Source: Liolophura sinensis
Taxonomy: Eukaryota > Mollusca > Polyplacophora > Chitonida > Chitonidae
Length of the DNA: 64,000 nucleotides
Assembly (NCBI RefSeq): GCF_032854445.1
Contig: NC_088297.1
Span: 25,530,915-25,594,914, forward strand
Reading direction: 5' to 3'
Shown here: one piece after another, positions 1-64,000 of the stretch
Numbering within the stretch: position 1 is the stretch's first letter
Layout: each line of letters begins with the position of its first letter
The notes under the pieces: model-generated
What the model was told of the DNA's origin: nothing
What the model saw: the letters and a program-made list of their open reading frames with translations, nothing else
Database searches by the model: none
Translations under genes and position numbers: made by a program

Positions 1-3000
1 GGGTGTGCGTATCTTGTGTCAGTATACTGTGTCTAACGAGTGTGTCATGTCTTATGTCAGTATACTGTTTCTGAGAGGAATGTCTGACGTGTGTGTCATG
101 TCTTATGTCAGTATACTGTGTCTGAGGGGAGTGTCATGTCCTGTGTCAGTATACTGTGTCTGACGGGTGTGTAATGTCTTATGTCAGTATACTGTGTCTG
201 AGGAGTGTCATGTCTTGTGTCAGTATACTATGTCTGAGGGAATTCTCATGTCTTGTGTCAGTATACTATGTCTAAGGGGTGTCTTATGTCTTATGTCAGA
301 ATACTGTGTCTGAGGATAGTGTCGTGTCTTGTTGCAGTATACTGTGTCTGAGGGGAGTGTCATGTATTGTGTCAGTATAATGTTTCTGAGGGGTGTGCCA
401 TGTCTTATGTCAGAATACTGTGTCTGAGGAGTGTTCCATGTTTTATATCAGTATACTGTGTCTGAGGGGTGTCTCATATCTTCTGTCAGTATACTGTGTC
501 TAAGGGGTCTCTCATGTCTTATGTCAGTATACTGTGTCTGAGGGGTGTGTCATGTCTTATGTTAGTATACTGTGTCTGAGGGGTGTGGCATGTCTTATGT
601 CAGTACACTGTGTCTGAGGGGTGGTGGCATGTCTTATGTCAGTATACTGTGTCTGAAAGGTGTGGCATGTCTGATGTCAGTATACTGTGCCTGGCGGGTG
701 TGCCGTATCTTATGTCAGTATACTGTGTCTGAGGGAATTCTCATGCTTTGTGTCAGTATATTGTGTCTGAGGGGTGTGTCATGTCTTATGTCAGTATACT
801 GGGTCTGACGGGTGTCTTATGTCTTATGTCAGTATACTGTGTCTGAGGGGAGTGTCATGTCTTATGTCCAGTATACTGGGTCTGACGGGTGTCTTATGTC
901 AGTATATTTTGTCTGAGGGGAGTGTCATGTCTTGTGCCAGTATACTGGGTCTGAAAGGTGTGGCATGTCTTATGTCAGTATACTGTGTCTGAAAGGTGTG
1001 CATGTCTGATGTCAGTATACTGTGCCTGGCGGGTGTGCCGTATCTTATGTCAGTATACTGTGTCTGAGGGAATTCTCATGCTTTGTGTCAGTATATTGTG
1101 TCTGAGGGGTGTGTCATGTCTTATGTCAGAATACTGTGTCTGAGGAGTGTTCCATGTTTATATCAGTATACTGTGTCTGACGGGTGTCTCATGTCTTATG
1201 TCAGTATACTGTGTCTGAGGGGTGTGTCATGTCTTATGTTAGTATACTGTGTCTGAGGGGTGTGGCATGTCTTATGTCAGTACACTGTGTCTGAGGGGGG
1301 TGTGGCATGTCTTATGTCAGTATACTGTGTCTGAAAGGTGTGGCATGTCTGATGTCAGTATACTGTGCCTGGCGGGTGTGCCGTATCTTATGTCAGTATA
1401 CTGTGTCTGAGGGAATTCTCATGTCTTATGTCAGTATACTGTGTCTGAGGGAATTCTCATGCTTTGTGTCAGTATACTGTGTCTGAAAGGTGTGGCATGT
1501 CTTATGTCAGTATACTGTGTCTGAGGGGTGTGCCGTATCTTATGTCAGTATACTGTGTCTGACGGGTGTCTCATGTCTTATGTCATTATACTGTGTCTGA
1601 GGGAATTCTCATGCTTTGTGTCAGTATATTGTGTCTGAGGGGTGTGTCATGTCTTATGTCAGAATACTGTGTCTGAGGAGTGTTCCATGTTTTATATCAG
1701 TATACTGTGTCTGACGGGTGTCTCATGTCTTATGTCAGTACACTGTGTCTGAGGGGTGTGGCATGTATTATGTCAGTATACTGTGTCTGAGGGGTGTGGC
1801 ATGTCTGATGTCAGTATACTGTGTCTGAGGGGTGTGGCATGTCTGATGTCAGTATACTGTGCCTGGCGGGTGTGCCGTATCTTATGTCAGTACACTGTGT
1901 CTGAGGGGTGTGGCATGTATTATGTCAGTATACTGTGTCTGAGGGGTGTGGCATGTCTGATGTCAGTATACTGTGTCTGAGGGGTGTGGCATGTCTTATG
2001 TCAGTATACTGGGTCTGACGGGTGTCTTATGTCTTATGTCAGTATACTGTGTCTGAGGGGTGTGGCATGTCTTATGTCAGTATACTGGGTCTGACGGGTG
2101 TCTTATGTCTTATGTCAGTATACTGTGTCTGAGGGGTGTGGCATGTCTTATGTCAGTATACTGGGTCTGACGGGTGTCTTATGTCTTATGTCAGTATACT
2201 GTGTCTTGAGGGGTGTGGCATGTCTTATGTCAGTATACTGGGTCTGACGGGTGTCTTATGTCTTATGTCAGTATACTGTGTCTGAGGGGTGTGGCATGTC
2301 TTATGTCAGTATACTGTGTCTGAGGGGTGTGTCATGTCTTATGTCAGTACACTGTGTCTGAGGGGTGTGGCATGTCTTATGTCAGTATACTGTGTCTGAA
2401 AGGTGTGGCATGTCTGATGTCAGTATACTGTGCCTGGCGGGTGTGCCGTATCTTATGTCAGTATACTGTGTCTGAGGGAATTCTCATGCTTTGTGTCAGA
2501 ATACTGTGTCTGAGGGGGTGTGTCATGTCTTATGTCAGTATACTGGGTCTGACGGGTGTCTTATGTCTTATGTCAGTATACTGTGTCTGAGGGGTGTGGC
2601 ATGTCTTATGTCAGTATACTGGGTCTGACGGGTGTCTTATGTCTTATGTCAGTATACTGTGTCTGAGGGGTGTGGCATGTCTTATGTCAGTACACTGTGT
2701 CTGAAAGGTGTGGCATCTCTTATGTCAGTATACTGGGTCTGAAAGGTGTGGCATGTCTGATGCCAGTATACTGTGCCTGGCGGGTGTGCCGTATCTTATG
2801 TCAGTATACTGTGTCTGAGGGAATTCTCATGTCTTATGTCAGTATACTGTGTCTGAGGGAATTCTCATGCTTTGTGTCAGTATACTGTGTCTGAGGGGTG
2901 TGTCATGTCTTATGTCAGTATACTGGGTCTGACGGGTGTCTTATGTCTTATGTCAGTATATTTTGTCTGTGGGGAGTGTCATGTCTTATGTCAATATACT

Positions 3001-4670
3001 GTGTCTGAGGGGTGTGTCATGTCTTGTGTCAGTATACTGTTTCTGAGGGGTGTGTCATGTCTTGTGTCGGTATATTTTGTCTGAGAGGAGTGTCATGCTT
3101 TGTGTCAGCATACTGTGTCTGAGGGGTGTGCCGTATCTTATGTCATTATACTGTGTCTGAAGGGTATATCATGTCTTGTTTCAGTATACTGTGTCTGAGG
3201 GGTGTGCCATGTCTTGTTTCATTAAACTGTATATGAGGGGTGTGGCATCTCTTGTGTCAGTATACTGTGTCTGAGGGGTGTGGCATGTCTTATGTCAGTA
3301 TACTGTGCCTGGCGGGTGTGCCATGTCTTGTGTCAGTATACTGTGTCTGAGGGGTGTGCCGTATCTTGTGTCAGTATACTGTGTCTGACGAGTGTGTCAT
3401 GTCTTATGTCAGTATACTGTTACTGAGGGGAATGCCTGACGTGTGTGTCATGTCTTATGTCAGTATACTGTGTCTGAGGGGAGTGTCATGTCCTGTGTCA
3501 GTATACTGTGTCTGGCGGGTGTGTAATGTCTTATGTCGGTATACTGTGTCTGAGGAGTGTCATGTCTTGTGTCAGTATACTGTGTCTGACGGGTTGTTTC
3601 GTCTTGTGTCAGTGTACTGTGTCTTAGGGGTGTGCCATGCCTTATGTCAGAATACTGTGTCTGAGGGGAGTGTCGTGTCTTGTTGCAGCATACTGTGTCT
3701 GAGGGGAGTGTCATGTCTTATGTCAGTATACTGTGTCTGAAGGTTGTGCCAAGTCTTGTGTCAGTATACTGTGTCTGAGGGGTATGTCATGTCTTGTTTC
3801 AGTATACTGTGCCTGAGGGGTGTGCAGTATCTTGTGGCAGTATATAGTGTCTGACGAGTGTGTCATGTCTTATGTCAGTATACTGTTTTTTAGGGAGTGT
3901 CTGACGTGTGTGCCATGTCTTATGTCAGTATACTATGTCTGAGGGGAGTGTCATGTCTTGTGTCAGTTGTGTCTGACGGGTGTGTAATATCTTGTGTCAG
4001 TATACTCTGTCTGGCGGGTGTGCCATGTCTTATGTCAGTATACTGTGTCTGAGGAGTGTCATGTCTTGTGTCAGTATACAGTGTCTGACGGGTTGTTTCG
4101 TCTTGTGTCAGTGTACTGTGTCTTAGGGATGTGCCATATCTTATGTCAGAATACTGTGTCTGAGGGGAGTGTCGTGTCTTGTTGTAGCATACTGTGTCTG
4201 AGTGGAGTGTCATGTCTTGTGTCAGTATACTGTGTCTGAGGGGTGTGTCTTGTCTTGTGTCAGTATACTGTGTCTGAGGGGTGTGTCATGTCTCGTGTCA
4301 GTATACTGTGTCTGAGGGGTGTGTCATGTCTGATGTCAGTATACTGTGTCTGAGGGGTGTCATGTCTTGTGTCAGTATACTGTGTCTGAAGGTTGCGCCA
4401 CGTCTTGTGTCAGTATACCGTGTCTGAGGGGTGTCTCATGTCTTATGTCAACATACTGTGTCTGTGGTGTGTGCCATATCTTATGTCAGTATACTGTGTC
4501 TGAAAGGTGTCCCATGTCTTATGCCCGTATACTGTGTCTGGGTGGTGTGTCATGTCTTATGTCAGTATACTCTGTCTGAGGGGTGTGTCATATCTTGTAT
4601 TGGTATACTTTGTCTTGGTAGGGTGTCATATCTGATGTCAGATACTGTGTCTGGGTTGGGTGTCATGTCT
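1..4670. repeat. 38-bp tandem satellite (family S38), truncated by window edge
   Basis: About 120 diverged copies of a 38-bp unit built around GTCAGTATACTGTGTCTGAG and a TGTCATGTCTTAT segment. Many units vary by one or two bases, so open frames on both strands are short and change often. Larger blocks recur, such as the units with GAATTCTCATG and with GCCTGGCGGGTGTGCC, which points to local multi-unit duplication. The period of 38 is not a multiple of three, and no coding signal is seen. Confidence 0.95.
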
Positions 4671-4974
4671 GGTGTCATGAAAACAGCTGACCGCTTCCCT
4701 CTGCATGATTCTGTACTAATTTTAGACTGCATATGCTTTCACAGTTCTTAGTTGGTTTGTGCTCATGGTTGATTTGAGGTTTGACTTTGCGATTATTGAC
4801 CTGGAAGGCCCATTTCGGTTGAATGCCTGTCCTGACCCATATATACAAGTATACTGAGTTTGATGTGGTGTCATCTGGTGTCAATATACTGTTACTGTCT
4901 TGTGTGTCATATCTGGTGTCAGTTATGTTTAAGAGCTGTCATATCTGGTGTTTTCTGCGTCCAGGTAAGATGTC

Positions 4975-5260
4975 ATTTCTGGTGTCAGTATACTGTAAAT
5001 GGGTTGGGTGTCATGTCTGTTATCAGGATACTGTGTCTGGACGGGGTGTCATGTCTGTTGCTAGGATACTGTGTCTGGACGGGGTGTCATGTCTGTTGCC
5101 AGGATACTGTGTCTGGACGGGGTGTCATGTCTGTTGTCAGGATACAGTGTCTGGACGGGTGTCATGTTTGTTGTCAGGATACTGTGCCTGGGGTCAATGT
5201 CTGGTGTCAATATATTGTGTCTTGGCGGATGTCTTATCTGGTGTCACTGTTTAGTGAGAC
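4975..5260. repeat. Diverged S38 copies
   Basis: Seven or so units of the same 38-bp family in a distinct subtype with CAGGATACTGTGTCTGGACG and GGGTGTCATGTCTGTTG. The stretch 4671-4974 between this and the main array is partly unique and partly degenerate S38 sequence, with no gene seen. Confidence 0.85.
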
Positions 5261-5391
5261 AGCGCTGTAAAAGTGTCGGTATTAAGTGTGCTGCAATGCA
5301 AAAAGCACGTTTTGACAACCAGAAAATTATAAGGAAGAGTAGTGTTGTTCAGAAATGTTGTACATTCAAAAGTGAATCACAAGCTGTTTAC

Positions 5392-5602
5392 TTTGCATTT
5401 ATTTAGTTTACGCCGTACTCAAGAATATTCCACATATATGACGGCGGCCAGAATTGTTGGGGGAAATCGGAGAGAGCCCGGGGTAAACTCAGGTTGCTAG
5501 CATACCTTCCCACGTGCGGCCGGAGAGGACCGCATTGGTGAGGGGATCGTGGATCATTACGCTGCGCTAGCGCTCTAAGCAACTGAGCCACGGAGGCCAC
5601 CG
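5392..5602 (-). mobile_element. tRNA-headed SINE, minus strand
   Basis: On the minus strand the element starts with a tRNA-like head (GGCCTCCGTGGCTCAGTTGC...; box A-like GTGGCTCAGTTG) near 5602 and ends with ...GTACGGCGTAAAC next to an A-rich end near 5392. The body (...GGAGAGAGCCCGGGG... on plus) is shared with the copy at 61165-61437 and fragments elsewhere in the window. Confidence 0.75.
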
Positions 5603-6124
5603 TTTGCTTTAAACGTAATTCATGAAAGGAACGCGAGTTTAACAGAAAACAAAAAACAACAATATATCTGAATCGTTTTTCGGTTTTATCAATGTAATGT
5701 TTCAGTTCATCACAAGCCAATGTCCACTTCCATGTTCCTGATGAAACCATAAATTGCTCATTCTGGTTTATCAGTATAACAAAGGATAGAGCCCTAACAC
5801 AATGCAGAATGGTGAAACGTGTGAAAAGAGCTCCTGGGTCTGGAATTAAAGACACGATCGTAATCAGGGACTTATAAATGGCAAGCTAAAAAGACGTTCA
5901 GATTTTTAACATGTATTTCACTGTTGAAAATGTAAAGAATTTTAGACATTCCAGTCAATTTCCAGCTACATGTATCTATCCACCATGTCATTGTACTCTT
6001 TGTATACAATAAACATAGTGATGTACGACGTCACATCCGGTTTTATAGGAAAGACTTCCGGTTACCAGATCTGTTTTTCTGACGTGAGTAGACACATTTA
6101 GTTAATCGATAGTTCGTCATACTG
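5603..6124. other. Non-repetitive spacer
   Basis: No exon, RNA gene or repeat recognised. Open frames reading into this stretch come from the SINE and lack coding character. Confidence 0.5.
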
Positions 6125-6690
6125 GAGTACTACTGTTATACCAGCCCATTCCCCTAGTACAGGGTGGAGTGCCTAATAGCAAGTGTGACATACTTCCTTC
6201 CTGTTCAGGATATCTGATATGTGATATACCAGCCCATTCCCCTAGTACAGGGCGGAGTGCCTGATATCAAGTGTGACATACTTCCTTCCTGTTCAGGATA
6301 TCTGATGTGTGATATACCAGCCCATTCCCCTAGTACAGGGTGGAGTGCCTGATATCAAGTGTGGCAGACTTCCTTCATGTTTATGATATCCGATGTGTGA
6401 TATACCAGCCCATTCCCCTAGTACAGGGTGGAGTGCCTGATATCAAGTGTGGCAGACTTCCTTCATGTTTATGATATCCGATGTGTGATATACCAGCCCA
6501 TTCCCCTTGTACAGAGTGGAGTGCCTAATATCAAGTGTGACATACTTCCTTCCTGTTCAGGATATCCGATGTGTGATATACCAGCCCATTCCCCTAGTAC
6601 AGGGTGGAGTGCCTGATATCAAGTGTGGCAGACTTCTGTCGTTTTATGATATTAGATGGGGCATACCTCCCTTTCACAACAAAACTCTGA
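6125..6690. repeat. 88-bp tandem repeat, about six copies
   Basis: CCAGCCCATTCCCC recurs at exact 88-bp spacing (6141, 6229, 6317, 6405, 6493, 6581). Units include AGTACAGGGTGGAGTGCC and a TGATATCAAGTGTG(A/G)CA segment. Degenerate pieces with TGATATCA continue to about 7260. Confidence 0.9.
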
Positions 6691-7099
6691 TATCAAATGG
6701 GGAAACTTCTGCAGGTTAATGGGAATTTCATTGCACACTTCCCTCTGGTTATGGACTTCAGGTATCATGTTTATGCTATTTACGAACTGCTTATGTCAGG
6801 ACACTTTATGTGGGACACTTTTTGCTGTTAATTAACTTCTGATATCAGGTGTGGCAAACACTCTTCCTTATACGCAGCATTGATATCATGTTTGGGGTAC
6901 TTTGTCAATATGTTAACTTCTGACATCACAAATTCCAATATCAGAAATTCTGATCATATCACATGTGACATACATTGTCGGTGTAAGAAAATCTGATATC
7001 ATGACTGGCGCACGTTTATCATGCTTGCCTTCATTTACAAACTTCCGATTTTCACGTTCCCGCTAAATTTTACCTTTTTATTATCTTCTGTTAGCAGGA

Positions 7100-7240
7100 G
7101 ACAAACACTTTTCCCTATTGAAGAACGTGTCATATCACGTGTGGCACACTTTTCCCTCTTGAAGAACGTGTGATATCACGTGTGGTACACTTTTTCCTCT
7201 TGAAGAACGTGTGATATCGTGTGTGGCACGCTTTCAGTCA
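7100..7240. repeat. 41-bp tandem repeat, three copies
   Basis: GAAGAACGTGT(C/G)ATATC recurs at 7120, 7161 and 7202. It shares the ATATCA(C)GTGTGGCA motif with the 88-bp array just upstream, so it is probably a derivative of it. Confidence 0.8.
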
Positions 7241-7599
7241 TTAAAGGGCATCAGATATCCGGGGTAGATTTCTTTCCTGCTTATATGAGCTTTTGATATC
7301 AGGCACACCCCTCCTTTTTTGGGTCTCCTGTGTTAGACATTGCACACTCTTCCCTGATTGTGAGCGCAAGATACCAGGCAAGTCTGGGGGCATCTCAAAA
7401 CTGACGTCTTCTTACAAATCTGTATTGATCTCATTCAGACTTTTCCCCTCGGGGTTTTCATTGCTTTTTTCTATTTCGGCTTCGTATATGGTCAGTTTTC
7501 TACAAGAAAAAATAAACAGTGTTTTTGGTCTGTGATAACTAACTCTCATAAAAAATACCAATAAAATATAAATGACGAAATAACAAATAAAACATAATC

Positions 7600-7760
7600 A
7601 ACTGGAAAGTAAAGGGGTTTTGTGTAAATACAAAATAAATAAATCAATCAATCAATCAGTCAATACATAATAAAAATAACAAACAAAAACAATTAGCAAA
7701 ATTATTACTAAATTTCGGCTCGGACCGAAATACCGACCCTCGATTACCATTATCGTCCGA

Positions 7761-7797
<37 letters not shown>

Positions 7798-8170
7798 CGT
7801 TTAGCAAAGCACTCATAAATATTTGACCTGTACAGCAGCAGTTAGTTTCATTTGTTGAGGCAGTAAATCACTGGCAATTACACCATTATAACTCCTCCAG
7901 CTTTACGACAGGAGGTTTGTCAGGTACCTGGCTGAGGGGGGTAGTTTACTCCACATATGTTCCCCCGTTCATTCCATCCAGACACACCTTACCGCCATGA
8001 GACAGGTAAAAAATTCGGCGTTACACAATACGCAAATAAATAAAAAAAATAAAATAATAAAATAAATAAATAAGAAAATAATAAAAATATTAAAAAAAAC
8101 CAAATTACTATCACATAAATAAATATATAAAATAAATAAATAAATGAAAAAAAAATTAAAAATAACCCCA
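7600..8170. repeat. Low-complexity DNA around a minus-strand SINE-like element
   Basis: AAT/CAAT-rich sequence to 7760, a TGAT microsatellite (about 7761-7796), then a short interspersed element (about 7797-8010, minus; GGCGTTT...CTCCAGCTTTACGACAGGAGG) and an AAAT/AAAAT-rich tract at 8030-8165. Long minus-strand frames here are translations of the low-complexity tract. Confidence 0.65.
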
Positions 8171-8256
8171 CAGATCTTGAACATTCTGTCCCTGTCAGCT
8201 AATGGGAGTGATACACTGGTTGTAAAATATCAAAATCTTAGAATGAAAACGACGCA

Positions 8257-8445
8257 ATGACCCAGGAGCGTCTCACCAACGCGACCACTGTGAGTTCAAG
8301 TCCAGATCACGCTGGCTTCTTCTCCGGTCGTACGTGGCAAGGTCTGCCAGCATCTGCTTGGGTTCCCCGCACCATAATACTGGTCGCCGCCTTATACGTG
8401 AAACGTTCTTCAGTGCGGCGTAAAACACCAATCAAATCATTAATT
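8257..8445 (+). mobile_element. tRNA-headed SINE, plus strand, 5' degraded
   Basis: Reads GTGAGTTCAAGTCCAG (box B-like), then GCTGGCTTCTTCTCCGGTCG, a body with TGCTTGGGTTCCCC and ATAATACTGGTCGCCGCC, and the family 3' end CGTAAAACACCAATCAAATC. This is the reverse of the orientation seen at 61165-61437. Confidence 0.75.
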
Positions 8446-8711
8446 AACAAATTAACAAAACAGAAATTATCTCTTTTCTCCCAAAGCGATTAAAGACAAA
8501 GATCTCAACAGGATGTACCTCCTGGACAATCTGCTGTCTTCTTAAGCTCCAGTGAAGCTGGATATATTTTCTTCATCGCCTCGGCAACATATGGGTCGTT
8601 TAAATCCCACTGATCGCCATGACACAGCCTTGTTAATAAGAAGAATTAAGATGTAGTCACGTCACTTCTTAACAGTTTCACTAAAAATCAAATTTACAGG
8701 AAATTGAACAT

Positions 8712-11210
8712 TTAGCCTGGTGTTAGTATACTGTGATAGGATGGAGTGTATAACGTTATACCTGGTGTTAGTATACTGTGATAGGGTGGAGTGTATAGCG
8801 TTATACCTGGTGTTAGTATACTGTGATAGGATGGAGTGTATAGCGTTATACCTGGTGTTAGTATACTGTGATAGGATGGAGTGTATAGCGTTATACCTGG
8901 TGTTAGTATACTGTGATAGGTTGGACTGTATAGCGCTATGCCTGGTGTTAGTATACTGTGATAGGGTGGAGTGTATAGCGTTATACCTGGTGTTAGTAAA
9001 CTGTGATAGGATGGAGTGTATAGCGTTATGTCTGGTGTTAGCATACTGTGATAGGTTGGACTGTATAGCGCTATGCCTGGTGTTAGTATACTGTGATAGG
9101 ATGGAGTGTACAGCGTTATGCATGGTGTTAGCATACTGTGATAGGATGGAGTGTATAGCGTTATGCATGGTGTTAGTATACTGTGATAGGATGGAGTGTA
9201 TAGCGCTATGCCTGGTGTTAGTATACTGTGATAGGATGGAGTGTATAGCGTTATGTCTGGTGTTAGCATACTGTGATAGGTTGGACTGTATAGCGCTATG
9301 CCTGGTGTTAGTATACTGTGATAGGATGGAGTGTACAGCGTTATGCATGGTGTTAGTATACTGTGATAGGTTGGACTGTATAGCGTTATGCCTGGTGTTA
9401 GTATACTGTGATAGGTTGGAGTGTATAGCGTTATGCCTGGTGTTAGTATACTGTGATAGGATGGAGTGTACAGCGTTATGCATGGTGTTAGTATACTGTG
9501 ATAGGATGGAGTCTACAGCGTTATGCATGGTGTTAGTATAATGTGATAGGTTGGACTGTATAGCGTTATGCATGGTGTTAGTATACTGTGATAGGTTGGA
9601 CTGTATAGCGTTATACCTGGTGTTAGTATACTGTGATAGGGTGGAGTGTATAGCGTTATACCTGGTGTTAGTATACTGTGATAGGTTGGAGTGTATAGCG
9701 TTATACCTGGTGTTAGTATACTGTGATAGGGTGGAGTGTATAGCGTTATACCTGGTGTTAGTATACTGTGATAGGATGGAGTGTATAGCGTTATACCTGG
9801 TGTTAGTATACTGTGATAGGTTGGAGTGTATAGCGTTATACCTGGTGTTAGTATACTGGGATAGGGTGGAGTGTATAGCGTTATGCCTGGTGTTAGTATA
9901 CTGTGATAGGATGGAGTGTATAGCGTTATACCTGGTGTTAGTATACTGTGATAGGTTGGAGTGTATAGCGTTATACCTGGTGTTAGTATACTGTGATAGG
10001 GTGGAGTGTATAGCGTTATACCTGGTGTTAGTATACTGTGATAGGTTGGAGTGTATAGCGTTATGCCTGGTGTTAGTATACTGTGATAGGGTGGAGTGTA
10101 TAGCGTTATACCTGGTGTTAGTATACTGTGATAGGATGGAGTGTATAGCGTTATGCCTGGTGTTAGTATACTGTGATAGGATGGAGTGTATAGCGTTATG
10201 CATGGTGTTAGTATACTGTGATAGGGTGGAGTGTATAGCGTTATACCTGGTGTTAGTATACTGTGATAGGTTGGACTGTATAGCGCTATGCCTGGTGTTA
10301 GTATACTGTGATAGGATGGAGTGTATAGCGTTATACCTGGTGTTAGTATACTGTGATAGGGTGGACTGTATAGCGTTATGCCTGGTGTTAGTATACTGTG
10401 ATAGGTTGGACTGTATAGCGCTATGCCTGGTGTTAGTATACTGTGATAGGATGGAGTGTATAGCGTTATACCTGGTGTTAGTATACTGTGATAGGTTGAA
10501 ATGTATAGCGCTATGCCTGGTGTTAGTATACTGTGATAGGATGGAGTGTATAGCGTTATACCTGGTGTTAGTATACTGTGATAGGATGGAGTGTATAGCG
10601 TTATACCTGGTGTTAGTATACTGTGATAGGGTGGAGTGTATAGCGTTATACCTGGTGTTAGTATACTGTGATAGGGTGGAGTGTATAGCGTTATACCTGG
10701 TGTTAGTATACTGTGATAGGGTGGAGTGTATAACGTTATACCTGGTGTTAGTATACTGTGATAGGGTGGAGTGTATAGCGTTATACCTGGTGTTAGTATA
10801 CTGTGATAGGATGGAGTGTATAGCGTTATATCTGGTGTTAGTATACTGTGATAGGGTGGAGTGTATAGCGTTATGCCTGGTGTTAGTATACTGTGATAGG
10901 TTGTACTGTACAGCGCTATGCCTGGTGTTAGTATACTGTGATAGGATGGAGTGTATAGCGTTATACCTGGTGTTAGTATACTGTGATAGGATGGAGTGTA
11001 TAGCGTTATACCTGGTGTTAGTATACTGTGATAGGATGGAGTGTATAGCGTTATACCTGGTGTTAGTATACTGTGATAGGTTGAAATGTATAGCGTTATA
11101 CCTGGTGTTAGTATACTGTGATAGGTTGGACTGTATAGCGCTATGCCTGGTGTTAGTATACTGTGATAGGGTGGAGTGTATAGTGCTATCTCTGGTGTTA
11201 GTATACACTG
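8712..11210. repeat. 45-bp tandem satellite (S45), about 55 copies
   Basis: Highly regular 45-bp units with TGGTGTTAGTATACTGTGAT, AGG(A/T/G)TGGA(G/C)TGTATAGCG and (T/C)TAT(A/G)CC. Because 45 is divisible by three and units rarely vary in length, open frames persist on both strands: 848 codons on minus (11208-8662; 15-residue unit SQYTNTRYNAIHSIL) and 273 plus 586 codons on plus. Both strands being open together argues that this is a by-product of the period and not a gene. The unit aligns with S38 plus a 7-bp insertion. Confidence 0.95.
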
Positions 11211-11660
11211 ATCGTGTGGTACTATACTGTGGCTGGGTGAAGTGTCACGTTTGCTGGTACTGCGACTGGGTGGGATGTCCTGCCCTGTGTTGGCATACTG
11301 TGTCTGGGTGAAGTGTCATGTCTTGTGTTAGCATACTCCGTCTGGGTGGAATGTTATGTCTAGTGTTAGCATACCGTGACTGAGTGAAGTGTCATGTCTG
11401 GTGTTAGCATACCCTGACTGAGTGAAATGTCATGTCTGGTGTTAGCATACTGTGACTGAGTGAAGTGTCATGTCTGGTGTTAGCATACTGTGACTGAGTG
11501 AAGTGTCATGTCTGGTGCCAGTATACTGCGACTGGTGGGACATCACGTCTTGGTGTGAGTATACTGTGTTTGGGTCGAGTGTCATGTCTAGTGTCAGTTT
11601 ACAGGCATGGGTTATGCATCACGTATGGTGTCAATATGTTGTGACTGGGTAAAGCATTAT
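11211..11660. repeat. S38 copies adjoining S45
   Basis: Immediately right of the 45-bp array the period returns to about 38 bp, with GTGTTAGCATACTGTGACTG and AGTGAAGTGTCATGTCTG. This subtype is intermediate between S38 (same length, GTCATGTCT) and S45 (same GGTGTTAG) and supports common ancestry. Confidence 0.85.
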
Positions 11661-11775
11661 ATCTGGTGTCAGCATATCTGACTATCTGTTATCTGATTGA
11701 TCATTTAACTTCCACTTAGAAGTCCAATACAGAACCTGTTTAAAGCACATCATCTATACGGAGGGCTCATTGCCA

Positions 11776-11906
11776 TAGCAGACCGATAAAAACTTGTTTT
11801 GGTGCAGCACAGATAAAAACTTGTTTTGGTGCAGCACAGATAAAAACTTGTTTTGGTGCAGCACCGATAAAAACTTGTTTTGGTGCAGCACAGATAAAAA
11901 CTTGTG
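11776..11906. repeat. 27-bp tandem repeat, about five copies
   Basis: GATAAAAACTTGTTTTGGTG plus CAGCACA, with one variant (CAGCACC). The period divides by three, so a short frame reading FWCSTDKNL is open through it; it is not a gene. Confidence 0.9.
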
Positions 11907-12954
11907 TCATAAACAGTCTACTAACGTGTCAGTAACATGCAGAAATAAATATGATGCAAAATATATAGGTTTCACGTCCATTCCTTTCCTGACATTTGAG
12001 CACTGATCGCCTGATAGCCTCACCGATGTTTGGATTATATTCTAAGTCCTATCTGGTGTTACAGGTGTTTGACTCACCACTGACATTCAGGATCGTCGCA
12101 ACAGCTGAGGCAGAACTAAAATCCCTCTTCAACTGTTGTAAAATTTAATCTTTACCAACACCGTCCAAAATCCAAACGTGACAACTGCGTGGTGTCTGTG
12201 TTTCAGTAGTGGTTAAACCAGCTAAAGTTTCCATGTGACTATTTCCTCTAAACAGCTACTTAACATTTGTTTTTTGCAAAAGTATTCACGCTTTTCAACT
12301 TAAATCCAAAATAATCTGCTTTATCTCCCTTTGATAATCGAGACAGCTGTCCCACAGTCTGCATGACGGAGACTTCTTCTCCGCAGGCAGAACCCAACCC
12401 CCAAGTAGACACATGATACTAGTAATTATGGTAACGACATGTAATAACACAAAGTTCTTTTGTGGGTAGATACCGTCGATACATGTATGTCGAAGACATT
12501 TTACCCAGAACACTCATTTCCTTCTATCTATTTATTTATTTGTTTGGTTGGTATGAAAGCTATAATCAGTCACTATTTTCTTGTAGGCACAGAGCAAAAT
12601 ACAAACATCGATTTTCTGCATCACATTTAACTCACTACTCAAGAAATTTTCGCTCATATGACATCGATCACGTTTATTTGTGGAGGAGCATGAGGTGCCG
12701 TGGTAAAACACCGACATCCCACAAGTAACTAATAAACAAATTTATTATTAAACTGCCGCCTAAAAATCGAGAGCTGGATTCGAAGACGCGACCTCATTGT
12801 TCAAAGATCTGATAGTGGGAATTTGCCATCTGATCTAACAAGGTCCAGCGACAGATGATGCCTAACATTTTGGGGTGTTACACGCCATTAGGTTGAACAC
12901 ACAATATCCATTTAGAAAAATATTTTTACAAAATCCCTGTTTGAGGGAACTTAC
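11907..12954. other. Expected 3' end of the transporter gene; SINE remnants
   Basis: Downstream of the exon 9 donor on minus. A final short exon and 3' UTR are expected here or further left. The only candidate seen is weak (about 12328-12384). 12630-12815 holds SINE-derived sequence on the family pattern (ACTCAAGAAATTTTCGCTCATATGAC, GGTAAAACACCGACATCCC, a degraded B box near 12778). Nothing else recognised. Confidence 0.45.
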
Positions 12955-13091
12955 GTGCCGAATTTCTCTCCGTCTTCGATAGTTTCCGGTAATTTTTGAT
13001 GAAGAGTCTCGGGCAGGAAGAAAACCAAGATGGCGGCTATGAGAGGAAGGCCACCATAAAACAAGAAGGGGGAAGGGCGCCATATTGTGTC
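12955..13091 (-). CDS. SLC22 transporter exon 9 (residues 498-543)
   Basis: Acceptor TTGAAACAG. It reads DTIWRPSPFLFYGGLPLIAA (helix 12), ILVFFLPETLHQKLPETIED and GEKFG, then AC before a perfect GTAAGT donor (12954-12949). PET....LPET is the conserved C-terminal signature, and SLC22 genes usually splice just after this point. If the donor is not used, the frame reads Thr-stop (ACG TAA) at once, giving a 543-residue protein. A weak candidate terminal exon at about 12328-12384 would add about 18 residues (RSLRHADCGT...) before TAA; I do not rely on it. Confidence 0.9.
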
Positions 13092-14048
13092 CTGTTTCAA
13101 AGAAATATTTATTTCTTTATTTATCTGTTAATTTATTCATTCGTTTGTTGGTAAACTTGTCCAAATACAACCAAAAAGACCAGTTCCTGAATGGATATGC
13201 AAGAAATAATATATAAATGGTATAGCTAGAGCTGGTAACAAGTAAGAGAGATGCAATCATCAGTTAGCGGTGAGGTAGAGAAGACAATCCTTATTCTGGG
13301 TATGACACCCAATTCGAATTTCAAACTCGTAATTCGTGAATAATTTTCAGGTCGAATAAAACTATTCAGATATATTAACACTGTGTTTGGAAAGTTTTCA
13401 CTAATATGACGGCGATCAGATTTATGGGTGAAAGAAATCGTATTACTCCAACGATTTTCGCAATGTAATGTACAGGCCTAACTTAAAACAGCAAGAGATG
13501 GGTTCGAACACGCGACCTCACTGATCAACGGCGTAATACAGAGGCAGACAGTCAGTGGTATAACTGTCTGCGCCAGCTAGGAACGAAGTGAAACATGGTA
13601 CATATTAGTCTACACCGTAATGTCACCAGACATTCAGGTTTCATTTTTGTGTTGTACGATATCGTTCAGTTTTAAACGAAGTGATAAACATAAACATAAC
13701 GTGCCTTGAATTTCCTCTCAGATTTCCCACGAGACAGTTATTATTGCCTTGCTAAATTATATTGAGCCCTTCATCTGATCTGATTATTCATTTGTATTTT
13801 TCTTTTGTTGTTTCATTTCTCCTAGACGACATGCGCATGCTCACCAGTCGTGAGATCTGTGGTGCTAACAAGCTGCCTATCCTGGCACACATAGACCCCG
13901 CACCGACTCCCACGTTCCGCACCACGGTGGGGAAGATCTCCGCAGAGTACACGTATATCACGGCAAAATTAGCCGCCACTGCGAATTTCCCCATCATTGC
14001 GCACGTCACCAATAGAGGCTGCAAATCTGAGAATATAAAAAGAGAGGG

Positions 14049-14124
<76 letters not shown>

Positions 14125-17100
14125 ATTATTATTGTTATTATTATTTATATTTATTATATATCATCGATTGTCCTACCCTGCCGCACGCTATTGTCCATTA
14201 GTTTGTATGCACTGTTATATGGTTCGCTACATGATGGTGATGCTGTACATATGTGATTTGTACCTAGAACTGTCCTACGAGAGATATTCTGACACAAACG
14301 CCAATCTACTAGATCTTGACTTGCCTGTCCTTTAACGAAGCTTGATCACTGCACAATGTATTGTGTTCTTAATGTGTCCAAAATTAACAAGCCAAAGGCA
14401 TACAAAAAAACATATCTGGGACTACAAAACAGTTAACCTAGAAGAACTGAATAATGTACTAAAAAGTACTTCTTTTGACCTAATTATAGACATTTTCGAT
14501 TCCATCGACGATAAAGTCTATGCGTCAACCGAATTATTTCTTTCCCGTTGTGCCCAGACTATCCCAAACAAAACAGTCATAATAAGGCCAAGGGATAAGC
14601 CTTGGATGACTAATGACGTCCGACGTAAATTTCGAATTAGGGACAGATGGTTCAAAAAGTTTAAACGTACCAAGTCAGATGATGACAACTTTTATTTTAT
14701 TTTTTTGGCTAGTCGAGAAGCCAATGCGACAAAACACAATGCGATTAGGAGATACACCCACTCTATAAAATCGAAATTGTCCGACCCAAATGTTGACACG
14801 AAGACTTACTGGAAGCTAATGAAATCTGTCCTCGACTCTAAAGCAAGCCCCAAATACACCCTTGTTTTAGTTAACAGCAAAGTTATATCTGACGACATGG
14901 TCAAAGAAAGCGTATTTTGTAAATTTTTCGCCTCTATATCTGCAGTGGTTAAAAACCCACCCGATTTACCACAATTTACATGTTACTGACTCTCGCCTAA
15001 ATTTAGTTTAACCAAGTGAATCTGAAATTTTATTACTGTTAAAGCGCATAAAGGTTAAAAGAGCCTGTTAAAAAGATGTAGTATCTAACACATGTTCTAC
15101 CATAATATTCAGTCAGAAATAGTTGACAGCTAATCTCCCCGACATGTTCTACCATTATGTTCAGTCAGAAATAGTTAAAAGCTAATCTCCTCCACATGTG
15201 CTACCATTATGTTCAGTCAAATATAGTTAACACCTAATCTCCCCGACATGTTCTACCATTATGTTCAGTCAGAAATAGTTAACACCTAATCTCCCCGAAA
15301 TGTTCTACCATTATGTTCAGTCAGAAATAGTTAACAGCTAATCTCCCCGACATGTTCTACCATTATGTTCAGTCAAATATAGTTAACACCTAATCTCCCC
15401 GACATGTTCTACCATTATGTTCAGTCAGAAATAGTTAACACCTAATCTCCCCGACATGTTCTACCATTATGTTCAGTCAGAAATAGTTGACACCTAATCT
15501 CCCCGACATGTTCTACCATTATGTTCAGTCAGAAATAGTTAACAGCTAATCTCCCCGACATGTCCTACCATTATGTTCAGTCAGAAATAGTTGACAGCTA
15601 ATCTCCCCGACATGTTCTACCATTATGTTCAGTCAGAAATAGTTAACAGCTAATCTCCCCGACATGTTCTACCATTATGTTCAGTCAGAAATAGTTAACA
15701 GCTAATCTCCCCGACATGTTCTACCATTATGTTCAGTCAGAAATAGTTAACAGCTAATCTCCCCGGCATGTTCTACCATTATGTTCAGTCAGAAATAGTT
15801 GACACCTAATCTCACCGACATGTTCTACCATTATGTTCAGTCAGAAATAGTTAACAGCTAATCTCCCCGACATGTCCTACCATTATGTTCAGTCAGAAAT
15901 AGTTAACAGCTAATCTCCCCGACATGTTCTACCATTATGTTCAGTCAGAAATAGTTAACACCTAATCTCCCCGACATGTTCTACCATTATGTTCAGTCAG
16001 AAATAGTTAACAGCTAATCTCCTCCACATGTTCTACCATTATGCTCAGTCAGAAATAGTTAACACCTAATCTCCCGGACATGTTCTACCATTATGTTCAG
16101 TCAGAAATAGTTAACAGCTAATCTCCCCGACATGTTCTACCGTTATGTTCAGTCAGAAATAGTTAACAGCTAATCCCCCCGACATGTCCTACCGTTATGT
16201 TCAGTCAGAAATAGTTAACAGCTAATCTCCCCGGCACGTTCTACCATTATGTTCAGTCAGAAATAGTTAACAGCTAATCTCCCCGGCATGTTCTACTATT
16301 ATGTTCAGTCAGATATATTTAACAGCTAATCTCCCCGACATGTTCTACCATTATGTTCAGTCAGAAATAGTTAACAGCTAATCTCCCCGACATGTTCTAC
16401 CATTATGTTCAGTCAGAAATAGTTAACAGCTAATCTCCCCGACATGTTCTACCATTATGTTCAGTCAGAAATAGTTAACACCTAATCTCCCCGACATGTT
16501 CTACCATTATGTTCAGTCAGAAATAGTTAACAGCTAATCTCCCCGACATGTTCTACCGTTATGTTCAGTCAGAAATAGTTAACAGCTAATCCCCCCGACA
16601 TGTCCTACCGTTATGTTCAGTCAGAAATAGTTAACAGCTAATCTCCTCCACATGTTCTACCATTATGTTCAGTCAGAAATAGTTAACAGCTAATCTCCCC
16701 GACATGTTCAACCATTATGTTCAGTCAGAAATAGTTAACAGCTAATCTCCCCGACATGTTCTACCATTATGTTCAGTCAGAAATAGTTAACAGCTAATCT
16801 CCCCGACATGTTCTACCATTATGTTCAGTCAGAAATAGTTAACAGCTAATCTCCCCGGCATGTTCTACCATTGTGTTCAGTCAGAAATAGTTAACACCTA
16901 ATCTCCCCGGCATGTTCTACCATTATGTTCAGTCAGAAATAGTTAACACCTAATCTCCCCGGCATGTTCTACCATTATGTTCAGTCAGAAATAGTTAACA
17001 CCTAATCTCCCCGACATGTTCTACCATTATGTTCAGTCAGAAATAGTTAACAGCTAATCTCCCCGACATGTCCTACCATTATGTTCAGTCAGAAATAGTT

Positions 17101-20100
17101 AACAGCCAATCTCCCCGAAATGTTCTACCATTATGTTCAGTCAGAAATAGTTAACAGCTAATCTCCCCGGCATGTTCTACTATTATGTTCAGTCAGATAT
17201 ATTTAACAGCTAATCTCCCCGACATGTTCTACCATTATGTTCAGTCAGAAATAGCTAACAGCTAATCTCCCCGAAATGTTCTACCATTATGTTCAGTCAG
17301 AAATAGTTAACAGCTAATCTCCCCGGCATGTTCTACCATTATGTTCAGTCAGAAATAGTTAACACCTAATCTCCCCGGCATGTTCTACCATTATGTTCAG
17401 TCAGAAATAGTTAACACCTAATCTCCCCGACATGTTCTACCATTATGTTCAGTCAGAAATAGTTAACAGCTAATCTCCCCGACATGTCCTACCATTATGT
17501 TCAGTCAGAAATAGTTAACAGCCAATCTCCCCGGCATGTTCTACCATTATGTTCAGTCAGAAATAGTTAACACCTAATCTCCCCGGCATGTTCTACCATT
17601 ATGTTCAGTCAGAAATAGTTAACACCTAATCTCCCCGACATGTTCTACCATTATGTTCAGTCAGAAATAGTTAACAGCTTATCTCCCCGGCATGTTCTAC
17701 CATTATGTTCAGTCAGAAATAGTTAACACCTAATCTCCCCGACATGTTCTACCATTATGTTCAGTCAGAAATAGTTAACAGCTAATCTCCCCGGCATGTT
17801 CTACCATTATGTTCAGTCAGAAATAGTTAACAGCTAATCTCCCCGGCATGTTCTACCATTATGTTCAGTCAGAAATAGTTAACACCTAATCTCCCCGGCA
17901 TGTTCTACTATTATGTTCAGTCAGAAATACTTAACAGCTAATCTCCCCGACATGTTCTACCATTATGTTCAGTCAGAAATAGTTAAAAGCTAATCTCCCC
18001 GGCATGTTCTACCATTATGTTCAGTCAGAAATAGTTAACAGCTAATCTCCCCGGCATGTTCTACCATTATGTTCAGTCAGAAATAGTTAACACCTAATCT
18101 CCCCGGCATGTTCTACCATTATGTTCAGTCAGAAATAGTTAACAGCTAATCTCCCCGGCATGTTCTACCATTATGTTCAGTCAGAAATAGTTAACAGCTA
18201 ATCTCCTCCACATGTTCTACCATTATGTTCAGTCAGAAATAGTTAACAGCTAATCTCCCCGACATGTTCTACCATTATGTTCAGTCAGAAATAGTTAACA
18301 GCTAATCTCCTCTACATGTTCTACCATTATGTTCAGTCAGAAATAGTTAACAGCTAATCTCCTCCACATGTTCTACCATTATGTTCAGTCAGAAATAGTT
18401 AACACCTAATCTCCCCGACATGTTCTACCATTATGTTCAGTCAGATATATTTAACAGCTAATCTCCCCGACATGTTCTACCATTATGTTCAGTCAGAAAT
18501 AGTTAACACCTAATCTCCCCGGCATGTTCTACCATTATGTTCAATCAGAAATAGTAAACAGCTAATCTCCCCGACATGTTCTACCATTATGTTCAGTCAG
18601 AAATAGTTAACAGCTAATCTCCCCGACATGTTCTACCATTATGTTCAGTCAGAAATAGTTAACAGCTAATCTCCCCGACATGTTCTACCATTATGTTCAG
18701 TCAGAAATAGTTAACACCTAATCTCCCCGGCATGTTCTACCATTATGTTCAATCAGAAATAGTTAACAGCTAATCTCCCCGACATGTTCTACCATTATGT
18801 TCAGTCAGAAATAGTTAACAGCTAATCTCCCCGACATGTTCTACCATTATGTTCAGTCAGAAATAGTTAACAGCTAATCTCCCCGGCATGTTCTACCATT
18901 ATGTTCAGTCAGAAATAGTTAACAGCTAATCTCCCCGGCATGTTCTACCATTATGTTCAGTCAGAAATAGTTAACACCTAATCTCCCCGGCATGTTCTAC
19001 CATTATGTTCAGTCAGAAATAGTTAACAGCTAATCTCCTCCACATGTTCTACGATTATGTTCAGTCAGAAATAGTTAACAGCTAATCTCCTCCACATGTT
19101 CTACGATTATGTTCAGTCAGAAATAGTTAACAGCTAATCTCCCCGGCATGTTCTACCATTATGTTCAGTCAGAAATAGTTAAAAGCTAATCTCCCCGGCA
19201 TGTTCTACCATTATGCTCAGTCAGAAATAGTTAACAGCTAATCTCCCCGACATGTTCTACCATTATGTTCAGTCAGAAATAGTTAAAAACTAATCTCCCC
19301 GACATGCTCTACCATTACGTTCAGTCAGAAATAGTTAACAGCTAATCTCCTCCACATGTTCTACCATTACGTTCAGTCAGAAATAGTTAACACCTAATCT
19401 CCCCGAAATGTTCTACCATTATGTTCAGTCAGAAATAGTTAACAGCTAAACTCCCCGAAATTTTCTACCATTATGTTCAGTCAGAAATAGTTAACAGCTA
19501 ATCTCCTCCACATGTTCTACCATTATGTTCAGTCAGAAATAGTTAACAGCTAATCTCCTCCACATGTTCTACGATTATGTTCAGTCAGAAATAGTTAACA
19601 GCTAATCTCCTCCACATGTGCTACCATTATGTTCAGTCAGAAATAGTTAACAGCTAATCTCCCCGGCATGTTCTACCATTATGTTCAGTCAGAAATAGTT
19701 AACAGCTAAACTCCCCGAAATTTTCTACCATTATCTTCAGTCAGAAATAGTTAACAGCTAATCTCCTCCACATGTTCTACCATTATGTTCAGTCAGAAAT
19801 AGTTAACAGCTAATCTCCTCCACATGTTCTACGATTATGTTCAGTCAGAAATAGTTAACAGCTAATCTCCCCGACATGTTCTACCATTATGTTCAGTCAG
19901 AAATAGTTAACAGCTAATCTCCTCCACATGTTCTACCATTATGTTCAGTCAGATATATTTAACAGCTAATCTCCCCGGCATGTTCTACCATTATGTTCAG
20001 TCAGAAATAGTTAACAGCTAATCTCCTCTACATGTTCTACCATTATGCTCAGTCAGAAATAGTTAACAGCTAATCTCCCCGACATGTTCTACCATTATGT

Positions 20101-23100
20101 TCAGTCAGAAATAGTTAACACCTAATCTCCCCGACATGTTCTACCATTATGTTCAGTCAGAAATAGTTAACAGCTAATCTCCCCGGCATGTCCTACCATT
20201 ATGTTCAGTCAGAAATAGTTAACAGCTAATCTCCTCCACATGTTCTACCATTATGTTCAGTCAGAAATAGTTAACAGCTAATCTCCTCCACATGTTCTAC
20301 GATTATGTTCAGTCAGAAATAGTTAACAGCTAATCTCCTCCACATGTTCTACTATTATGTTCAGTCAGAAATAGTTAACAGCTAATCTCCCCGGCACGTT
20401 CTACCATTATGTTCAGTCAGAAATAGTTAACAGCTAATCTCCCCGGCATGTTCTACCATTATGTTCAGTCAGAAATAGTTAACAGCTAATCTCCCCAGCA
20501 TGTTCTACCATTATGTTCAGTCAGAAATAGTTAACACCTAATCTCCCCGGCATGTTCTACTATTATGTTCAGTCAGAAATACTTAACAGCTAATCTCCCC
20601 GACATGTTCTACCATTATGTTCAGTCAGAAATAGTTAAAAGCTAATCTCCCCGGCATGTTCTACCATTATGTTCAGTCAGAAATAGTTAACAGCTAATCT
20701 CCCCGGCATGTTCTACCATTATGTTCAGTCAGAAATAGTTAACACCTAATCTCCCCGGCATGTTCTACCATTATGTTCAGTCAGAAATAGTTAACAGCTA
20801 ATCTCCCCGGCATGTTCTACCATTATGTTCAGTCAGAAATAGTTAACAGCTAATCTCCTCCACATGTTCTACCATTATGTTCAGTCAGAAATAGTTAACA
20901 GCTAATCTCCCCGACATGTTCTACCATTATGTTCAGTCAGAAATAGTTAACAGCTAATCTCCCCGACATGTTCTACCATTATGTTCAGTCAGAAATAGTT
21001 AACAGCTAATCTCCCCGGCATGTTCTACCATTATGTTCAGTCAGAAATAGTTAACAGCTAATCTCCCCGGCATGTTCTACCATTATGTTCAGTCAGAAAT
21101 AGTTAAAAGCTAATCTCCCCGGCATGTTCTACCATTATGCTCAGTCAGAAATAGTTAACAGCTAATCTCCCCGACATGTTCTACCATTATGTTCAGTCAG
21201 AAATAGTTAAAAACTAATCTCCCCGACATGCTCTACCATTACGTTCAGTCAGAAATAGTTAACAGCTAATCTCCTCCACATGTTCTACCATTATGTTCAG
21301 TCAGAAGTAGTTAACAGCTAATCTCCCCGAAATGTTCTACCATTATGTTCAGTCAGAAATAGTTAACAGCTAAACTCCCCGAAATTTTCTACCATTATGT
21401 TCAGTCAGAAATAGTTAACAGCTAATCTCCTCCACATGTTCTACCATTATGTTCAGTCAGAAATAGTTAACAGCTAATCTCCTCCACATGTTCTACGATT
21501 ATGTTCAGTCAGAAATAGTTAACAGCTAATCTCCTCCACATGTGCTACCATTATGTTCAGTCAGAAATAGTTAACAGCTAATCTCCCCGACATGTTCTAC
21601 CATTATGTTCAGTCAGAAATAGTTAACAGCTAAACTCCCCGAAATTTTCTACCATTATGTTCAGTCAGAAATAGTTAACAGCTAATCTCCTCCACATGTT
21701 CTACCATTATGTTCAGTCAGAAATAGTTAACAGCTAATCTCCTCCACATGTTCTACGATTATGTTCAGTCAGAAATAGTTAACAGCTAATCTCCCCGACA
21801 TGTTCTACCATTATGTTCAGTCAGAAATAGTTAACAGCTAATCTCCTCCACATGTTCTACCATTATGTTCAGTCAGATATATTTAACAGCTAATCTCCCC
21901 GGCATGTTCTACCATTATGTTCAGTCAGAAATAGTTAACAGCTAATCTCCTCTACATGTTCTACCATTATGCTCAGTCAGAAATAGTTAACAGCTAATCT
22001 CCCCGACATGTTCTACCATTATGTTCAGTCAGAAATAGTTAACACCTAATCTCCCCGACATGTTCTACCATTATGTTCAGTCAGAAATAGTTAACAGCTA
22101 ATCTCCCCGGCATGTTCTACCATTATGTTCAGTCAGAAATAGTTAACAGCTAATCTCCTCCACATGTTCTACCATTATGTTCAGTCAGAAATAGTTAACA
22201 GCTAATCTCCTCCACATGTTCTACGATTATGTTCAGTCAGAAATAGTTAACAGCTAATCTCCTCCACATGTTCTACTATTATGTTCAGTCAGAAATAGTT
22301 AACAGCTAATCTCCCCGGCACGTTCTACCATTATGTTCAGTCAGAAATAGTTAACAGCTAATCTCCCCGGCATGTTCTACCATTATGTTCAGTCAGAAAT
22401 AGTTAACAGCTAATCTCCCCGGCATGTTCTACCATTATGTTCAGTCAGAAATAGTTAACACCTAATCTCCCCGGCATGTTCTACTATTATGTTCAGTCAG
22501 AAATACTTAACAGCTAATCTCCCCGACATGTTCTACCATTATGTTCAGTCAGAAATAGTTAAAAGCTAATCTCCCCGGCATTTTCTACCATTATGTTCAG
22601 TCAGAAATAGTTAACAGCTAATCTCCCCGGCATGTTCTACCATTATGTTCAGTCAGAAATAGTTAACACCTAATCTCCCCGGCATGTTCTACCATTATGT
22701 TCAGTCAGAAATAGTTAACAGCTAATCTCCCCGGCATGTTCTACCATTATGTTCAGTCAGAAATAGTTAACAGCTAATCTCCTCCACATGTTCTACCATT
22801 ATGTTCAGTCAGAAATAGTTAACAGCTAATCTCCCCGACATGTTCTACCATTATGTTCAGTCAGAAATAGTTAACAGCTAATCTCCCCGACATGTTCTAC
22901 CATTATGTTCAGTCAGAAATAGTTAACAGCTAATCTCCCCGGCATGTTCTACTATTATGTTCAGTCAGAAATAGTTAACACCTAATCTCCCCGGCATGTT
23001 CTACCATTATGTTCAATCAGAAATAGTTAACAGCTAATCTCCCCGACATGTTCTACCATTATGTTCAGTCAGAAATAGTTAACAGCTAATCTCCTCCACA

Positions 23101-26100
23101 TGTTCTACCATTATGTTCAGTCAGAAATAGTTAACAGCTAATCTCCCCGACATGTTCTACCATTATGTTCAGTCAGAAATAGTTAACAGCTAATCTCCCC
23201 GGCATGTTCTACCATTATGTTCAGTCAGAAATAGTTAACACCTAATCTCCCCGGCATGTTCTACCATGATGTTCAGTCAGAAATAGTTAACACCTAATCT
23301 CCCCGGCATGTTCTACCATGATGTTCAGTCAGAAATAGTTAACAGCTAATCTCCTCCACATGTTCTACTATTATGTTCAGTCAGAAATAGTTAACAGCTA
23401 ATCTCCCCGACATGTTCTACGATTATGTTCAGTCAGAAATAGTTAACAGCTAATCTCCTCCACATGTTCTACCATTATTTTCAGTCAGAAATAGTTAACA
23501 CCTAATCTCCCCGACATTTTCTACCATTATGTTCAGTCAGAAATAGTTAACAGCTAATCACCCCGACATGTTCTACCATTATGTTCAGTCAGAAATAGTT
23601 AACAGCTAATCTCCCCGACATGTTCTACCATTATGTTCAGTCAGAAATAGTTAACACCTAATCTCCCCGGCATGTTCTACCATTATGTTCAGTCAGAAAT
23701 AGTTAACAGCTAATCTCCCCGACATGTTCTACCATTATGTTCAGTCAGAAATAGTTAACAGCTAATCTCCCCGGCATGTTCTACCATTATGTTCAGTCAG
23801 AAATAGTTAACACCTAATCTCCCCGGCATGTTCTACCATTATGTTCAGTCAGAAATAGTTAACAACTAATCTCCCCGGCATGTTCTACCATTATGTTCAG
23901 TCAGAAATAGTTAAAAACTAATCTCCCCGACATGTTCTACCATTATGCTCAGTCAGAAATAGTTAACAGCTAATCTCCCCGACATGTTCTACCATTATGT
24001 TCAGTCAGAAATAGTTAACAGCTAATCTCCCCGGCATGTTCTACCATTATGTTCAGTCAGAAATAGTTAACAGCTAATCTCCCCGGCATGTTCTACTATT
24101 ATGTTCAGTCAGATATATTTAACAGCTAATCTCCCCGACATGTTCTACCATTATGTTCAGTCAGAAATAGTTAACAGCTAATCTCCCCGACATGTTCTAC
24201 CATTATGTTCAGTCAGAAATAGTTAACACCTAATCTCCCCGGCATGTTCTACCATTATGTTCAGTCAGAAATATTTAACAACTAATCTCCCCGGCATGTT
24301 CTACCATTATGTTCAGTCAGAAATAGTTAAAAACTAATCTCCCCGAAATGTTCTACCATTACGTTCAGTCAGAAATAGTTAACAGCTAATCTCCCCGACA
24401 TGTTCTACCATTACGTTCAGTCAGAAATAGTTGACAGCTAATCTCCCCGACATGTTCTACCATTATGTTCAGTCAGAAATAGTTAACAGCTAATCTCCCC
24501 GACATGTTCTACCATTATGTTCAGTCAGATATATTTAACAGCTAATCTCCCCGACATGTTCTACCATTATGTTCAGTCAGAAATAGTTAACACCTAATCT
24601 CCCCGACATGTTCTACCATTATGTTCAGTCAGAAATAGTTAACAGCTAATCTCCCCGGCATGTTCTACCATTATGTTCAGTCAGAAATAGTTAAAAACTA
24701 ATCTTCCCGAAATGTTCTACCATTATGTTCAGTCAGAAATAGTTAACAGCTAATCTACCCGACATGTTCTACCATTATGTTCAATCAGAAATAGTTAACA
24801 GCTAATCTCCCCGACATGTTCTACCATTATGTTCAGTCAGAAATAGTTAACAGCTAATCTCCCCGGCATGTTCTACCATTATGTTCAGTCAGAAATAGTT
24901 AACAGCTAATCTCCCCGACATGTTCTACCATTATGTTCAATCAGAAATAGTTAACAGCTAATCTCCCCGACATGTTCTACCATTATGTTCAGTCAGAAAT
25001 AGTTAACAGCTAATCTCCCCGACATGTTCTACCATTATGTTCAGTCAGAAATAGTTAAAAACTAATCTCCCCGAAATGTTCTACCATTATGTTCAGTCAG
25101 AAATAGTTAACAGCTAATCTCCCCGACATGTTCTACCATTATGTTCAATCAGAAATAGTTAACAGCTAATCTCCCCGACATGTTCTACCATTATGTTCAG
25201 TCAGAAATAGTTAACAGCTAATCTCCCCGACATGTTCTACCATTATGTTCAGTCAGAAATAGTTAACAGCTAATCTCCCCGGCATGTTCTACCATTATGT
25301 TCAGTCAGAAATAGTTAACAGCTAATCTCCCCGACATGTTCTACCATTATGTTCAGTCAGAAATAGTTGACAGCTAATCTCCCCGACATGTTCTACCATT
25401 ATGTTCAGTCAGATATATTTAACAGCTAATCTCCCCGACATGTTCTACCATTATGTTCAGTCAGAAATAGTTAACAGCTAATCTCCCCGACATGTTCTAC
25501 CATTATGTTCAGTCAGAAATAGTTAACACCTAATCTCCCCGGCATGTTCTACCATTATGTTCAATCAGAAATAGTTAACAGCTAATCTCCCCGACATGTT
25601 CTACCATTATGTTCAGTCAGAAATAGTTAACAGCTAATCTCCCCGACATGTTCTACCATTATGTTCAGTCAGAAATAGTTAACAGCTAATCTCCCCGGCA
25701 TGTTCTACCATTATGTTCAGTCAGAAATAGTTAACAGCTAATCTCCCCGACATGTTCTACCATTATGTTCAGTCAGAAATAGTTAACAGCTAATCTCCCC
25801 GGCATGTTCTACCATTATGTTCAATCAGAAATAGTTAACAGCTAATCTCCCCGACATGTTCTACCGTTATGTTCAGTCAGAAATAGTTAACAGCTAATCT
25901 CCCCGGCATGTTCTACCATTATGTTCAGTCAGAAATAGTTAACACCTAATCTCCCCCGGCATGTTCTACCGTTATGTTCAGTCAGAAATAGTTAACAGCT
26001 AATCTCCTCCACATGTTCTACCATTATGTTCAGTCAGAAATAGTTAACAGCTAATCTCCTCCACATGTTCTACGATTATGTTCAGTCAGAAATAGTTAAC

Positions 26101-29100
26101 AGCTAATCTCCCCGGCATGTTCTACCATTATGTTCAGTCAGAAATAGTTAAAAGCTGATCTCCCCGACATGTTCTACCATTATGTTCAGTCAGAAATAGT
26201 TAAAAACTAATCTCCCCGACATGCTCTACCATTACGTTCAGTCAGAAATAGTTAACAGCTAATCTCCTCCACATGTTCTACCATTATGTTCAGTCAGAAG
26301 TAGTTAACAGCTAATCTCCCCGGCATGTTCTACCATTATGTTCAGTCAGAAATAGTTAACAGCTAATCTCCTCCACATGTGCTACCATTATGTTCAGTCA
26401 GAAATAGTTAACAGCTAATCTCCCCGGCATGTTCTACCATTATGTTCAGTCAGAAATAGTTAACAGCTAAACTCCCCGAAATTTTCTACCATTATGTTCA
26501 GTCAGAAATAGTTAACAGCTAATCTCCTCCACATGTTCTACCATTATGTTCAGTCAGAAATAGTTAACAGCTAATCTCCTCCACATGTTCTACCATTATG
26601 TTCAGTCAGAAATAGTTAACAGCTAATCTCCCCGGCATGTTCTACCATTATGTTCAGTCAGAAATAGTTAACAGCTAATCTCCTCCACATGTTCTACCAT
26701 TATGTTCAGTCAGAAATAGTTAACAGCTAATCTCCTCCACATGTTCTACGATTATGTTCAGTCAGAAATAGTTAACAGCTAATCTCCTCCACATGTTCTA
26801 CTATTATGTTCAGTCAGAAATAGTTAACAGCTAATCTCCCCGGCACGTTCTACCATTATGTTCAGTCAGAAATAGTTAACAGCTAATCTCCCCGGCATGT
26901 TCTACCATTATGTTCAGTCAGAAATAGTTAACAGCTAATCTCCTCCACATGTTCTACCATTATGTTCAGTCAGAAATAGTTAACAGCTAATCTCCTCCAC
27001 ATGTTCTACCATTATGTTCAGTCAGAAATAGTTAACAGCTAATCTCCCCGAAATGTTCTACCATTATGTTCAGTCAGAAATAGTTAACACCTAATCTCCC
27101 CGACATGTTCTACCATTATGTTAAGTCAGAAATAGTTAACAGCTAATCTCCTCCACATGTTCTACCATTATGTTCAGTCAGAAATAGTTAAAAGCTAATC
27201 TCCCCGGCATGTTCTACCATTATGTTCAGTCAGAAATAGTTAACAGCTAATCTCCCCGAAATGTTCTACCGTTATGTTAAGTCAGAAATAGTTAACAGCT
27301 AATCTCCTCCACATGTTCTACCATTATGTTCAGTCAGAAATAGTTAAAAGCTAATCTCCCCGGCATGTTCTACCATTATGTTCAGTCAGAAATAGTTAAC
27401 AGCTAATCTCCCCGAAATGTTCTACCATTATGTTCAGTCAGAAATAGTTAACAGCTAATCTCCCCGAAATGTTCTACCATTATGTTCAGTCAGAAATAGT
27501 TAACAGCTAATCTCCCCGACATGTTCTACCATTATGTTCAGTCAGAAATAGTTAACAGCTAATCTCCCCGGCATGTTCTACCATTATGTTCAGTCAGAAA
27601 TAGTTAACAGCTAATCTCCCCGACATGTTCTACCATTATGTTCAGTCAGAAATAGTTAACAGCTAATCTTCCCGAAATGTTCTACCATTATGTTCAGTCA
27701 GAAATAGTTAACAGCTAATCTCCTCCACATGTTCTACTATTATGTTCAGTCAGAAATAGTTAAAAGCTAATCTCCCCGAAATGTTCTACCGTTATGTTCA
27801 GTCAGAAATAGTTAACAGCTAATCTCCCCGACATGTTTTACTAATATGTTCAGTCAGAAATAGTTAACAGCTAATCTCCCCGACATGTTCTACCATTATG
27901 TTCAGTCAGAAATAGTTAAAAACTAAACTCCCCGACATGTTCTACCATTATGTTCAGTCAGAAATAGTTAACAGCTAATCTCCCCGACATGTTCTACCAT
28001 TATGTTCAGTCAGAAATAGTTAACAGCTAATCTCCCCGGCATGTTCTACCATTATGTTCAATCAGAAATAGTTAACAGCTAATCTCCCCGACATGTTCTA
28101 CCATTATGTTCAGTCAGATATATTTAACAGCTAATCTCCCCGAAATGTTCTACCGTTATGTTCAGTCAGAAATAGTTGACAGCAAATCTCCCCGGCATGT
28201 TCTACCATTATGTTCAGTCAGAAATAGTTAAAAACTAATCTTCCCGAAATGTTCTACCATTATGTTCAGTCAGAAATAGTAAACAGCTAATCTCCTCCAC
28301 ATGTTCTACTATTATGTTCAGTCAGAAATAGTTAACAGCTAATCTCCCAGAAATGTTCTACCATTATGTTCAGTCAGAAATAGTTAACAGCTAATCTCCC
28401 CGACATGTTCTACCATGATGTTCAGTCAGAAATAGTTAACACCTAATCTCCTCCACATGTTCTACCATTATGCTCAGTCAGAAATAGTTAACAGCTAATC
28501 TCCTCCACATGTTTTACTAATATGTTCAGTCAGAAATAGTTAACACCTAATCTCCCCGACATGTTCTACCATTATGTTCAGTCAGAAATAGTTAAAAACT
28601 AATCTTCCCGAAATGTTCTACCATTATGTTCAGTCAGAAATAGTTAACAGCTAATCTTCCCGAAATGTTCTACCATTATGTTCAGTCAGAAATAGTTAAC
28701 ACCTAATCTCCCCGGCATGTTCTACCATTATGTTCAGTCAGAAATAGTTAACAGCTAATCTCCCCGGCATGTTCTACCATTATGTTCAGTCAGAAATAGT
28801 TAACAGGTAATCTCCCCGAAATGTTCTACCGTTATGTTAAGTCAGAAATAGTTAACAGCTAATCTCCTCCACATGTTCTACCATTATGTTCAGTCAGAAA
28901 TAGTTAAAAGCTAATCTCCCCGGCATGTTCTACCATTATGTTCAGTCAGAAATAGTTAACAGCTAATCTCCCCGAAATGTTCTACCATTATGTTCAGTCA
29001 GAAATAGTTAACAGCTAATCTCCCCGAAATGTTCCACCATTATGTTCAGTCAGAAATAGTTAACAGCTAATCTTCCCGAAATGTTCTACCATTATGTTCA

Positions 29101-32100
29101 GTCAGAAATAGTTAACACCTAATCTCCCCGACATGTTCTACCATTATGTTCAGTCAGAAATAGTTAACACCTAATCTCCCCGACATGTTCTACCATTATG
29201 TTCAGTCAGAAATAGTTAACACCTAATCTCCCCGAAATGTTCTACCATTATGTTCAGTCAGAAATAGTTAAAAACTAATCTTCCCGAAATGTTCTACCAT
29301 TATGTTCAGTCAGAAATAGTTAACAGCTAATCTCCTCCACATGTTCTACTATTATGTTCAGTCAGAAATAGTTAAAAGCTAATCTCCCCGAAATGTTCTA
29401 CCGTTATGTTCAGTCAGAAATAGTTAACAGCTAATCTCCCCGACATGTTTTACTAATATGTTCAGTCAGAAATAGTTAACAGCTAATCTCCCCGACATGT
29501 TCTACCATTATGTTCAGTCAGAAATAGTTAAAAACTAAACTCCCCGACATGTTCTACCATTATGTTCAGTCAGAAATAGTTAACAGCTAATCTCCCCGAC
29601 ATGTTCTACCATTATGTTCAGTCAGAAATAGTTAACAGCTAATCTCCCCGGCATGTTCTACCATTATGTTCAATCAGAAATAGTTAACAGCTAATCTCCC
29701 CGACATGTTCTACCATTATGTTCAGTCAGATATATTTAACAGCTAATCTCCCCGAAATGTTCTACCGTTATGTTCAGTCAGAAATAGTTGACAGCAAATC
29801 TCCCCGGCATGTTCTACCATTATGTTCAGTCAGAAATAGTTAAAAACTAATCTTCCCGAAATGTTCTACCATTATGTTCAGTCAGAAATAGTAAACAGCT
29901 AATCTCCTCCACATGTTCTACTATTATGTTCAGTCAGAAATAGTTAACAGCTAATCTCCCAGAAATGTTCTACCATTATGTTCAGTCAGAAATAGTTAAC
30001 AGCTAATCTCCCCGACATGTTCTACCATGATGTTCAGTCAGAAATAGTTAACACCTAATCTCCTCCACATGTTCTACCATTATGCTCAGTCAGAAATAGT
30101 TAACAGCTAATCTCCTCCACATGTTTTACTAATATGTTCAGTCAGAAATAGTTAACACCTAATCTCCCCGACATGTTCTACCATTATGTTCAGTCAGAAA
30201 TAGTTAAAAACTAATCTTCCCGAAATGTTCTACCATTATGTTCAGTCAGAAATAGTTAACAGCTAATCTTCCCGAAATGTTCTACCATTATGTTCAGTCA
30301 GAAATAGTTAACACCTAATCTCCCCGGCATGTTCTACCATTATGTTCAGTCAGAAATAGTTAACAGCTAATCTTCCCGAAATGTTCTACCATTATGTTCA
30401 GTCAGAAATAGTTAACACCTAATCTCCCCGGCATGTTCTACCATTATGTTCAGTCAGAAATAGTTAACACCTAATCTCCCCGACATGTTCTACCATTATG
30501 TTCAGTCAGAAATAGTTAACAGCTAATCTCCCCGGCATGTTCTACCATTATGTTCAGTCAGAAATAGTTAACAGCTAATCTTCCCGAAATGTTCTACCAT
30601 TATGTTCAGTCAGAAATAGTTAACAGCTAATCTCCCCGACATGTTCTACCATTATGTTCAGTCAGAAATAGTTAACAGCTAATCTCCTCCACATGTTCTA
30701 CCATTATGTTCAGTCAGAAATAGTTAAAAACTAATCTCCCCGACATGTTCTACCATTATGTTCAGTCAGAAATAGTTAACAGCTAATCTCCCCGACATGT
30801 TCTACCATTATGTTCAGTCAGAAATAGTTAACAGCTAATCTCCTCCACATGTTCTACCATTATGTTCAGTCAGAAATAGTTAACACCTAATCTCCCCGAC
30901 ATGTTCTACCATTATGTTCAGTCAGAAATAGTTAACAGCTAATCTCCCCGACATGTTCTACCATTATGTTCAGTCAGAAATAGTTAACACCTAATCTCCC
31001 CGAAATGTTCTACCATTATGTTCAGTCAGAAATAGTTAACAGCTAATCTCCCCGACATGTTCTACCATTATGTTCAGTCAGAAATAGTTAACAGCTAATC
31101 TCCTCCACATGTTCTACCATTATGCTCAGTCAGAAATAGTTAACAGCTAATCTCCTCCACATGTTCTACTATTATGTTTAGTCAGAAATAGTTAAAAGCT
31201 AATCTCCCCGAAATGTTCTACCATTATGTTCAGTCAGAAATAGTTAACAGCTAATCTCCTTCACATGTTCTACTAATATGTTCAGTCAGAAATAGTTAAC
31301 AGCTAATCTCCCCGACATGTTCTACCATTATGTTCAGTCAGAAATAATTAACAGCTAATCTCCTCCACATGTGCTACCATTATGTTCAGTCAGAAATAGT
31401 TAACACCTAATCTCCCCGGCATGTTCTACTATTATGTTCAGTCAGAAATAGTTAACAGCTAATCTCCCCGACATGTTCTACCATTATGTTCAGTCAGAAA
31501 TAGTTGACAGCTAATCTCCCCGACATGTTCTACCATTATGTTCAGTCAGAAATAGTTAACAGCTAATCTCCCCGACATGTTCTACCATTATGTTCAGTCA
31601 GAAATAGTTAACAGCTAATCTCCCCGACATGTTCTACCATTATGTTCAGTCAGAAATAGTTAACAGCTAATCTCCCCGACATGTTCTACCATTATGTTCA
31701 GTCAGAAATAGTTAACAGCTAATCTCCCCGACATGTTCTACCATTATGTTCAGTCAGAAATAGTTAACAGCTAATCTCCCCGACATGTTCTACCATTATG
31801 TTCAGTCAGAAATAGTTAACAGCTAATCTCCCCGACATGTTCTACCATTATGTTCAGTCAGAAATAGTTGACAGCTAATCTCCCCGACATGTTCTACCAT
31901 TATGTTCAGTCAGAAATAGTTAACAGCTAATCTCCCCGGCATGTTCTACCATTATGTTCAGTCAGAAATAGTTAACACCTAATCTCCCCGGCATGTTCTA
32001 CCATTATGTTCAGTCAGAAATAGTTAACAGCTAATCTCCCCGATATGTGCTACTATTATTTTCAGTCAGAAATAGTTAACAGCTAATCTCCTCCACATGT

Positions 32101-35100
32101 TCTACTATTATGTTTAGTCAGAAATAGTTAACACCTAATCTCCCCGGCATGTTCTACCATTATGTTCAGTCAGATATATTTAACAGCTAATCTCCCCGAC
32201 ATGTTCTACTATTATGTTCAGTCAGAAATAGTTAACAGCTAATCTCCCCGGCATGTTCTACCATTATGTTCAGTCAGAAATGGAGATGGGAACCATTCGT
32301 ACACGCTTAGAAACTGTAATGACCGTCCCCTCATTAAATGTACGCACAATGTCGTCCCCATTTTTCCCACAAACGACAAAGGACTGGAACGACTTACCCT
32401 CTACGATTAGAAATTTATCGTTTTACAACCTACGCTTTCTAGCCCCAAAATCCGAAAAAAAAATGAAATATTCTTTATAATTTTTTTTAACAACGATATG
32501 TCTATTTTGCGTTGTAGAATATTGATGGGACTGGGCGCTCTTGACGCCCATGTGTTTAAGTATAATATTATCCCAGATCGGTCCAGTAACTATTGTCCAT
32601 GTCCTAACGAAACAGCAAATCATTTCCTAATAGAGTGCCCACACTTTGCCGCTCCTAGGAACTACATGCTTGTAGACAAGGCAAATATCATGTGTTCAGG
32701 AATTCACGAATCTTTTGGCTGATTCACACACTTTCAAATACCTATTTAAAGTTTTATTTTTTGGATCAAAAGATGTGGAACTCTTAGATAACATTAACTT
32801 ATTTCAAACCACCCACAATTACCTCCTGACCAACAACAGATTCAGTCAATAATACAAACAATGTTCGCAATTGGTATTACATTTTACTCAGTATGCTAGT
32901 ATACGTGTGTGTACAGGTACATTTACTTATGTACACAATACTATTTATTTATTCGAAACTAAGGCTTAACCATTTTATATGAAATCGATCGTAATTTTTA
33001 TTTTGAATATCTGTAAGGCTTAATTCTTCCGCTTATTTTACTTTCTTACTATATAATTGTAAGTAAGCAGATATTATTTTCAAAATACCAATTTTCAAAT
33101 GTTGTAATTAAATGTAAGTAATCTTGTGGAAATCCCCACGTGGCCACTGGCTGTAAAATAAAGCACTGAATTAAATTTAATTACTGTTAAACACCAACAA
33201 TGTAATTTATGTAAATTTCTGGTACAACATCGGAGTTTTCGTTCATTAAGTCTTGTTCAACAAAATACGGCTTTCTTTACAAAGAAAGTGAGAGAAGATT
33301 AGCGGGACAAATTCCTTTTGGCATTTTTCCGTCAGTTAAATAACGAATTAAATGATCTGGTTCCAATATAAGATTATGCACTTTTATGTCTTTAAATGCG
33401 CCCAAAGAAAACATATAACATAAATACAAATGTAATATATCGAGAATTAACGAACGTGCAAAGTGTTTTTACTGTACTGTCTAACACAAGAACTTTACAT
33501 TTTACATAGTTGTAATGAAACTATATTTTACATCTGTGTTATATTAAAAAGTTTATTGATGTGTTCGAAATTAATTTTCCTAGACGACGGTTGTCAGACA
33601 ACAGGAGTCCTCCAGCTGTCTTACAAACAAAGTTCTCTCAATCAAAGAACTGGCGGCGAAATAACGAGATATTGGGGATGGTGTTGTCTTCCTGCAATCT
33701 GTCGTTTGTAATTCCACTTCACTTTCAGCTAGAGATTGTATAAGAATCCAGGGGTGTTGCATGTATACACGTGCCCGTGGGTTATGGCTGCACAAGTATA
33801 CTGGGGATAGGGGACTCGTGAACGTCAATCTTGTAGCCCTTATAACGAACAGTGTTTATTTGGTAAAGAGACATGTTCGCCCCTGCCGATCTGCCATGGG
33901 GTGCAATGGGATACAGCGGCTCAGAAAAATACCGTTACAAATTTTTAGCGCCCTTTTTGAGACTAGAATACGGGTGTTGGGTTTGACGCTTATTCGATAT
34001 CGAGGACATACGGCAATTAACCGTTTTACTCGCCCCCCACAGGCTTTAGTCACTCATACACGGCGGTGTGTAAATGACACGAAGGTTAACTTCAAAACTC
34101 TACTTCAAGGCGACATAAGTCAAAGAGGTATGCTTAGTTGACGTTCTCAATTTACGTATGCCTGCGATAATGTCCAGAAGTACTTCTCGGAATATCGACC
34201 ACTCCCTGTTACTTTCCCTCGTTCACTGCCGCAGGCGAGTGAAGTGACCGGAAGCGCGCTGTCGCGAATATATTTGGTATGGAATATGCCACTCACTGGG
34301 AACATCAATTAGCGGTGTGCAAGCCAGACAGGCGACCCCTCCAAACACGTGCAGTGCCAACATTACTTTCTTCCTGCCGAATCTGTCCATGGTGAAAATG
34401 GTGATAAAAAAGGACGGGATTTCCACCAGTCCAGATAGGAAGTGGTTAATGTAAACACTTCCGCCCAAGCTTCCAGATCCTAAGGACAAGCCGTAGTACA
34501 CCATGGAAATAACAAACCTGCGACAGAAAAAACAGACCGCGTTATCTCAACGTTGCACACAAAAGTCAAGCCTAGATTTACCACAAGCCTACAGACAACG
34601 TTAAAATATAGCCGTCTCATGTGGCAAGTGTTGCAGGAAATAAATGACCATTGCAGTTAAAAGGAAGAAACGACCATAATTCGACGATGATGCGGAGATA
34701 ATAGTCATCGTGTTACCGTGCTTCATGATCAGTTTGCGTTGGAGATATTATTTCACGACAATGCGGATTGAAGTTAGGATCGAAGCTATATGACTTCATA
34801 ATACTGCGCAAGAAAGCGCAATACGAAGAGTTAAGACTTCATGATATTGCGCATGGAATGTCGATAGGAAGACATATACGCCTAATTCTTTATAATAATC
34901 CACAGGGTTTAGAAAACATCTATATAACCATTTATGATAATGTGACATGGGTCTTGAGAAGACGACATTTACGCCAAGCTCTGTATATGTACAAAATGTA
35001 ATAACTTACTGCCAATTTTGTCCAGAATTTTTAAAATCTGTCTGTAGTTTACAACATATACTAGCTTTAATAAGTGCAGTATGAATATCTACCAATGAAA

Positions 35101-38100
35101 GGACACGTTGCAAGTCCGTGAACGTAAATTCGGCGCTCGCAAAACATCGACGATATTCGGTTTTTCCATCGTCACACACTCCTTCACCTCCCCAGCCTAT
35201 GATCGAGACAAAGGGAGACAACTCTAACGTGATAATATACATGTATAAGCAGGCGTGTGAGCAGATACAGGGGAAAATCACCAAATAATATTCACGCAAA
35301 AGACCAGAAGAAGGAAACGCTACTTAAATGACCATGGGAGAACTTTTTCATTTTCTAGAATCTGACGTAAAGTACATATTAACAATAATTAAGTTGCAAT
35401 TTTATATCAAACGTGAATTTAATGTCCATTTCCATTACTTAATCAATTTAAGTGAAGCAATTTACAACCAATTAAAAGCCAATTAAAGGGAGTATCATTC
35501 GAACAGATATGACCCAGTAATTTCATTGAGCCGCTTGATCCAGCTCTTGCGTTGTAAATTACCTGAAAGGACAGTCCGTCTGATACGGATGAATTTTAAT
35601 TTACTTGAAATTTCAGTTCAAACCTCCCCTTTTTTTTTGATTTTCCTGAAAATTCTGAAAAATTTCAAATCACCTGAAATCGTCGCACCATCTCACCCAG
35701 CTGGACTTCTGTCCGCCCATTTATTTTGGCGATTTTCTTGACAAGAACTTCCGCTTCGCTGATTCTTCCCACAGTCACTAACCATCTGGGGGACTCGGAG
35801 ACGATCCTAGTGAGCCCGATCGGACAGTCAATAATCACCTGACTTATTCTCGTTCAATGTAATACTCAATAAATTTTCACTTAAGTGTTAACGTTTGACG
35901 GAGTACCGGGAGTAAACCAGCGTGCTCAGAGGAAACCGGAGTGTTAGGAGTAATCCGACGTACCTGGAAGAAACCGGCGTGCCCGGAGTAATCCAGCGTG
36001 CCTAGAGGATACCGGAGTGCCCGGAGTAAAAAGGCGACTTCAGAAAAAAACCGGAGTGCCCGGAGTAAACCCGGTGTGCCCAGAGAAAACTGGAGTGCTC
36101 AGAGTAAACCGGAGTAAACCGGAGTGCCCAGAGTAAACTTCCGATCTTTGAAAAAAGAATATACTGCCCAACGTTTCTACGTGTGGCTCATTTTGACTAA
36201 TTTCGAGTAATTCTTGTAACGTCGAGCGACGTCGGATAAAAGGCAAGTAACAGCATTGCAATCATTTTGTTTACCTAAGTCTGTGTTAATAGATTTATGT
36301 GAACAGTTGCTGCTATTCATACATTTATATTAACAGTTGCTGCTATTCATATTTATATGAACAGTCGCTGCTGTTCGTACATTAAAAAATATAAAAAATT
36401 AAGCCCTAACTGAGGTAAACTGACAAGAGGACGTATATCACCGGTCACGTATGATCATTTGTCAACTATCACACGGTCGTCGCTACACTGGTCTTACTGT
36501 CTATGCTGTATGTCTTTCATTGTATTTCTTGTATTATAAATTATCTTGATGGCAAGAAAATGATCGGCAGCAAAGCTTTTGCTTAAAATGGACTTTAAAT
36601 GGCTGAAACTATCAGACATAAGCTAAGCATGATTTATGTGAATATTACGCTTTTAAGACGATAGCTCGGTGATAGAGTGCTTTAAATAGAGCCAGATGAT
36701 ACTAATACGTACACCAAATAAACCGACCTAATCGTCACAAAATTTGTCAACTATCACGTTGTCGTCGCTGGTTGGTTTTACCTCCCTATACTGTACATCT
36801 ATTTTTATATTGTATTCCTGCTTAAACCAGAATTCTGCTGGTGGACTAAGCATACTATTGTACTATACTTATTGTATATTAAATGCGATGACAGCACAAA
36901 ATTTAGAGTAATTCTAGACAGGTGACATCTAATAGATTGCAGTACACATCACTTCATTTTCAAACCTAATTCTGCTTAACCCATGGTGCTAGGAGTCACA
37001 TTGCTACTATTCGGTCATTTACACGAACAGCCATAATAAAACTCTAACTTCGTAAATTAACAAGAGACAATATTTCACCGGTTGCGTGTGAGCGTTCCCA
37101 AACTATCACATACTCGTCTGGGTACTTTGGTTTTGCTCTCTATGTTGTACGCTTGTCATCGCTGCTCTGCTTTTAATTTTTATGCTATACGTCTATTACA
37201 CTGTCGTCGCAGCTCTGACTTTACTCTGTATGCTGTACGTCTATCACACTGTCGTCGCTGCTCTGCTTTTACTCTCTATGCTGTAGGTTTATCACGCTGT
37301 CGTCGCTGCTCTGGTTTTACTCTCTGTAATGTACGTCTCTTACACTGGTGATCAGTAAAATTAATGCCATTAAAAGTTAGCTGGAATTTTGGACGTGTCG
37401 CATAATACACTAGGACATTTTGGACGTGTCCCATAACACACTAGGACATTTTGGACGTGTCCCATAATACAGTAGGACATTTTTGACAGGCCCCAATGAT
37501 ACAGTAGGACATTTTTAACACGTCCCATAATAGTACAATTTATTCCACATCACTGGTCTAGAATTGCCCAAATGCTATGTTGCCATTACCTCAGAAAAGG
37601 TTTTATTCCAACTGTTTTTGTTAACGCTTAAATAGAAGCAATTTCCCCATCCCCCTCCCCCACCCTGCCCCAGCATCATGACTTAGGCAGAATTAGATAA
37701 AACAAAATAACGGTGATGTTAATTGCAATATAAACACATTGGAACAATGCAAAAGGACCAGGCTTCGGCGATGCTTAGTCCACCAGCACGGACCGGGCTG
37801 CGGGGATGTTTAGTTAACCAGCAGAGAACAGGATTTGGGATGCTTAGTCCACCAGCAGGGACCGGACTTCGGGGATGCTTAGTCCACCAGCAGGAACCTG
37901 GCTGCAGGGATGCTTAGTCCACCAGCAGGTACCGGGCTTCGGGGATGCTTAGTTCACTAGCAGGGACCGGGCTTCCGAGATGCTTAGTCCACCAGCAGGG
38001 ACCGGGCTTCGGAGATGCTTAGTCCACTAGCAGGGACCGGGCTTCGGGGATGCTTAGTTCACTAGCAGGGACCGGGCTTCGGAGATGCTTAGTCCACCAG

Positions 38101-41100
38101 CAGGGACCGGGCTTCGGAGATGCTTAGTCCACCAGCAGGGACCGGGCTTCGGGGATGCTTAGTCCACCAGCAGGGACCGGGCTTCGGGGATGCTTAGTCC
38201 ACCAGCAGGTACCGGGCTTCGGGGATGCTTAGTCCATCAGCAGGTACCAGGCTTCGGGGATGCTTAGTCCACTAGCGGGGACCGGGCTTCGGGGATGCTT
38301 AGTCCACTAGCAGGGACCGAGCTTCGGGGATGCTTAGTCCACCAGCAGGTACCGGACTTCAGGGATGCTTAGTCCACCAGCAGGTACCAGGCTTCGGTGA
38401 TGCTTAGTCCACCAGCAGAATTCCGGTTTAGATAGGGTAATACTAAGTAAGACTATAGCATGGAGACACACAGATACGGCCTCTTGCCAGATTATACCTC
38501 AGTTATGATCTTATTCAACTGTTCATGTAATGTTAAACGAATAAACAAATAAACAGCCTTACCACCAATAAGACAAGAACAACACAACAGGGAGAGCTTG
38601 GACCAGCTGGAGATGTATGTGGCTTCTAACAAAGTAGGCGAAGCCGGCCTGTATCATGATGCCAACTGCGAACCAACCCTGGTAGAAAACACCGGGACTC
38701 ATCCTCTTGGTAGGCCCGATTGTCTCCATTACTGTGACACAAACCAAACAAGTCTGACACAGAAATGGTGAGGATGTGGTTGGTGGGTCTATGAGTCGTA
38801 GATATTCGTATACTGGCCCTCTACCTAACTGGACGTTCCAGGACAATAATCACAAGGCCAATTCCCAAAACAACGTCTAACACAAACCACTAAAGAACTA
38901 AGAAAGTATTCAAACTACAAAATAAGGGTGCAATCATGTAGAGTGAATCAGTCAACAGTGACCAATTCAAATCATGTAAAAAATATCCATTGTCGATTTA
39001 TCTCGGTTGCACTTCGATTGCAACGGTCCGTATATCCAACGTGGCAATCTAATTCAACACGACAGATATACAGCACCTAGCCCCGGGTAAAAGCATGAAG
39101 CACAGCTCGGTTCATATTGACTTACAAAAGAATTATACTCATTGTAAAACAAGAGGCTCTCTTCAAATTAAATATGGAAGGAGTGTCCGGAATCTCTGGC
39201 GCTCTGTTTCATATTGTGTCTAATTACGCTTCACCCGGGTCTAGGGTATGTTTACTGTTCCACTCACCTATGACAAATCTCACTCACCCATGACAAACCC
39301 ACTCACCCATGACAAACCCCACTCCTCCATGACAAACCACACTCCTCCATGACAAACCACACTCATCCATGACAAACCCCACTCACCTATGACAAACCCC
39401 ACTCACCCATGACAAACACCACTCACCTATGACAAATTCCACAGCCACCCATGACAAACCCCACTCACAGTTAATATTAGGAGCCCCACCCACCTATGAC
39501 AAACTCCACTCAGCCATGACAAACACCACTCACCTATAACAAACCACAGTCACCTATAACAAACCACACTCAGCCAAGAAAAATGCCACTCACCTATGAC
39601 AAACACCACTCACTTATAACAAACCCACTCACCTGTGACGAACACCACTCACCTATGACAAACATCACTCACCTGTGACAAACACCACTCACCTATGACA
39701 AACTCCACTCACCTAAGATAAACCCCATTCATCTATGACAAACAACTCTCACCTCTGACAAACTCCACTCACCCATGACAAACCCACTCACCCATGACAA
39801 ACCCACAGCCACCTATCACAAACCCCACTCACCTGTGACAAAAATCACACTCACCTATGACAAACAGCACTCACCTATGACAAACTCCACCCACCTAGGA
39901 CAAACTCCACACTCACCCATGACAAACCCCATTCATCTATGACAAACCCCAGACTCACCTATGACAAACCCCACTCACCTGTGACAACGTCACACTCACC
40001 TATGACAAACAGCACTCACCTGTGACAAACAGCACTCACCTATGACAAACCCGATTCACCTATGAAAGCCCCACTCACCCATGACAAATTCCACTCATTT
40101 AAGACAAACCGAACTCACCTATGACAAACTCCACTCACCTACGACAAACCGCTCTCACCCATGAAAAAAACCCACTCACCTTCGACAAATCCCACTCACC
40201 TATGACAAACTCCACACTCACACATGACAAACCCCACTCACATATGGCAAATCCCACCCCTCTATGACCAACCCCACTCGCCTATGACAAACTCCACTCG
40301 CCTATGACAAACCCCACTCACCTATGACAAACCCCACAGTGAAACCTCCACCTGAGCATGAGCCGACGACAAAGCGGAGGAGGACAAAGCTGATGTACTC
40401 CGGAGCGAAGGCGGCGGCCACGCCAGAGACAATCAGCAGGAGCAGAGAAGACAATAGTGTTCTGTGGCGGCCGAATCTGTTTAAAAAAGAGATATAAACC
40501 ATTTCTAGCAAAAAAAAAGGGGAAAAGAGAAGATATTAAACAAAGTGACCATAGGTTTAATGACCAGATATTTTAGCTGCATCAAGTCAAGTTATCGAAT
40601 TGTAAGTACCTGGAACTCGGAAAGTCGTAAACTTGTAAGCCACAATTCTTAAAGGAGAAGAAAACATAAATATTATGCCAAAATCAGATGAAAGAGCATC
40701 ATCAGATGTCAAAACTTATTTGCAAATATGACCTTTAATATTTTTTTGGATTTTTTTTTTCAACAGATAAGGGTATTTGAAAATATTTTTCTATGTTCGG
40801 TATTTGGGACCAACTTTTGGTATTAATCGTTGTTGCATAATAGTGTTCTAAATAAAGATGTGATGCTTGTCTAACAAATTTATTTGAATGTAAATTTGTT
40901 GTTCATATCGAAAGATATTCATTTAACCTAAATTATGATAATATTTATGAACACATGAATAATATAAATGTGATCCAAATTGAGGTTTAATACATTTGCT
41001 AGCTGAAAAGAACAAATTCTAGTGCAAAAATATTTATCAAACCTGTGTTACATCCTCATTTATGACATTATTAAACAGAGAATATAAATACGAAAAGGTG

Positions 41101-43413
41101 GTACCAAATACCCACCATACAAAAATTATTTTCAAGTATCTTTTTCTCCTTAAGGAAAAATCAGAGATAATACCGAAGACCACATTTAGGAATAACTTTT
41201 CGCACTCTTTCATTTGAACTGTATGTCATTTTCATGTTTTCTCCACCTTTAAGTAGTAACTTTTCCAGTTAGTATACAAAAAAGACTTAGGTAATATGAG
41301 TTTGTGAAACGATCGTATCTCGGAAAATTTAATTTTGGACCTGAGTGAAGACTGACATGACCTTCGGTGAAACTGGGTAATAAAGCATTATGTTAAGCTC
41401 AGACTTTAAAACTGGCAATCGTGGAACTTTCTTGGCTTAGTGCGCTGCATTTAAATGATTGGGCTATATACTGATCAACCCAGTGTTAGTATACTGTGCT
41501 AGGGACACCGCCCGGTGTTAGTATACTGTGATAGGGACACCGGGCCGATCAGTACTTAATTGGGTAGGATCGTATCTGATGTCATCAGCATGTGGTTCCA
41601 GTGAGGTAGCACTATAAATATGACAACGTGCATTAGGTGCCGGCCTGTAACATGGAAGCAGTTCACAATGAATGCCTCCAGAATGTAATCCTCACCTTTA
41701 GTTACACATTTTGTCTTTTTTTCTTGTTGGTGGTATTCCAGGTATGAATATATGCGCTTTTCGGGAAAAGGAGGCGGGTGCACAGCAGGCAGAAAGTGCA
41801 CAAAGTAATGGTAAATCATGGTTCACGGGCCTCTCACTGATTGGTTTTGACTCCTATCAGACAGTTTTTCGAGGCTCGCTGATTTAGGCACAATGATGTG
41901 AGGCCAAACGTTAACATGTATGTAAAGTAATGGTAGACCGTCCCCACACTGCTGACATTAAAGAACGTGAAGCAGATGTCAAGCATCAAGCCGACGTCTA
42001 GAATTAAGATGACGTCAAGGGTCAAGCCGACGTCAAGCATTAAGCCAACATCAAACATTAAGCCGACGTCAAGCATCAAGCCGACGTCAAGCATTAAGTC
42101 GACGTCAAGGATCAAGCCGTTGTCAAGCATTAAGCCAACATCAAGCATTAAGCCGACGTCAAGGATCGAGCCGACGTTAAGCATTAAGTCAACATCAAGC
42201 ATTAAGCCGACATCAAGGATCAAGCCGACGTCAAGCATTAAGCACAACAAACATACGCGGCTGATAAGTTAAGCTGGATCCTCGTTCGTCACCTTCGGCA
42301 TTTCGGAGCTGCGATTTTAAACTCGGACGTACCTGTCGGACAGATATCCAAAGGCAACGACTCCGACGAGAAAACCGGCCATATAAATGCTGGTCGCCGT
42401 GGAGATCTTCCATTCATCACCACAGACGAGGTTGTACTGCAAACGGAAACGTACATGTCAGAGTTGAAAAACAGGTTGTCTCCATTTCTGGCATCACTGG
42501 TCAAGGCTTAAAGGGTCTAGATCTTTTAGGAGAACAAATCAGGCGACTTGGCCAGCGACGGACATGCTTAAAGTAAGACTAGTAATGGAAAAACAAGTAC
42601 ACCAGACAGTGCACTGCCGGGTATCAAACTACACTATACCGCTACCGCTACCTAATAATATGGTTTGGGAACGATATTATAAGGTTATAATTATTGAAAC
42701 ATTGAATAATCCAAACGATGTTATCCTCAGATACTGAATTTCCAACATTGAAATAACTAACTCGACCAGTAAAAATACCGGCTCGAGTTAGACTCGAACT
42801 CACGACTTAAGGTGTCCAGACATACCGAGGCAGTTCTTTCAGTGTCGGAAATTCGTTATACATTAATGTATTCCTTGATGATTATGGCATTTTTATCCAA
42901 ATGTATTAATGTTTTTTATTACCATGGCAGTGGTAAAAGAGAAAAGATTTTGCGAATGGTGTCAAACAACAATCAGGAGAATACATAAACATTGTTCATG
43001 ACAACGTAAAATGTTGAGGCAAGTACGGATACCCATTTATTGGTTTAAGTTAAGAGAGTGTTACCCTTCGTGTTCCTGTGCCAGACAGCCAAAACCATTT
43101 CTGCGCACTCCTTGTGCTATCTTTGTACCGCTCGGTAAAGCTGGCGGAAAGCCGGTTATACACTTTGTTACACGGTATAATGCGGGCCGAAACACAGATC
43201 ACGACGTCATGACCGATTAGGGGCTGATACCGTGACATGTATCACTACCATCAAATGCTACAATACGTATATCACACAACAGACAAAACATTACCCAGGC
43301 TACACATCATACCACCATATACTTCCTGTTATACCTTCCTGCTGTCATTACATGATGTGTTGTGTCTGGTGTCCCCGATATGAGGGTTAGAGGTGTAAGA
43401 CCAATCTAGTGAT

Positions 43414-43453
<40 letters not shown>

Positions 43454-46400
43454 TGCCACACTCCATGGAAATTTCACTTATTTTACGATGGTTTAAACTG
43501 AAATCAGAAGAAACAAACCTATACTCGAACGTCTGACCTAGATGCATGTGACAAACCAACAGACATAAAGATGCCCTGGATGCAGCGAGAGCGAGTTTCG
43601 AACCTCTTAAAACCAGTGATAAAACGCGCTCAAAGTCAAAAACAAGCATCAAATGTAAGGGATATTACAGGAAAAGGCCAGGTAAGATAACTACAAATTC
43701 GAATGTCCCACAATTGTTTGACTTTATCATTCTTTCCTCCTCTCATAGCCTCAGTTTTCATAGCTCATGCCCAAAGTATTTGTGTTTGTGCTTATCGCGA
43801 AAAAAAAACGCAGTCATTCAAGCCTAAAATGTATTCACTGATTCCAGAGAAACATGAAGGCGTGAGTGAATGAGAGAGTGAGTGAAGGAGTACTTGGAGT
43901 GCATGCAATGTGCCTTCTTGTTGCAGGACGGATTTCCACTGCTATTTTATCTAGTGCTGCTTCACTGAGACAACTTACCGAAGGCAAGTAAGCCGCCCCA
44001 CTTGTGCCATTATACTGATACGGGTAAACCAGTCGTTGCACTATCTCTTTCATGCTGAGTGCCAAGCAAAGAAGCTGCAAGTACCTCTTTTAAGGTCCGT
44101 TAGTGGGAAGGCCTTACAGCAACCTGCAGATGGTAGTGGGTTCCCTCAGTGATCTGCCCGGTTTCCTCCCACCATAATGCTGACCGCCGTCGTATAAGTG
44201 AAATATTCTTGAGTACGACGTAAAACACCAATCAAATAAATAAATAAAATCTTTTAACGTATTAGGTGTGACCGACCCAGGATTGACGCTGGATCTACCG
44301 TCCCCCGAAGGGAAAGCTCTGTCAACTGAGCCATCGGAGCCGGTCAAAGGTAATTGGTCATGTTCATAAGTCAAAATGATTACTTTTTTTCGCTATCGGC
44401 CAAAGCTCACTCTGACAGCATTTAGCTGGGAGGAAACCGGGCAGAGCCCAAGCGAAACCCACGACCATCCCGCAAGTTGCTGGCAGACCTTCCCTCGAAC
44501 GACGTAAGAGAAAGCCAGCATGAGCTGGAATTTGAGGTTAAATGTTGGCATGCAGTAATATGCATTGTTATCCCATTTTCTGACCCAATACAGCATCTGC
44601 CTTGTTATCCCATGTGAGAAGTCAGAATCTAGTTATATACAGCATCTGCCTTGTTATCCCATGTGAGAAATCAGAATCTAGTTATATACAGCATCTGCCT
44701 TGTTATCCCATGGGAGAAGTCAAAATCTAGTTATATACAGCATCTGCCTTGTTATCCCATGTGAGAAGTCAGAATCCAGTTATATACAGCATCTGCCTTG
44801 TTATCCCATGTGAGAAGTCAGAATCCAGTTATATACAGCATCTGCCTTGTTATCCCATGTGAGAAGTCAGAATCCAGTTATATACAGCATCTGCCTTGTT
44901 ATCCCATGTGAGAAGTCAGAATCTAGTTATATACAGCATCTGCCTTGTTATCCCATGTGAGAAGTCAGAATCTAGTTATATACAGCATCTGTCTTGTTAT
45001 TCCATGTGAGAAGTCAGAATCCAGTTATATACAGCATCTGCCTTGTTATCCCATGTGAGAAATCAGAATCTAGTTATATACAGCATCTGCCTTGTTATCC
45101 CATGTGAGAAGTCAAAATCTAGTTATATACAGCATCTGTCTTGTTATCCCATGTGAGAAATCAGAATCTAGTTATATACAGCATCTGTCTTGTTATCCCA
45201 TGTGAGAAGTCAGAATCCAGTTATATACAGCATCTGCCTTGTTATCCTATGGGAGAAGTCAGAATCCAGTTATATACAGCATCTGCCTTGTCATCCCATG
45301 TGAGAAGTCAGAATCCAGTTATATACAGCATCTGTCTTGTTATCCCATGTGAGAAGTCAGAATCCAGTTATATACAGCATCTGCCTTGTTATCCCATGTG
45401 AGAAGTCAGAATCCAGTTATATACAGCATCTGCCTTGTTATCCCATGGGAGAAGTCAGAATCTAGTTATATACAGCATCTGCCTTGTAATCCCATGTGAG
45501 AAATCAGAATCTAGTTCCAGCATCCAGAGTGGTTCACGACCAAGTATTTTCTGATCCAATATACAGTATCTGCTTTGTTTACCGAAAACAACTTCAGCTA
45601 CATACAATATTGAATTTTGTAACCAAAAAACATCTTGTCTATTCTACAACCTGAATTAAAATATTTCTTTACACTTTTCGTAAATTGAATTTGAATCCTG
45701 TCCGCCTACGCATCGTGGTTCCAGTCTGTGTAAAACGATGCAATACTTGTGAACTACGTCATTTTTTTACGAGCACAACTAGACACAGAGAGAAAAGCAG
45801 ACCTTTCTCGGCTTTCAGAAAGCTATGTGGACATGACAAAGCTCTATGTCTAAACCGAATGTTTCCGGAATAAGGAATCTTTAAAATCTGAAATTGAAGA
45901 TAACCTACAAAGACTACCTCCATGAAAAGAGCAGATAACTGACCAAACATTTGGTGCTGTTCTCACATTTTCTAGAGCATGTTAATGTCGGATCCACCAG
46001 ACTGCCATCCGCCATTAAAGACGAGGATTCTAACATAAACCACTATCTTGATTCCCTATGTACAATGCTGCCTCACTTATCCACTACGTCGAAGATACCA
46101 GAGATGAGACCATTCACAATGAGTCACACCGGGTTGACCAGAGTTTGAGCTTTCCTCTCAGTGGTTAATGCTTTATAAATAAGGGAGCGGATTACATCGG
46201 AAACTTCAACAAAAGGTTTTAGGACATACAAATTTCAACATTTCTGTTTATTAAATCCATGCTTATTACCGGAAATGGAAAGATAAGTACAGCTGTCACA
46301 CACACTATTTTCACGGTGTGCGCTTTGATTTCGCCTGGGTTTCTTTGATCCTCCGTACTCAAGATTTCACTCGTATGACGACTGTCACGATCATCTCAAG

Positions 46401-49400
46401 GGGAAAGAGGGAGGAACCCGGAAGGTAACACCATTCTTAGCAAGATTTCCGACAAAATCTCCTGACGAGAACTGGTTTCGAACTTCCATTCTCATTAGTC
46501 GTGGCCTGTTAATCTGGATTAAGGCAGTCCAGATCAAGGCCAGTGAAGGTCAGCTTTGGACTGGTCTCCATGTATTTACACCCCCACCCGCCCAAACCCC
46601 GGTCCCCACTCTCCGCCCCACCACACACACAACCACCCACATACGCACACGCACACGTACACGCACACATTATAGCATGAGCATAAGGTGCTGATGATAC
46701 GTAAGGATGTACTGCGTGTTTATGTGGCGTACATGTGTTATAGTAGGCCTTCGCACCAGCTGAGTTTGTAAGACGGTACATCTGCACCTAAAGGTGAAAA
46801 CTGAAGGTTTTGTTACGTAAAATATTGTCATTATCATCATTCTCAACTCGGCAGGCATAGTCTCACGTTTCGGTTTCCCTGCACTTTAAGGATTTAGGTA
46901 CAAGCGGTGATTGGTACTGAGTTTGTGCACTGACGAATTCTGGGTCAGTGTGAATGAGGTTTTGGTCACATGGGGGGAGGGAGGGATATAGTAGCCCTGT
47001 TATGAGGACTAGAAGCTAGAACTTGATTGGAGCACGTGGACAGGGTTATGGTATTTGAGCCAGAAACAGCTGAGATGAAGTGGCGTGATTAGCACTACAA
47101 GGTATGTTGGAAAAATACCGTGGTACATTTGGTATGTTTTGCCCCAGAAACCGTGTAAAACGTGAACTGTTGCAAGATTCCTAAAGGCTACACGAGCGCA
47201 TTGATTTTCTTTATTATTTAGGCAGTAAATTTGTCAACATACAACATATAAAAAAGCAACCTAGCATGACCACCATTTTTGAGGTGTTTTAACTAGGTGC
47301 AAACTGGCAGTGCAGAAATTTACAGTGCATCAACAACCTAACATGCCTGTGTGGCAGTATTACCCAATCAGTGCTCCTTCACTCTTCATTTTGGGGGCAT
47401 ATCCTAATCTTAAAACATCCTCTGCAACAGACCTCACAAGCTAAATGTTTTTATTTTACTTTACTTCAAAACATGGAAACTGATTTAGTGTTGATCAGAA
47501 TAAAGGAAACAATGGGTTTGCCAAGTGGGCGCTCCAAGTCGATATAACTCATATCGCAAAGGCACGAATGTACGAGTAACCAGGTTACTCTTGTCGCAAA
47601 GGCAGGAATGTACGAGTAACCAGGTTACTCTTGTCGCAAAGGCTGGAATGCTCGAGTAACCAGATTGCCCATATCGCAAGTAGGAATGAAGACAGTTTGA
47701 ACCCGAGCTAATGTATGCAGGAAGTTTTACCAGTATGCAAAGGATGCGAATAAGACAGTGTGATCATTGTTTTTGAGTCGGTTTGCCAATATTTCAGGCA
47801 TATCGTGAAGAACATTTATTTACTTATTTATTTCGTGTTGAAATATAAAGTCTTGAAACCTTAATGACGGTTACTTGAACCATAACGGTCAGTTTTATGG
47901 GCATACTGAGGAAAACGGAGTGACCTTTGGTACGTTACTGACGGGCTTTCTTACGAGTGAAGTGCAGATAAAAACACCATATTGGTGGAATATAAGCTGT
48001 CTTCCACTAAAGTAACACTGCGCAAACGACAACGCCAGAATTGACGATCGCTTATGTCCACCAAGGCTTTACGAACAATGATCTGATGGTGCCGAGAAGA
48101 CTGACCAGATTGTATATCATCCCCATTCATATCGTGAAAGATGTAAAATGCTCTGTTCATCGCTTTTATTTAATGCCTGCAAACACTTCAAACTGACTCA
48201 ATCTAACGCTACGTGGAAAAACAAATCTGACCTTTACAATTACCTGAGAAACGAAGTATCTTGAAAATAAAATAAGTATTTAGTGTAAGATTCAAAATGG
48301 CGGCTCATCACCTAATTGAAAGCTTTTAGTTTCCTTTCATATCGTTAAATCCCGCGTGTGCGGTTGGTACCGGTTTGCTATATATCTTTGTCACACTGAC
48401 CCATTTTGAACTGTTGTTAGACACTTGATAAATATTGGGTGATCCACGAAGACAGGAAGCTATCAACCCAATTCTTGTGTGCTTTTATACAGCTGTTAAA
48501 TACTAGTAGCCCTTGTTGCAGTAGTAGCTAGACAAATTGTCTACTCAAAAAAGGCAAACTTCCTAAGTTGTTTTGTTTGTTTAGTCCAGACATTGACATG
48601 CAGATCTAGCAGGTGAATCCAGAAGGCCAGGTAGATAGCTACCCCTGACTATAGAAAACCCACGAGGCTTCGATGTCATGGAGCAGATAAAGTTATCTTA
48701 ACCTGAGATTGCTTTATGGAGTAAACTTGCTCCATACATATAAGTCTTACAAATAAATAAAACAAATCCTATCTAAAAGTTCTGAAACTTCAAATTGTAC
48801 TGACGTAAGAGGTCGAAAGGATCTCCTGTCTGAAGCAAGTTGCACGCAATGGCGTCATGGCTGTCGTTACTGACTCAGGATTAACCACATGAATGCAGTA
48901 TTTCTTCATGGACGGACATGAACAAGTTTTTACCGTATGTCTTCTGTCCCTTCTTATTATTATAAAGTGATAAATTTTCTCTGTATACCCTTCTACAGCG
49001 CATGCTCCGTGACCTATATTTATGGCGGTGTCCTTTCATAGCAGCCTGGTCAATAACGCTGGCATCGTTAGAATGCTGCATCACTATCGCACAGTGCGGA
49101 AGATTACAACGTCAGCAGGCTGATGAGCAGTGTACTTTGCCTAGCGCATCTTCATCAACAGCAGTCCAGAGAAGATATGCACGATTGTTTATAATACACG
49201 TTTATGCATGAACTGATTTTACCGATATGTAGTGCACACGCACTGATAAACTGCGATGTGTAACTGCTATCACGTGGACGTCTTCTCCAAAAGCTCAAGG
49301 CCTCGCTTTCATTCATCCAGTCTTACAATCTCAACGCCTCATGCCTACGACTTTCACCTCTATTATTGTTTCTTCGCTGGGTCAAGGTACATTTCGGAAG

Positions 49401-50164
49401 CAGATTTATGGCATTATTTACTGCGGATTACTGCGTTAACCTTTTTTTTACCTTCATCATCTATTGATTTAAACTTTGGATTTGGACATCGCCTAATAAC
49501 TTTATTAAATAAGCAGACTGATTAATAATCTAATCCAGTCCCTCGCCGTCTCATATGCAGTACGTACGGACTAAAACTAAATTTGTTTGAGCCGAGGTTC
49601 GAATCCACGGGTATTTTTTCAGATACCTGGTGAAGTTCAGTGGTTTTCTTCAGGAACTGTGGACAGTTTCTTTCACCAATAAGTCTGCCCGCGGCCATGT
49701 GCGTTATAACGCAATTGAGTAAATCCATTAATTAATCTTACCTGAGAAATAATTGTAGACAGGTAATGTGATCTGTCGTAAATCCACGTGTGACACTTCT
49801 CTATGCGCAAGTCCGATGAGTTAACCACGTCAGGAAAACGACTACTGTTATAATAGTCTCTGTTCACGAACACAGTTTTGGTACATCGTCCTACAGGGCT
49901 ACCACCAGCCAGCGACGAACCGTTCGCGTGGAAGGAGAAGTTGTATCCGAAGCCCTTGTAGTCGCCACTCTCCCAGGGTGGTGGGCCGTCGACGCTGTCT
50001 TCGTCTGCACACCAGAATTGCATATTACCCCCCAGGAACACCATGGAGAGGTTCTGCCAGGAGCTGGGGAGACCGAGCAGCCCTAATAGGATGTAGAGGG
50101 TCACTTGATACCGGCCTAGTTCTCCTATTAGTATCAAGGTTTCATCAAAATTAAAATGCACCAT
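12955..50164 (-). CDS. SLC22-family organic ion transporter, nine-exon gene (3' end incomplete)
   Basis: Major-facilitator-superfamily transporter of the SLC22 (organic cation/carnitine/anion) group, expected to be a 12-helix plasma-membrane protein. Nine coding exons join in phase (423, 104, 155, 169, 133, 104, 221, 182 and 137 bp) to give 542 codons plus two bases, close to the usual 540-560 residues. Visible family features: N-terminal IGELGRYQ (13-20); a large first extracellular loop (about 44-150) with Cys52, 94, 124 and 146 and N-x-S/T sites at Asn75, 81, 106 and 115; SDRFGR (174-179) between helices 2 and 3; ETIGPTKR (230-237); ESPRWL (288-293); DRFGRK (407-412); AEIFPTVVRN (465-474); PETLHQKLPET (524-534). 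The start ATG at 50164 has A at -3 and G at +4. Introns run from 477 bp to 20,270 bp. The substrate cannot be assigned from sequence, so no orthologue symbol is given. The last exon, after the donor at 12954, was not securely found. Confidence 0.95.
13385..13575. mobile_element. Degraded SINE in intron 8 region
   Basis: Remnant of the same SINE group: TTCACTAATATGACGGCGATC, followed by GATGGGTTCGAACACGCGAC, a tRNA B-box-like segment. It lies within intron 8 of the transporter (13092-13844). Confidence 0.5.
13845..14026 (-). CDS. SLC22 transporter exon 8 (residues 437-497)
   Basis: A 182-bp exon. Acceptor TTATATTCTCAG sits 27 bp from a long TA microsatellite. It reads LQPLLVTCAMMGKF (helix 10), then AVIYVYSAEIFPTVVRNVGV (helix 11 entry) and GSMCARIGSLLAPQISRL. 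The AEIFPTVVRN motif is diagnostic of SLC22. It ends in phase 0 at CTG/GTGAGC (13845/13844). A plus-strand open frame over the same bases is a shadow. Confidence 0.93.
14053..14158. repeat. TA/TTA microsatellite near exon 8 acceptor
   Basis: About 68 bp of uninterrupted (AT)n followed by TATTATTATTATTG repeats. On the minus strand it lies 27 bp upstream of the exon 8 acceptor, so length changes would alter branch-point to acceptor surroundings. Confidence 0.95.
14290..15088 (+). pseudogene. LINE (non-LTR retrotransposon) ORF2, 5' fragment
   Basis: Open frame 14342-14989 gives HIWDYKTVNLEELNNVL, then KPWMTNDVRRKFRIRDRWFK, then NAIRRYTHSIKSKLSD and TYWKLMKSVLDSK, the typical linker between endonuclease and reverse transcriptase in Jockey/CR1/L2-like elements. 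Just upstream, in another phase, LDHCTMYCVLN resembles the SDH end of the endonuclease, so a frameshift lies near 14390. After the stop at 14989 the frame shifts again into SEILLLLKRIKVKRAC, which resembles the start of the reverse transcriptase. The 52-bp satellite begins there. It lies in intron 7 of the transporter, opposite strand. Confidence 0.8.
15089..32275. repeat. 17.2-kb satellite of a 52-bp monomer (S52), about 330 copies
   Basis: Monomer is ACATGTTCTACCATTATGTT, CAGTCAGAAATAGTTAACAG, CTAATCTCCCCG. Period is 52 bp with almost no length variation; one extra C sits near 25955. Common variants mark subfamilies: CACC for CAGC, GGCATG for GACATG, CCTCCACATG for CCCCGACATG, AGATATATTT for AGAAATAGTT, and TTCCCGAAATG. 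Stops occur in every plus frame (TAG, TAA). Larger blocks repeat: 19.18-21.0 kb recurs 1924 bp (37 units) later, and 27.67-28.76 kb recurs 1612 bp (31 units) later. The array sits in intron 7 of the transporter between two halves of one LINE. Confidence 0.98.
32276..33172 (+). pseudogene. LINE ORF2, 3' fragment with 3' UTR
   Basis: Starts directly at the last satellite unit. It reads GTIRTRLETVMTVPS, then SPFFPQTTKDWNDLPSTIRN, the usual end of the reverse-transcriptase region, then after a frameshift HVFKYNIIPDRSSNYCPCPN and ETANHFLIECPHF (CxC...H....C knuckle), and after another shift NNRFSQ and a stop near 32850. The 3' UTR ends in GTAAAATAAAGCACTG near 33160. Same strand and order as the 14.3-15.1 kb fragment, so both are probably one element lacking its reverse-transcriptase core. 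Confidence 0.8.
33173..34296. other. Intron 7, non-repetitive part
   Basis: Open frames up to 126 codons occur on both strands (for example 33761-34141 plus), but they overlap one another, have no recognisable domain and no splice context. I see no gene. Confidence 0.5.
34297..34517 (-). CDS. SLC22 transporter exon 7 (residues 363-437)
   Basis: A 221-bp exon with acceptor CTGTCGCAG and donor GTGAGT (34296-34291). It reads FVISMVYYGLSLGSGSLGGS (helix 7), VYINHFLSGLVEIPSFF (helix 8), TMDRFGRKK (the repeat of the helix 2-3 motif) and helix 9 (HVFGGVACLACTPL), and ends P plus one base. Intron 7, which follows, is 20,270 bp and contains the broken LINE and the 52-bp satellite. Confidence 0.93.
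35093..35196 (-). CDS. SLC22 transporter exon 6 (residues 329-363)
   Basis: A 104-bp exon with a pyrimidine-rich acceptor ending GATCATAG (35197 upward). It begins AGEVKECVTMEKP and continues NIVDVLRAPNLRSRTCNVSF, ending HW across the junction. This matches the family's D-L-F-R-x-P-x-L-R-x-x-T segment before helix 7. The donor is GTAGAT (35092-35087), and the two leftover bases TG join the first G of exon 7 to make Trp363. A longer open frame in another phase overlaps this exon and is a shadow. Confidence 0.88.
35674..35806 (-). CDS. SLC22 transporter exon 5 (residues 284-328)
   Basis: A 133-bp exon with acceptor CTCACTAG (35807 upward). It encodes IVSESPRWLVTVGRISEAEV and then a Lys-rich cytoplasmic stretch ending RRFQ. 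ESPRWL is the hallmark at the start of the large intracellular loop between helices 6 and 7. Two donors are possible: an internal GGTGAGA after residue Leu320, and CAG/GTGATT at 35674. Only the second gives phase 0, which exon 6 needs, so it was chosen. Confidence 0.9.
35880..36150. repeat. Degenerate short repeat, CCGGAGT type
   Basis: About a dozen irregular units of (A)CCGG(A/C)GTGCCC(A/G)GAGTAAA, roughly 19-20 bp, in intron 4, 75 bp upstream (in transcription) of the exon 5 acceptor. Confidence 0.8.
36290..36385. repeat. About 33-bp repeat, three copies
   Basis: (T)GAACAGTTGCTGCTATTCAT followed by ACATTTATAT, with the third copy diverged (CAGTCGCTGCTGTTCG). Confidence 0.75.
36386..37136. 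mobile_element. Copies of an interspersed repeat (element X)
   Basis: Similar stretches at about 36410-36560, 36725-36860 and 37040-37136 share TCACCGGT.ACGT.TGA.CATTTGTCAACTATCAC, then (A)CGGTCGTCGCT and a CTGTATGTCT-type tail. The reverse complement is at 51116-51400. I do not recognise the family. These copies lie in intron 4. Confidence 0.6.
37137..37345. repeat. About 48-bp tandem repeat derived from element X
   Basis: Four to five units of TATCACACTGTCGTCGCTGC, TCTGCTTTTACTCTCTATGC and a GTACGTC end. Each unit is a copy of the segment of element X that starts at its CTATCAC motif. Confidence 0.8.
37385..37540. repeat. About 31-bp tandem repeat, five copies
   Basis: Units of TTGGACGTGTCCCATAATAC and A(C/G)TAGGACATT, the last ones diverged. 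Confidence 0.85.
37740..38418. repeat. 35-bp tandem repeat, about 19 copies
   Basis: Units of GGACCGGGCTTCGGGGATGC plus TTAGTCCACCAGCAG, very uniform, GC-rich compared with its AT-rich surroundings. In intron 4, beginning about 145 bp after the exon 4 donor in the sense of transcription. Confidence 0.95.
38563..38731 (-). CDS. SLC22 transporter exon 4 (residues 228-284)
   Basis: A 169-bp exon with acceptor TTTGTGTCACAG (38732 upward) and donor GTAAGG (38562-38557). It reads METIGPTKRMSPGVF, then helix 5 and helix 6, and ends SYW plus two bases of the next Trp codon. The ETIGPTKR stretch is the conserved cytoplasmic loop after helix 4. A stop (TAA) lies just beyond the donor, which supports the end chosen. 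Confidence 0.93.
39258..40330 (-). repeat. 20-bp array carrying the exon 3 splice donor, about 53 units
   Basis: On the minus strand the unit is GTGAGTGGGGTTTGTCATAG. The first copy is the authentic exon 3/intron 3 junction: exon end GGGTTTGTCATAG followed by GTGAGTG. By hand about 30 units retain GTGAGT, many in ATAG/GTGAGT or the stronger CAG/GTGAGT form (for example near 39635, 39674 and 39832). The two units next to the real donor read ATAG/GCGAGT. Others have lost the site (CCTCCATGAC, CATCTATGAC on plus). It fills two thirds of the 1590-bp intron 3. Confidence 0.93.
40322..40476 (-). CDS. SLC22 transporter exon 3 (residues 176-228)
   Basis: A 155-bp exon, acceptor TTTTTAAACAG (40477 upward). 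It reads FGRHRTLLSS, helix 3 (LLLLIVSGVAAAFA), then helix 4 start FVLLRFVVGSCSGGGFTVGF. The end is set at ATAG/GTGAGT (40322/40321) because the next exon begins TA ATG GAG and restores Val228-Met229-Glu-Thr-Ile-Gly-Pro. The last 13 bases of this exon plus the donor are the founding unit of the 20-bp array that follows in intron 3. Read-through past the donor gives six residues (GEWGLS) and then a stop. Confidence 0.93.
41480..41545. repeat. Isolated S45-like dimer in intron 2
   Basis: Two copies of GTGTTAGTATACTGTG(C/A)TAG plus GGACACCG(C/G). Positions 41515-41537 match the core of the 45-bp array at 8712-11210 over 23 bases without a mismatch, although the two sites are 30 kb apart. Confidence 0.8.
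41966..42245. repeat. 18-bp tandem repeat with CRE-like cores, about 15 copies
   Basis: Units of AAGCCGACGTCAAGCATT. At least seven contain GACGTCA and one is a full palindrome TGACGTCA (42010-42017), the consensus cAMP-response element. It starts about 85 bp inside intron 2 of the transporter. The period divides by three, so frames of SSIKPT-type repeats are open on both strands; no gene is inferred. Confidence 0.9.
42333..42436 (-). CDS. SLC22 transporter exon 2 (residues 142-176)
   Basis: A 104-bp exon between a TTTGCAG acceptor (42437-42443) and a GTACGT donor (42332-42327). It reads YNLVCGDEWKIST, then helix 2, then GYLSDR, ending two bases into the Arg codon. This is the standard LVC..W.....S...G...G....G.LSDR block of SLC22 proteins. 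From memory 104 bp is also the usual size of this exon in vertebrate SLC22 genes; that comparison is not checked here. Confidence 0.93.
42437..44105. other. Intron 1, 3' part
   Basis: Mostly non-repetitive. Contains a B-box-like remnant at about 42785-42812 and an ATTT microsatellite at 43412-43455. No exon recognised. Confidence 0.5.
44106..44252 (+). mobile_element. SINE 3' part, plus strand
   Basis: CCTGCAGATGGTAGTGGGTT, then CCCGGTTTCCTCCCACCATA, then AGTACGACGTAAAACACCAA and an AAATAAATAAATAAAA tail: the same body and tail as the other SINEs here, without its head. Confidence 0.75.
44270..44555 (-). mobile_element. SINE head and body fragments, minus strand
   Basis: 44270-44342 reversed reads GGCTCCGATGGCTCAGTTGA, a tRNA-like head, followed by a 3' portion GATCCAGCGTCAATCCTGGG. 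44400-44555 on plus shows GGGAGGAAACCGGGCAGAGC and GAAAGCCAGCATGAGCTGGA, the SINE body in minus orientation, so this is a separate, partly deleted copy. Confidence 0.65.
44585..45515. repeat. 49-bp tandem repeat, about 19 copies
   Basis: Units of CATCTGCCTTGTTATCCCAT, GTGAGAAGTCAGAATC(C/T)AG and TTATATACAG, very uniform. It lies in intron 1 of the transporter. Confidence 0.95.
46345..46500 (-). mobile_element. SINE fragment, minus strand
   Basis: GTACTCAAGATTTCACTCGT, AGGGAGGAACCCGG and GAGAACTGGTTTCGAACTT (B-box-like) follow the family body order with many changes. Confidence 0.55.
46580..46675. repeat. CA/C-rich low-complexity tract
   Basis: CCCCACCCGCCC-type sequence followed by ACACACAACCACCCACATAC and GCACACGCACACGTACACGC. 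Minus-strand frames across it are artefacts of composition. Confidence 0.85.
47215..47440. mobile_element. Interspersed repeat (element Y), copy 1
   Basis: GTAAATTTGTCAACATACAA, CAACCTAGCATGACCACCA, TTTTAACTAGGTGCAAACTG and GCAGTATTACCCAATCAGTG all recur in order at 53045-53420. A family of unknown type; there is a further partial resemblance at 58735-58860. Confidence 0.65.
47545..47690. repeat. 40-bp tandem repeat, about 3.5 copies
   Basis: Units of TTACTCTTGTCGCAAAGGCA and GGAATGTACGAGTAACCAGG. Confidence 0.85.
47691..49741. other. Intron 1, 5' part
   Basis: No coding exon recognised. Overlapping open frames near 48881-49211 occur on both strands and show no domain. Confidence 0.5.
49742..50164 (-). 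CDS. SLC22 transporter exon 1 (residues 1-141)
   Basis: Begins at ATG 50164 and ends in phase 0 at CAG before a GTAAG donor (49741-49737). It encodes the cytoplasmic N-terminus, helix 1 (about 20-43) and nearly all of the large extracellular loop, including Cys52, Cys94 and Cys124 and four N-glycosylation sequons (NFS, NGS, NSS, NSS). The open frame continues past the donor into the intron, so the CAG/GTAAG junction rather than the open frame sets the end. Exon 2 continues the loop exactly where the family predicts, with the (Y)NLVCGDEW segment. Confidence 0.92.
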
Positions 50165-51110
50165 GATGTCGGGTGTTGTTTTTACTGATCTCAGGGGTGA
50201 GGAAACAGCTGGTTTTTACCCTTAGCCTCAGTCTCGTTCTGTTTTTGGCGAACTGTCTTCTTGGCTGTGTCGAACAAACAGCTGTTTTGCTGACAGGCAA
50301 TAAGAAAACTTGGGTCACCGACAGCGCCGGCAATATCGGTCGACTCTAGTTGAAGACAAGGGACTAAAATGCGATCCTAGATTGCGCTGGTTGGATTGTC
50401 TAGGCAAAACAGAGGGAAAAGCGATCTGTGTAGGGTGTAGATATATATCTACCCCCTGACCTGTGTGGATAAGTAGATACCAGTGGATTCACTCAGATAG
50501 AAGCTGTTCTGATAGTCGTTTAAACATCGCACTATACCGTAACTGGTGGGGGTGGGGGGTGGGGGGACTATGCCAGTTCACAACTATTCAGACGGCACAT
50601 GGAGTACACAGCAGGCAGGCGTGCATTGCGCTTATTGTCGTATATGGATATAGGGTCACATGAGAGAGTTACGTGACAAAAGAGATTAGGCTGGAAAGTT
50701 TTCTGCTCGAATATACCGATGTTCGATTTTGAGAAACCAGGCATATGCTGCCAGGCTATAAAGCTTACGTGATGGAGTAACATTTCGGGAAAGTTACACT
50801 TCGGCGTTAAAAAGTGGGGTAAACCAGTTGTATTTTATAATTTATTGGAATCAATCGCACAGCAACTGGAACTAGAGATACTGTAAAATCTCATCTAAAG
50901 AGTTGATGGTTCGACCCCGCGACTTGTTTGGCTTTTATAGATGTGTCATCGGAATTTGGTTCACTCGCATGACAAGGTTTCATGCTCTCGCCTGATGGTT
51001 TACAAGGTCCAAATGTTACTGGAGGGATTTATTCCTACGACCTCCCACAAAATAAGGGGGTCGTTACACCCCATAAAACCTCTCCACTTTACAAAGATTC
51101 TTATTTTCTG
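50165..51110. other. Upstream region of the transporter gene
   Basis: Presumed 5' UTR and promoter of the transporter on minus. No TATA box or upstream exon could be supported; a G-rich tract is at 50546-50565. A B-box-like segment (GGTTCGACCCCGCGAC) near 50909 suggests a SINE remnant. Confidence 0.4.
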
Positions 51111-51115
51111 CAGTG

Positions 51116-51400
51116 AGAATAATATAATTAAAGACGTACAGAACAGAGAGAAAAACCAGAGCAACGACCACAGTGTGATAGCTGGCAAATGATCACACGT
51201 AACCGGTGAAATACGGCCTCCTATCAATTTACCTCACTTCTGACTATTCATGTAAATGTTGAATCAGTAGTAAATGACATGCCCCTAGCACCATGACTTA
51301 GCCAGAATTAGGTAAAAAAATGCAGGGATGTTAATTGCAAATATATTAGACATCACTGGTCTAGAATTACTCAGCACCCTTGTTGGCAAACATGGACAGA
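51116..51400. mobile_element. Element X copy, reverse orientation
   Basis: Contains CAACGACCACAGTGTGATAG, CTGGCAAATGATCACACGTA and ACCGGTGAAATACGG, the reverse complement of the copies at 36.4-37.1 kb. It continues into GACTTAGCCAGAATTAGG and CATCACTGGTCTAGAATT, which also recur near 37555 and 37680. Confidence 0.65.
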
Positions 51401-51829
51401 TCACTGAGAATCTCCGGCCATCTGTGTCATAATTGTATCTAGTTCCGCATAACCCGGAACTACGGGCTATTTACGGATGCGATTTTTATTACATTAACAG
51501 GGTACTTTTGTTAACAGTTGTAATCATAGAGCGACCCAGAGACCTAGATTTGTATTCGATCTGGAGTCTATTGAGACTTGAATTGGATGTCGTATGTAGA
51601 GTACCCATGGGCCTCTCTTTATCAATGAAAACTAATGACTAATTCGCAATTTATATATTATTTATCGCAGATTCCTTTGGGAACTGATGTTTCAGGAGTT
51701 TAAAAATGGATAAGAAATGGAAATGGATCTCGCGATTATCCACTTGGAACGCCCCTTCATGGTCCATGAGTACCATAGGAATGTCGGATTTGACGGTTAG
51801 AATCAACATTTACTTACCGACTTACTGAT

Positions 51830-52137
51830 TATAACTGATCGACACACAAACTGGCAGACCAACTGAAAATCAAACTGAGAGACAGAGTGACAGACAAACT
51901 GAAAATTGGCAGATAAAGCGACAGAAAAACTGACGGACAATCTGACAGACAAACTAAAGGCCAAACCGACAAACTGACCGACAAATTGAGGGACCAACTG
52001 ACGAACAAAATGACAGACAAGCTGACAGACAAGCTGACAGACAAGCTTGCAGACAAACTGACGGACAAACTGACAGACCAACTGACAGACCAACTGAACG
52101 GCCAACTGACGGAAGAACTAACGGACAAACTAACACA
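51830..52137. repeat. 12-bp repeat, about 25 copies
   Basis: Units of GACAGACAAACT with variants. Because 12 divides by three, several frames stay open on both strands (for example TDKL repeats on plus); this is not a gene. Confidence 0.9.
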
Positions 52138-53040
52138 ACGAATTATGCAGCTGCATGTAGCAGCTAAAATAGACTAGTATATAAAGGGGTAAAAAATGTA
52201 CACAATATGCGAAATGTTTTAAGTAAAAAACTCTATTAAACAAAGACCTGATAGCCTGGGGAATTTAGGGTCTTGCTTACAGGTATGTGAATACAAACCA
52301 CAATTAACTGGTTCTGGTAATTACCGGTACAGGTGTATAACCAAAGCCCCTCAGGCAAAATGTATTTCCCTGATTGACAATTGAACAGGTGCGCGTACAG
52401 TTAACAAACAACGTTATAGTTAAACGTTCAAATTGCTCAAAAGTGTACCGATAAAAGCAAAAAATGTAAACAAAAATAGCTCTGGGGTATCTATAACATG
52501 CACTCACTGGTATAGACATTGTGACGGTACCATGAATTTTAAACAAATGCCGCTGGTAAGCAGATGTGAAACAAATCATTTTTTATATCAGGTCATCCAG
52601 CTCAATCACCGTAAAAAAATTGTGTACTCAAGCAGAGAGAACGGCAACGAACTTAAAAAGTCAGTCACTCAGTCAGTCAGTCAGTCAGTCAGCCGACCTG
52701 TATACTTTCAACCAGTTCAACAACTGGCCGAACTGATATTCGTCTGTTGTGGTGCCACGTGACACGTTGTCGAAAGACATCCAGAAACTGCCGAGTGTTC
52801 CATAGACGATGCCCAACGTGTCTGGCATATGTTGTAAACCCTGTTCACAGTATGCTTAGCCGATATTGTATTTGCGGAGCAATAATTGTGTCAGGGAAAT
52901 AGTAATACGGGTCAACGCCTGACCGATTTCCTTCCTACAACCTGTGGTATAATAAGCAGCCCTTTCTTTAACAGGGTCTTGACATTTTGTGCAAACATAA
53001 CCACGGGATGGCCCGTTATGATAACACGAGAGCGTTAATA
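52138..53040. other. Spacer with a short GTCA microsatellite
   Basis: (CAGT)n at 52660-52692. No exon or known element recognised in the remainder. Confidence 0.5.
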
Positions 53041-53044
53041 TTTA

Positions 53045-53420
53045 TGTAGTAAATTTGTCAGCTTCAACCTGAGAAATATATACGGCCTGACTTTCGCGTG
53101 GTGCAATGTCATACCACCACATGCAGCTTGCGCTTTTCTCTACAACATATCGAAAACTCAACCTAGCACGACCACCAATTTTTTGAACTGGGGTTGCTGG
53201 AAGTGAAGTCATAGCATTTTATTACCTTGGTAACCTCCAGAGGGTAGGAAATAACACTGGCAAAAAAGTTTTCAGTTCTATCAAAAACAGAAAAAATTTC
53301 AGATATATTTTAACTTGGTGCAAACTTACAGTGCAGACATTTATATTACAGCAACAACCTATAATGTCTGTATAGCAGTATTACCCAAATCGGTTCTCAT
53401 TCACTCTCCAGCTCGGAGGC
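53045..53420. mobile_element. Element Y, copy 2
   Basis: Same ordered blocks as 47215-47440, with an extra segment between CAACCTAGCACGACCACCAA and TTTTAACTTGGTGCAAACTT (about 53180-53305), so one copy is deleted or the other carries an insertion. Confidence 0.65.
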
Positions 53421-53621
53421 AAATCTTGCACCCAATTGCCTGAATTGCGCATGTGTCAAAACAGACATTCGTATACCAGTCGTCAACCATTATGGACCCT
53501 CCGGGTCAATAATCGCAAGACGAGTTTCAAACCACCAAAGACCGAAGATTTATACAATGAGATTTTATTTTATTTGTGTTTAACGATGTATCTAATATGA
53601 TATAAGGTTTACAGCAGAGAG

Positions 53622-54110
53622 AGTAACGCCAGAACAGCGACCACAGGGTGATAACTGGCAAATAGTTACACGTAACAGAACAGGGACCACAGGGTGATAA
53701 CTAGAAAATAGTTACACGTAACAGAGCAGCGACCACAGTGTGATAACTTGGCAAATAGTTACACGTAACAGAACAGCGACCACAGTGTGATAACTTGGCA
53801 AATACTTACACGTAACAGAACAGCGACCACAGTGTGATAACTGGCAAATAGTTACACGTAACAGAGCAGCGACCACAGTGTGATAACTGGCAAATAGTTA
53901 ACGTAACAGAACAGCGACCACAGTGTGATAACTGGCAAATAGTTACACGTAACAGAACAGAGACCACAATGTGATAACTGGCAAATAGTTACACGTAACA
54001 GAACAGCGACCACAGAGTGATAACTGGCAAATAGTTACACGTAACCTAACAACTTAAAAAGTATATAAAATAGTTACACGTAACCTAACAACTTAAAAAG
54101 TATATAAAGT
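53622..54110. repeat. 44-bp tandem repeat derived from element X
   Basis: About nine units of GTGATAACTGGCAAATAGTT, ACACGTAACAGAACAGCGAC and CACA, then two units of a 39-40-bp subtype with CTAACAACTTAAAAAGTATA. The unit corresponds to the terminal part of element X at 51150-51195. Confidence 0.9.
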
Positions 54111-54717
54111 AAGAAATTAGGACAGATTCATTTAGATAGAAGCAAGTAACAGTTTTCATTGATGTCAGAGTGTATAGTTACTTATTTCATTGGTACCTTA
54201 AACAGTACCGGTACTAAAAAATATTTCACTTACACGATGGCAGCCGGTATTATGCTAGGAGTAGTAAATCGGGCAGAGCCTGGGGTGTGTGTATGGGGGG
54301 GGGGCGTTATTGAAAGTGAAACGAGAAAGATGCAAGATAGGCATGATAATGTAATCTGAATCCAGATAATGTACCATGCTTTTCTAGCGGTTCAGTTGTT
54401 GCATTTGTCTTATGTGCTTTCGTTTCTTATGGTGTCTTCTCAAGCATGCAGAGTGCGACACCATTCAATCACTTTAATCCTGTTTAATATTTAACGTGCC
54501 GAGCGAAGCTTGTTAAATGAACAAACCAATCAGGATTCTCTCCCCTGAACTCTTTCAATATTTCATAACATTTCCTGAACTCGGGCTGTTATCCAGTATG
54601 ACTTGTACATGAGATTTGAAATTCTTATATGAAATGAAAGTTCTCCAACAACAGATTTTCATTGAATCAGATGATGAATTATGACGAAGGAGGAACCAGC
54701 AGTTGACACAAGTACCA

Positions 54718-54830
54718 AACAGTTGAGTGTCATATGGGACAGAATCCCAGTTCAGTGTCACATGGGACAGAATCCCAGTTCAGTGTCATATGGGACAGAG
54801 TCCCAGTTCAGTGTCATATGAGACAAAGTC
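54718..54830. repeat. 28-bp tandem repeat, four copies
   Basis: Units of GTGTCATATGGGACAGAATC and CCAGTTCA. Confidence 0.85.
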
Positions 54831-55979
54831 TCACAAAACTCTTGTCTCAAATTATGGTGCCAAAGTTCAGTTGATATATTCTGGCACATAGTCTCTGTGG
54901 TCCACTTTTGATATCTCAGACAAGTTCAACTTGTTTTAGACTGGAGCTGGATTCTGAGGTATTGTGAGACTGATGAGTCCCAGAATTTTGGGACTGGGAA
55001 AATTCCCAGATTTTTGACACTGTATTCTCGGCTTCCTGAGACTGATTCCCACTAAGTGTCAACTGTCTCTGAATTTTTAAACTGGATCACAAATCATTTT
55101 TCCCGATACTGGGACTGCTTCCCAATTCACGGTACAAGAATTTTCCCACTCTTAATAAAATAGCTACTTACTGAGGATGCTTACCAGCAATTTGGTGTCA
55201 ACTCTCGGCAGATTCCAATGCCATCTGCGAACGCTGAAAAATCAGCCTATTTATCGATTTCCACATTGTGTGGGCGGAGCAATGAGCCAAATCAGGAGAC
55301 TCTGATTGGTCAGAAAAGCAATTTTTCACCGTTTTTGACCAATGTACAAAAATGGCGGCAACACAAAACTTCTGCTTTCGAGGTTGAACTGAGGACAATA
55401 AATGTCACATTTTCTGTGTGAAACAAGAACGAAAATAGAAGGTAAAGGTTTTCCAGATAAGACAATGGCATAGAATTTCGTAATTTCTACATTATCATCA
55501 CTACATTTCTGAAAAACACTTATAATTATCCCAAATATGTATGAACGCCGATACAGCAACAACAACATAATCACTCGTCCATGAACATATAGACGTAAGT
55601 TTAAAACTTCCTACGAGAACGAATAAACGCTATATTGGCAAATATTGACTTCGTAAATTAACTAGTATGCCGTCAGATAACGATCTTAATAAAGCTTCCG
55701 TGAAAATTCATTAAAACATGAATATATGAAATTTCCCTGTGTTAAATTTATTTCTTAATTCCTACTTCCTTAAATCCCGCTACATTATCGTATGAGTTTA
55801 TTAATCAAAGATATGTATCCATCGACGATTTTACTCTACGTCATAAAGCATTGCTGCTGAATCGTCTCAGCTAGCTTGTTATTTTGATATTAGGCATCTC
55901 TATTCAAACATATAGTAATAATTTTTGCCGAACATACCAGGCACTAATTACAACCTGTAATCATACTGTGGAAGATCTA
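54831..55979. other. Spacer, nothing recognised
   Basis: Contains CCCAGA/TGGGA-rich degenerate sequence to about 55150 that may be a decayed continuation of the 28-bp repeat. Open frames near 55200-55570 overlap on opposite strands and lack domains. Confidence 0.45.
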
Positions 55980-57775
55980 GGGTAAGTGTAGTACGTATCT
56001 GTGACGCTGTGTTATATGCTAGGTGTAGTACGTATCTGTGGCGCTGTGGTACAGGCTAGGTATAGTACGTATCTGTGACGTTGTGGTATAGGGTAGGTGT
56101 AATACGTATCGGTGAAGCTGTGGTTTAGGGTAGATGTAGTACGTATCTGTAACGCTGTGGTATAGGGTAGGTGTAGTACGTATCTGTGAAGCTGTGGTAT
56201 AGGGTAGGTGTAGTACGTATCTGTGACGCTGTGATACAGGGTAGGTGTAGTACGTATCTGTGAGGCTGTGGTATAGGGTAGGTGTAGTACGTATCTGTGA
56301 CGCTGTATAGGGTAGGTGTAGTACATATCTGTGACGCTGTGGTTTAGGGTAGGTATAGTACGTATCTGTGAGGCTGTGGTATAGGGTAGGTGTAGCACGT
56401 ATCTGTGACCCTGTGGTATAAGGTAGGTGTAGTACGTATCTGTGACGCTGTGGTATAGGGTAGGTGTAGCACGTATCTGTGACGCTGTGGTTTAGGGTAA
56501 GTGTAGCACGTATCTGTGACCCTGTGGTATAGGGTAGGTGTAGCACGTATCTGTGACGCTGTGGTTTAGGGTAGGTATAGTACGTATCTGTGACCCTGTG
56601 GTATAGGGTAGATGTACTACGTATCTGTGACGCTGTGGTTTAGGGTAGGTGTAGTACGTATCTGTGACGCTGTGGTTTAGGGTAAGTGTAGCACGTATCT
56701 GTGACGCTGTGGTTTAGGGTAAGTGTAGTACGTATCTGTGACCCTGTGGTACAGGGTAGATGTACTACGTATCTGTGACGCTGTGGTATAGGGTAGGTGT
56801 AGTACGTATCTGTGACCCTGTGGTATAGGGTAGATGTAGTACGTATCTGTGACGCTGTGGTTTAGGGTAAGTGTAGCACGTATCTGTGACCCTGTGGTAT
56901 AGGGTAGATGTAGTACGTATCTGTGACGCTGTGGTTTAGGGTAAGTGTAGCACGTATCTGTGACGCTGTGGTTTAGGGTAGGTGTAGTACGTATCTGTGA
57001 CCCTGTGGTATAGGGTAGATGTACTACGTATCTGTGACCCTGTGGTATAGGGTAGGTGTAGCACGTATCTGTGACGCTGTGGTTTAGGGTAAGTGTAGCA
57101 CGTATCTGTGACCCTGTGGTATAGGGTAGGTGTAGTACGTATCTGTGACGCTGTGGTTTAGGGTAAGTGTAGCACGTATCTGTGACGCTGTGGTATAGGG
57201 TATATGTAGTACGTATCTGTAACGCTGTGGTATAGGGTAGGTGTAGTACGTATCTGTGACGCTGTGGTTTAGGGTAGGTGTAGTACGTATCTGTGACGCT
57301 GTGGTTTAGGGTAAGTGTAGTACGAATCTGTGAGGCTGTGGTATAGGGTAGGTGTAGTACGTATCTGTGACGCTGTGATATAGGGTAGGTGTAGTACGTA
57401 TCTGTGACGCTGTGATATAGGGTAGGTGTAGTACGTATCTGTGACGCTGTGGTTTAGGGTAAGTGTAGCACGTATCTGTGACGCTGTGGTATAGGGTAGG
57501 TGTAGTACGTATCTGTGACGCTGTGCTTTAGGGTAGCTGTAGTACGTATCTGTGACGCTGTGGTATAGGGTAGGTGTAGTACGTATCTGTGAGGCTGTCG
57601 TATAGGGTAGGTGTAGTACATATCTGTGACGTTGTGATATAGGGTAGGTGTAGTACGTATCTGTGAGGCTGTGGTATAGGGTAGGTATAGTACGTATCTG
57701 TGGTGCTGTATAGGGTAGGTGTAGCACGTATACCTACGTGTGGTGCTGTATAGGGTAGGTGTAGCAGGTATCTGA
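55980..57775. repeat. 37-bp tandem repeat, about 48 copies
   Basis: Units of TATAGGGTAGGTGTAGTACG and TATCTGTGACGCTGTGG, with frequent TTTAGGGTAAG and GACCCTG variants. Minus-strand frames (RHRYVLHLPYTTA repeats) run through stretches of it because three units equal 111 bp; not a gene. Confidence 0.95.
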
Positions 57776-59250
57776 TTTTTATGCTTCGTTTACTGTTATC
57801 CTTCCTTCATCCAACGAGTCAGTTTCATGGTTGGAGAAAACCGTTATAGCCGGGGTAAACCACCGACCCTTGGCATGCTACTGGGTGGAGTACAGATATA
57901 CACACCATGCTGTCGAAAGACAAATGGGCTTCAACGAACGTAAACGGCCCGCAGGATGTGTCATCAGTCTACCAAGGTCCCTGGGACAGTGAGATTTGGA
58001 GGAAATTCTGTTGCTACAGGTTGTTCCAAGTTTACGATAGATACATTCCGTTGCTATCGGTTCCCGGGGTGTGATCGTAATCTTGCGTAACGTATATTTC
58101 TGTCGGCGGCAAAAGCACCTGGCTGAGATTCGAACTCGCCAATGTAAATGACTCTTTGTCCTTATCGAGCCGTTCTTTCTCAGCCACTATATATTTATAC
58201 AACCCAAAAGAATCTGGTATGGTAAGGCGGGGAATGCGCCCCAGTGCAGGAAACTGTATGCGATTTACAAAGCACCAAACATGCGCTGAAGCGGTCTATA
58301 GGTCATAAAATAGAAAAATGGTGGCCTGCTCCAGTCTCACTGAAATGTCTTTTATTTTTTGCACTAGACACTGTAAAGCGGGGAAAATCAGTGCACCACA
58401 AATGTAAGATTTTGAAAAATTCTTGAGCACGACGTTATCCGCAGTCAATTAATACATAACAAATGTAAGTTTCAGCCTGATATCGCCCCTACGCATAGCA
58501 TGTGACTGCATAGGATTTACGTATGATTTCTCTAAAGTTGCCGCATGTTACGTTACACCATAGCTTAATAATTATCCATTATAATTATAAACATTAATTT
58601 AATGTAAGACGGCTTATATCTTTACTCACACAAAAATATTTTTACAAAGAAAGAAAAAGCAACCTCTAAGATTCAACTCTTCCTCGAGGTGTAACCTGTT
58701 TTTTTTGTTTTGTTTTGTTTTGTTTTGAAATTATATTTATTTACCGAAGTTCGGAACATACAACGGCTACTGCATCGTTTACATATTAAAACGAGAAAAG
58801 GACTAGATGCAAACTAGCAGTACATTATATTAACAAAATAACAAACTATTCCAACACAATCCTCAAATTGTTGTTGTTATTTATATTGACAAAGGGTTTA
58901 AACTTGACGTATCATCAAAAGAACAGATCCTGCCGGTGTGTAAAACACAGGTGTGCCATTTTCACTTCTGACTCTACCATAGCTTTGAAGAGAGAAACAA
59001 CGCTGATGTGTTTTCCATGGTACATAAGCAGAGTAAGTCGTTTGTATATGTTAAGCCGTGCCAGACTGCATACAATGTTTATAAAAAAAACACAGTTAAC
59101 ATTAGAGAGCATTTTGGCGTGTTATTACTAAGCAACCATATCTTCCATGGCCGTGCATCTTTTATGAGTGCATCGATTAAGTTTTATACCTCTGATTTAA
59201 AAATTTACAGAATTGTGTTGAATTCTGTTCGTCTTAATGTTTGGTGGTGT
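57776..59250. other. Spacer with tRNA-like remnants and simple repeats
   Basis: CTGAGATTCGAACTCGCC near 58122 resembles a B box in reverse. (TTTTG)n is at 58699-58728. 58735-58860 partly resembles element Y. No exon recognised. Confidence 0.45.
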
Positions 59251-59254
59251 CTTC

Positions 59255-59342
59255 CAATCGCTGTGTGGCATCGTTCTATCGCTTCGTTACATCGTATCTT
59301 CGCTTCGTGTCATCGTATCATCGCTTCGTGCCATCGTCTTTT
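59255..59342. repeat. About 24-bp repeat, three copies
   Basis: Units of TCATCGTATC(T/A)TCGCTTCGTG. The frame across it is open by period only. Confidence 0.75.
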
Positions 59343-59934
59343 TATTATTTTTAATAATAAATATTAAACAAAAAATTGAAAGAAACTACTTATGCCTAGG
59401 ATTTTTAACCGCGTTTGAACTTGGAGGTCTCTATTGTCTTATCGGCTAAGTTGTTAAAGGCGTATCTTGTTAGAGACCACAATTAAGAAGGAATGTTTGA
59501 AGAAAGGATTTAGTAAGAAAAAAAAACTTAAGTATTTCAACGTATGTCAGCTTACAGCGGTTAGCAATACTAAAAACATGCTCATTTCAAGTTTAAATCT
59601 GCAGAATTTGAGTTTTATGCATGTGCCCAAAATCTAGCTGACACTATCAGATAAGTACAGGTCGTGGCGCTGTGAGTGACCCATGGATTACTGATTCTGA
59701 CCCCTTCAGAAACTTCAGAGACCTCATGACCTCGTGACCTCTATCCCGATGACCACGTGACCTTTCCTTCAGCAAACTAGTTCGTACCGGTGGAAATAGC
59801 TGGACCTCGATCTCTGGGTTTAGTAATCCCTTAGTTTACTGCATGATCGTGTCTATAAGATATCAGACCACTCGACCTTTTAGAGGAAGAGAACAGTGCT
59901 TAAGGTTATAGATAACATTTAGTTTAACTCATGT

Positions 59935-60445
59935 ATACTCAACAAAAATATAAACGCACGAAACAAGTGTATATCGTTTTCTCTTAGTATTAAATAACGT
60001 GTGAACTCTACAGAGTGATGGGTAATCACAGTGCACGCTCTCGGCGATGCCAATGGTGGACACACTCGTTAGCGAGTGCTGTGAGCTGTGGTTACCCACC
60101 ACTCTGTTTTCACGCTGCCATAGCTCCTGGATATAGCTCTAAAATATGAAAATATGATGGAAATTTCAGCCACGTTTGATAATGTATAATTGCCCTAATT
60201 TTTATCAACCGAAAGTTCCATCAGATTTTCATATTTTAGAGCAATAATCCAGGAGCCATGGCAGTGTGAAAACAGAGTGGTCGGTAATCACAGTTCACTT
60301 CACTCAGTAATGACTGTGCCCACCCTTAACATCATGAAGAGCGTAAACTGTGATTACCGACCGGTCTGTGGAGTTCACACGTTATTTAATACTGAGAGGA
60401 AAACAATATAAAATTGCTTCGTGCGTTTATATTTTTGTTGAGTAT
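59935..60445. mobile_element. Foldback/MITE-like element, 509-511 bp
   Basis: The outer ends are inverted repeats: TACTCAACAAAAATATAAAC at 59936 and its reverse complement ending at 60444. The arms continue as inverted repeats almost to the centre, including TTAGTATTAAATAACGTGTG, GTAATCACAG..., AAAACAGAGTGG and CTAAAATATGAAAAT in the left arm with their complements on the right. TA dinucleotides flank both ends. No transposase is encoded. The terminal sequence resembles ends I have seen in many animal genomes, but I do not assign a superfamily. Confidence 0.85.
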
Positions 60446-61160
60446 ATCTATGTGCTTCACGGACAATTTTGGCTTCCTAATTATAAGATGGGCGTGACAT
60501 AATCATTAGCAATCATAAACAGACAGATAATGATAATCTACTCTTTGAAAACACTTTACTGACAATCAATGAGTGGAACTGAAAGGTTGCCATTATTACA
60601 GGAACTCAGGTTTATCAAACCACAGGTCGACAAACCACAGAAGAAATACTGCCTGGAGCGGAATTAGTAGTTACCGATCACTAATGTTATTTGTATCCAG
60701 ATGTTTTGCCTTTTTAGCCCGTAACGCGACAACACAATGACACCTGTTATTTTATGTTTCAGTCCTGTAAATGGACACTTTCTGTGTCATTCAGAATGAT
60801 TTAATAGCCCAAACAAAACTAAATATATGAACTGCGAGAAACACTATTTAATAAAGACAGGAAACATCACAGTGAAACACAGTACACAGCACAATCATGA
60901 CCTGTTTCTGTTGAGAATCAATAACGCTTTAGATAATACACTAGTCACCTTGCAGCTGACTGCTCTCAATGCTGACATGCGCATAGTGGTGCCTCATTAG
61001 AACACCATGCCGGAAGACACCAGACACGATATTCTATGTCATTCATATCACAGGGTACGGACGCCTTGCCGAAAGATACATGCATCGTCTGGGCAGATTC
61101 TACAAACACAATTCTGACTTACGTCCAAATTTAAAACCATGCCACAATGTTTAGTTTTTT
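60446..61160. other. Spacer, nothing recognised
   Basis: No repeat, exon or RNA gene seen. Confidence 0.5.
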
Positions 61161-61164
61161 TTGG

Positions 61165-61437
61165 TAATTTATTTATTTATTTATTTGATTAGAGTTTTAC
61201 GCCATACTCAAGAATTTTTTAACTTATACGAAGGCGGTCAGCATTATGGTGGGAGGAAACCGGACAGAGCCCGGGGGAATCCCACGACCATCCACAGGTT
61301 GTGGGCAGACCTTCCCACTTACGGCCGGAGAGGAAGCCAGCATGAGCTGGACAAACTCACCGTGACCGCATTGGTGAGAGGCTTTTAGGCCATCACGCTG
61401 CGCTAGCACACTAACCAACTGAGCCACACAGGCCCCT
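61165..61437 (-). mobile_element. tRNA-headed SINE, near full length, minus strand
   Basis: Best copy in the window. On minus it begins GGCCTGTGTGGCTCAGTTGG near 61435 (tRNA-like, box A), passes through CCAGCTCATGCTGGCTTCC and TCCGGCCGTAAGTGGGAAGG, and ends TTGAGTATGGCGTAAAACTC followed by an (AAAT)n tail near 61165. About 270 bp. It is a reference for the fragments listed elsewhere. Confidence 0.85.
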
Positions 61438-62339
61438 TTTTTTGGTAATGGAACTTGAAACGTTAACACAGTTGTCTTAAGATGACACTGATAGGATGGT
61501 CAAAATTTTCATCCTCAGGGCCTAAAAACGAGCCAAAAAGTAGTATTTTAAGTTAAGATTGGCTTTGTGGACTCGACCCCTTTCACGTAGGGTGGACATC
61601 AATCCAGGTAAGTGTCAAGATTGCGCATTTTTGCCGTCCGAAAAATGATCAAACTTAGGACTGAGTTATTTGAGCTCTGGCTATAAACGAAATAGACTTT
61701 ATGCTATCGTTGTACGTATTGTCATCTAAACAAATATCATCATACAATTCATCTATCTACATCAACATACTATACATTCATTTCCCCTTACTCCATATAC
61801 ACACACATCTGCATGTTGATAAGTAAATGTGAGCTAAAAATAACGATTGCACAAATTTAAGAAAGAAACGGAACATGATTCAGTGATATTTGATGAAAAT
61901 ATGCTTCAGGCCTACAGGTCACACTGTAAAAGTTCACGCGACCAGATATACTAGTATAGGTAAATGAACATGACATTAGCGGTCAATGAAAGCATCAACG
62001 ATCTAATCGTGCATTTCTCTCACGTTTCCTAATTTAAGAAGAACTCTAAAATATCCTATCATGAGGTAAAAACTTGAAGATGAAAGCCATTTTGACGGGG
62101 TTTTGTGTTCAAATACTAAGCGCATACTTTACAGTGTATCAGTCAAAATACAATGTTAATAGGTCAAAACGACACCAGTGAATCCAGTTCTCAATAACGT
62201 CTCAGTGGGTGCTATTAAGAGCATTTCCGCGGTCCACGGGTAATATATGGCTGCCGCATTTGTGATCGGGGTGTTTGAACTTCATCTAGTTTTGGCTTGA
62301 GACCAAATGTTTTTCACAATGGAATTCTTCTATCTTGTA
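61438..62339. other. Presumed 3' region of the tetraspanin gene
   Basis: Downstream of the tetraspanin stop on minus, so the 3' UTR should start here; no clear poly(A) signal was identified. No other gene seen. Confidence 0.45.
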
Positions 62340-62384
62340 TCACGTTGCTGAGAACAGGCAAAGGGCGTTGAGCAATGCTGGAAT
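62340..62384 (-). CDS. Tetraspanin exon C: end of helix 4 and stop
   Basis: Acceptor CTTTCGCTTTCAG (62385 upward), then IPALLNALCLFSAT and TGA at 62342-62340. It completes the helix 4 pattern ending in A-L-C-L that is normal for tetraspanins, leaving almost no cytoplasmic tail. A poly(A) signal was not identified. Confidence 0.82.
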   Translation of the reverse strand: MPALLNALCLFSAT

Positions 62385-63501
62385 CTGAAAGCGAAAGTGA
62401 AAGGAATTTCAACAAAGAAAGCAGACCGGATGCTCATGTCCATGTCAATACAGATTTATTGAACGCTGGCTTACTACTCAGATAGTAGTCCAGCAAAGCT
62501 CATTTTACTGAGAAGTAACTACAGAAAAATAAATGATAACAAATTGCTACGCATTTAAGAAGCACATAATGTTTCACGTAAAATATTCCTGAGTAGGGCG
62601 TACGACCTTCCCATGTACGACAGGAGAAGAAGCCAGCATGAACTGGACTTGAACCTTTGGGAGACAAGGTAACACACAAGACTTTGTCTTACCTGAGTTA
62701 ACATAAACGACAGTAACAAGGTAACACACAAGACTCTGTCTTACCTGGGTTAACATAAACGACAGTGACAGGGTAACACACAAGGCTTTGTCTTACCTGA
62801 GTTAACATACACGACAGTGACAAGGTAACACACAAGGCTTTGTCTTACCTGAGTTAACATACACGACACTGACAAGGCTACTACAAGAAGGTAAAACACA
62901 TTGGCTTTTTTCAACAAGTCTTCACGACAACCCTGCAAAGACAAAACAAGAAACAGTGGTGGTTAACACAAGAGTTGATATAACTGGTTTACGAGTTTGT
63001 TTCACAGCGCCATGCAAAGTCCAAAATATTCATCTTCTCCACAAAACAAAACATTTGAAGTTGGATTCTCAAACTTTGATGTTTCCTCCTACCACAGGGT
63101 TTAAACCAAATTAACAAACATATTGTTTGTATTGTTTGTAAACGTATTGCAATTCAAACTTTGCGCAAGTGCATAAAATAGAATAACGAGTTTGCCCTCA
63201 AAGAGAAAGAAAATGTCCTGTTCTGCTATAAAGAAATTAATGAAAAAAAAAAAAAACAAACAAACACTTTGGATGATCATATTTCTAATTAATTTGTCAA
63301 AGCCTTTGATATGAAGCTTGCATAATTTTTATGCCAACGTCACCCTTTAAAGGGCTATGTTTTAATGAGAACAGGCTGTCTTACCATATCTGCCGTTTCA
63401 CAGGAACCCGGAAGTGGGAATGTAGCATTAGGCCAGGATGTGAAGTTTAAACTGTTCGGGCCCCGGATCTCAACGGGATCGTAAAGGCCGCAACATTTCG
63501 A
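62340..63501 (-). CDS. Tetraspanin, C-terminal part (three exons; 5' part outside window)
   Basis: Four-pass membrane scaffold protein that organises membrane microdomains. Three exons join in phase 0 (117, 84 and 45 bp) to give the last 81 residues. Exon A holds KCCG, the invariant motif of the large extracellular loop, two sequons (NFT, NAT) and the third loop Cys in PGSC. Exon B opens with GC, the last loop Cys, followed by EDLLKKANVFYLLVVALSVS, the start of helix 4. Exon C finishes with IPALLNALCLFSAT and a stop. The four loop cysteines fit a four-Cys tetraspanin. The cytoplasmic tail is very short compared with most family members. No family member name can be assigned without the N-terminal exons. 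Confidence 0.88.
62575..62662 (-). mobile_element. SINE fragment in the last tetraspanin intron
   Basis: AAATATTCCTGAGTAGGGCG, CGACCTTCCCATGTACGACA and GAAGCCAGCATGAACTGGAC match the SINE body with an internal deletion. It lies between exons B and C. Confidence 0.7.
62640..62865 (-). repeat. 52-bp array carrying the tetraspanin exon B donor, four units
   Basis: On minus each unit has GTATGTTAACTCAG/GTAAGACAAAG or close variants. Donor GT pairs lie at 62848-62847, 62796-62795, 62744-62743 and 62692-62691, exactly 52 bp apart. The first is the real end of exon B, and all four keep CAG/GTAAGA. The shared period with the 17-kb satellite is a coincidence of length; the sequences are unrelated. 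Confidence 0.9.
62849..62932 (-). CDS. Tetraspanin exon B: final loop Cys and start of helix 4
   Basis: An 84-bp exon (28 codons, phase 0 to 0), acceptor TTTGTCTTTGCAG and donor CAG/GTAAGA (62849/62848). It reads GCREDLLKKANVFYLLVVAL then SVSCMLTQ. The last part of this exon and the first part of the intron are repeated three further times downstream, each copy keeping CAG/GTAAGA, so the exon end is the first of four equivalent donors. Confidence 0.88.
63385..63501 (-). CDS. Tetraspanin exon A: large extracellular loop with CCG
   Basis: A 117-bp exon (39 codons, phase 0 to 0), acceptor GATTTCAG and donor GTAAGA (63384-63379). It reads SKCCGLYDPVEIRGPNSLNF then TSWPNATFPLPGSCETADM. The CCG doublet and the later single Cys pair with the exon B Cys and an expected partner in disulfides. 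The Cys pattern is the reason for the family call. Confidence 0.88.
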
Positions 63502-63514
63502 CTGAAATCATGAG

Positions 63515-63660
63515 TTTATTTATTTATTTGATTATTATTTCGTAAAACACCAATCAAATAATAGGTAAATAATTGTCATTTAACACCACACTCAGGAATT
63601 TTTTCCCTTAAGCCACACGTGTTCGTAGGTTAAAGCATGAAAGAGTTTTATCCACGACTC
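63515..63660. mobile_element. SINE tail fragments
   Basis: CGTAAAACACCAATCAAATAA at 63541 and CACACTCAGGAATTTTTTCC at 63589 are end pieces of the SINE family, next to (TTTA)n at 63515-63530. Confidence 0.55.
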
Positions 63661-63824
63661 TACATGCACTGATGCTTTGGGCAAATTGGCTTAACTCAGC
63701 GGTTGTAAATTTTCAGAAAAATGCCACATACATATAACGCGTTGTTCTACTGAGAAGTCTAAAATTTCTTTTTCTCCTATTGGCAGTAGGAGAAGATTTT
63801 TGTCTGGGTGAAACTAACGATATA

Positions 63825-64000
63825 TTGAGAGTAACCGTATTGGCCCCAGGGTGTCCAGGGTGACCATGTTGGCGCGAGGGCGCTCAAGGTAGCCGTGTTG
63901 GCCCCAGGGTGCCCATGGTAACTGTGTTGGCCCCAGGATGCCCGCATTGACTTTAGGGTGACCGTGTTGGCCCCAGGATGCCCGCATTGGCTTTTAGGGT
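63825..64000. repeat. Minisatellite cut by the window edge
   Basis: Irregular units of about 29-33 bp containing TGTTGGCCCCAGG(G/A)TG(C)CC and (G)TGACCGTG. At least five units, continuing beyond the window. It lies in the tetraspanin intron upstream of exon A. Confidence 0.85.

Follow-up and report, generated by a model that had tools for sequence, protein, structure and literature searches.

The window, the whole stretch of 64,000 nucleotides from the chiton Liolophura sinensis analysed here, carries on its minus strand two exons of a gene that is, by homology, an SLC22-type transporter gene. A minisatellite runs across the junction of exon 3 and intron 3 and lines up copies of the splice donor behind the exon. 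The features are given in the order in which the gene is read.

40322..40476, minus strand: exon 3 of the SLC22-type (organic cation transporter-like) gene, placed by homology and boundaries
39260..40337, minus strand: 20-bp minisatellite across the exon 3/intron 3 junction (TRF: 53.2 copies, 78% matches)
40322-40337, minus strand: last 16 nt of exon 3, which form the first repeat copy and are coding
38732..40321, minus strand: intron 3, 1590 nt, of which the array makes up about 67%; 3' end ...TTTGTGTCACAG
40316..40321, minus strand: authentic intron 3 donor GTGAGT (ATAG/GTGAGT), which keeps the frame into exon 4
40302..40304, minus strand: TAG closing unit 1, in frame when a later donor is used
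40200..40301, minus strand: units 2-6, degraded in the donor core or at -1
40199 (first intron base), minus strand: unit 7, the first downstream donor that matches the authentic one in strength
38559..38731, minus strand: exon 4, starting VMETIGPTKRMSPGVFYQGW...; its low end is merely the end of the listed open frame

When position 40322 is joined to 38731, the result is an uninterrupted SLC22 protein (...FTVGFVI/VMETIGP...). Exons 3 and 4 together match OCT1/SLC22A1 chains with E values from 1.9e-17 (the best, OCT1) to 2.5e-16, and the junction region aligns without gaps. Exon 3 alone matches MFS_1 at an E value of 2.1e-5, under the curated cut-off. Elsewhere in the window, a 52-bp unit is repeated about 330 times (94% matches) in a 17-kb array at 15090-32281, and the open frame at 32232-32722 resembles the terminal part of a reverse transcriptase from a retrotransposon.

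The repeat at the exon 3/intron 3 junction

The first-pass annotation had counted about 53 repeats of a 20-bp unit, and the TRF figure given above bears this out. Alignment to the unit GTGAGTGGGGTTTGTCATAG, started from the junction, gives 53 units, the final one partial, and AG/GT is kept in many, though not all, of these copies. The unit is made of 16 exon bases and 4 intron bases (GTGA), and its positions 5-20 equal the final 16 bases of exon 3. The proposed tie between the unit and the exon 3 junction thus stands; the further statement that the repeat begins exactly at the junction does not, as it starts 16 nt within the exon (40337). Taking the junction as the starting point of the unit is a choice of register.

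An estimate of about 30 potential 5' splice sites was right. There are 33 GTGAGT sites 3' of the authentic donor, 29 of them with G at -1; sorted by context, 22 read AG/GTGAGT, 14 ATAG/GTGAGT and 5 CAG/GTGAGT. The 1062-nt array contains the word AGGTGAGT 22 times, whereas 200 dinucleotide shuffles gave 0.29 on average and never more than 3. On the sense strand, 431 G stand against 76 C. The units that follow the first are degraded: GC replaces GT in units 2 and 3, unit 4 reads AGGGGT, and units 5 and 6 carry T at -1. A site for recursive (ratchet) splicing was defined as an acceptor with a pyrimidine tract directly abutting a donor. In the aligned units, the junction TTTGTCATAG/GTGAGT has AG/GT and a short T run only.

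It is unlikely that the array is an assembly artefact, because the HiFi reads of this assembly, with a reported mean length of 8,347 bp (PMC11068029), are long enough to cross the 1.08-kb array. The species name used in the assembly paper, Liolophura japonica, has since been corrected to L. sinensis (PMC12441733). An amphioxus origin, considered at first on account of the repeat type, was rejected: the mitochondrial contig carries the tRNA run M-C-Y-W-Q-G-E and has a gene order typical of chitons and other molluscs. A search for the GFP family gave no match, a result that does not by itself demonstrate absence.

Origin of the array and comparison with known boundary repeats

There is good support for the claim that a tandem duplication spanning the splice junction gave rise to the array: the final 16 exon bases match the unit, they lie in sequence that aligns without gaps to OCT1, and the array stops after the first 4 bp (GTGG) of one more copy. 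The array derives from the exon, because these 16 bases code for the transporter and because all six other SLC22-like matches in the genome have the exon end at this position (as judged by eye; for example TTAG/GTAAGT and ATTG/GTAAGT).

The duplication has left a clear footprint in the form of a 4-bp word at each end of the array. GTGG stands in the exon at 40337-40334 and again in the last copy at 39263-39260, beyond which the sequence diverges. Two GTGG words lie 20 bp apart at the junction, one exonic and the other at intron positions +5 to +8. The coincidence of the TRF start and end with GTGG...GTGG points to slippage between these words. In the sequence of events that we propose, a 20-bp segment (16 exon bases and GTGA) was first tandemly duplicated, probably via such slippage, and ordinary minisatellite turnover would then have expanded it to about 53 copies.

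A search of the genome with the exon 3 peptide finds seven places, the window itself included. One of the others, L008 (G000:C7:555492), also has an array that begins across the homologous exon end, with 10.6 copies of a 66-bp unit at locus positions 1629-2327. This unit differs from the 20-bp one and has a long open frame, with 22 residues per unit. Since the units differ, the two arrays were presumably born independently. Only three downstream sites in L008 roughly equal its authentic donor in strength, and two of these three stay open in frame. At the five remaining SLC22-like places, no array lies across the exon end. A single near-match at C7:25092504, with no surrounding array and no SLC22-like frame by eye, was put down to chance.

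Boundary repeats have been described in amphioxus as 'mirages', in Adh3, the globin genes BflGb6 and BflGb9, and troponin C, with similar repeats in PGBD5; regular splicing is reported to be undisturbed by them, and their length to vary between haplotypes (PMC3087553, PMC3902484). Like the chiton array, the mirages in these accounts repeat an exon/intron boundary in tandem, and AG/GT signals are present in many of the copies. The units reported measure about 150-160 bp in the amphioxus globins and 10-72 bp in Adh3, compared with 20 bp in the chiton, and BflGb6 has 6 and 3 copies compared with 53. The mirages are cephalochordate and the chiton belongs to another phylum, but the taxon tells where the name was first applied and is not part of the definition of the repeat. 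The chiton array adds a mollusc to the cephalochordates in which mirages were described. It differs from them in that each downstream GTGAGT leads to a stop.

Two further systems touch on this one. First, minisatellites with units of about 30 bp are reported at exon-intron boundaries of human segmental-duplication genes, where they can alter splicing (PMC2812944). That account, backed by transcripts, interprets them as generating new introns, whereas the position of the chiton intron is common to other SLC22 copies. Second, introns can be gained by a tandem duplication that copies AG/GT, as discussed in PMC3087553. The first step is the same, but the chiton array lengthens an existing intron, and no new intron is evident. 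A search of the open-licence literature for chiton tandem repeats, splice sites and introns together found none; none of the papers on such repeats among the matches listed is about chitons, and a search of the same literature for competing 5' splice sites found none.

Donor choice in intron 3

The reading frame sets the first donor apart from all those behind it. Unit 1 closes with a TAG in frame, so that every one of the 33 downstream GTGAGT donors brings a premature stop within the part of the intron that would be retained, and the protein therefore needs the first donor. Frame and homology together suggest that this donor is most likely the one used. The spliceosome would most likely pick the first, exon-attached donor despite the many donor-bearing copies that follow; transcripts spliced from later copies would end at the TAG of unit 1 and would probably be removed by nonsense-mediated decay. 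The cost of the ladder would at most be a leak. We consider it probable that the array, like the mirages, is a boundary minisatellite behind a first donor that is in use, and that it is a tolerated passenger and not an evolved regulator.

Pairing with U1 was expressed as an RNA duplex energy in free register, which is not a splice-site model. A U1 gene in this genome (L001) carries the canonical 5' end, ATACTTACCTGG. The authentic donor pairs with U1 at -12.3 kcal/mol, and 21 of the 194 downstream GT sites pair as strongly or more so. Because units 2-6 are degraded, the nearest donor of equal strength lies 122 nt from the authentic one. U1 snRNA has 41 matches in the genome (40 over the cut-off), most of them clustered on C10 around 30033968-30140539 at a spacing of about 2 kb, with others on C627, C6 and C7.

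The degradation of units 2-6 could reflect selection against decoys close to the exon. Given that 22 of 52 units have AG/GTGAGT, five consecutive downstream failures have a chance of about 0.064, and we do not claim selection as the cause of this decay. Conservation across the array is 0.89 at the donor positions and 0.86 elsewhere (p 0.59), as drift would give. Since the donor positions vary about as much as the others, we see no mark of selection either for or against them. That the array may compete for donor choice or buffer it, as the first-pass annotation proposed, stays a hypothesis.

A minisatellite with multiple splice donor sites was reportedly described by Turri et al. in 1995 in human IFI6 (6-16/G1P3). 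The unit of the IFI6 minisatellite is 12 bp long and in frame, and in a minisatellite of this type downstream donors would be expected to give readable proteins. Two downstream repeats of IFI6 are reported to be used as donors, with three mRNA species (PMC4526556). The likeness to the chiton array lies in a minisatellite that supplies repeated splice donors. The difference is that the 20-bp chiton unit breaks the frame, and that its downstream donors are not predicted to give readable proteins (33/33 GTGAGT stop).

The chiton ladder might nevertheless act in the manner of IFI6, with several donors of the array in use and the share of premature-stop transcripts setting the level of the transporter. 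Such use would fit the 21 downstream sites that pair with U1 no weaker than the real donor, the canonical 5' end of the genome's U1, and the report that IFI6 repeats serve as donors (PMC4526556). We think it unlikely. With a unit that is not a multiple of three and a stop behind every later GTGAGT, alternative proteins would not be made; the five nearest downstream units are weak; and the donor positions lack special conservation.

The dense, strong U1 matches directly behind the exon could also be taken as a landing strip at which no splicing occurs, where bound U1 snRNPs would aid transcription, block early polyadenylation or strengthen the first donor. The sense strand of intron 3 was searched for AATAAA and ATTAAA, and neither is present. 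The donor core shows no special conservation, and at five of the seven SLC22-like places no array crosses the exon end. These observations make a landing strip very improbable, and a tolerated repeat behind a working first donor remains our preferred account of intron 3.

Donor ladders elsewhere in the genome

For a survey of the genome, a ladder was defined as three perfect AGGTGAGT or AGGTAAGT words, with loci listed on C1 and part of C2. For AGGTGAGT, 19 of the 22 loci on C1 were taken (two irregular ones and one duplicate were left out), together with one listed on C2. For AGGTAAGT, all 11 loci on C1 were taken, and C2 contributed two of its six listed loci, the other four having alike units. 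Dropping L034 as a near-copy of L024 left 32 cases. The controls were all 17 listed loci of the reversed AGGTGAGT only.

Frames of at least 20 aa were open into the first ladder word in 25 of the 32 cases and 12 of the 17 controls, and these frames were tested against Pfam (one of three frames for L039; for L041, also at an edge corrected by eye, where no Pfam match was found). Support was set at an E value of 0.01 or better. Six cases match above the curated cut-off: L015 (ankyrin), L020 (Fe-hydrogenase-like), L030 (EGF), L039 (GH31), L045 (SID-1) and L047 (Smad MH2). Two match below it, L016 (HEAT, 0.0032) and L031 (EGF, 0.0041). A phmmer search of solved structures, run on cases only, matched L016 to 'Helicase-like protein' chains at E 3.9e-11, which we take to be of the Mot1 type; this search supports one counted case, L016, that is also weakly matched in Pfam. 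The same search gave no match for L041, L027, L033 or L046, which were not counted as homology-supported. A cyclotide match of L018 (E 0.021) was taken as chance. None of the 17 reversed-word controls matched Pfam at 0.05.

Homology thus supports an exon at the ladder start in 8 of 32 cases and 0 of 17 controls (p 0.023), or in 6 of 32 when only matches above the cut-off are counted (p 0.065). The AGGTGAGT cases alone give 5 of 19 (p 0.031), and open frames are longer in cases than in controls (p 0.032, with short frames treated equally). The case-control test favours donor words by design, because these words occur in real donors. What it shows is that several ladders are placed on what are, by homology, real exons; it does not imply that junctions are hot spots.

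These numbers bear on another account of the array, in which an ordinary minisatellite overlaps an exon end by chance, junctions are not prone to arrays, and selection does no more than halt growth into the exon. In its favour, 52% of the window is covered by TRF rows, in a genome rich in minisatellites. Nor do we claim that ladders are in special excess at donors: C1 has 22 ladder loci versus 11 for the reversed word, but the single word itself occurs 24497 versus 18845 times, and the first excess is not clearly above the second (p 0.16). Raw match counts (676 v 245 for AGGTGAGT, 340 v 223 for AGGTAAGT) are inflated by long arrays. The homology-supported exons at ladder starts (8/32 versus 0/17, or 6/32 above the cut-off) speak against chance placement, with part of the former difference owed to the presence of the word in real donors. 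We give chance placement very little credence indeed. It is close to our preferred explanation, a boundary minisatellite that is tolerated behind a first donor in use, and differs from it only by denying any tendency of junctions to form arrays.

The consequences of downstream donors vary among the other ladders. Rivals were counted if they were at most 0.5 kcal weaker than the authentic donor and lay within 1200 nt or up to the end of the locus, with L020 excluded since it was anchored on an internal copy. L047 (G000:C2:22306381-22308481) has a donor ladder with a 31-bp unit at the end of a Smad-type MH2 exon, and all seven rivals lead to stops. Stops follow from 8 of 9 rivals in L015, 11 of 14 in L016, 7 of 7 in L030 and 3 of 5 in L031, and from 1 of 7 in L039 and 0 of 2 in L045. 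Over these seven homology-supported ladders combined, 37 of 51 rivals lead to stops. In three ladders that homology does not support, stops follow from 11 of 11 rivals (L027), 12 of 13 (L033) and 6 of 6 (L041). The first comparable rival lies 21-42 nt downstream in L015, L016, L031, L039, L045 and L047.

The open frames that follow rivals in L039 (6 of 7), L045 (2 of 2) and the SLC22 paralogue L008 (2 of 3) argue against a general stop rule, and longer proteins could be made from these three ladders. Normal protein from the genes with frame-breaking ladders would require that the first donor prevail over equal downstream rivals. Tentatively, and with less confidence than we place in our reading of intron 3, donor ladders may form a recurrent class in the chiton, some of them at conserved genes, with several donors of roughly the authentic strength in the next few hundred bases. 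Most of their rivals would ruin the protein, a strict first-donor rule would follow if the protein is normal, and the ladder might even be of help by loading U1.

Work on the choice between equal 5' splice sites generally relies on minigenes that hold a few such sites. In the chiton, dozens of near-identical donors stand in a row in several genes of one animal, with units that break the frame or do not, which makes a rule of splice-site choice testable. If such a class exists, its ladders would allow the first-donor rule to be measured in nature. For this species, Illumina RNA reads have been published for the digestive gland, foot, gill, gonad and heart (PMC11068029) and would show which copy is used.

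Finally, contig C632 is a single mitochondrial copy of 15,209 bp. Contig G000:C99 has seven COX1 matches about 15.5 kb apart, which probably reflect a concatemer in which the assembly joined mitochondrial genomes head to tail.
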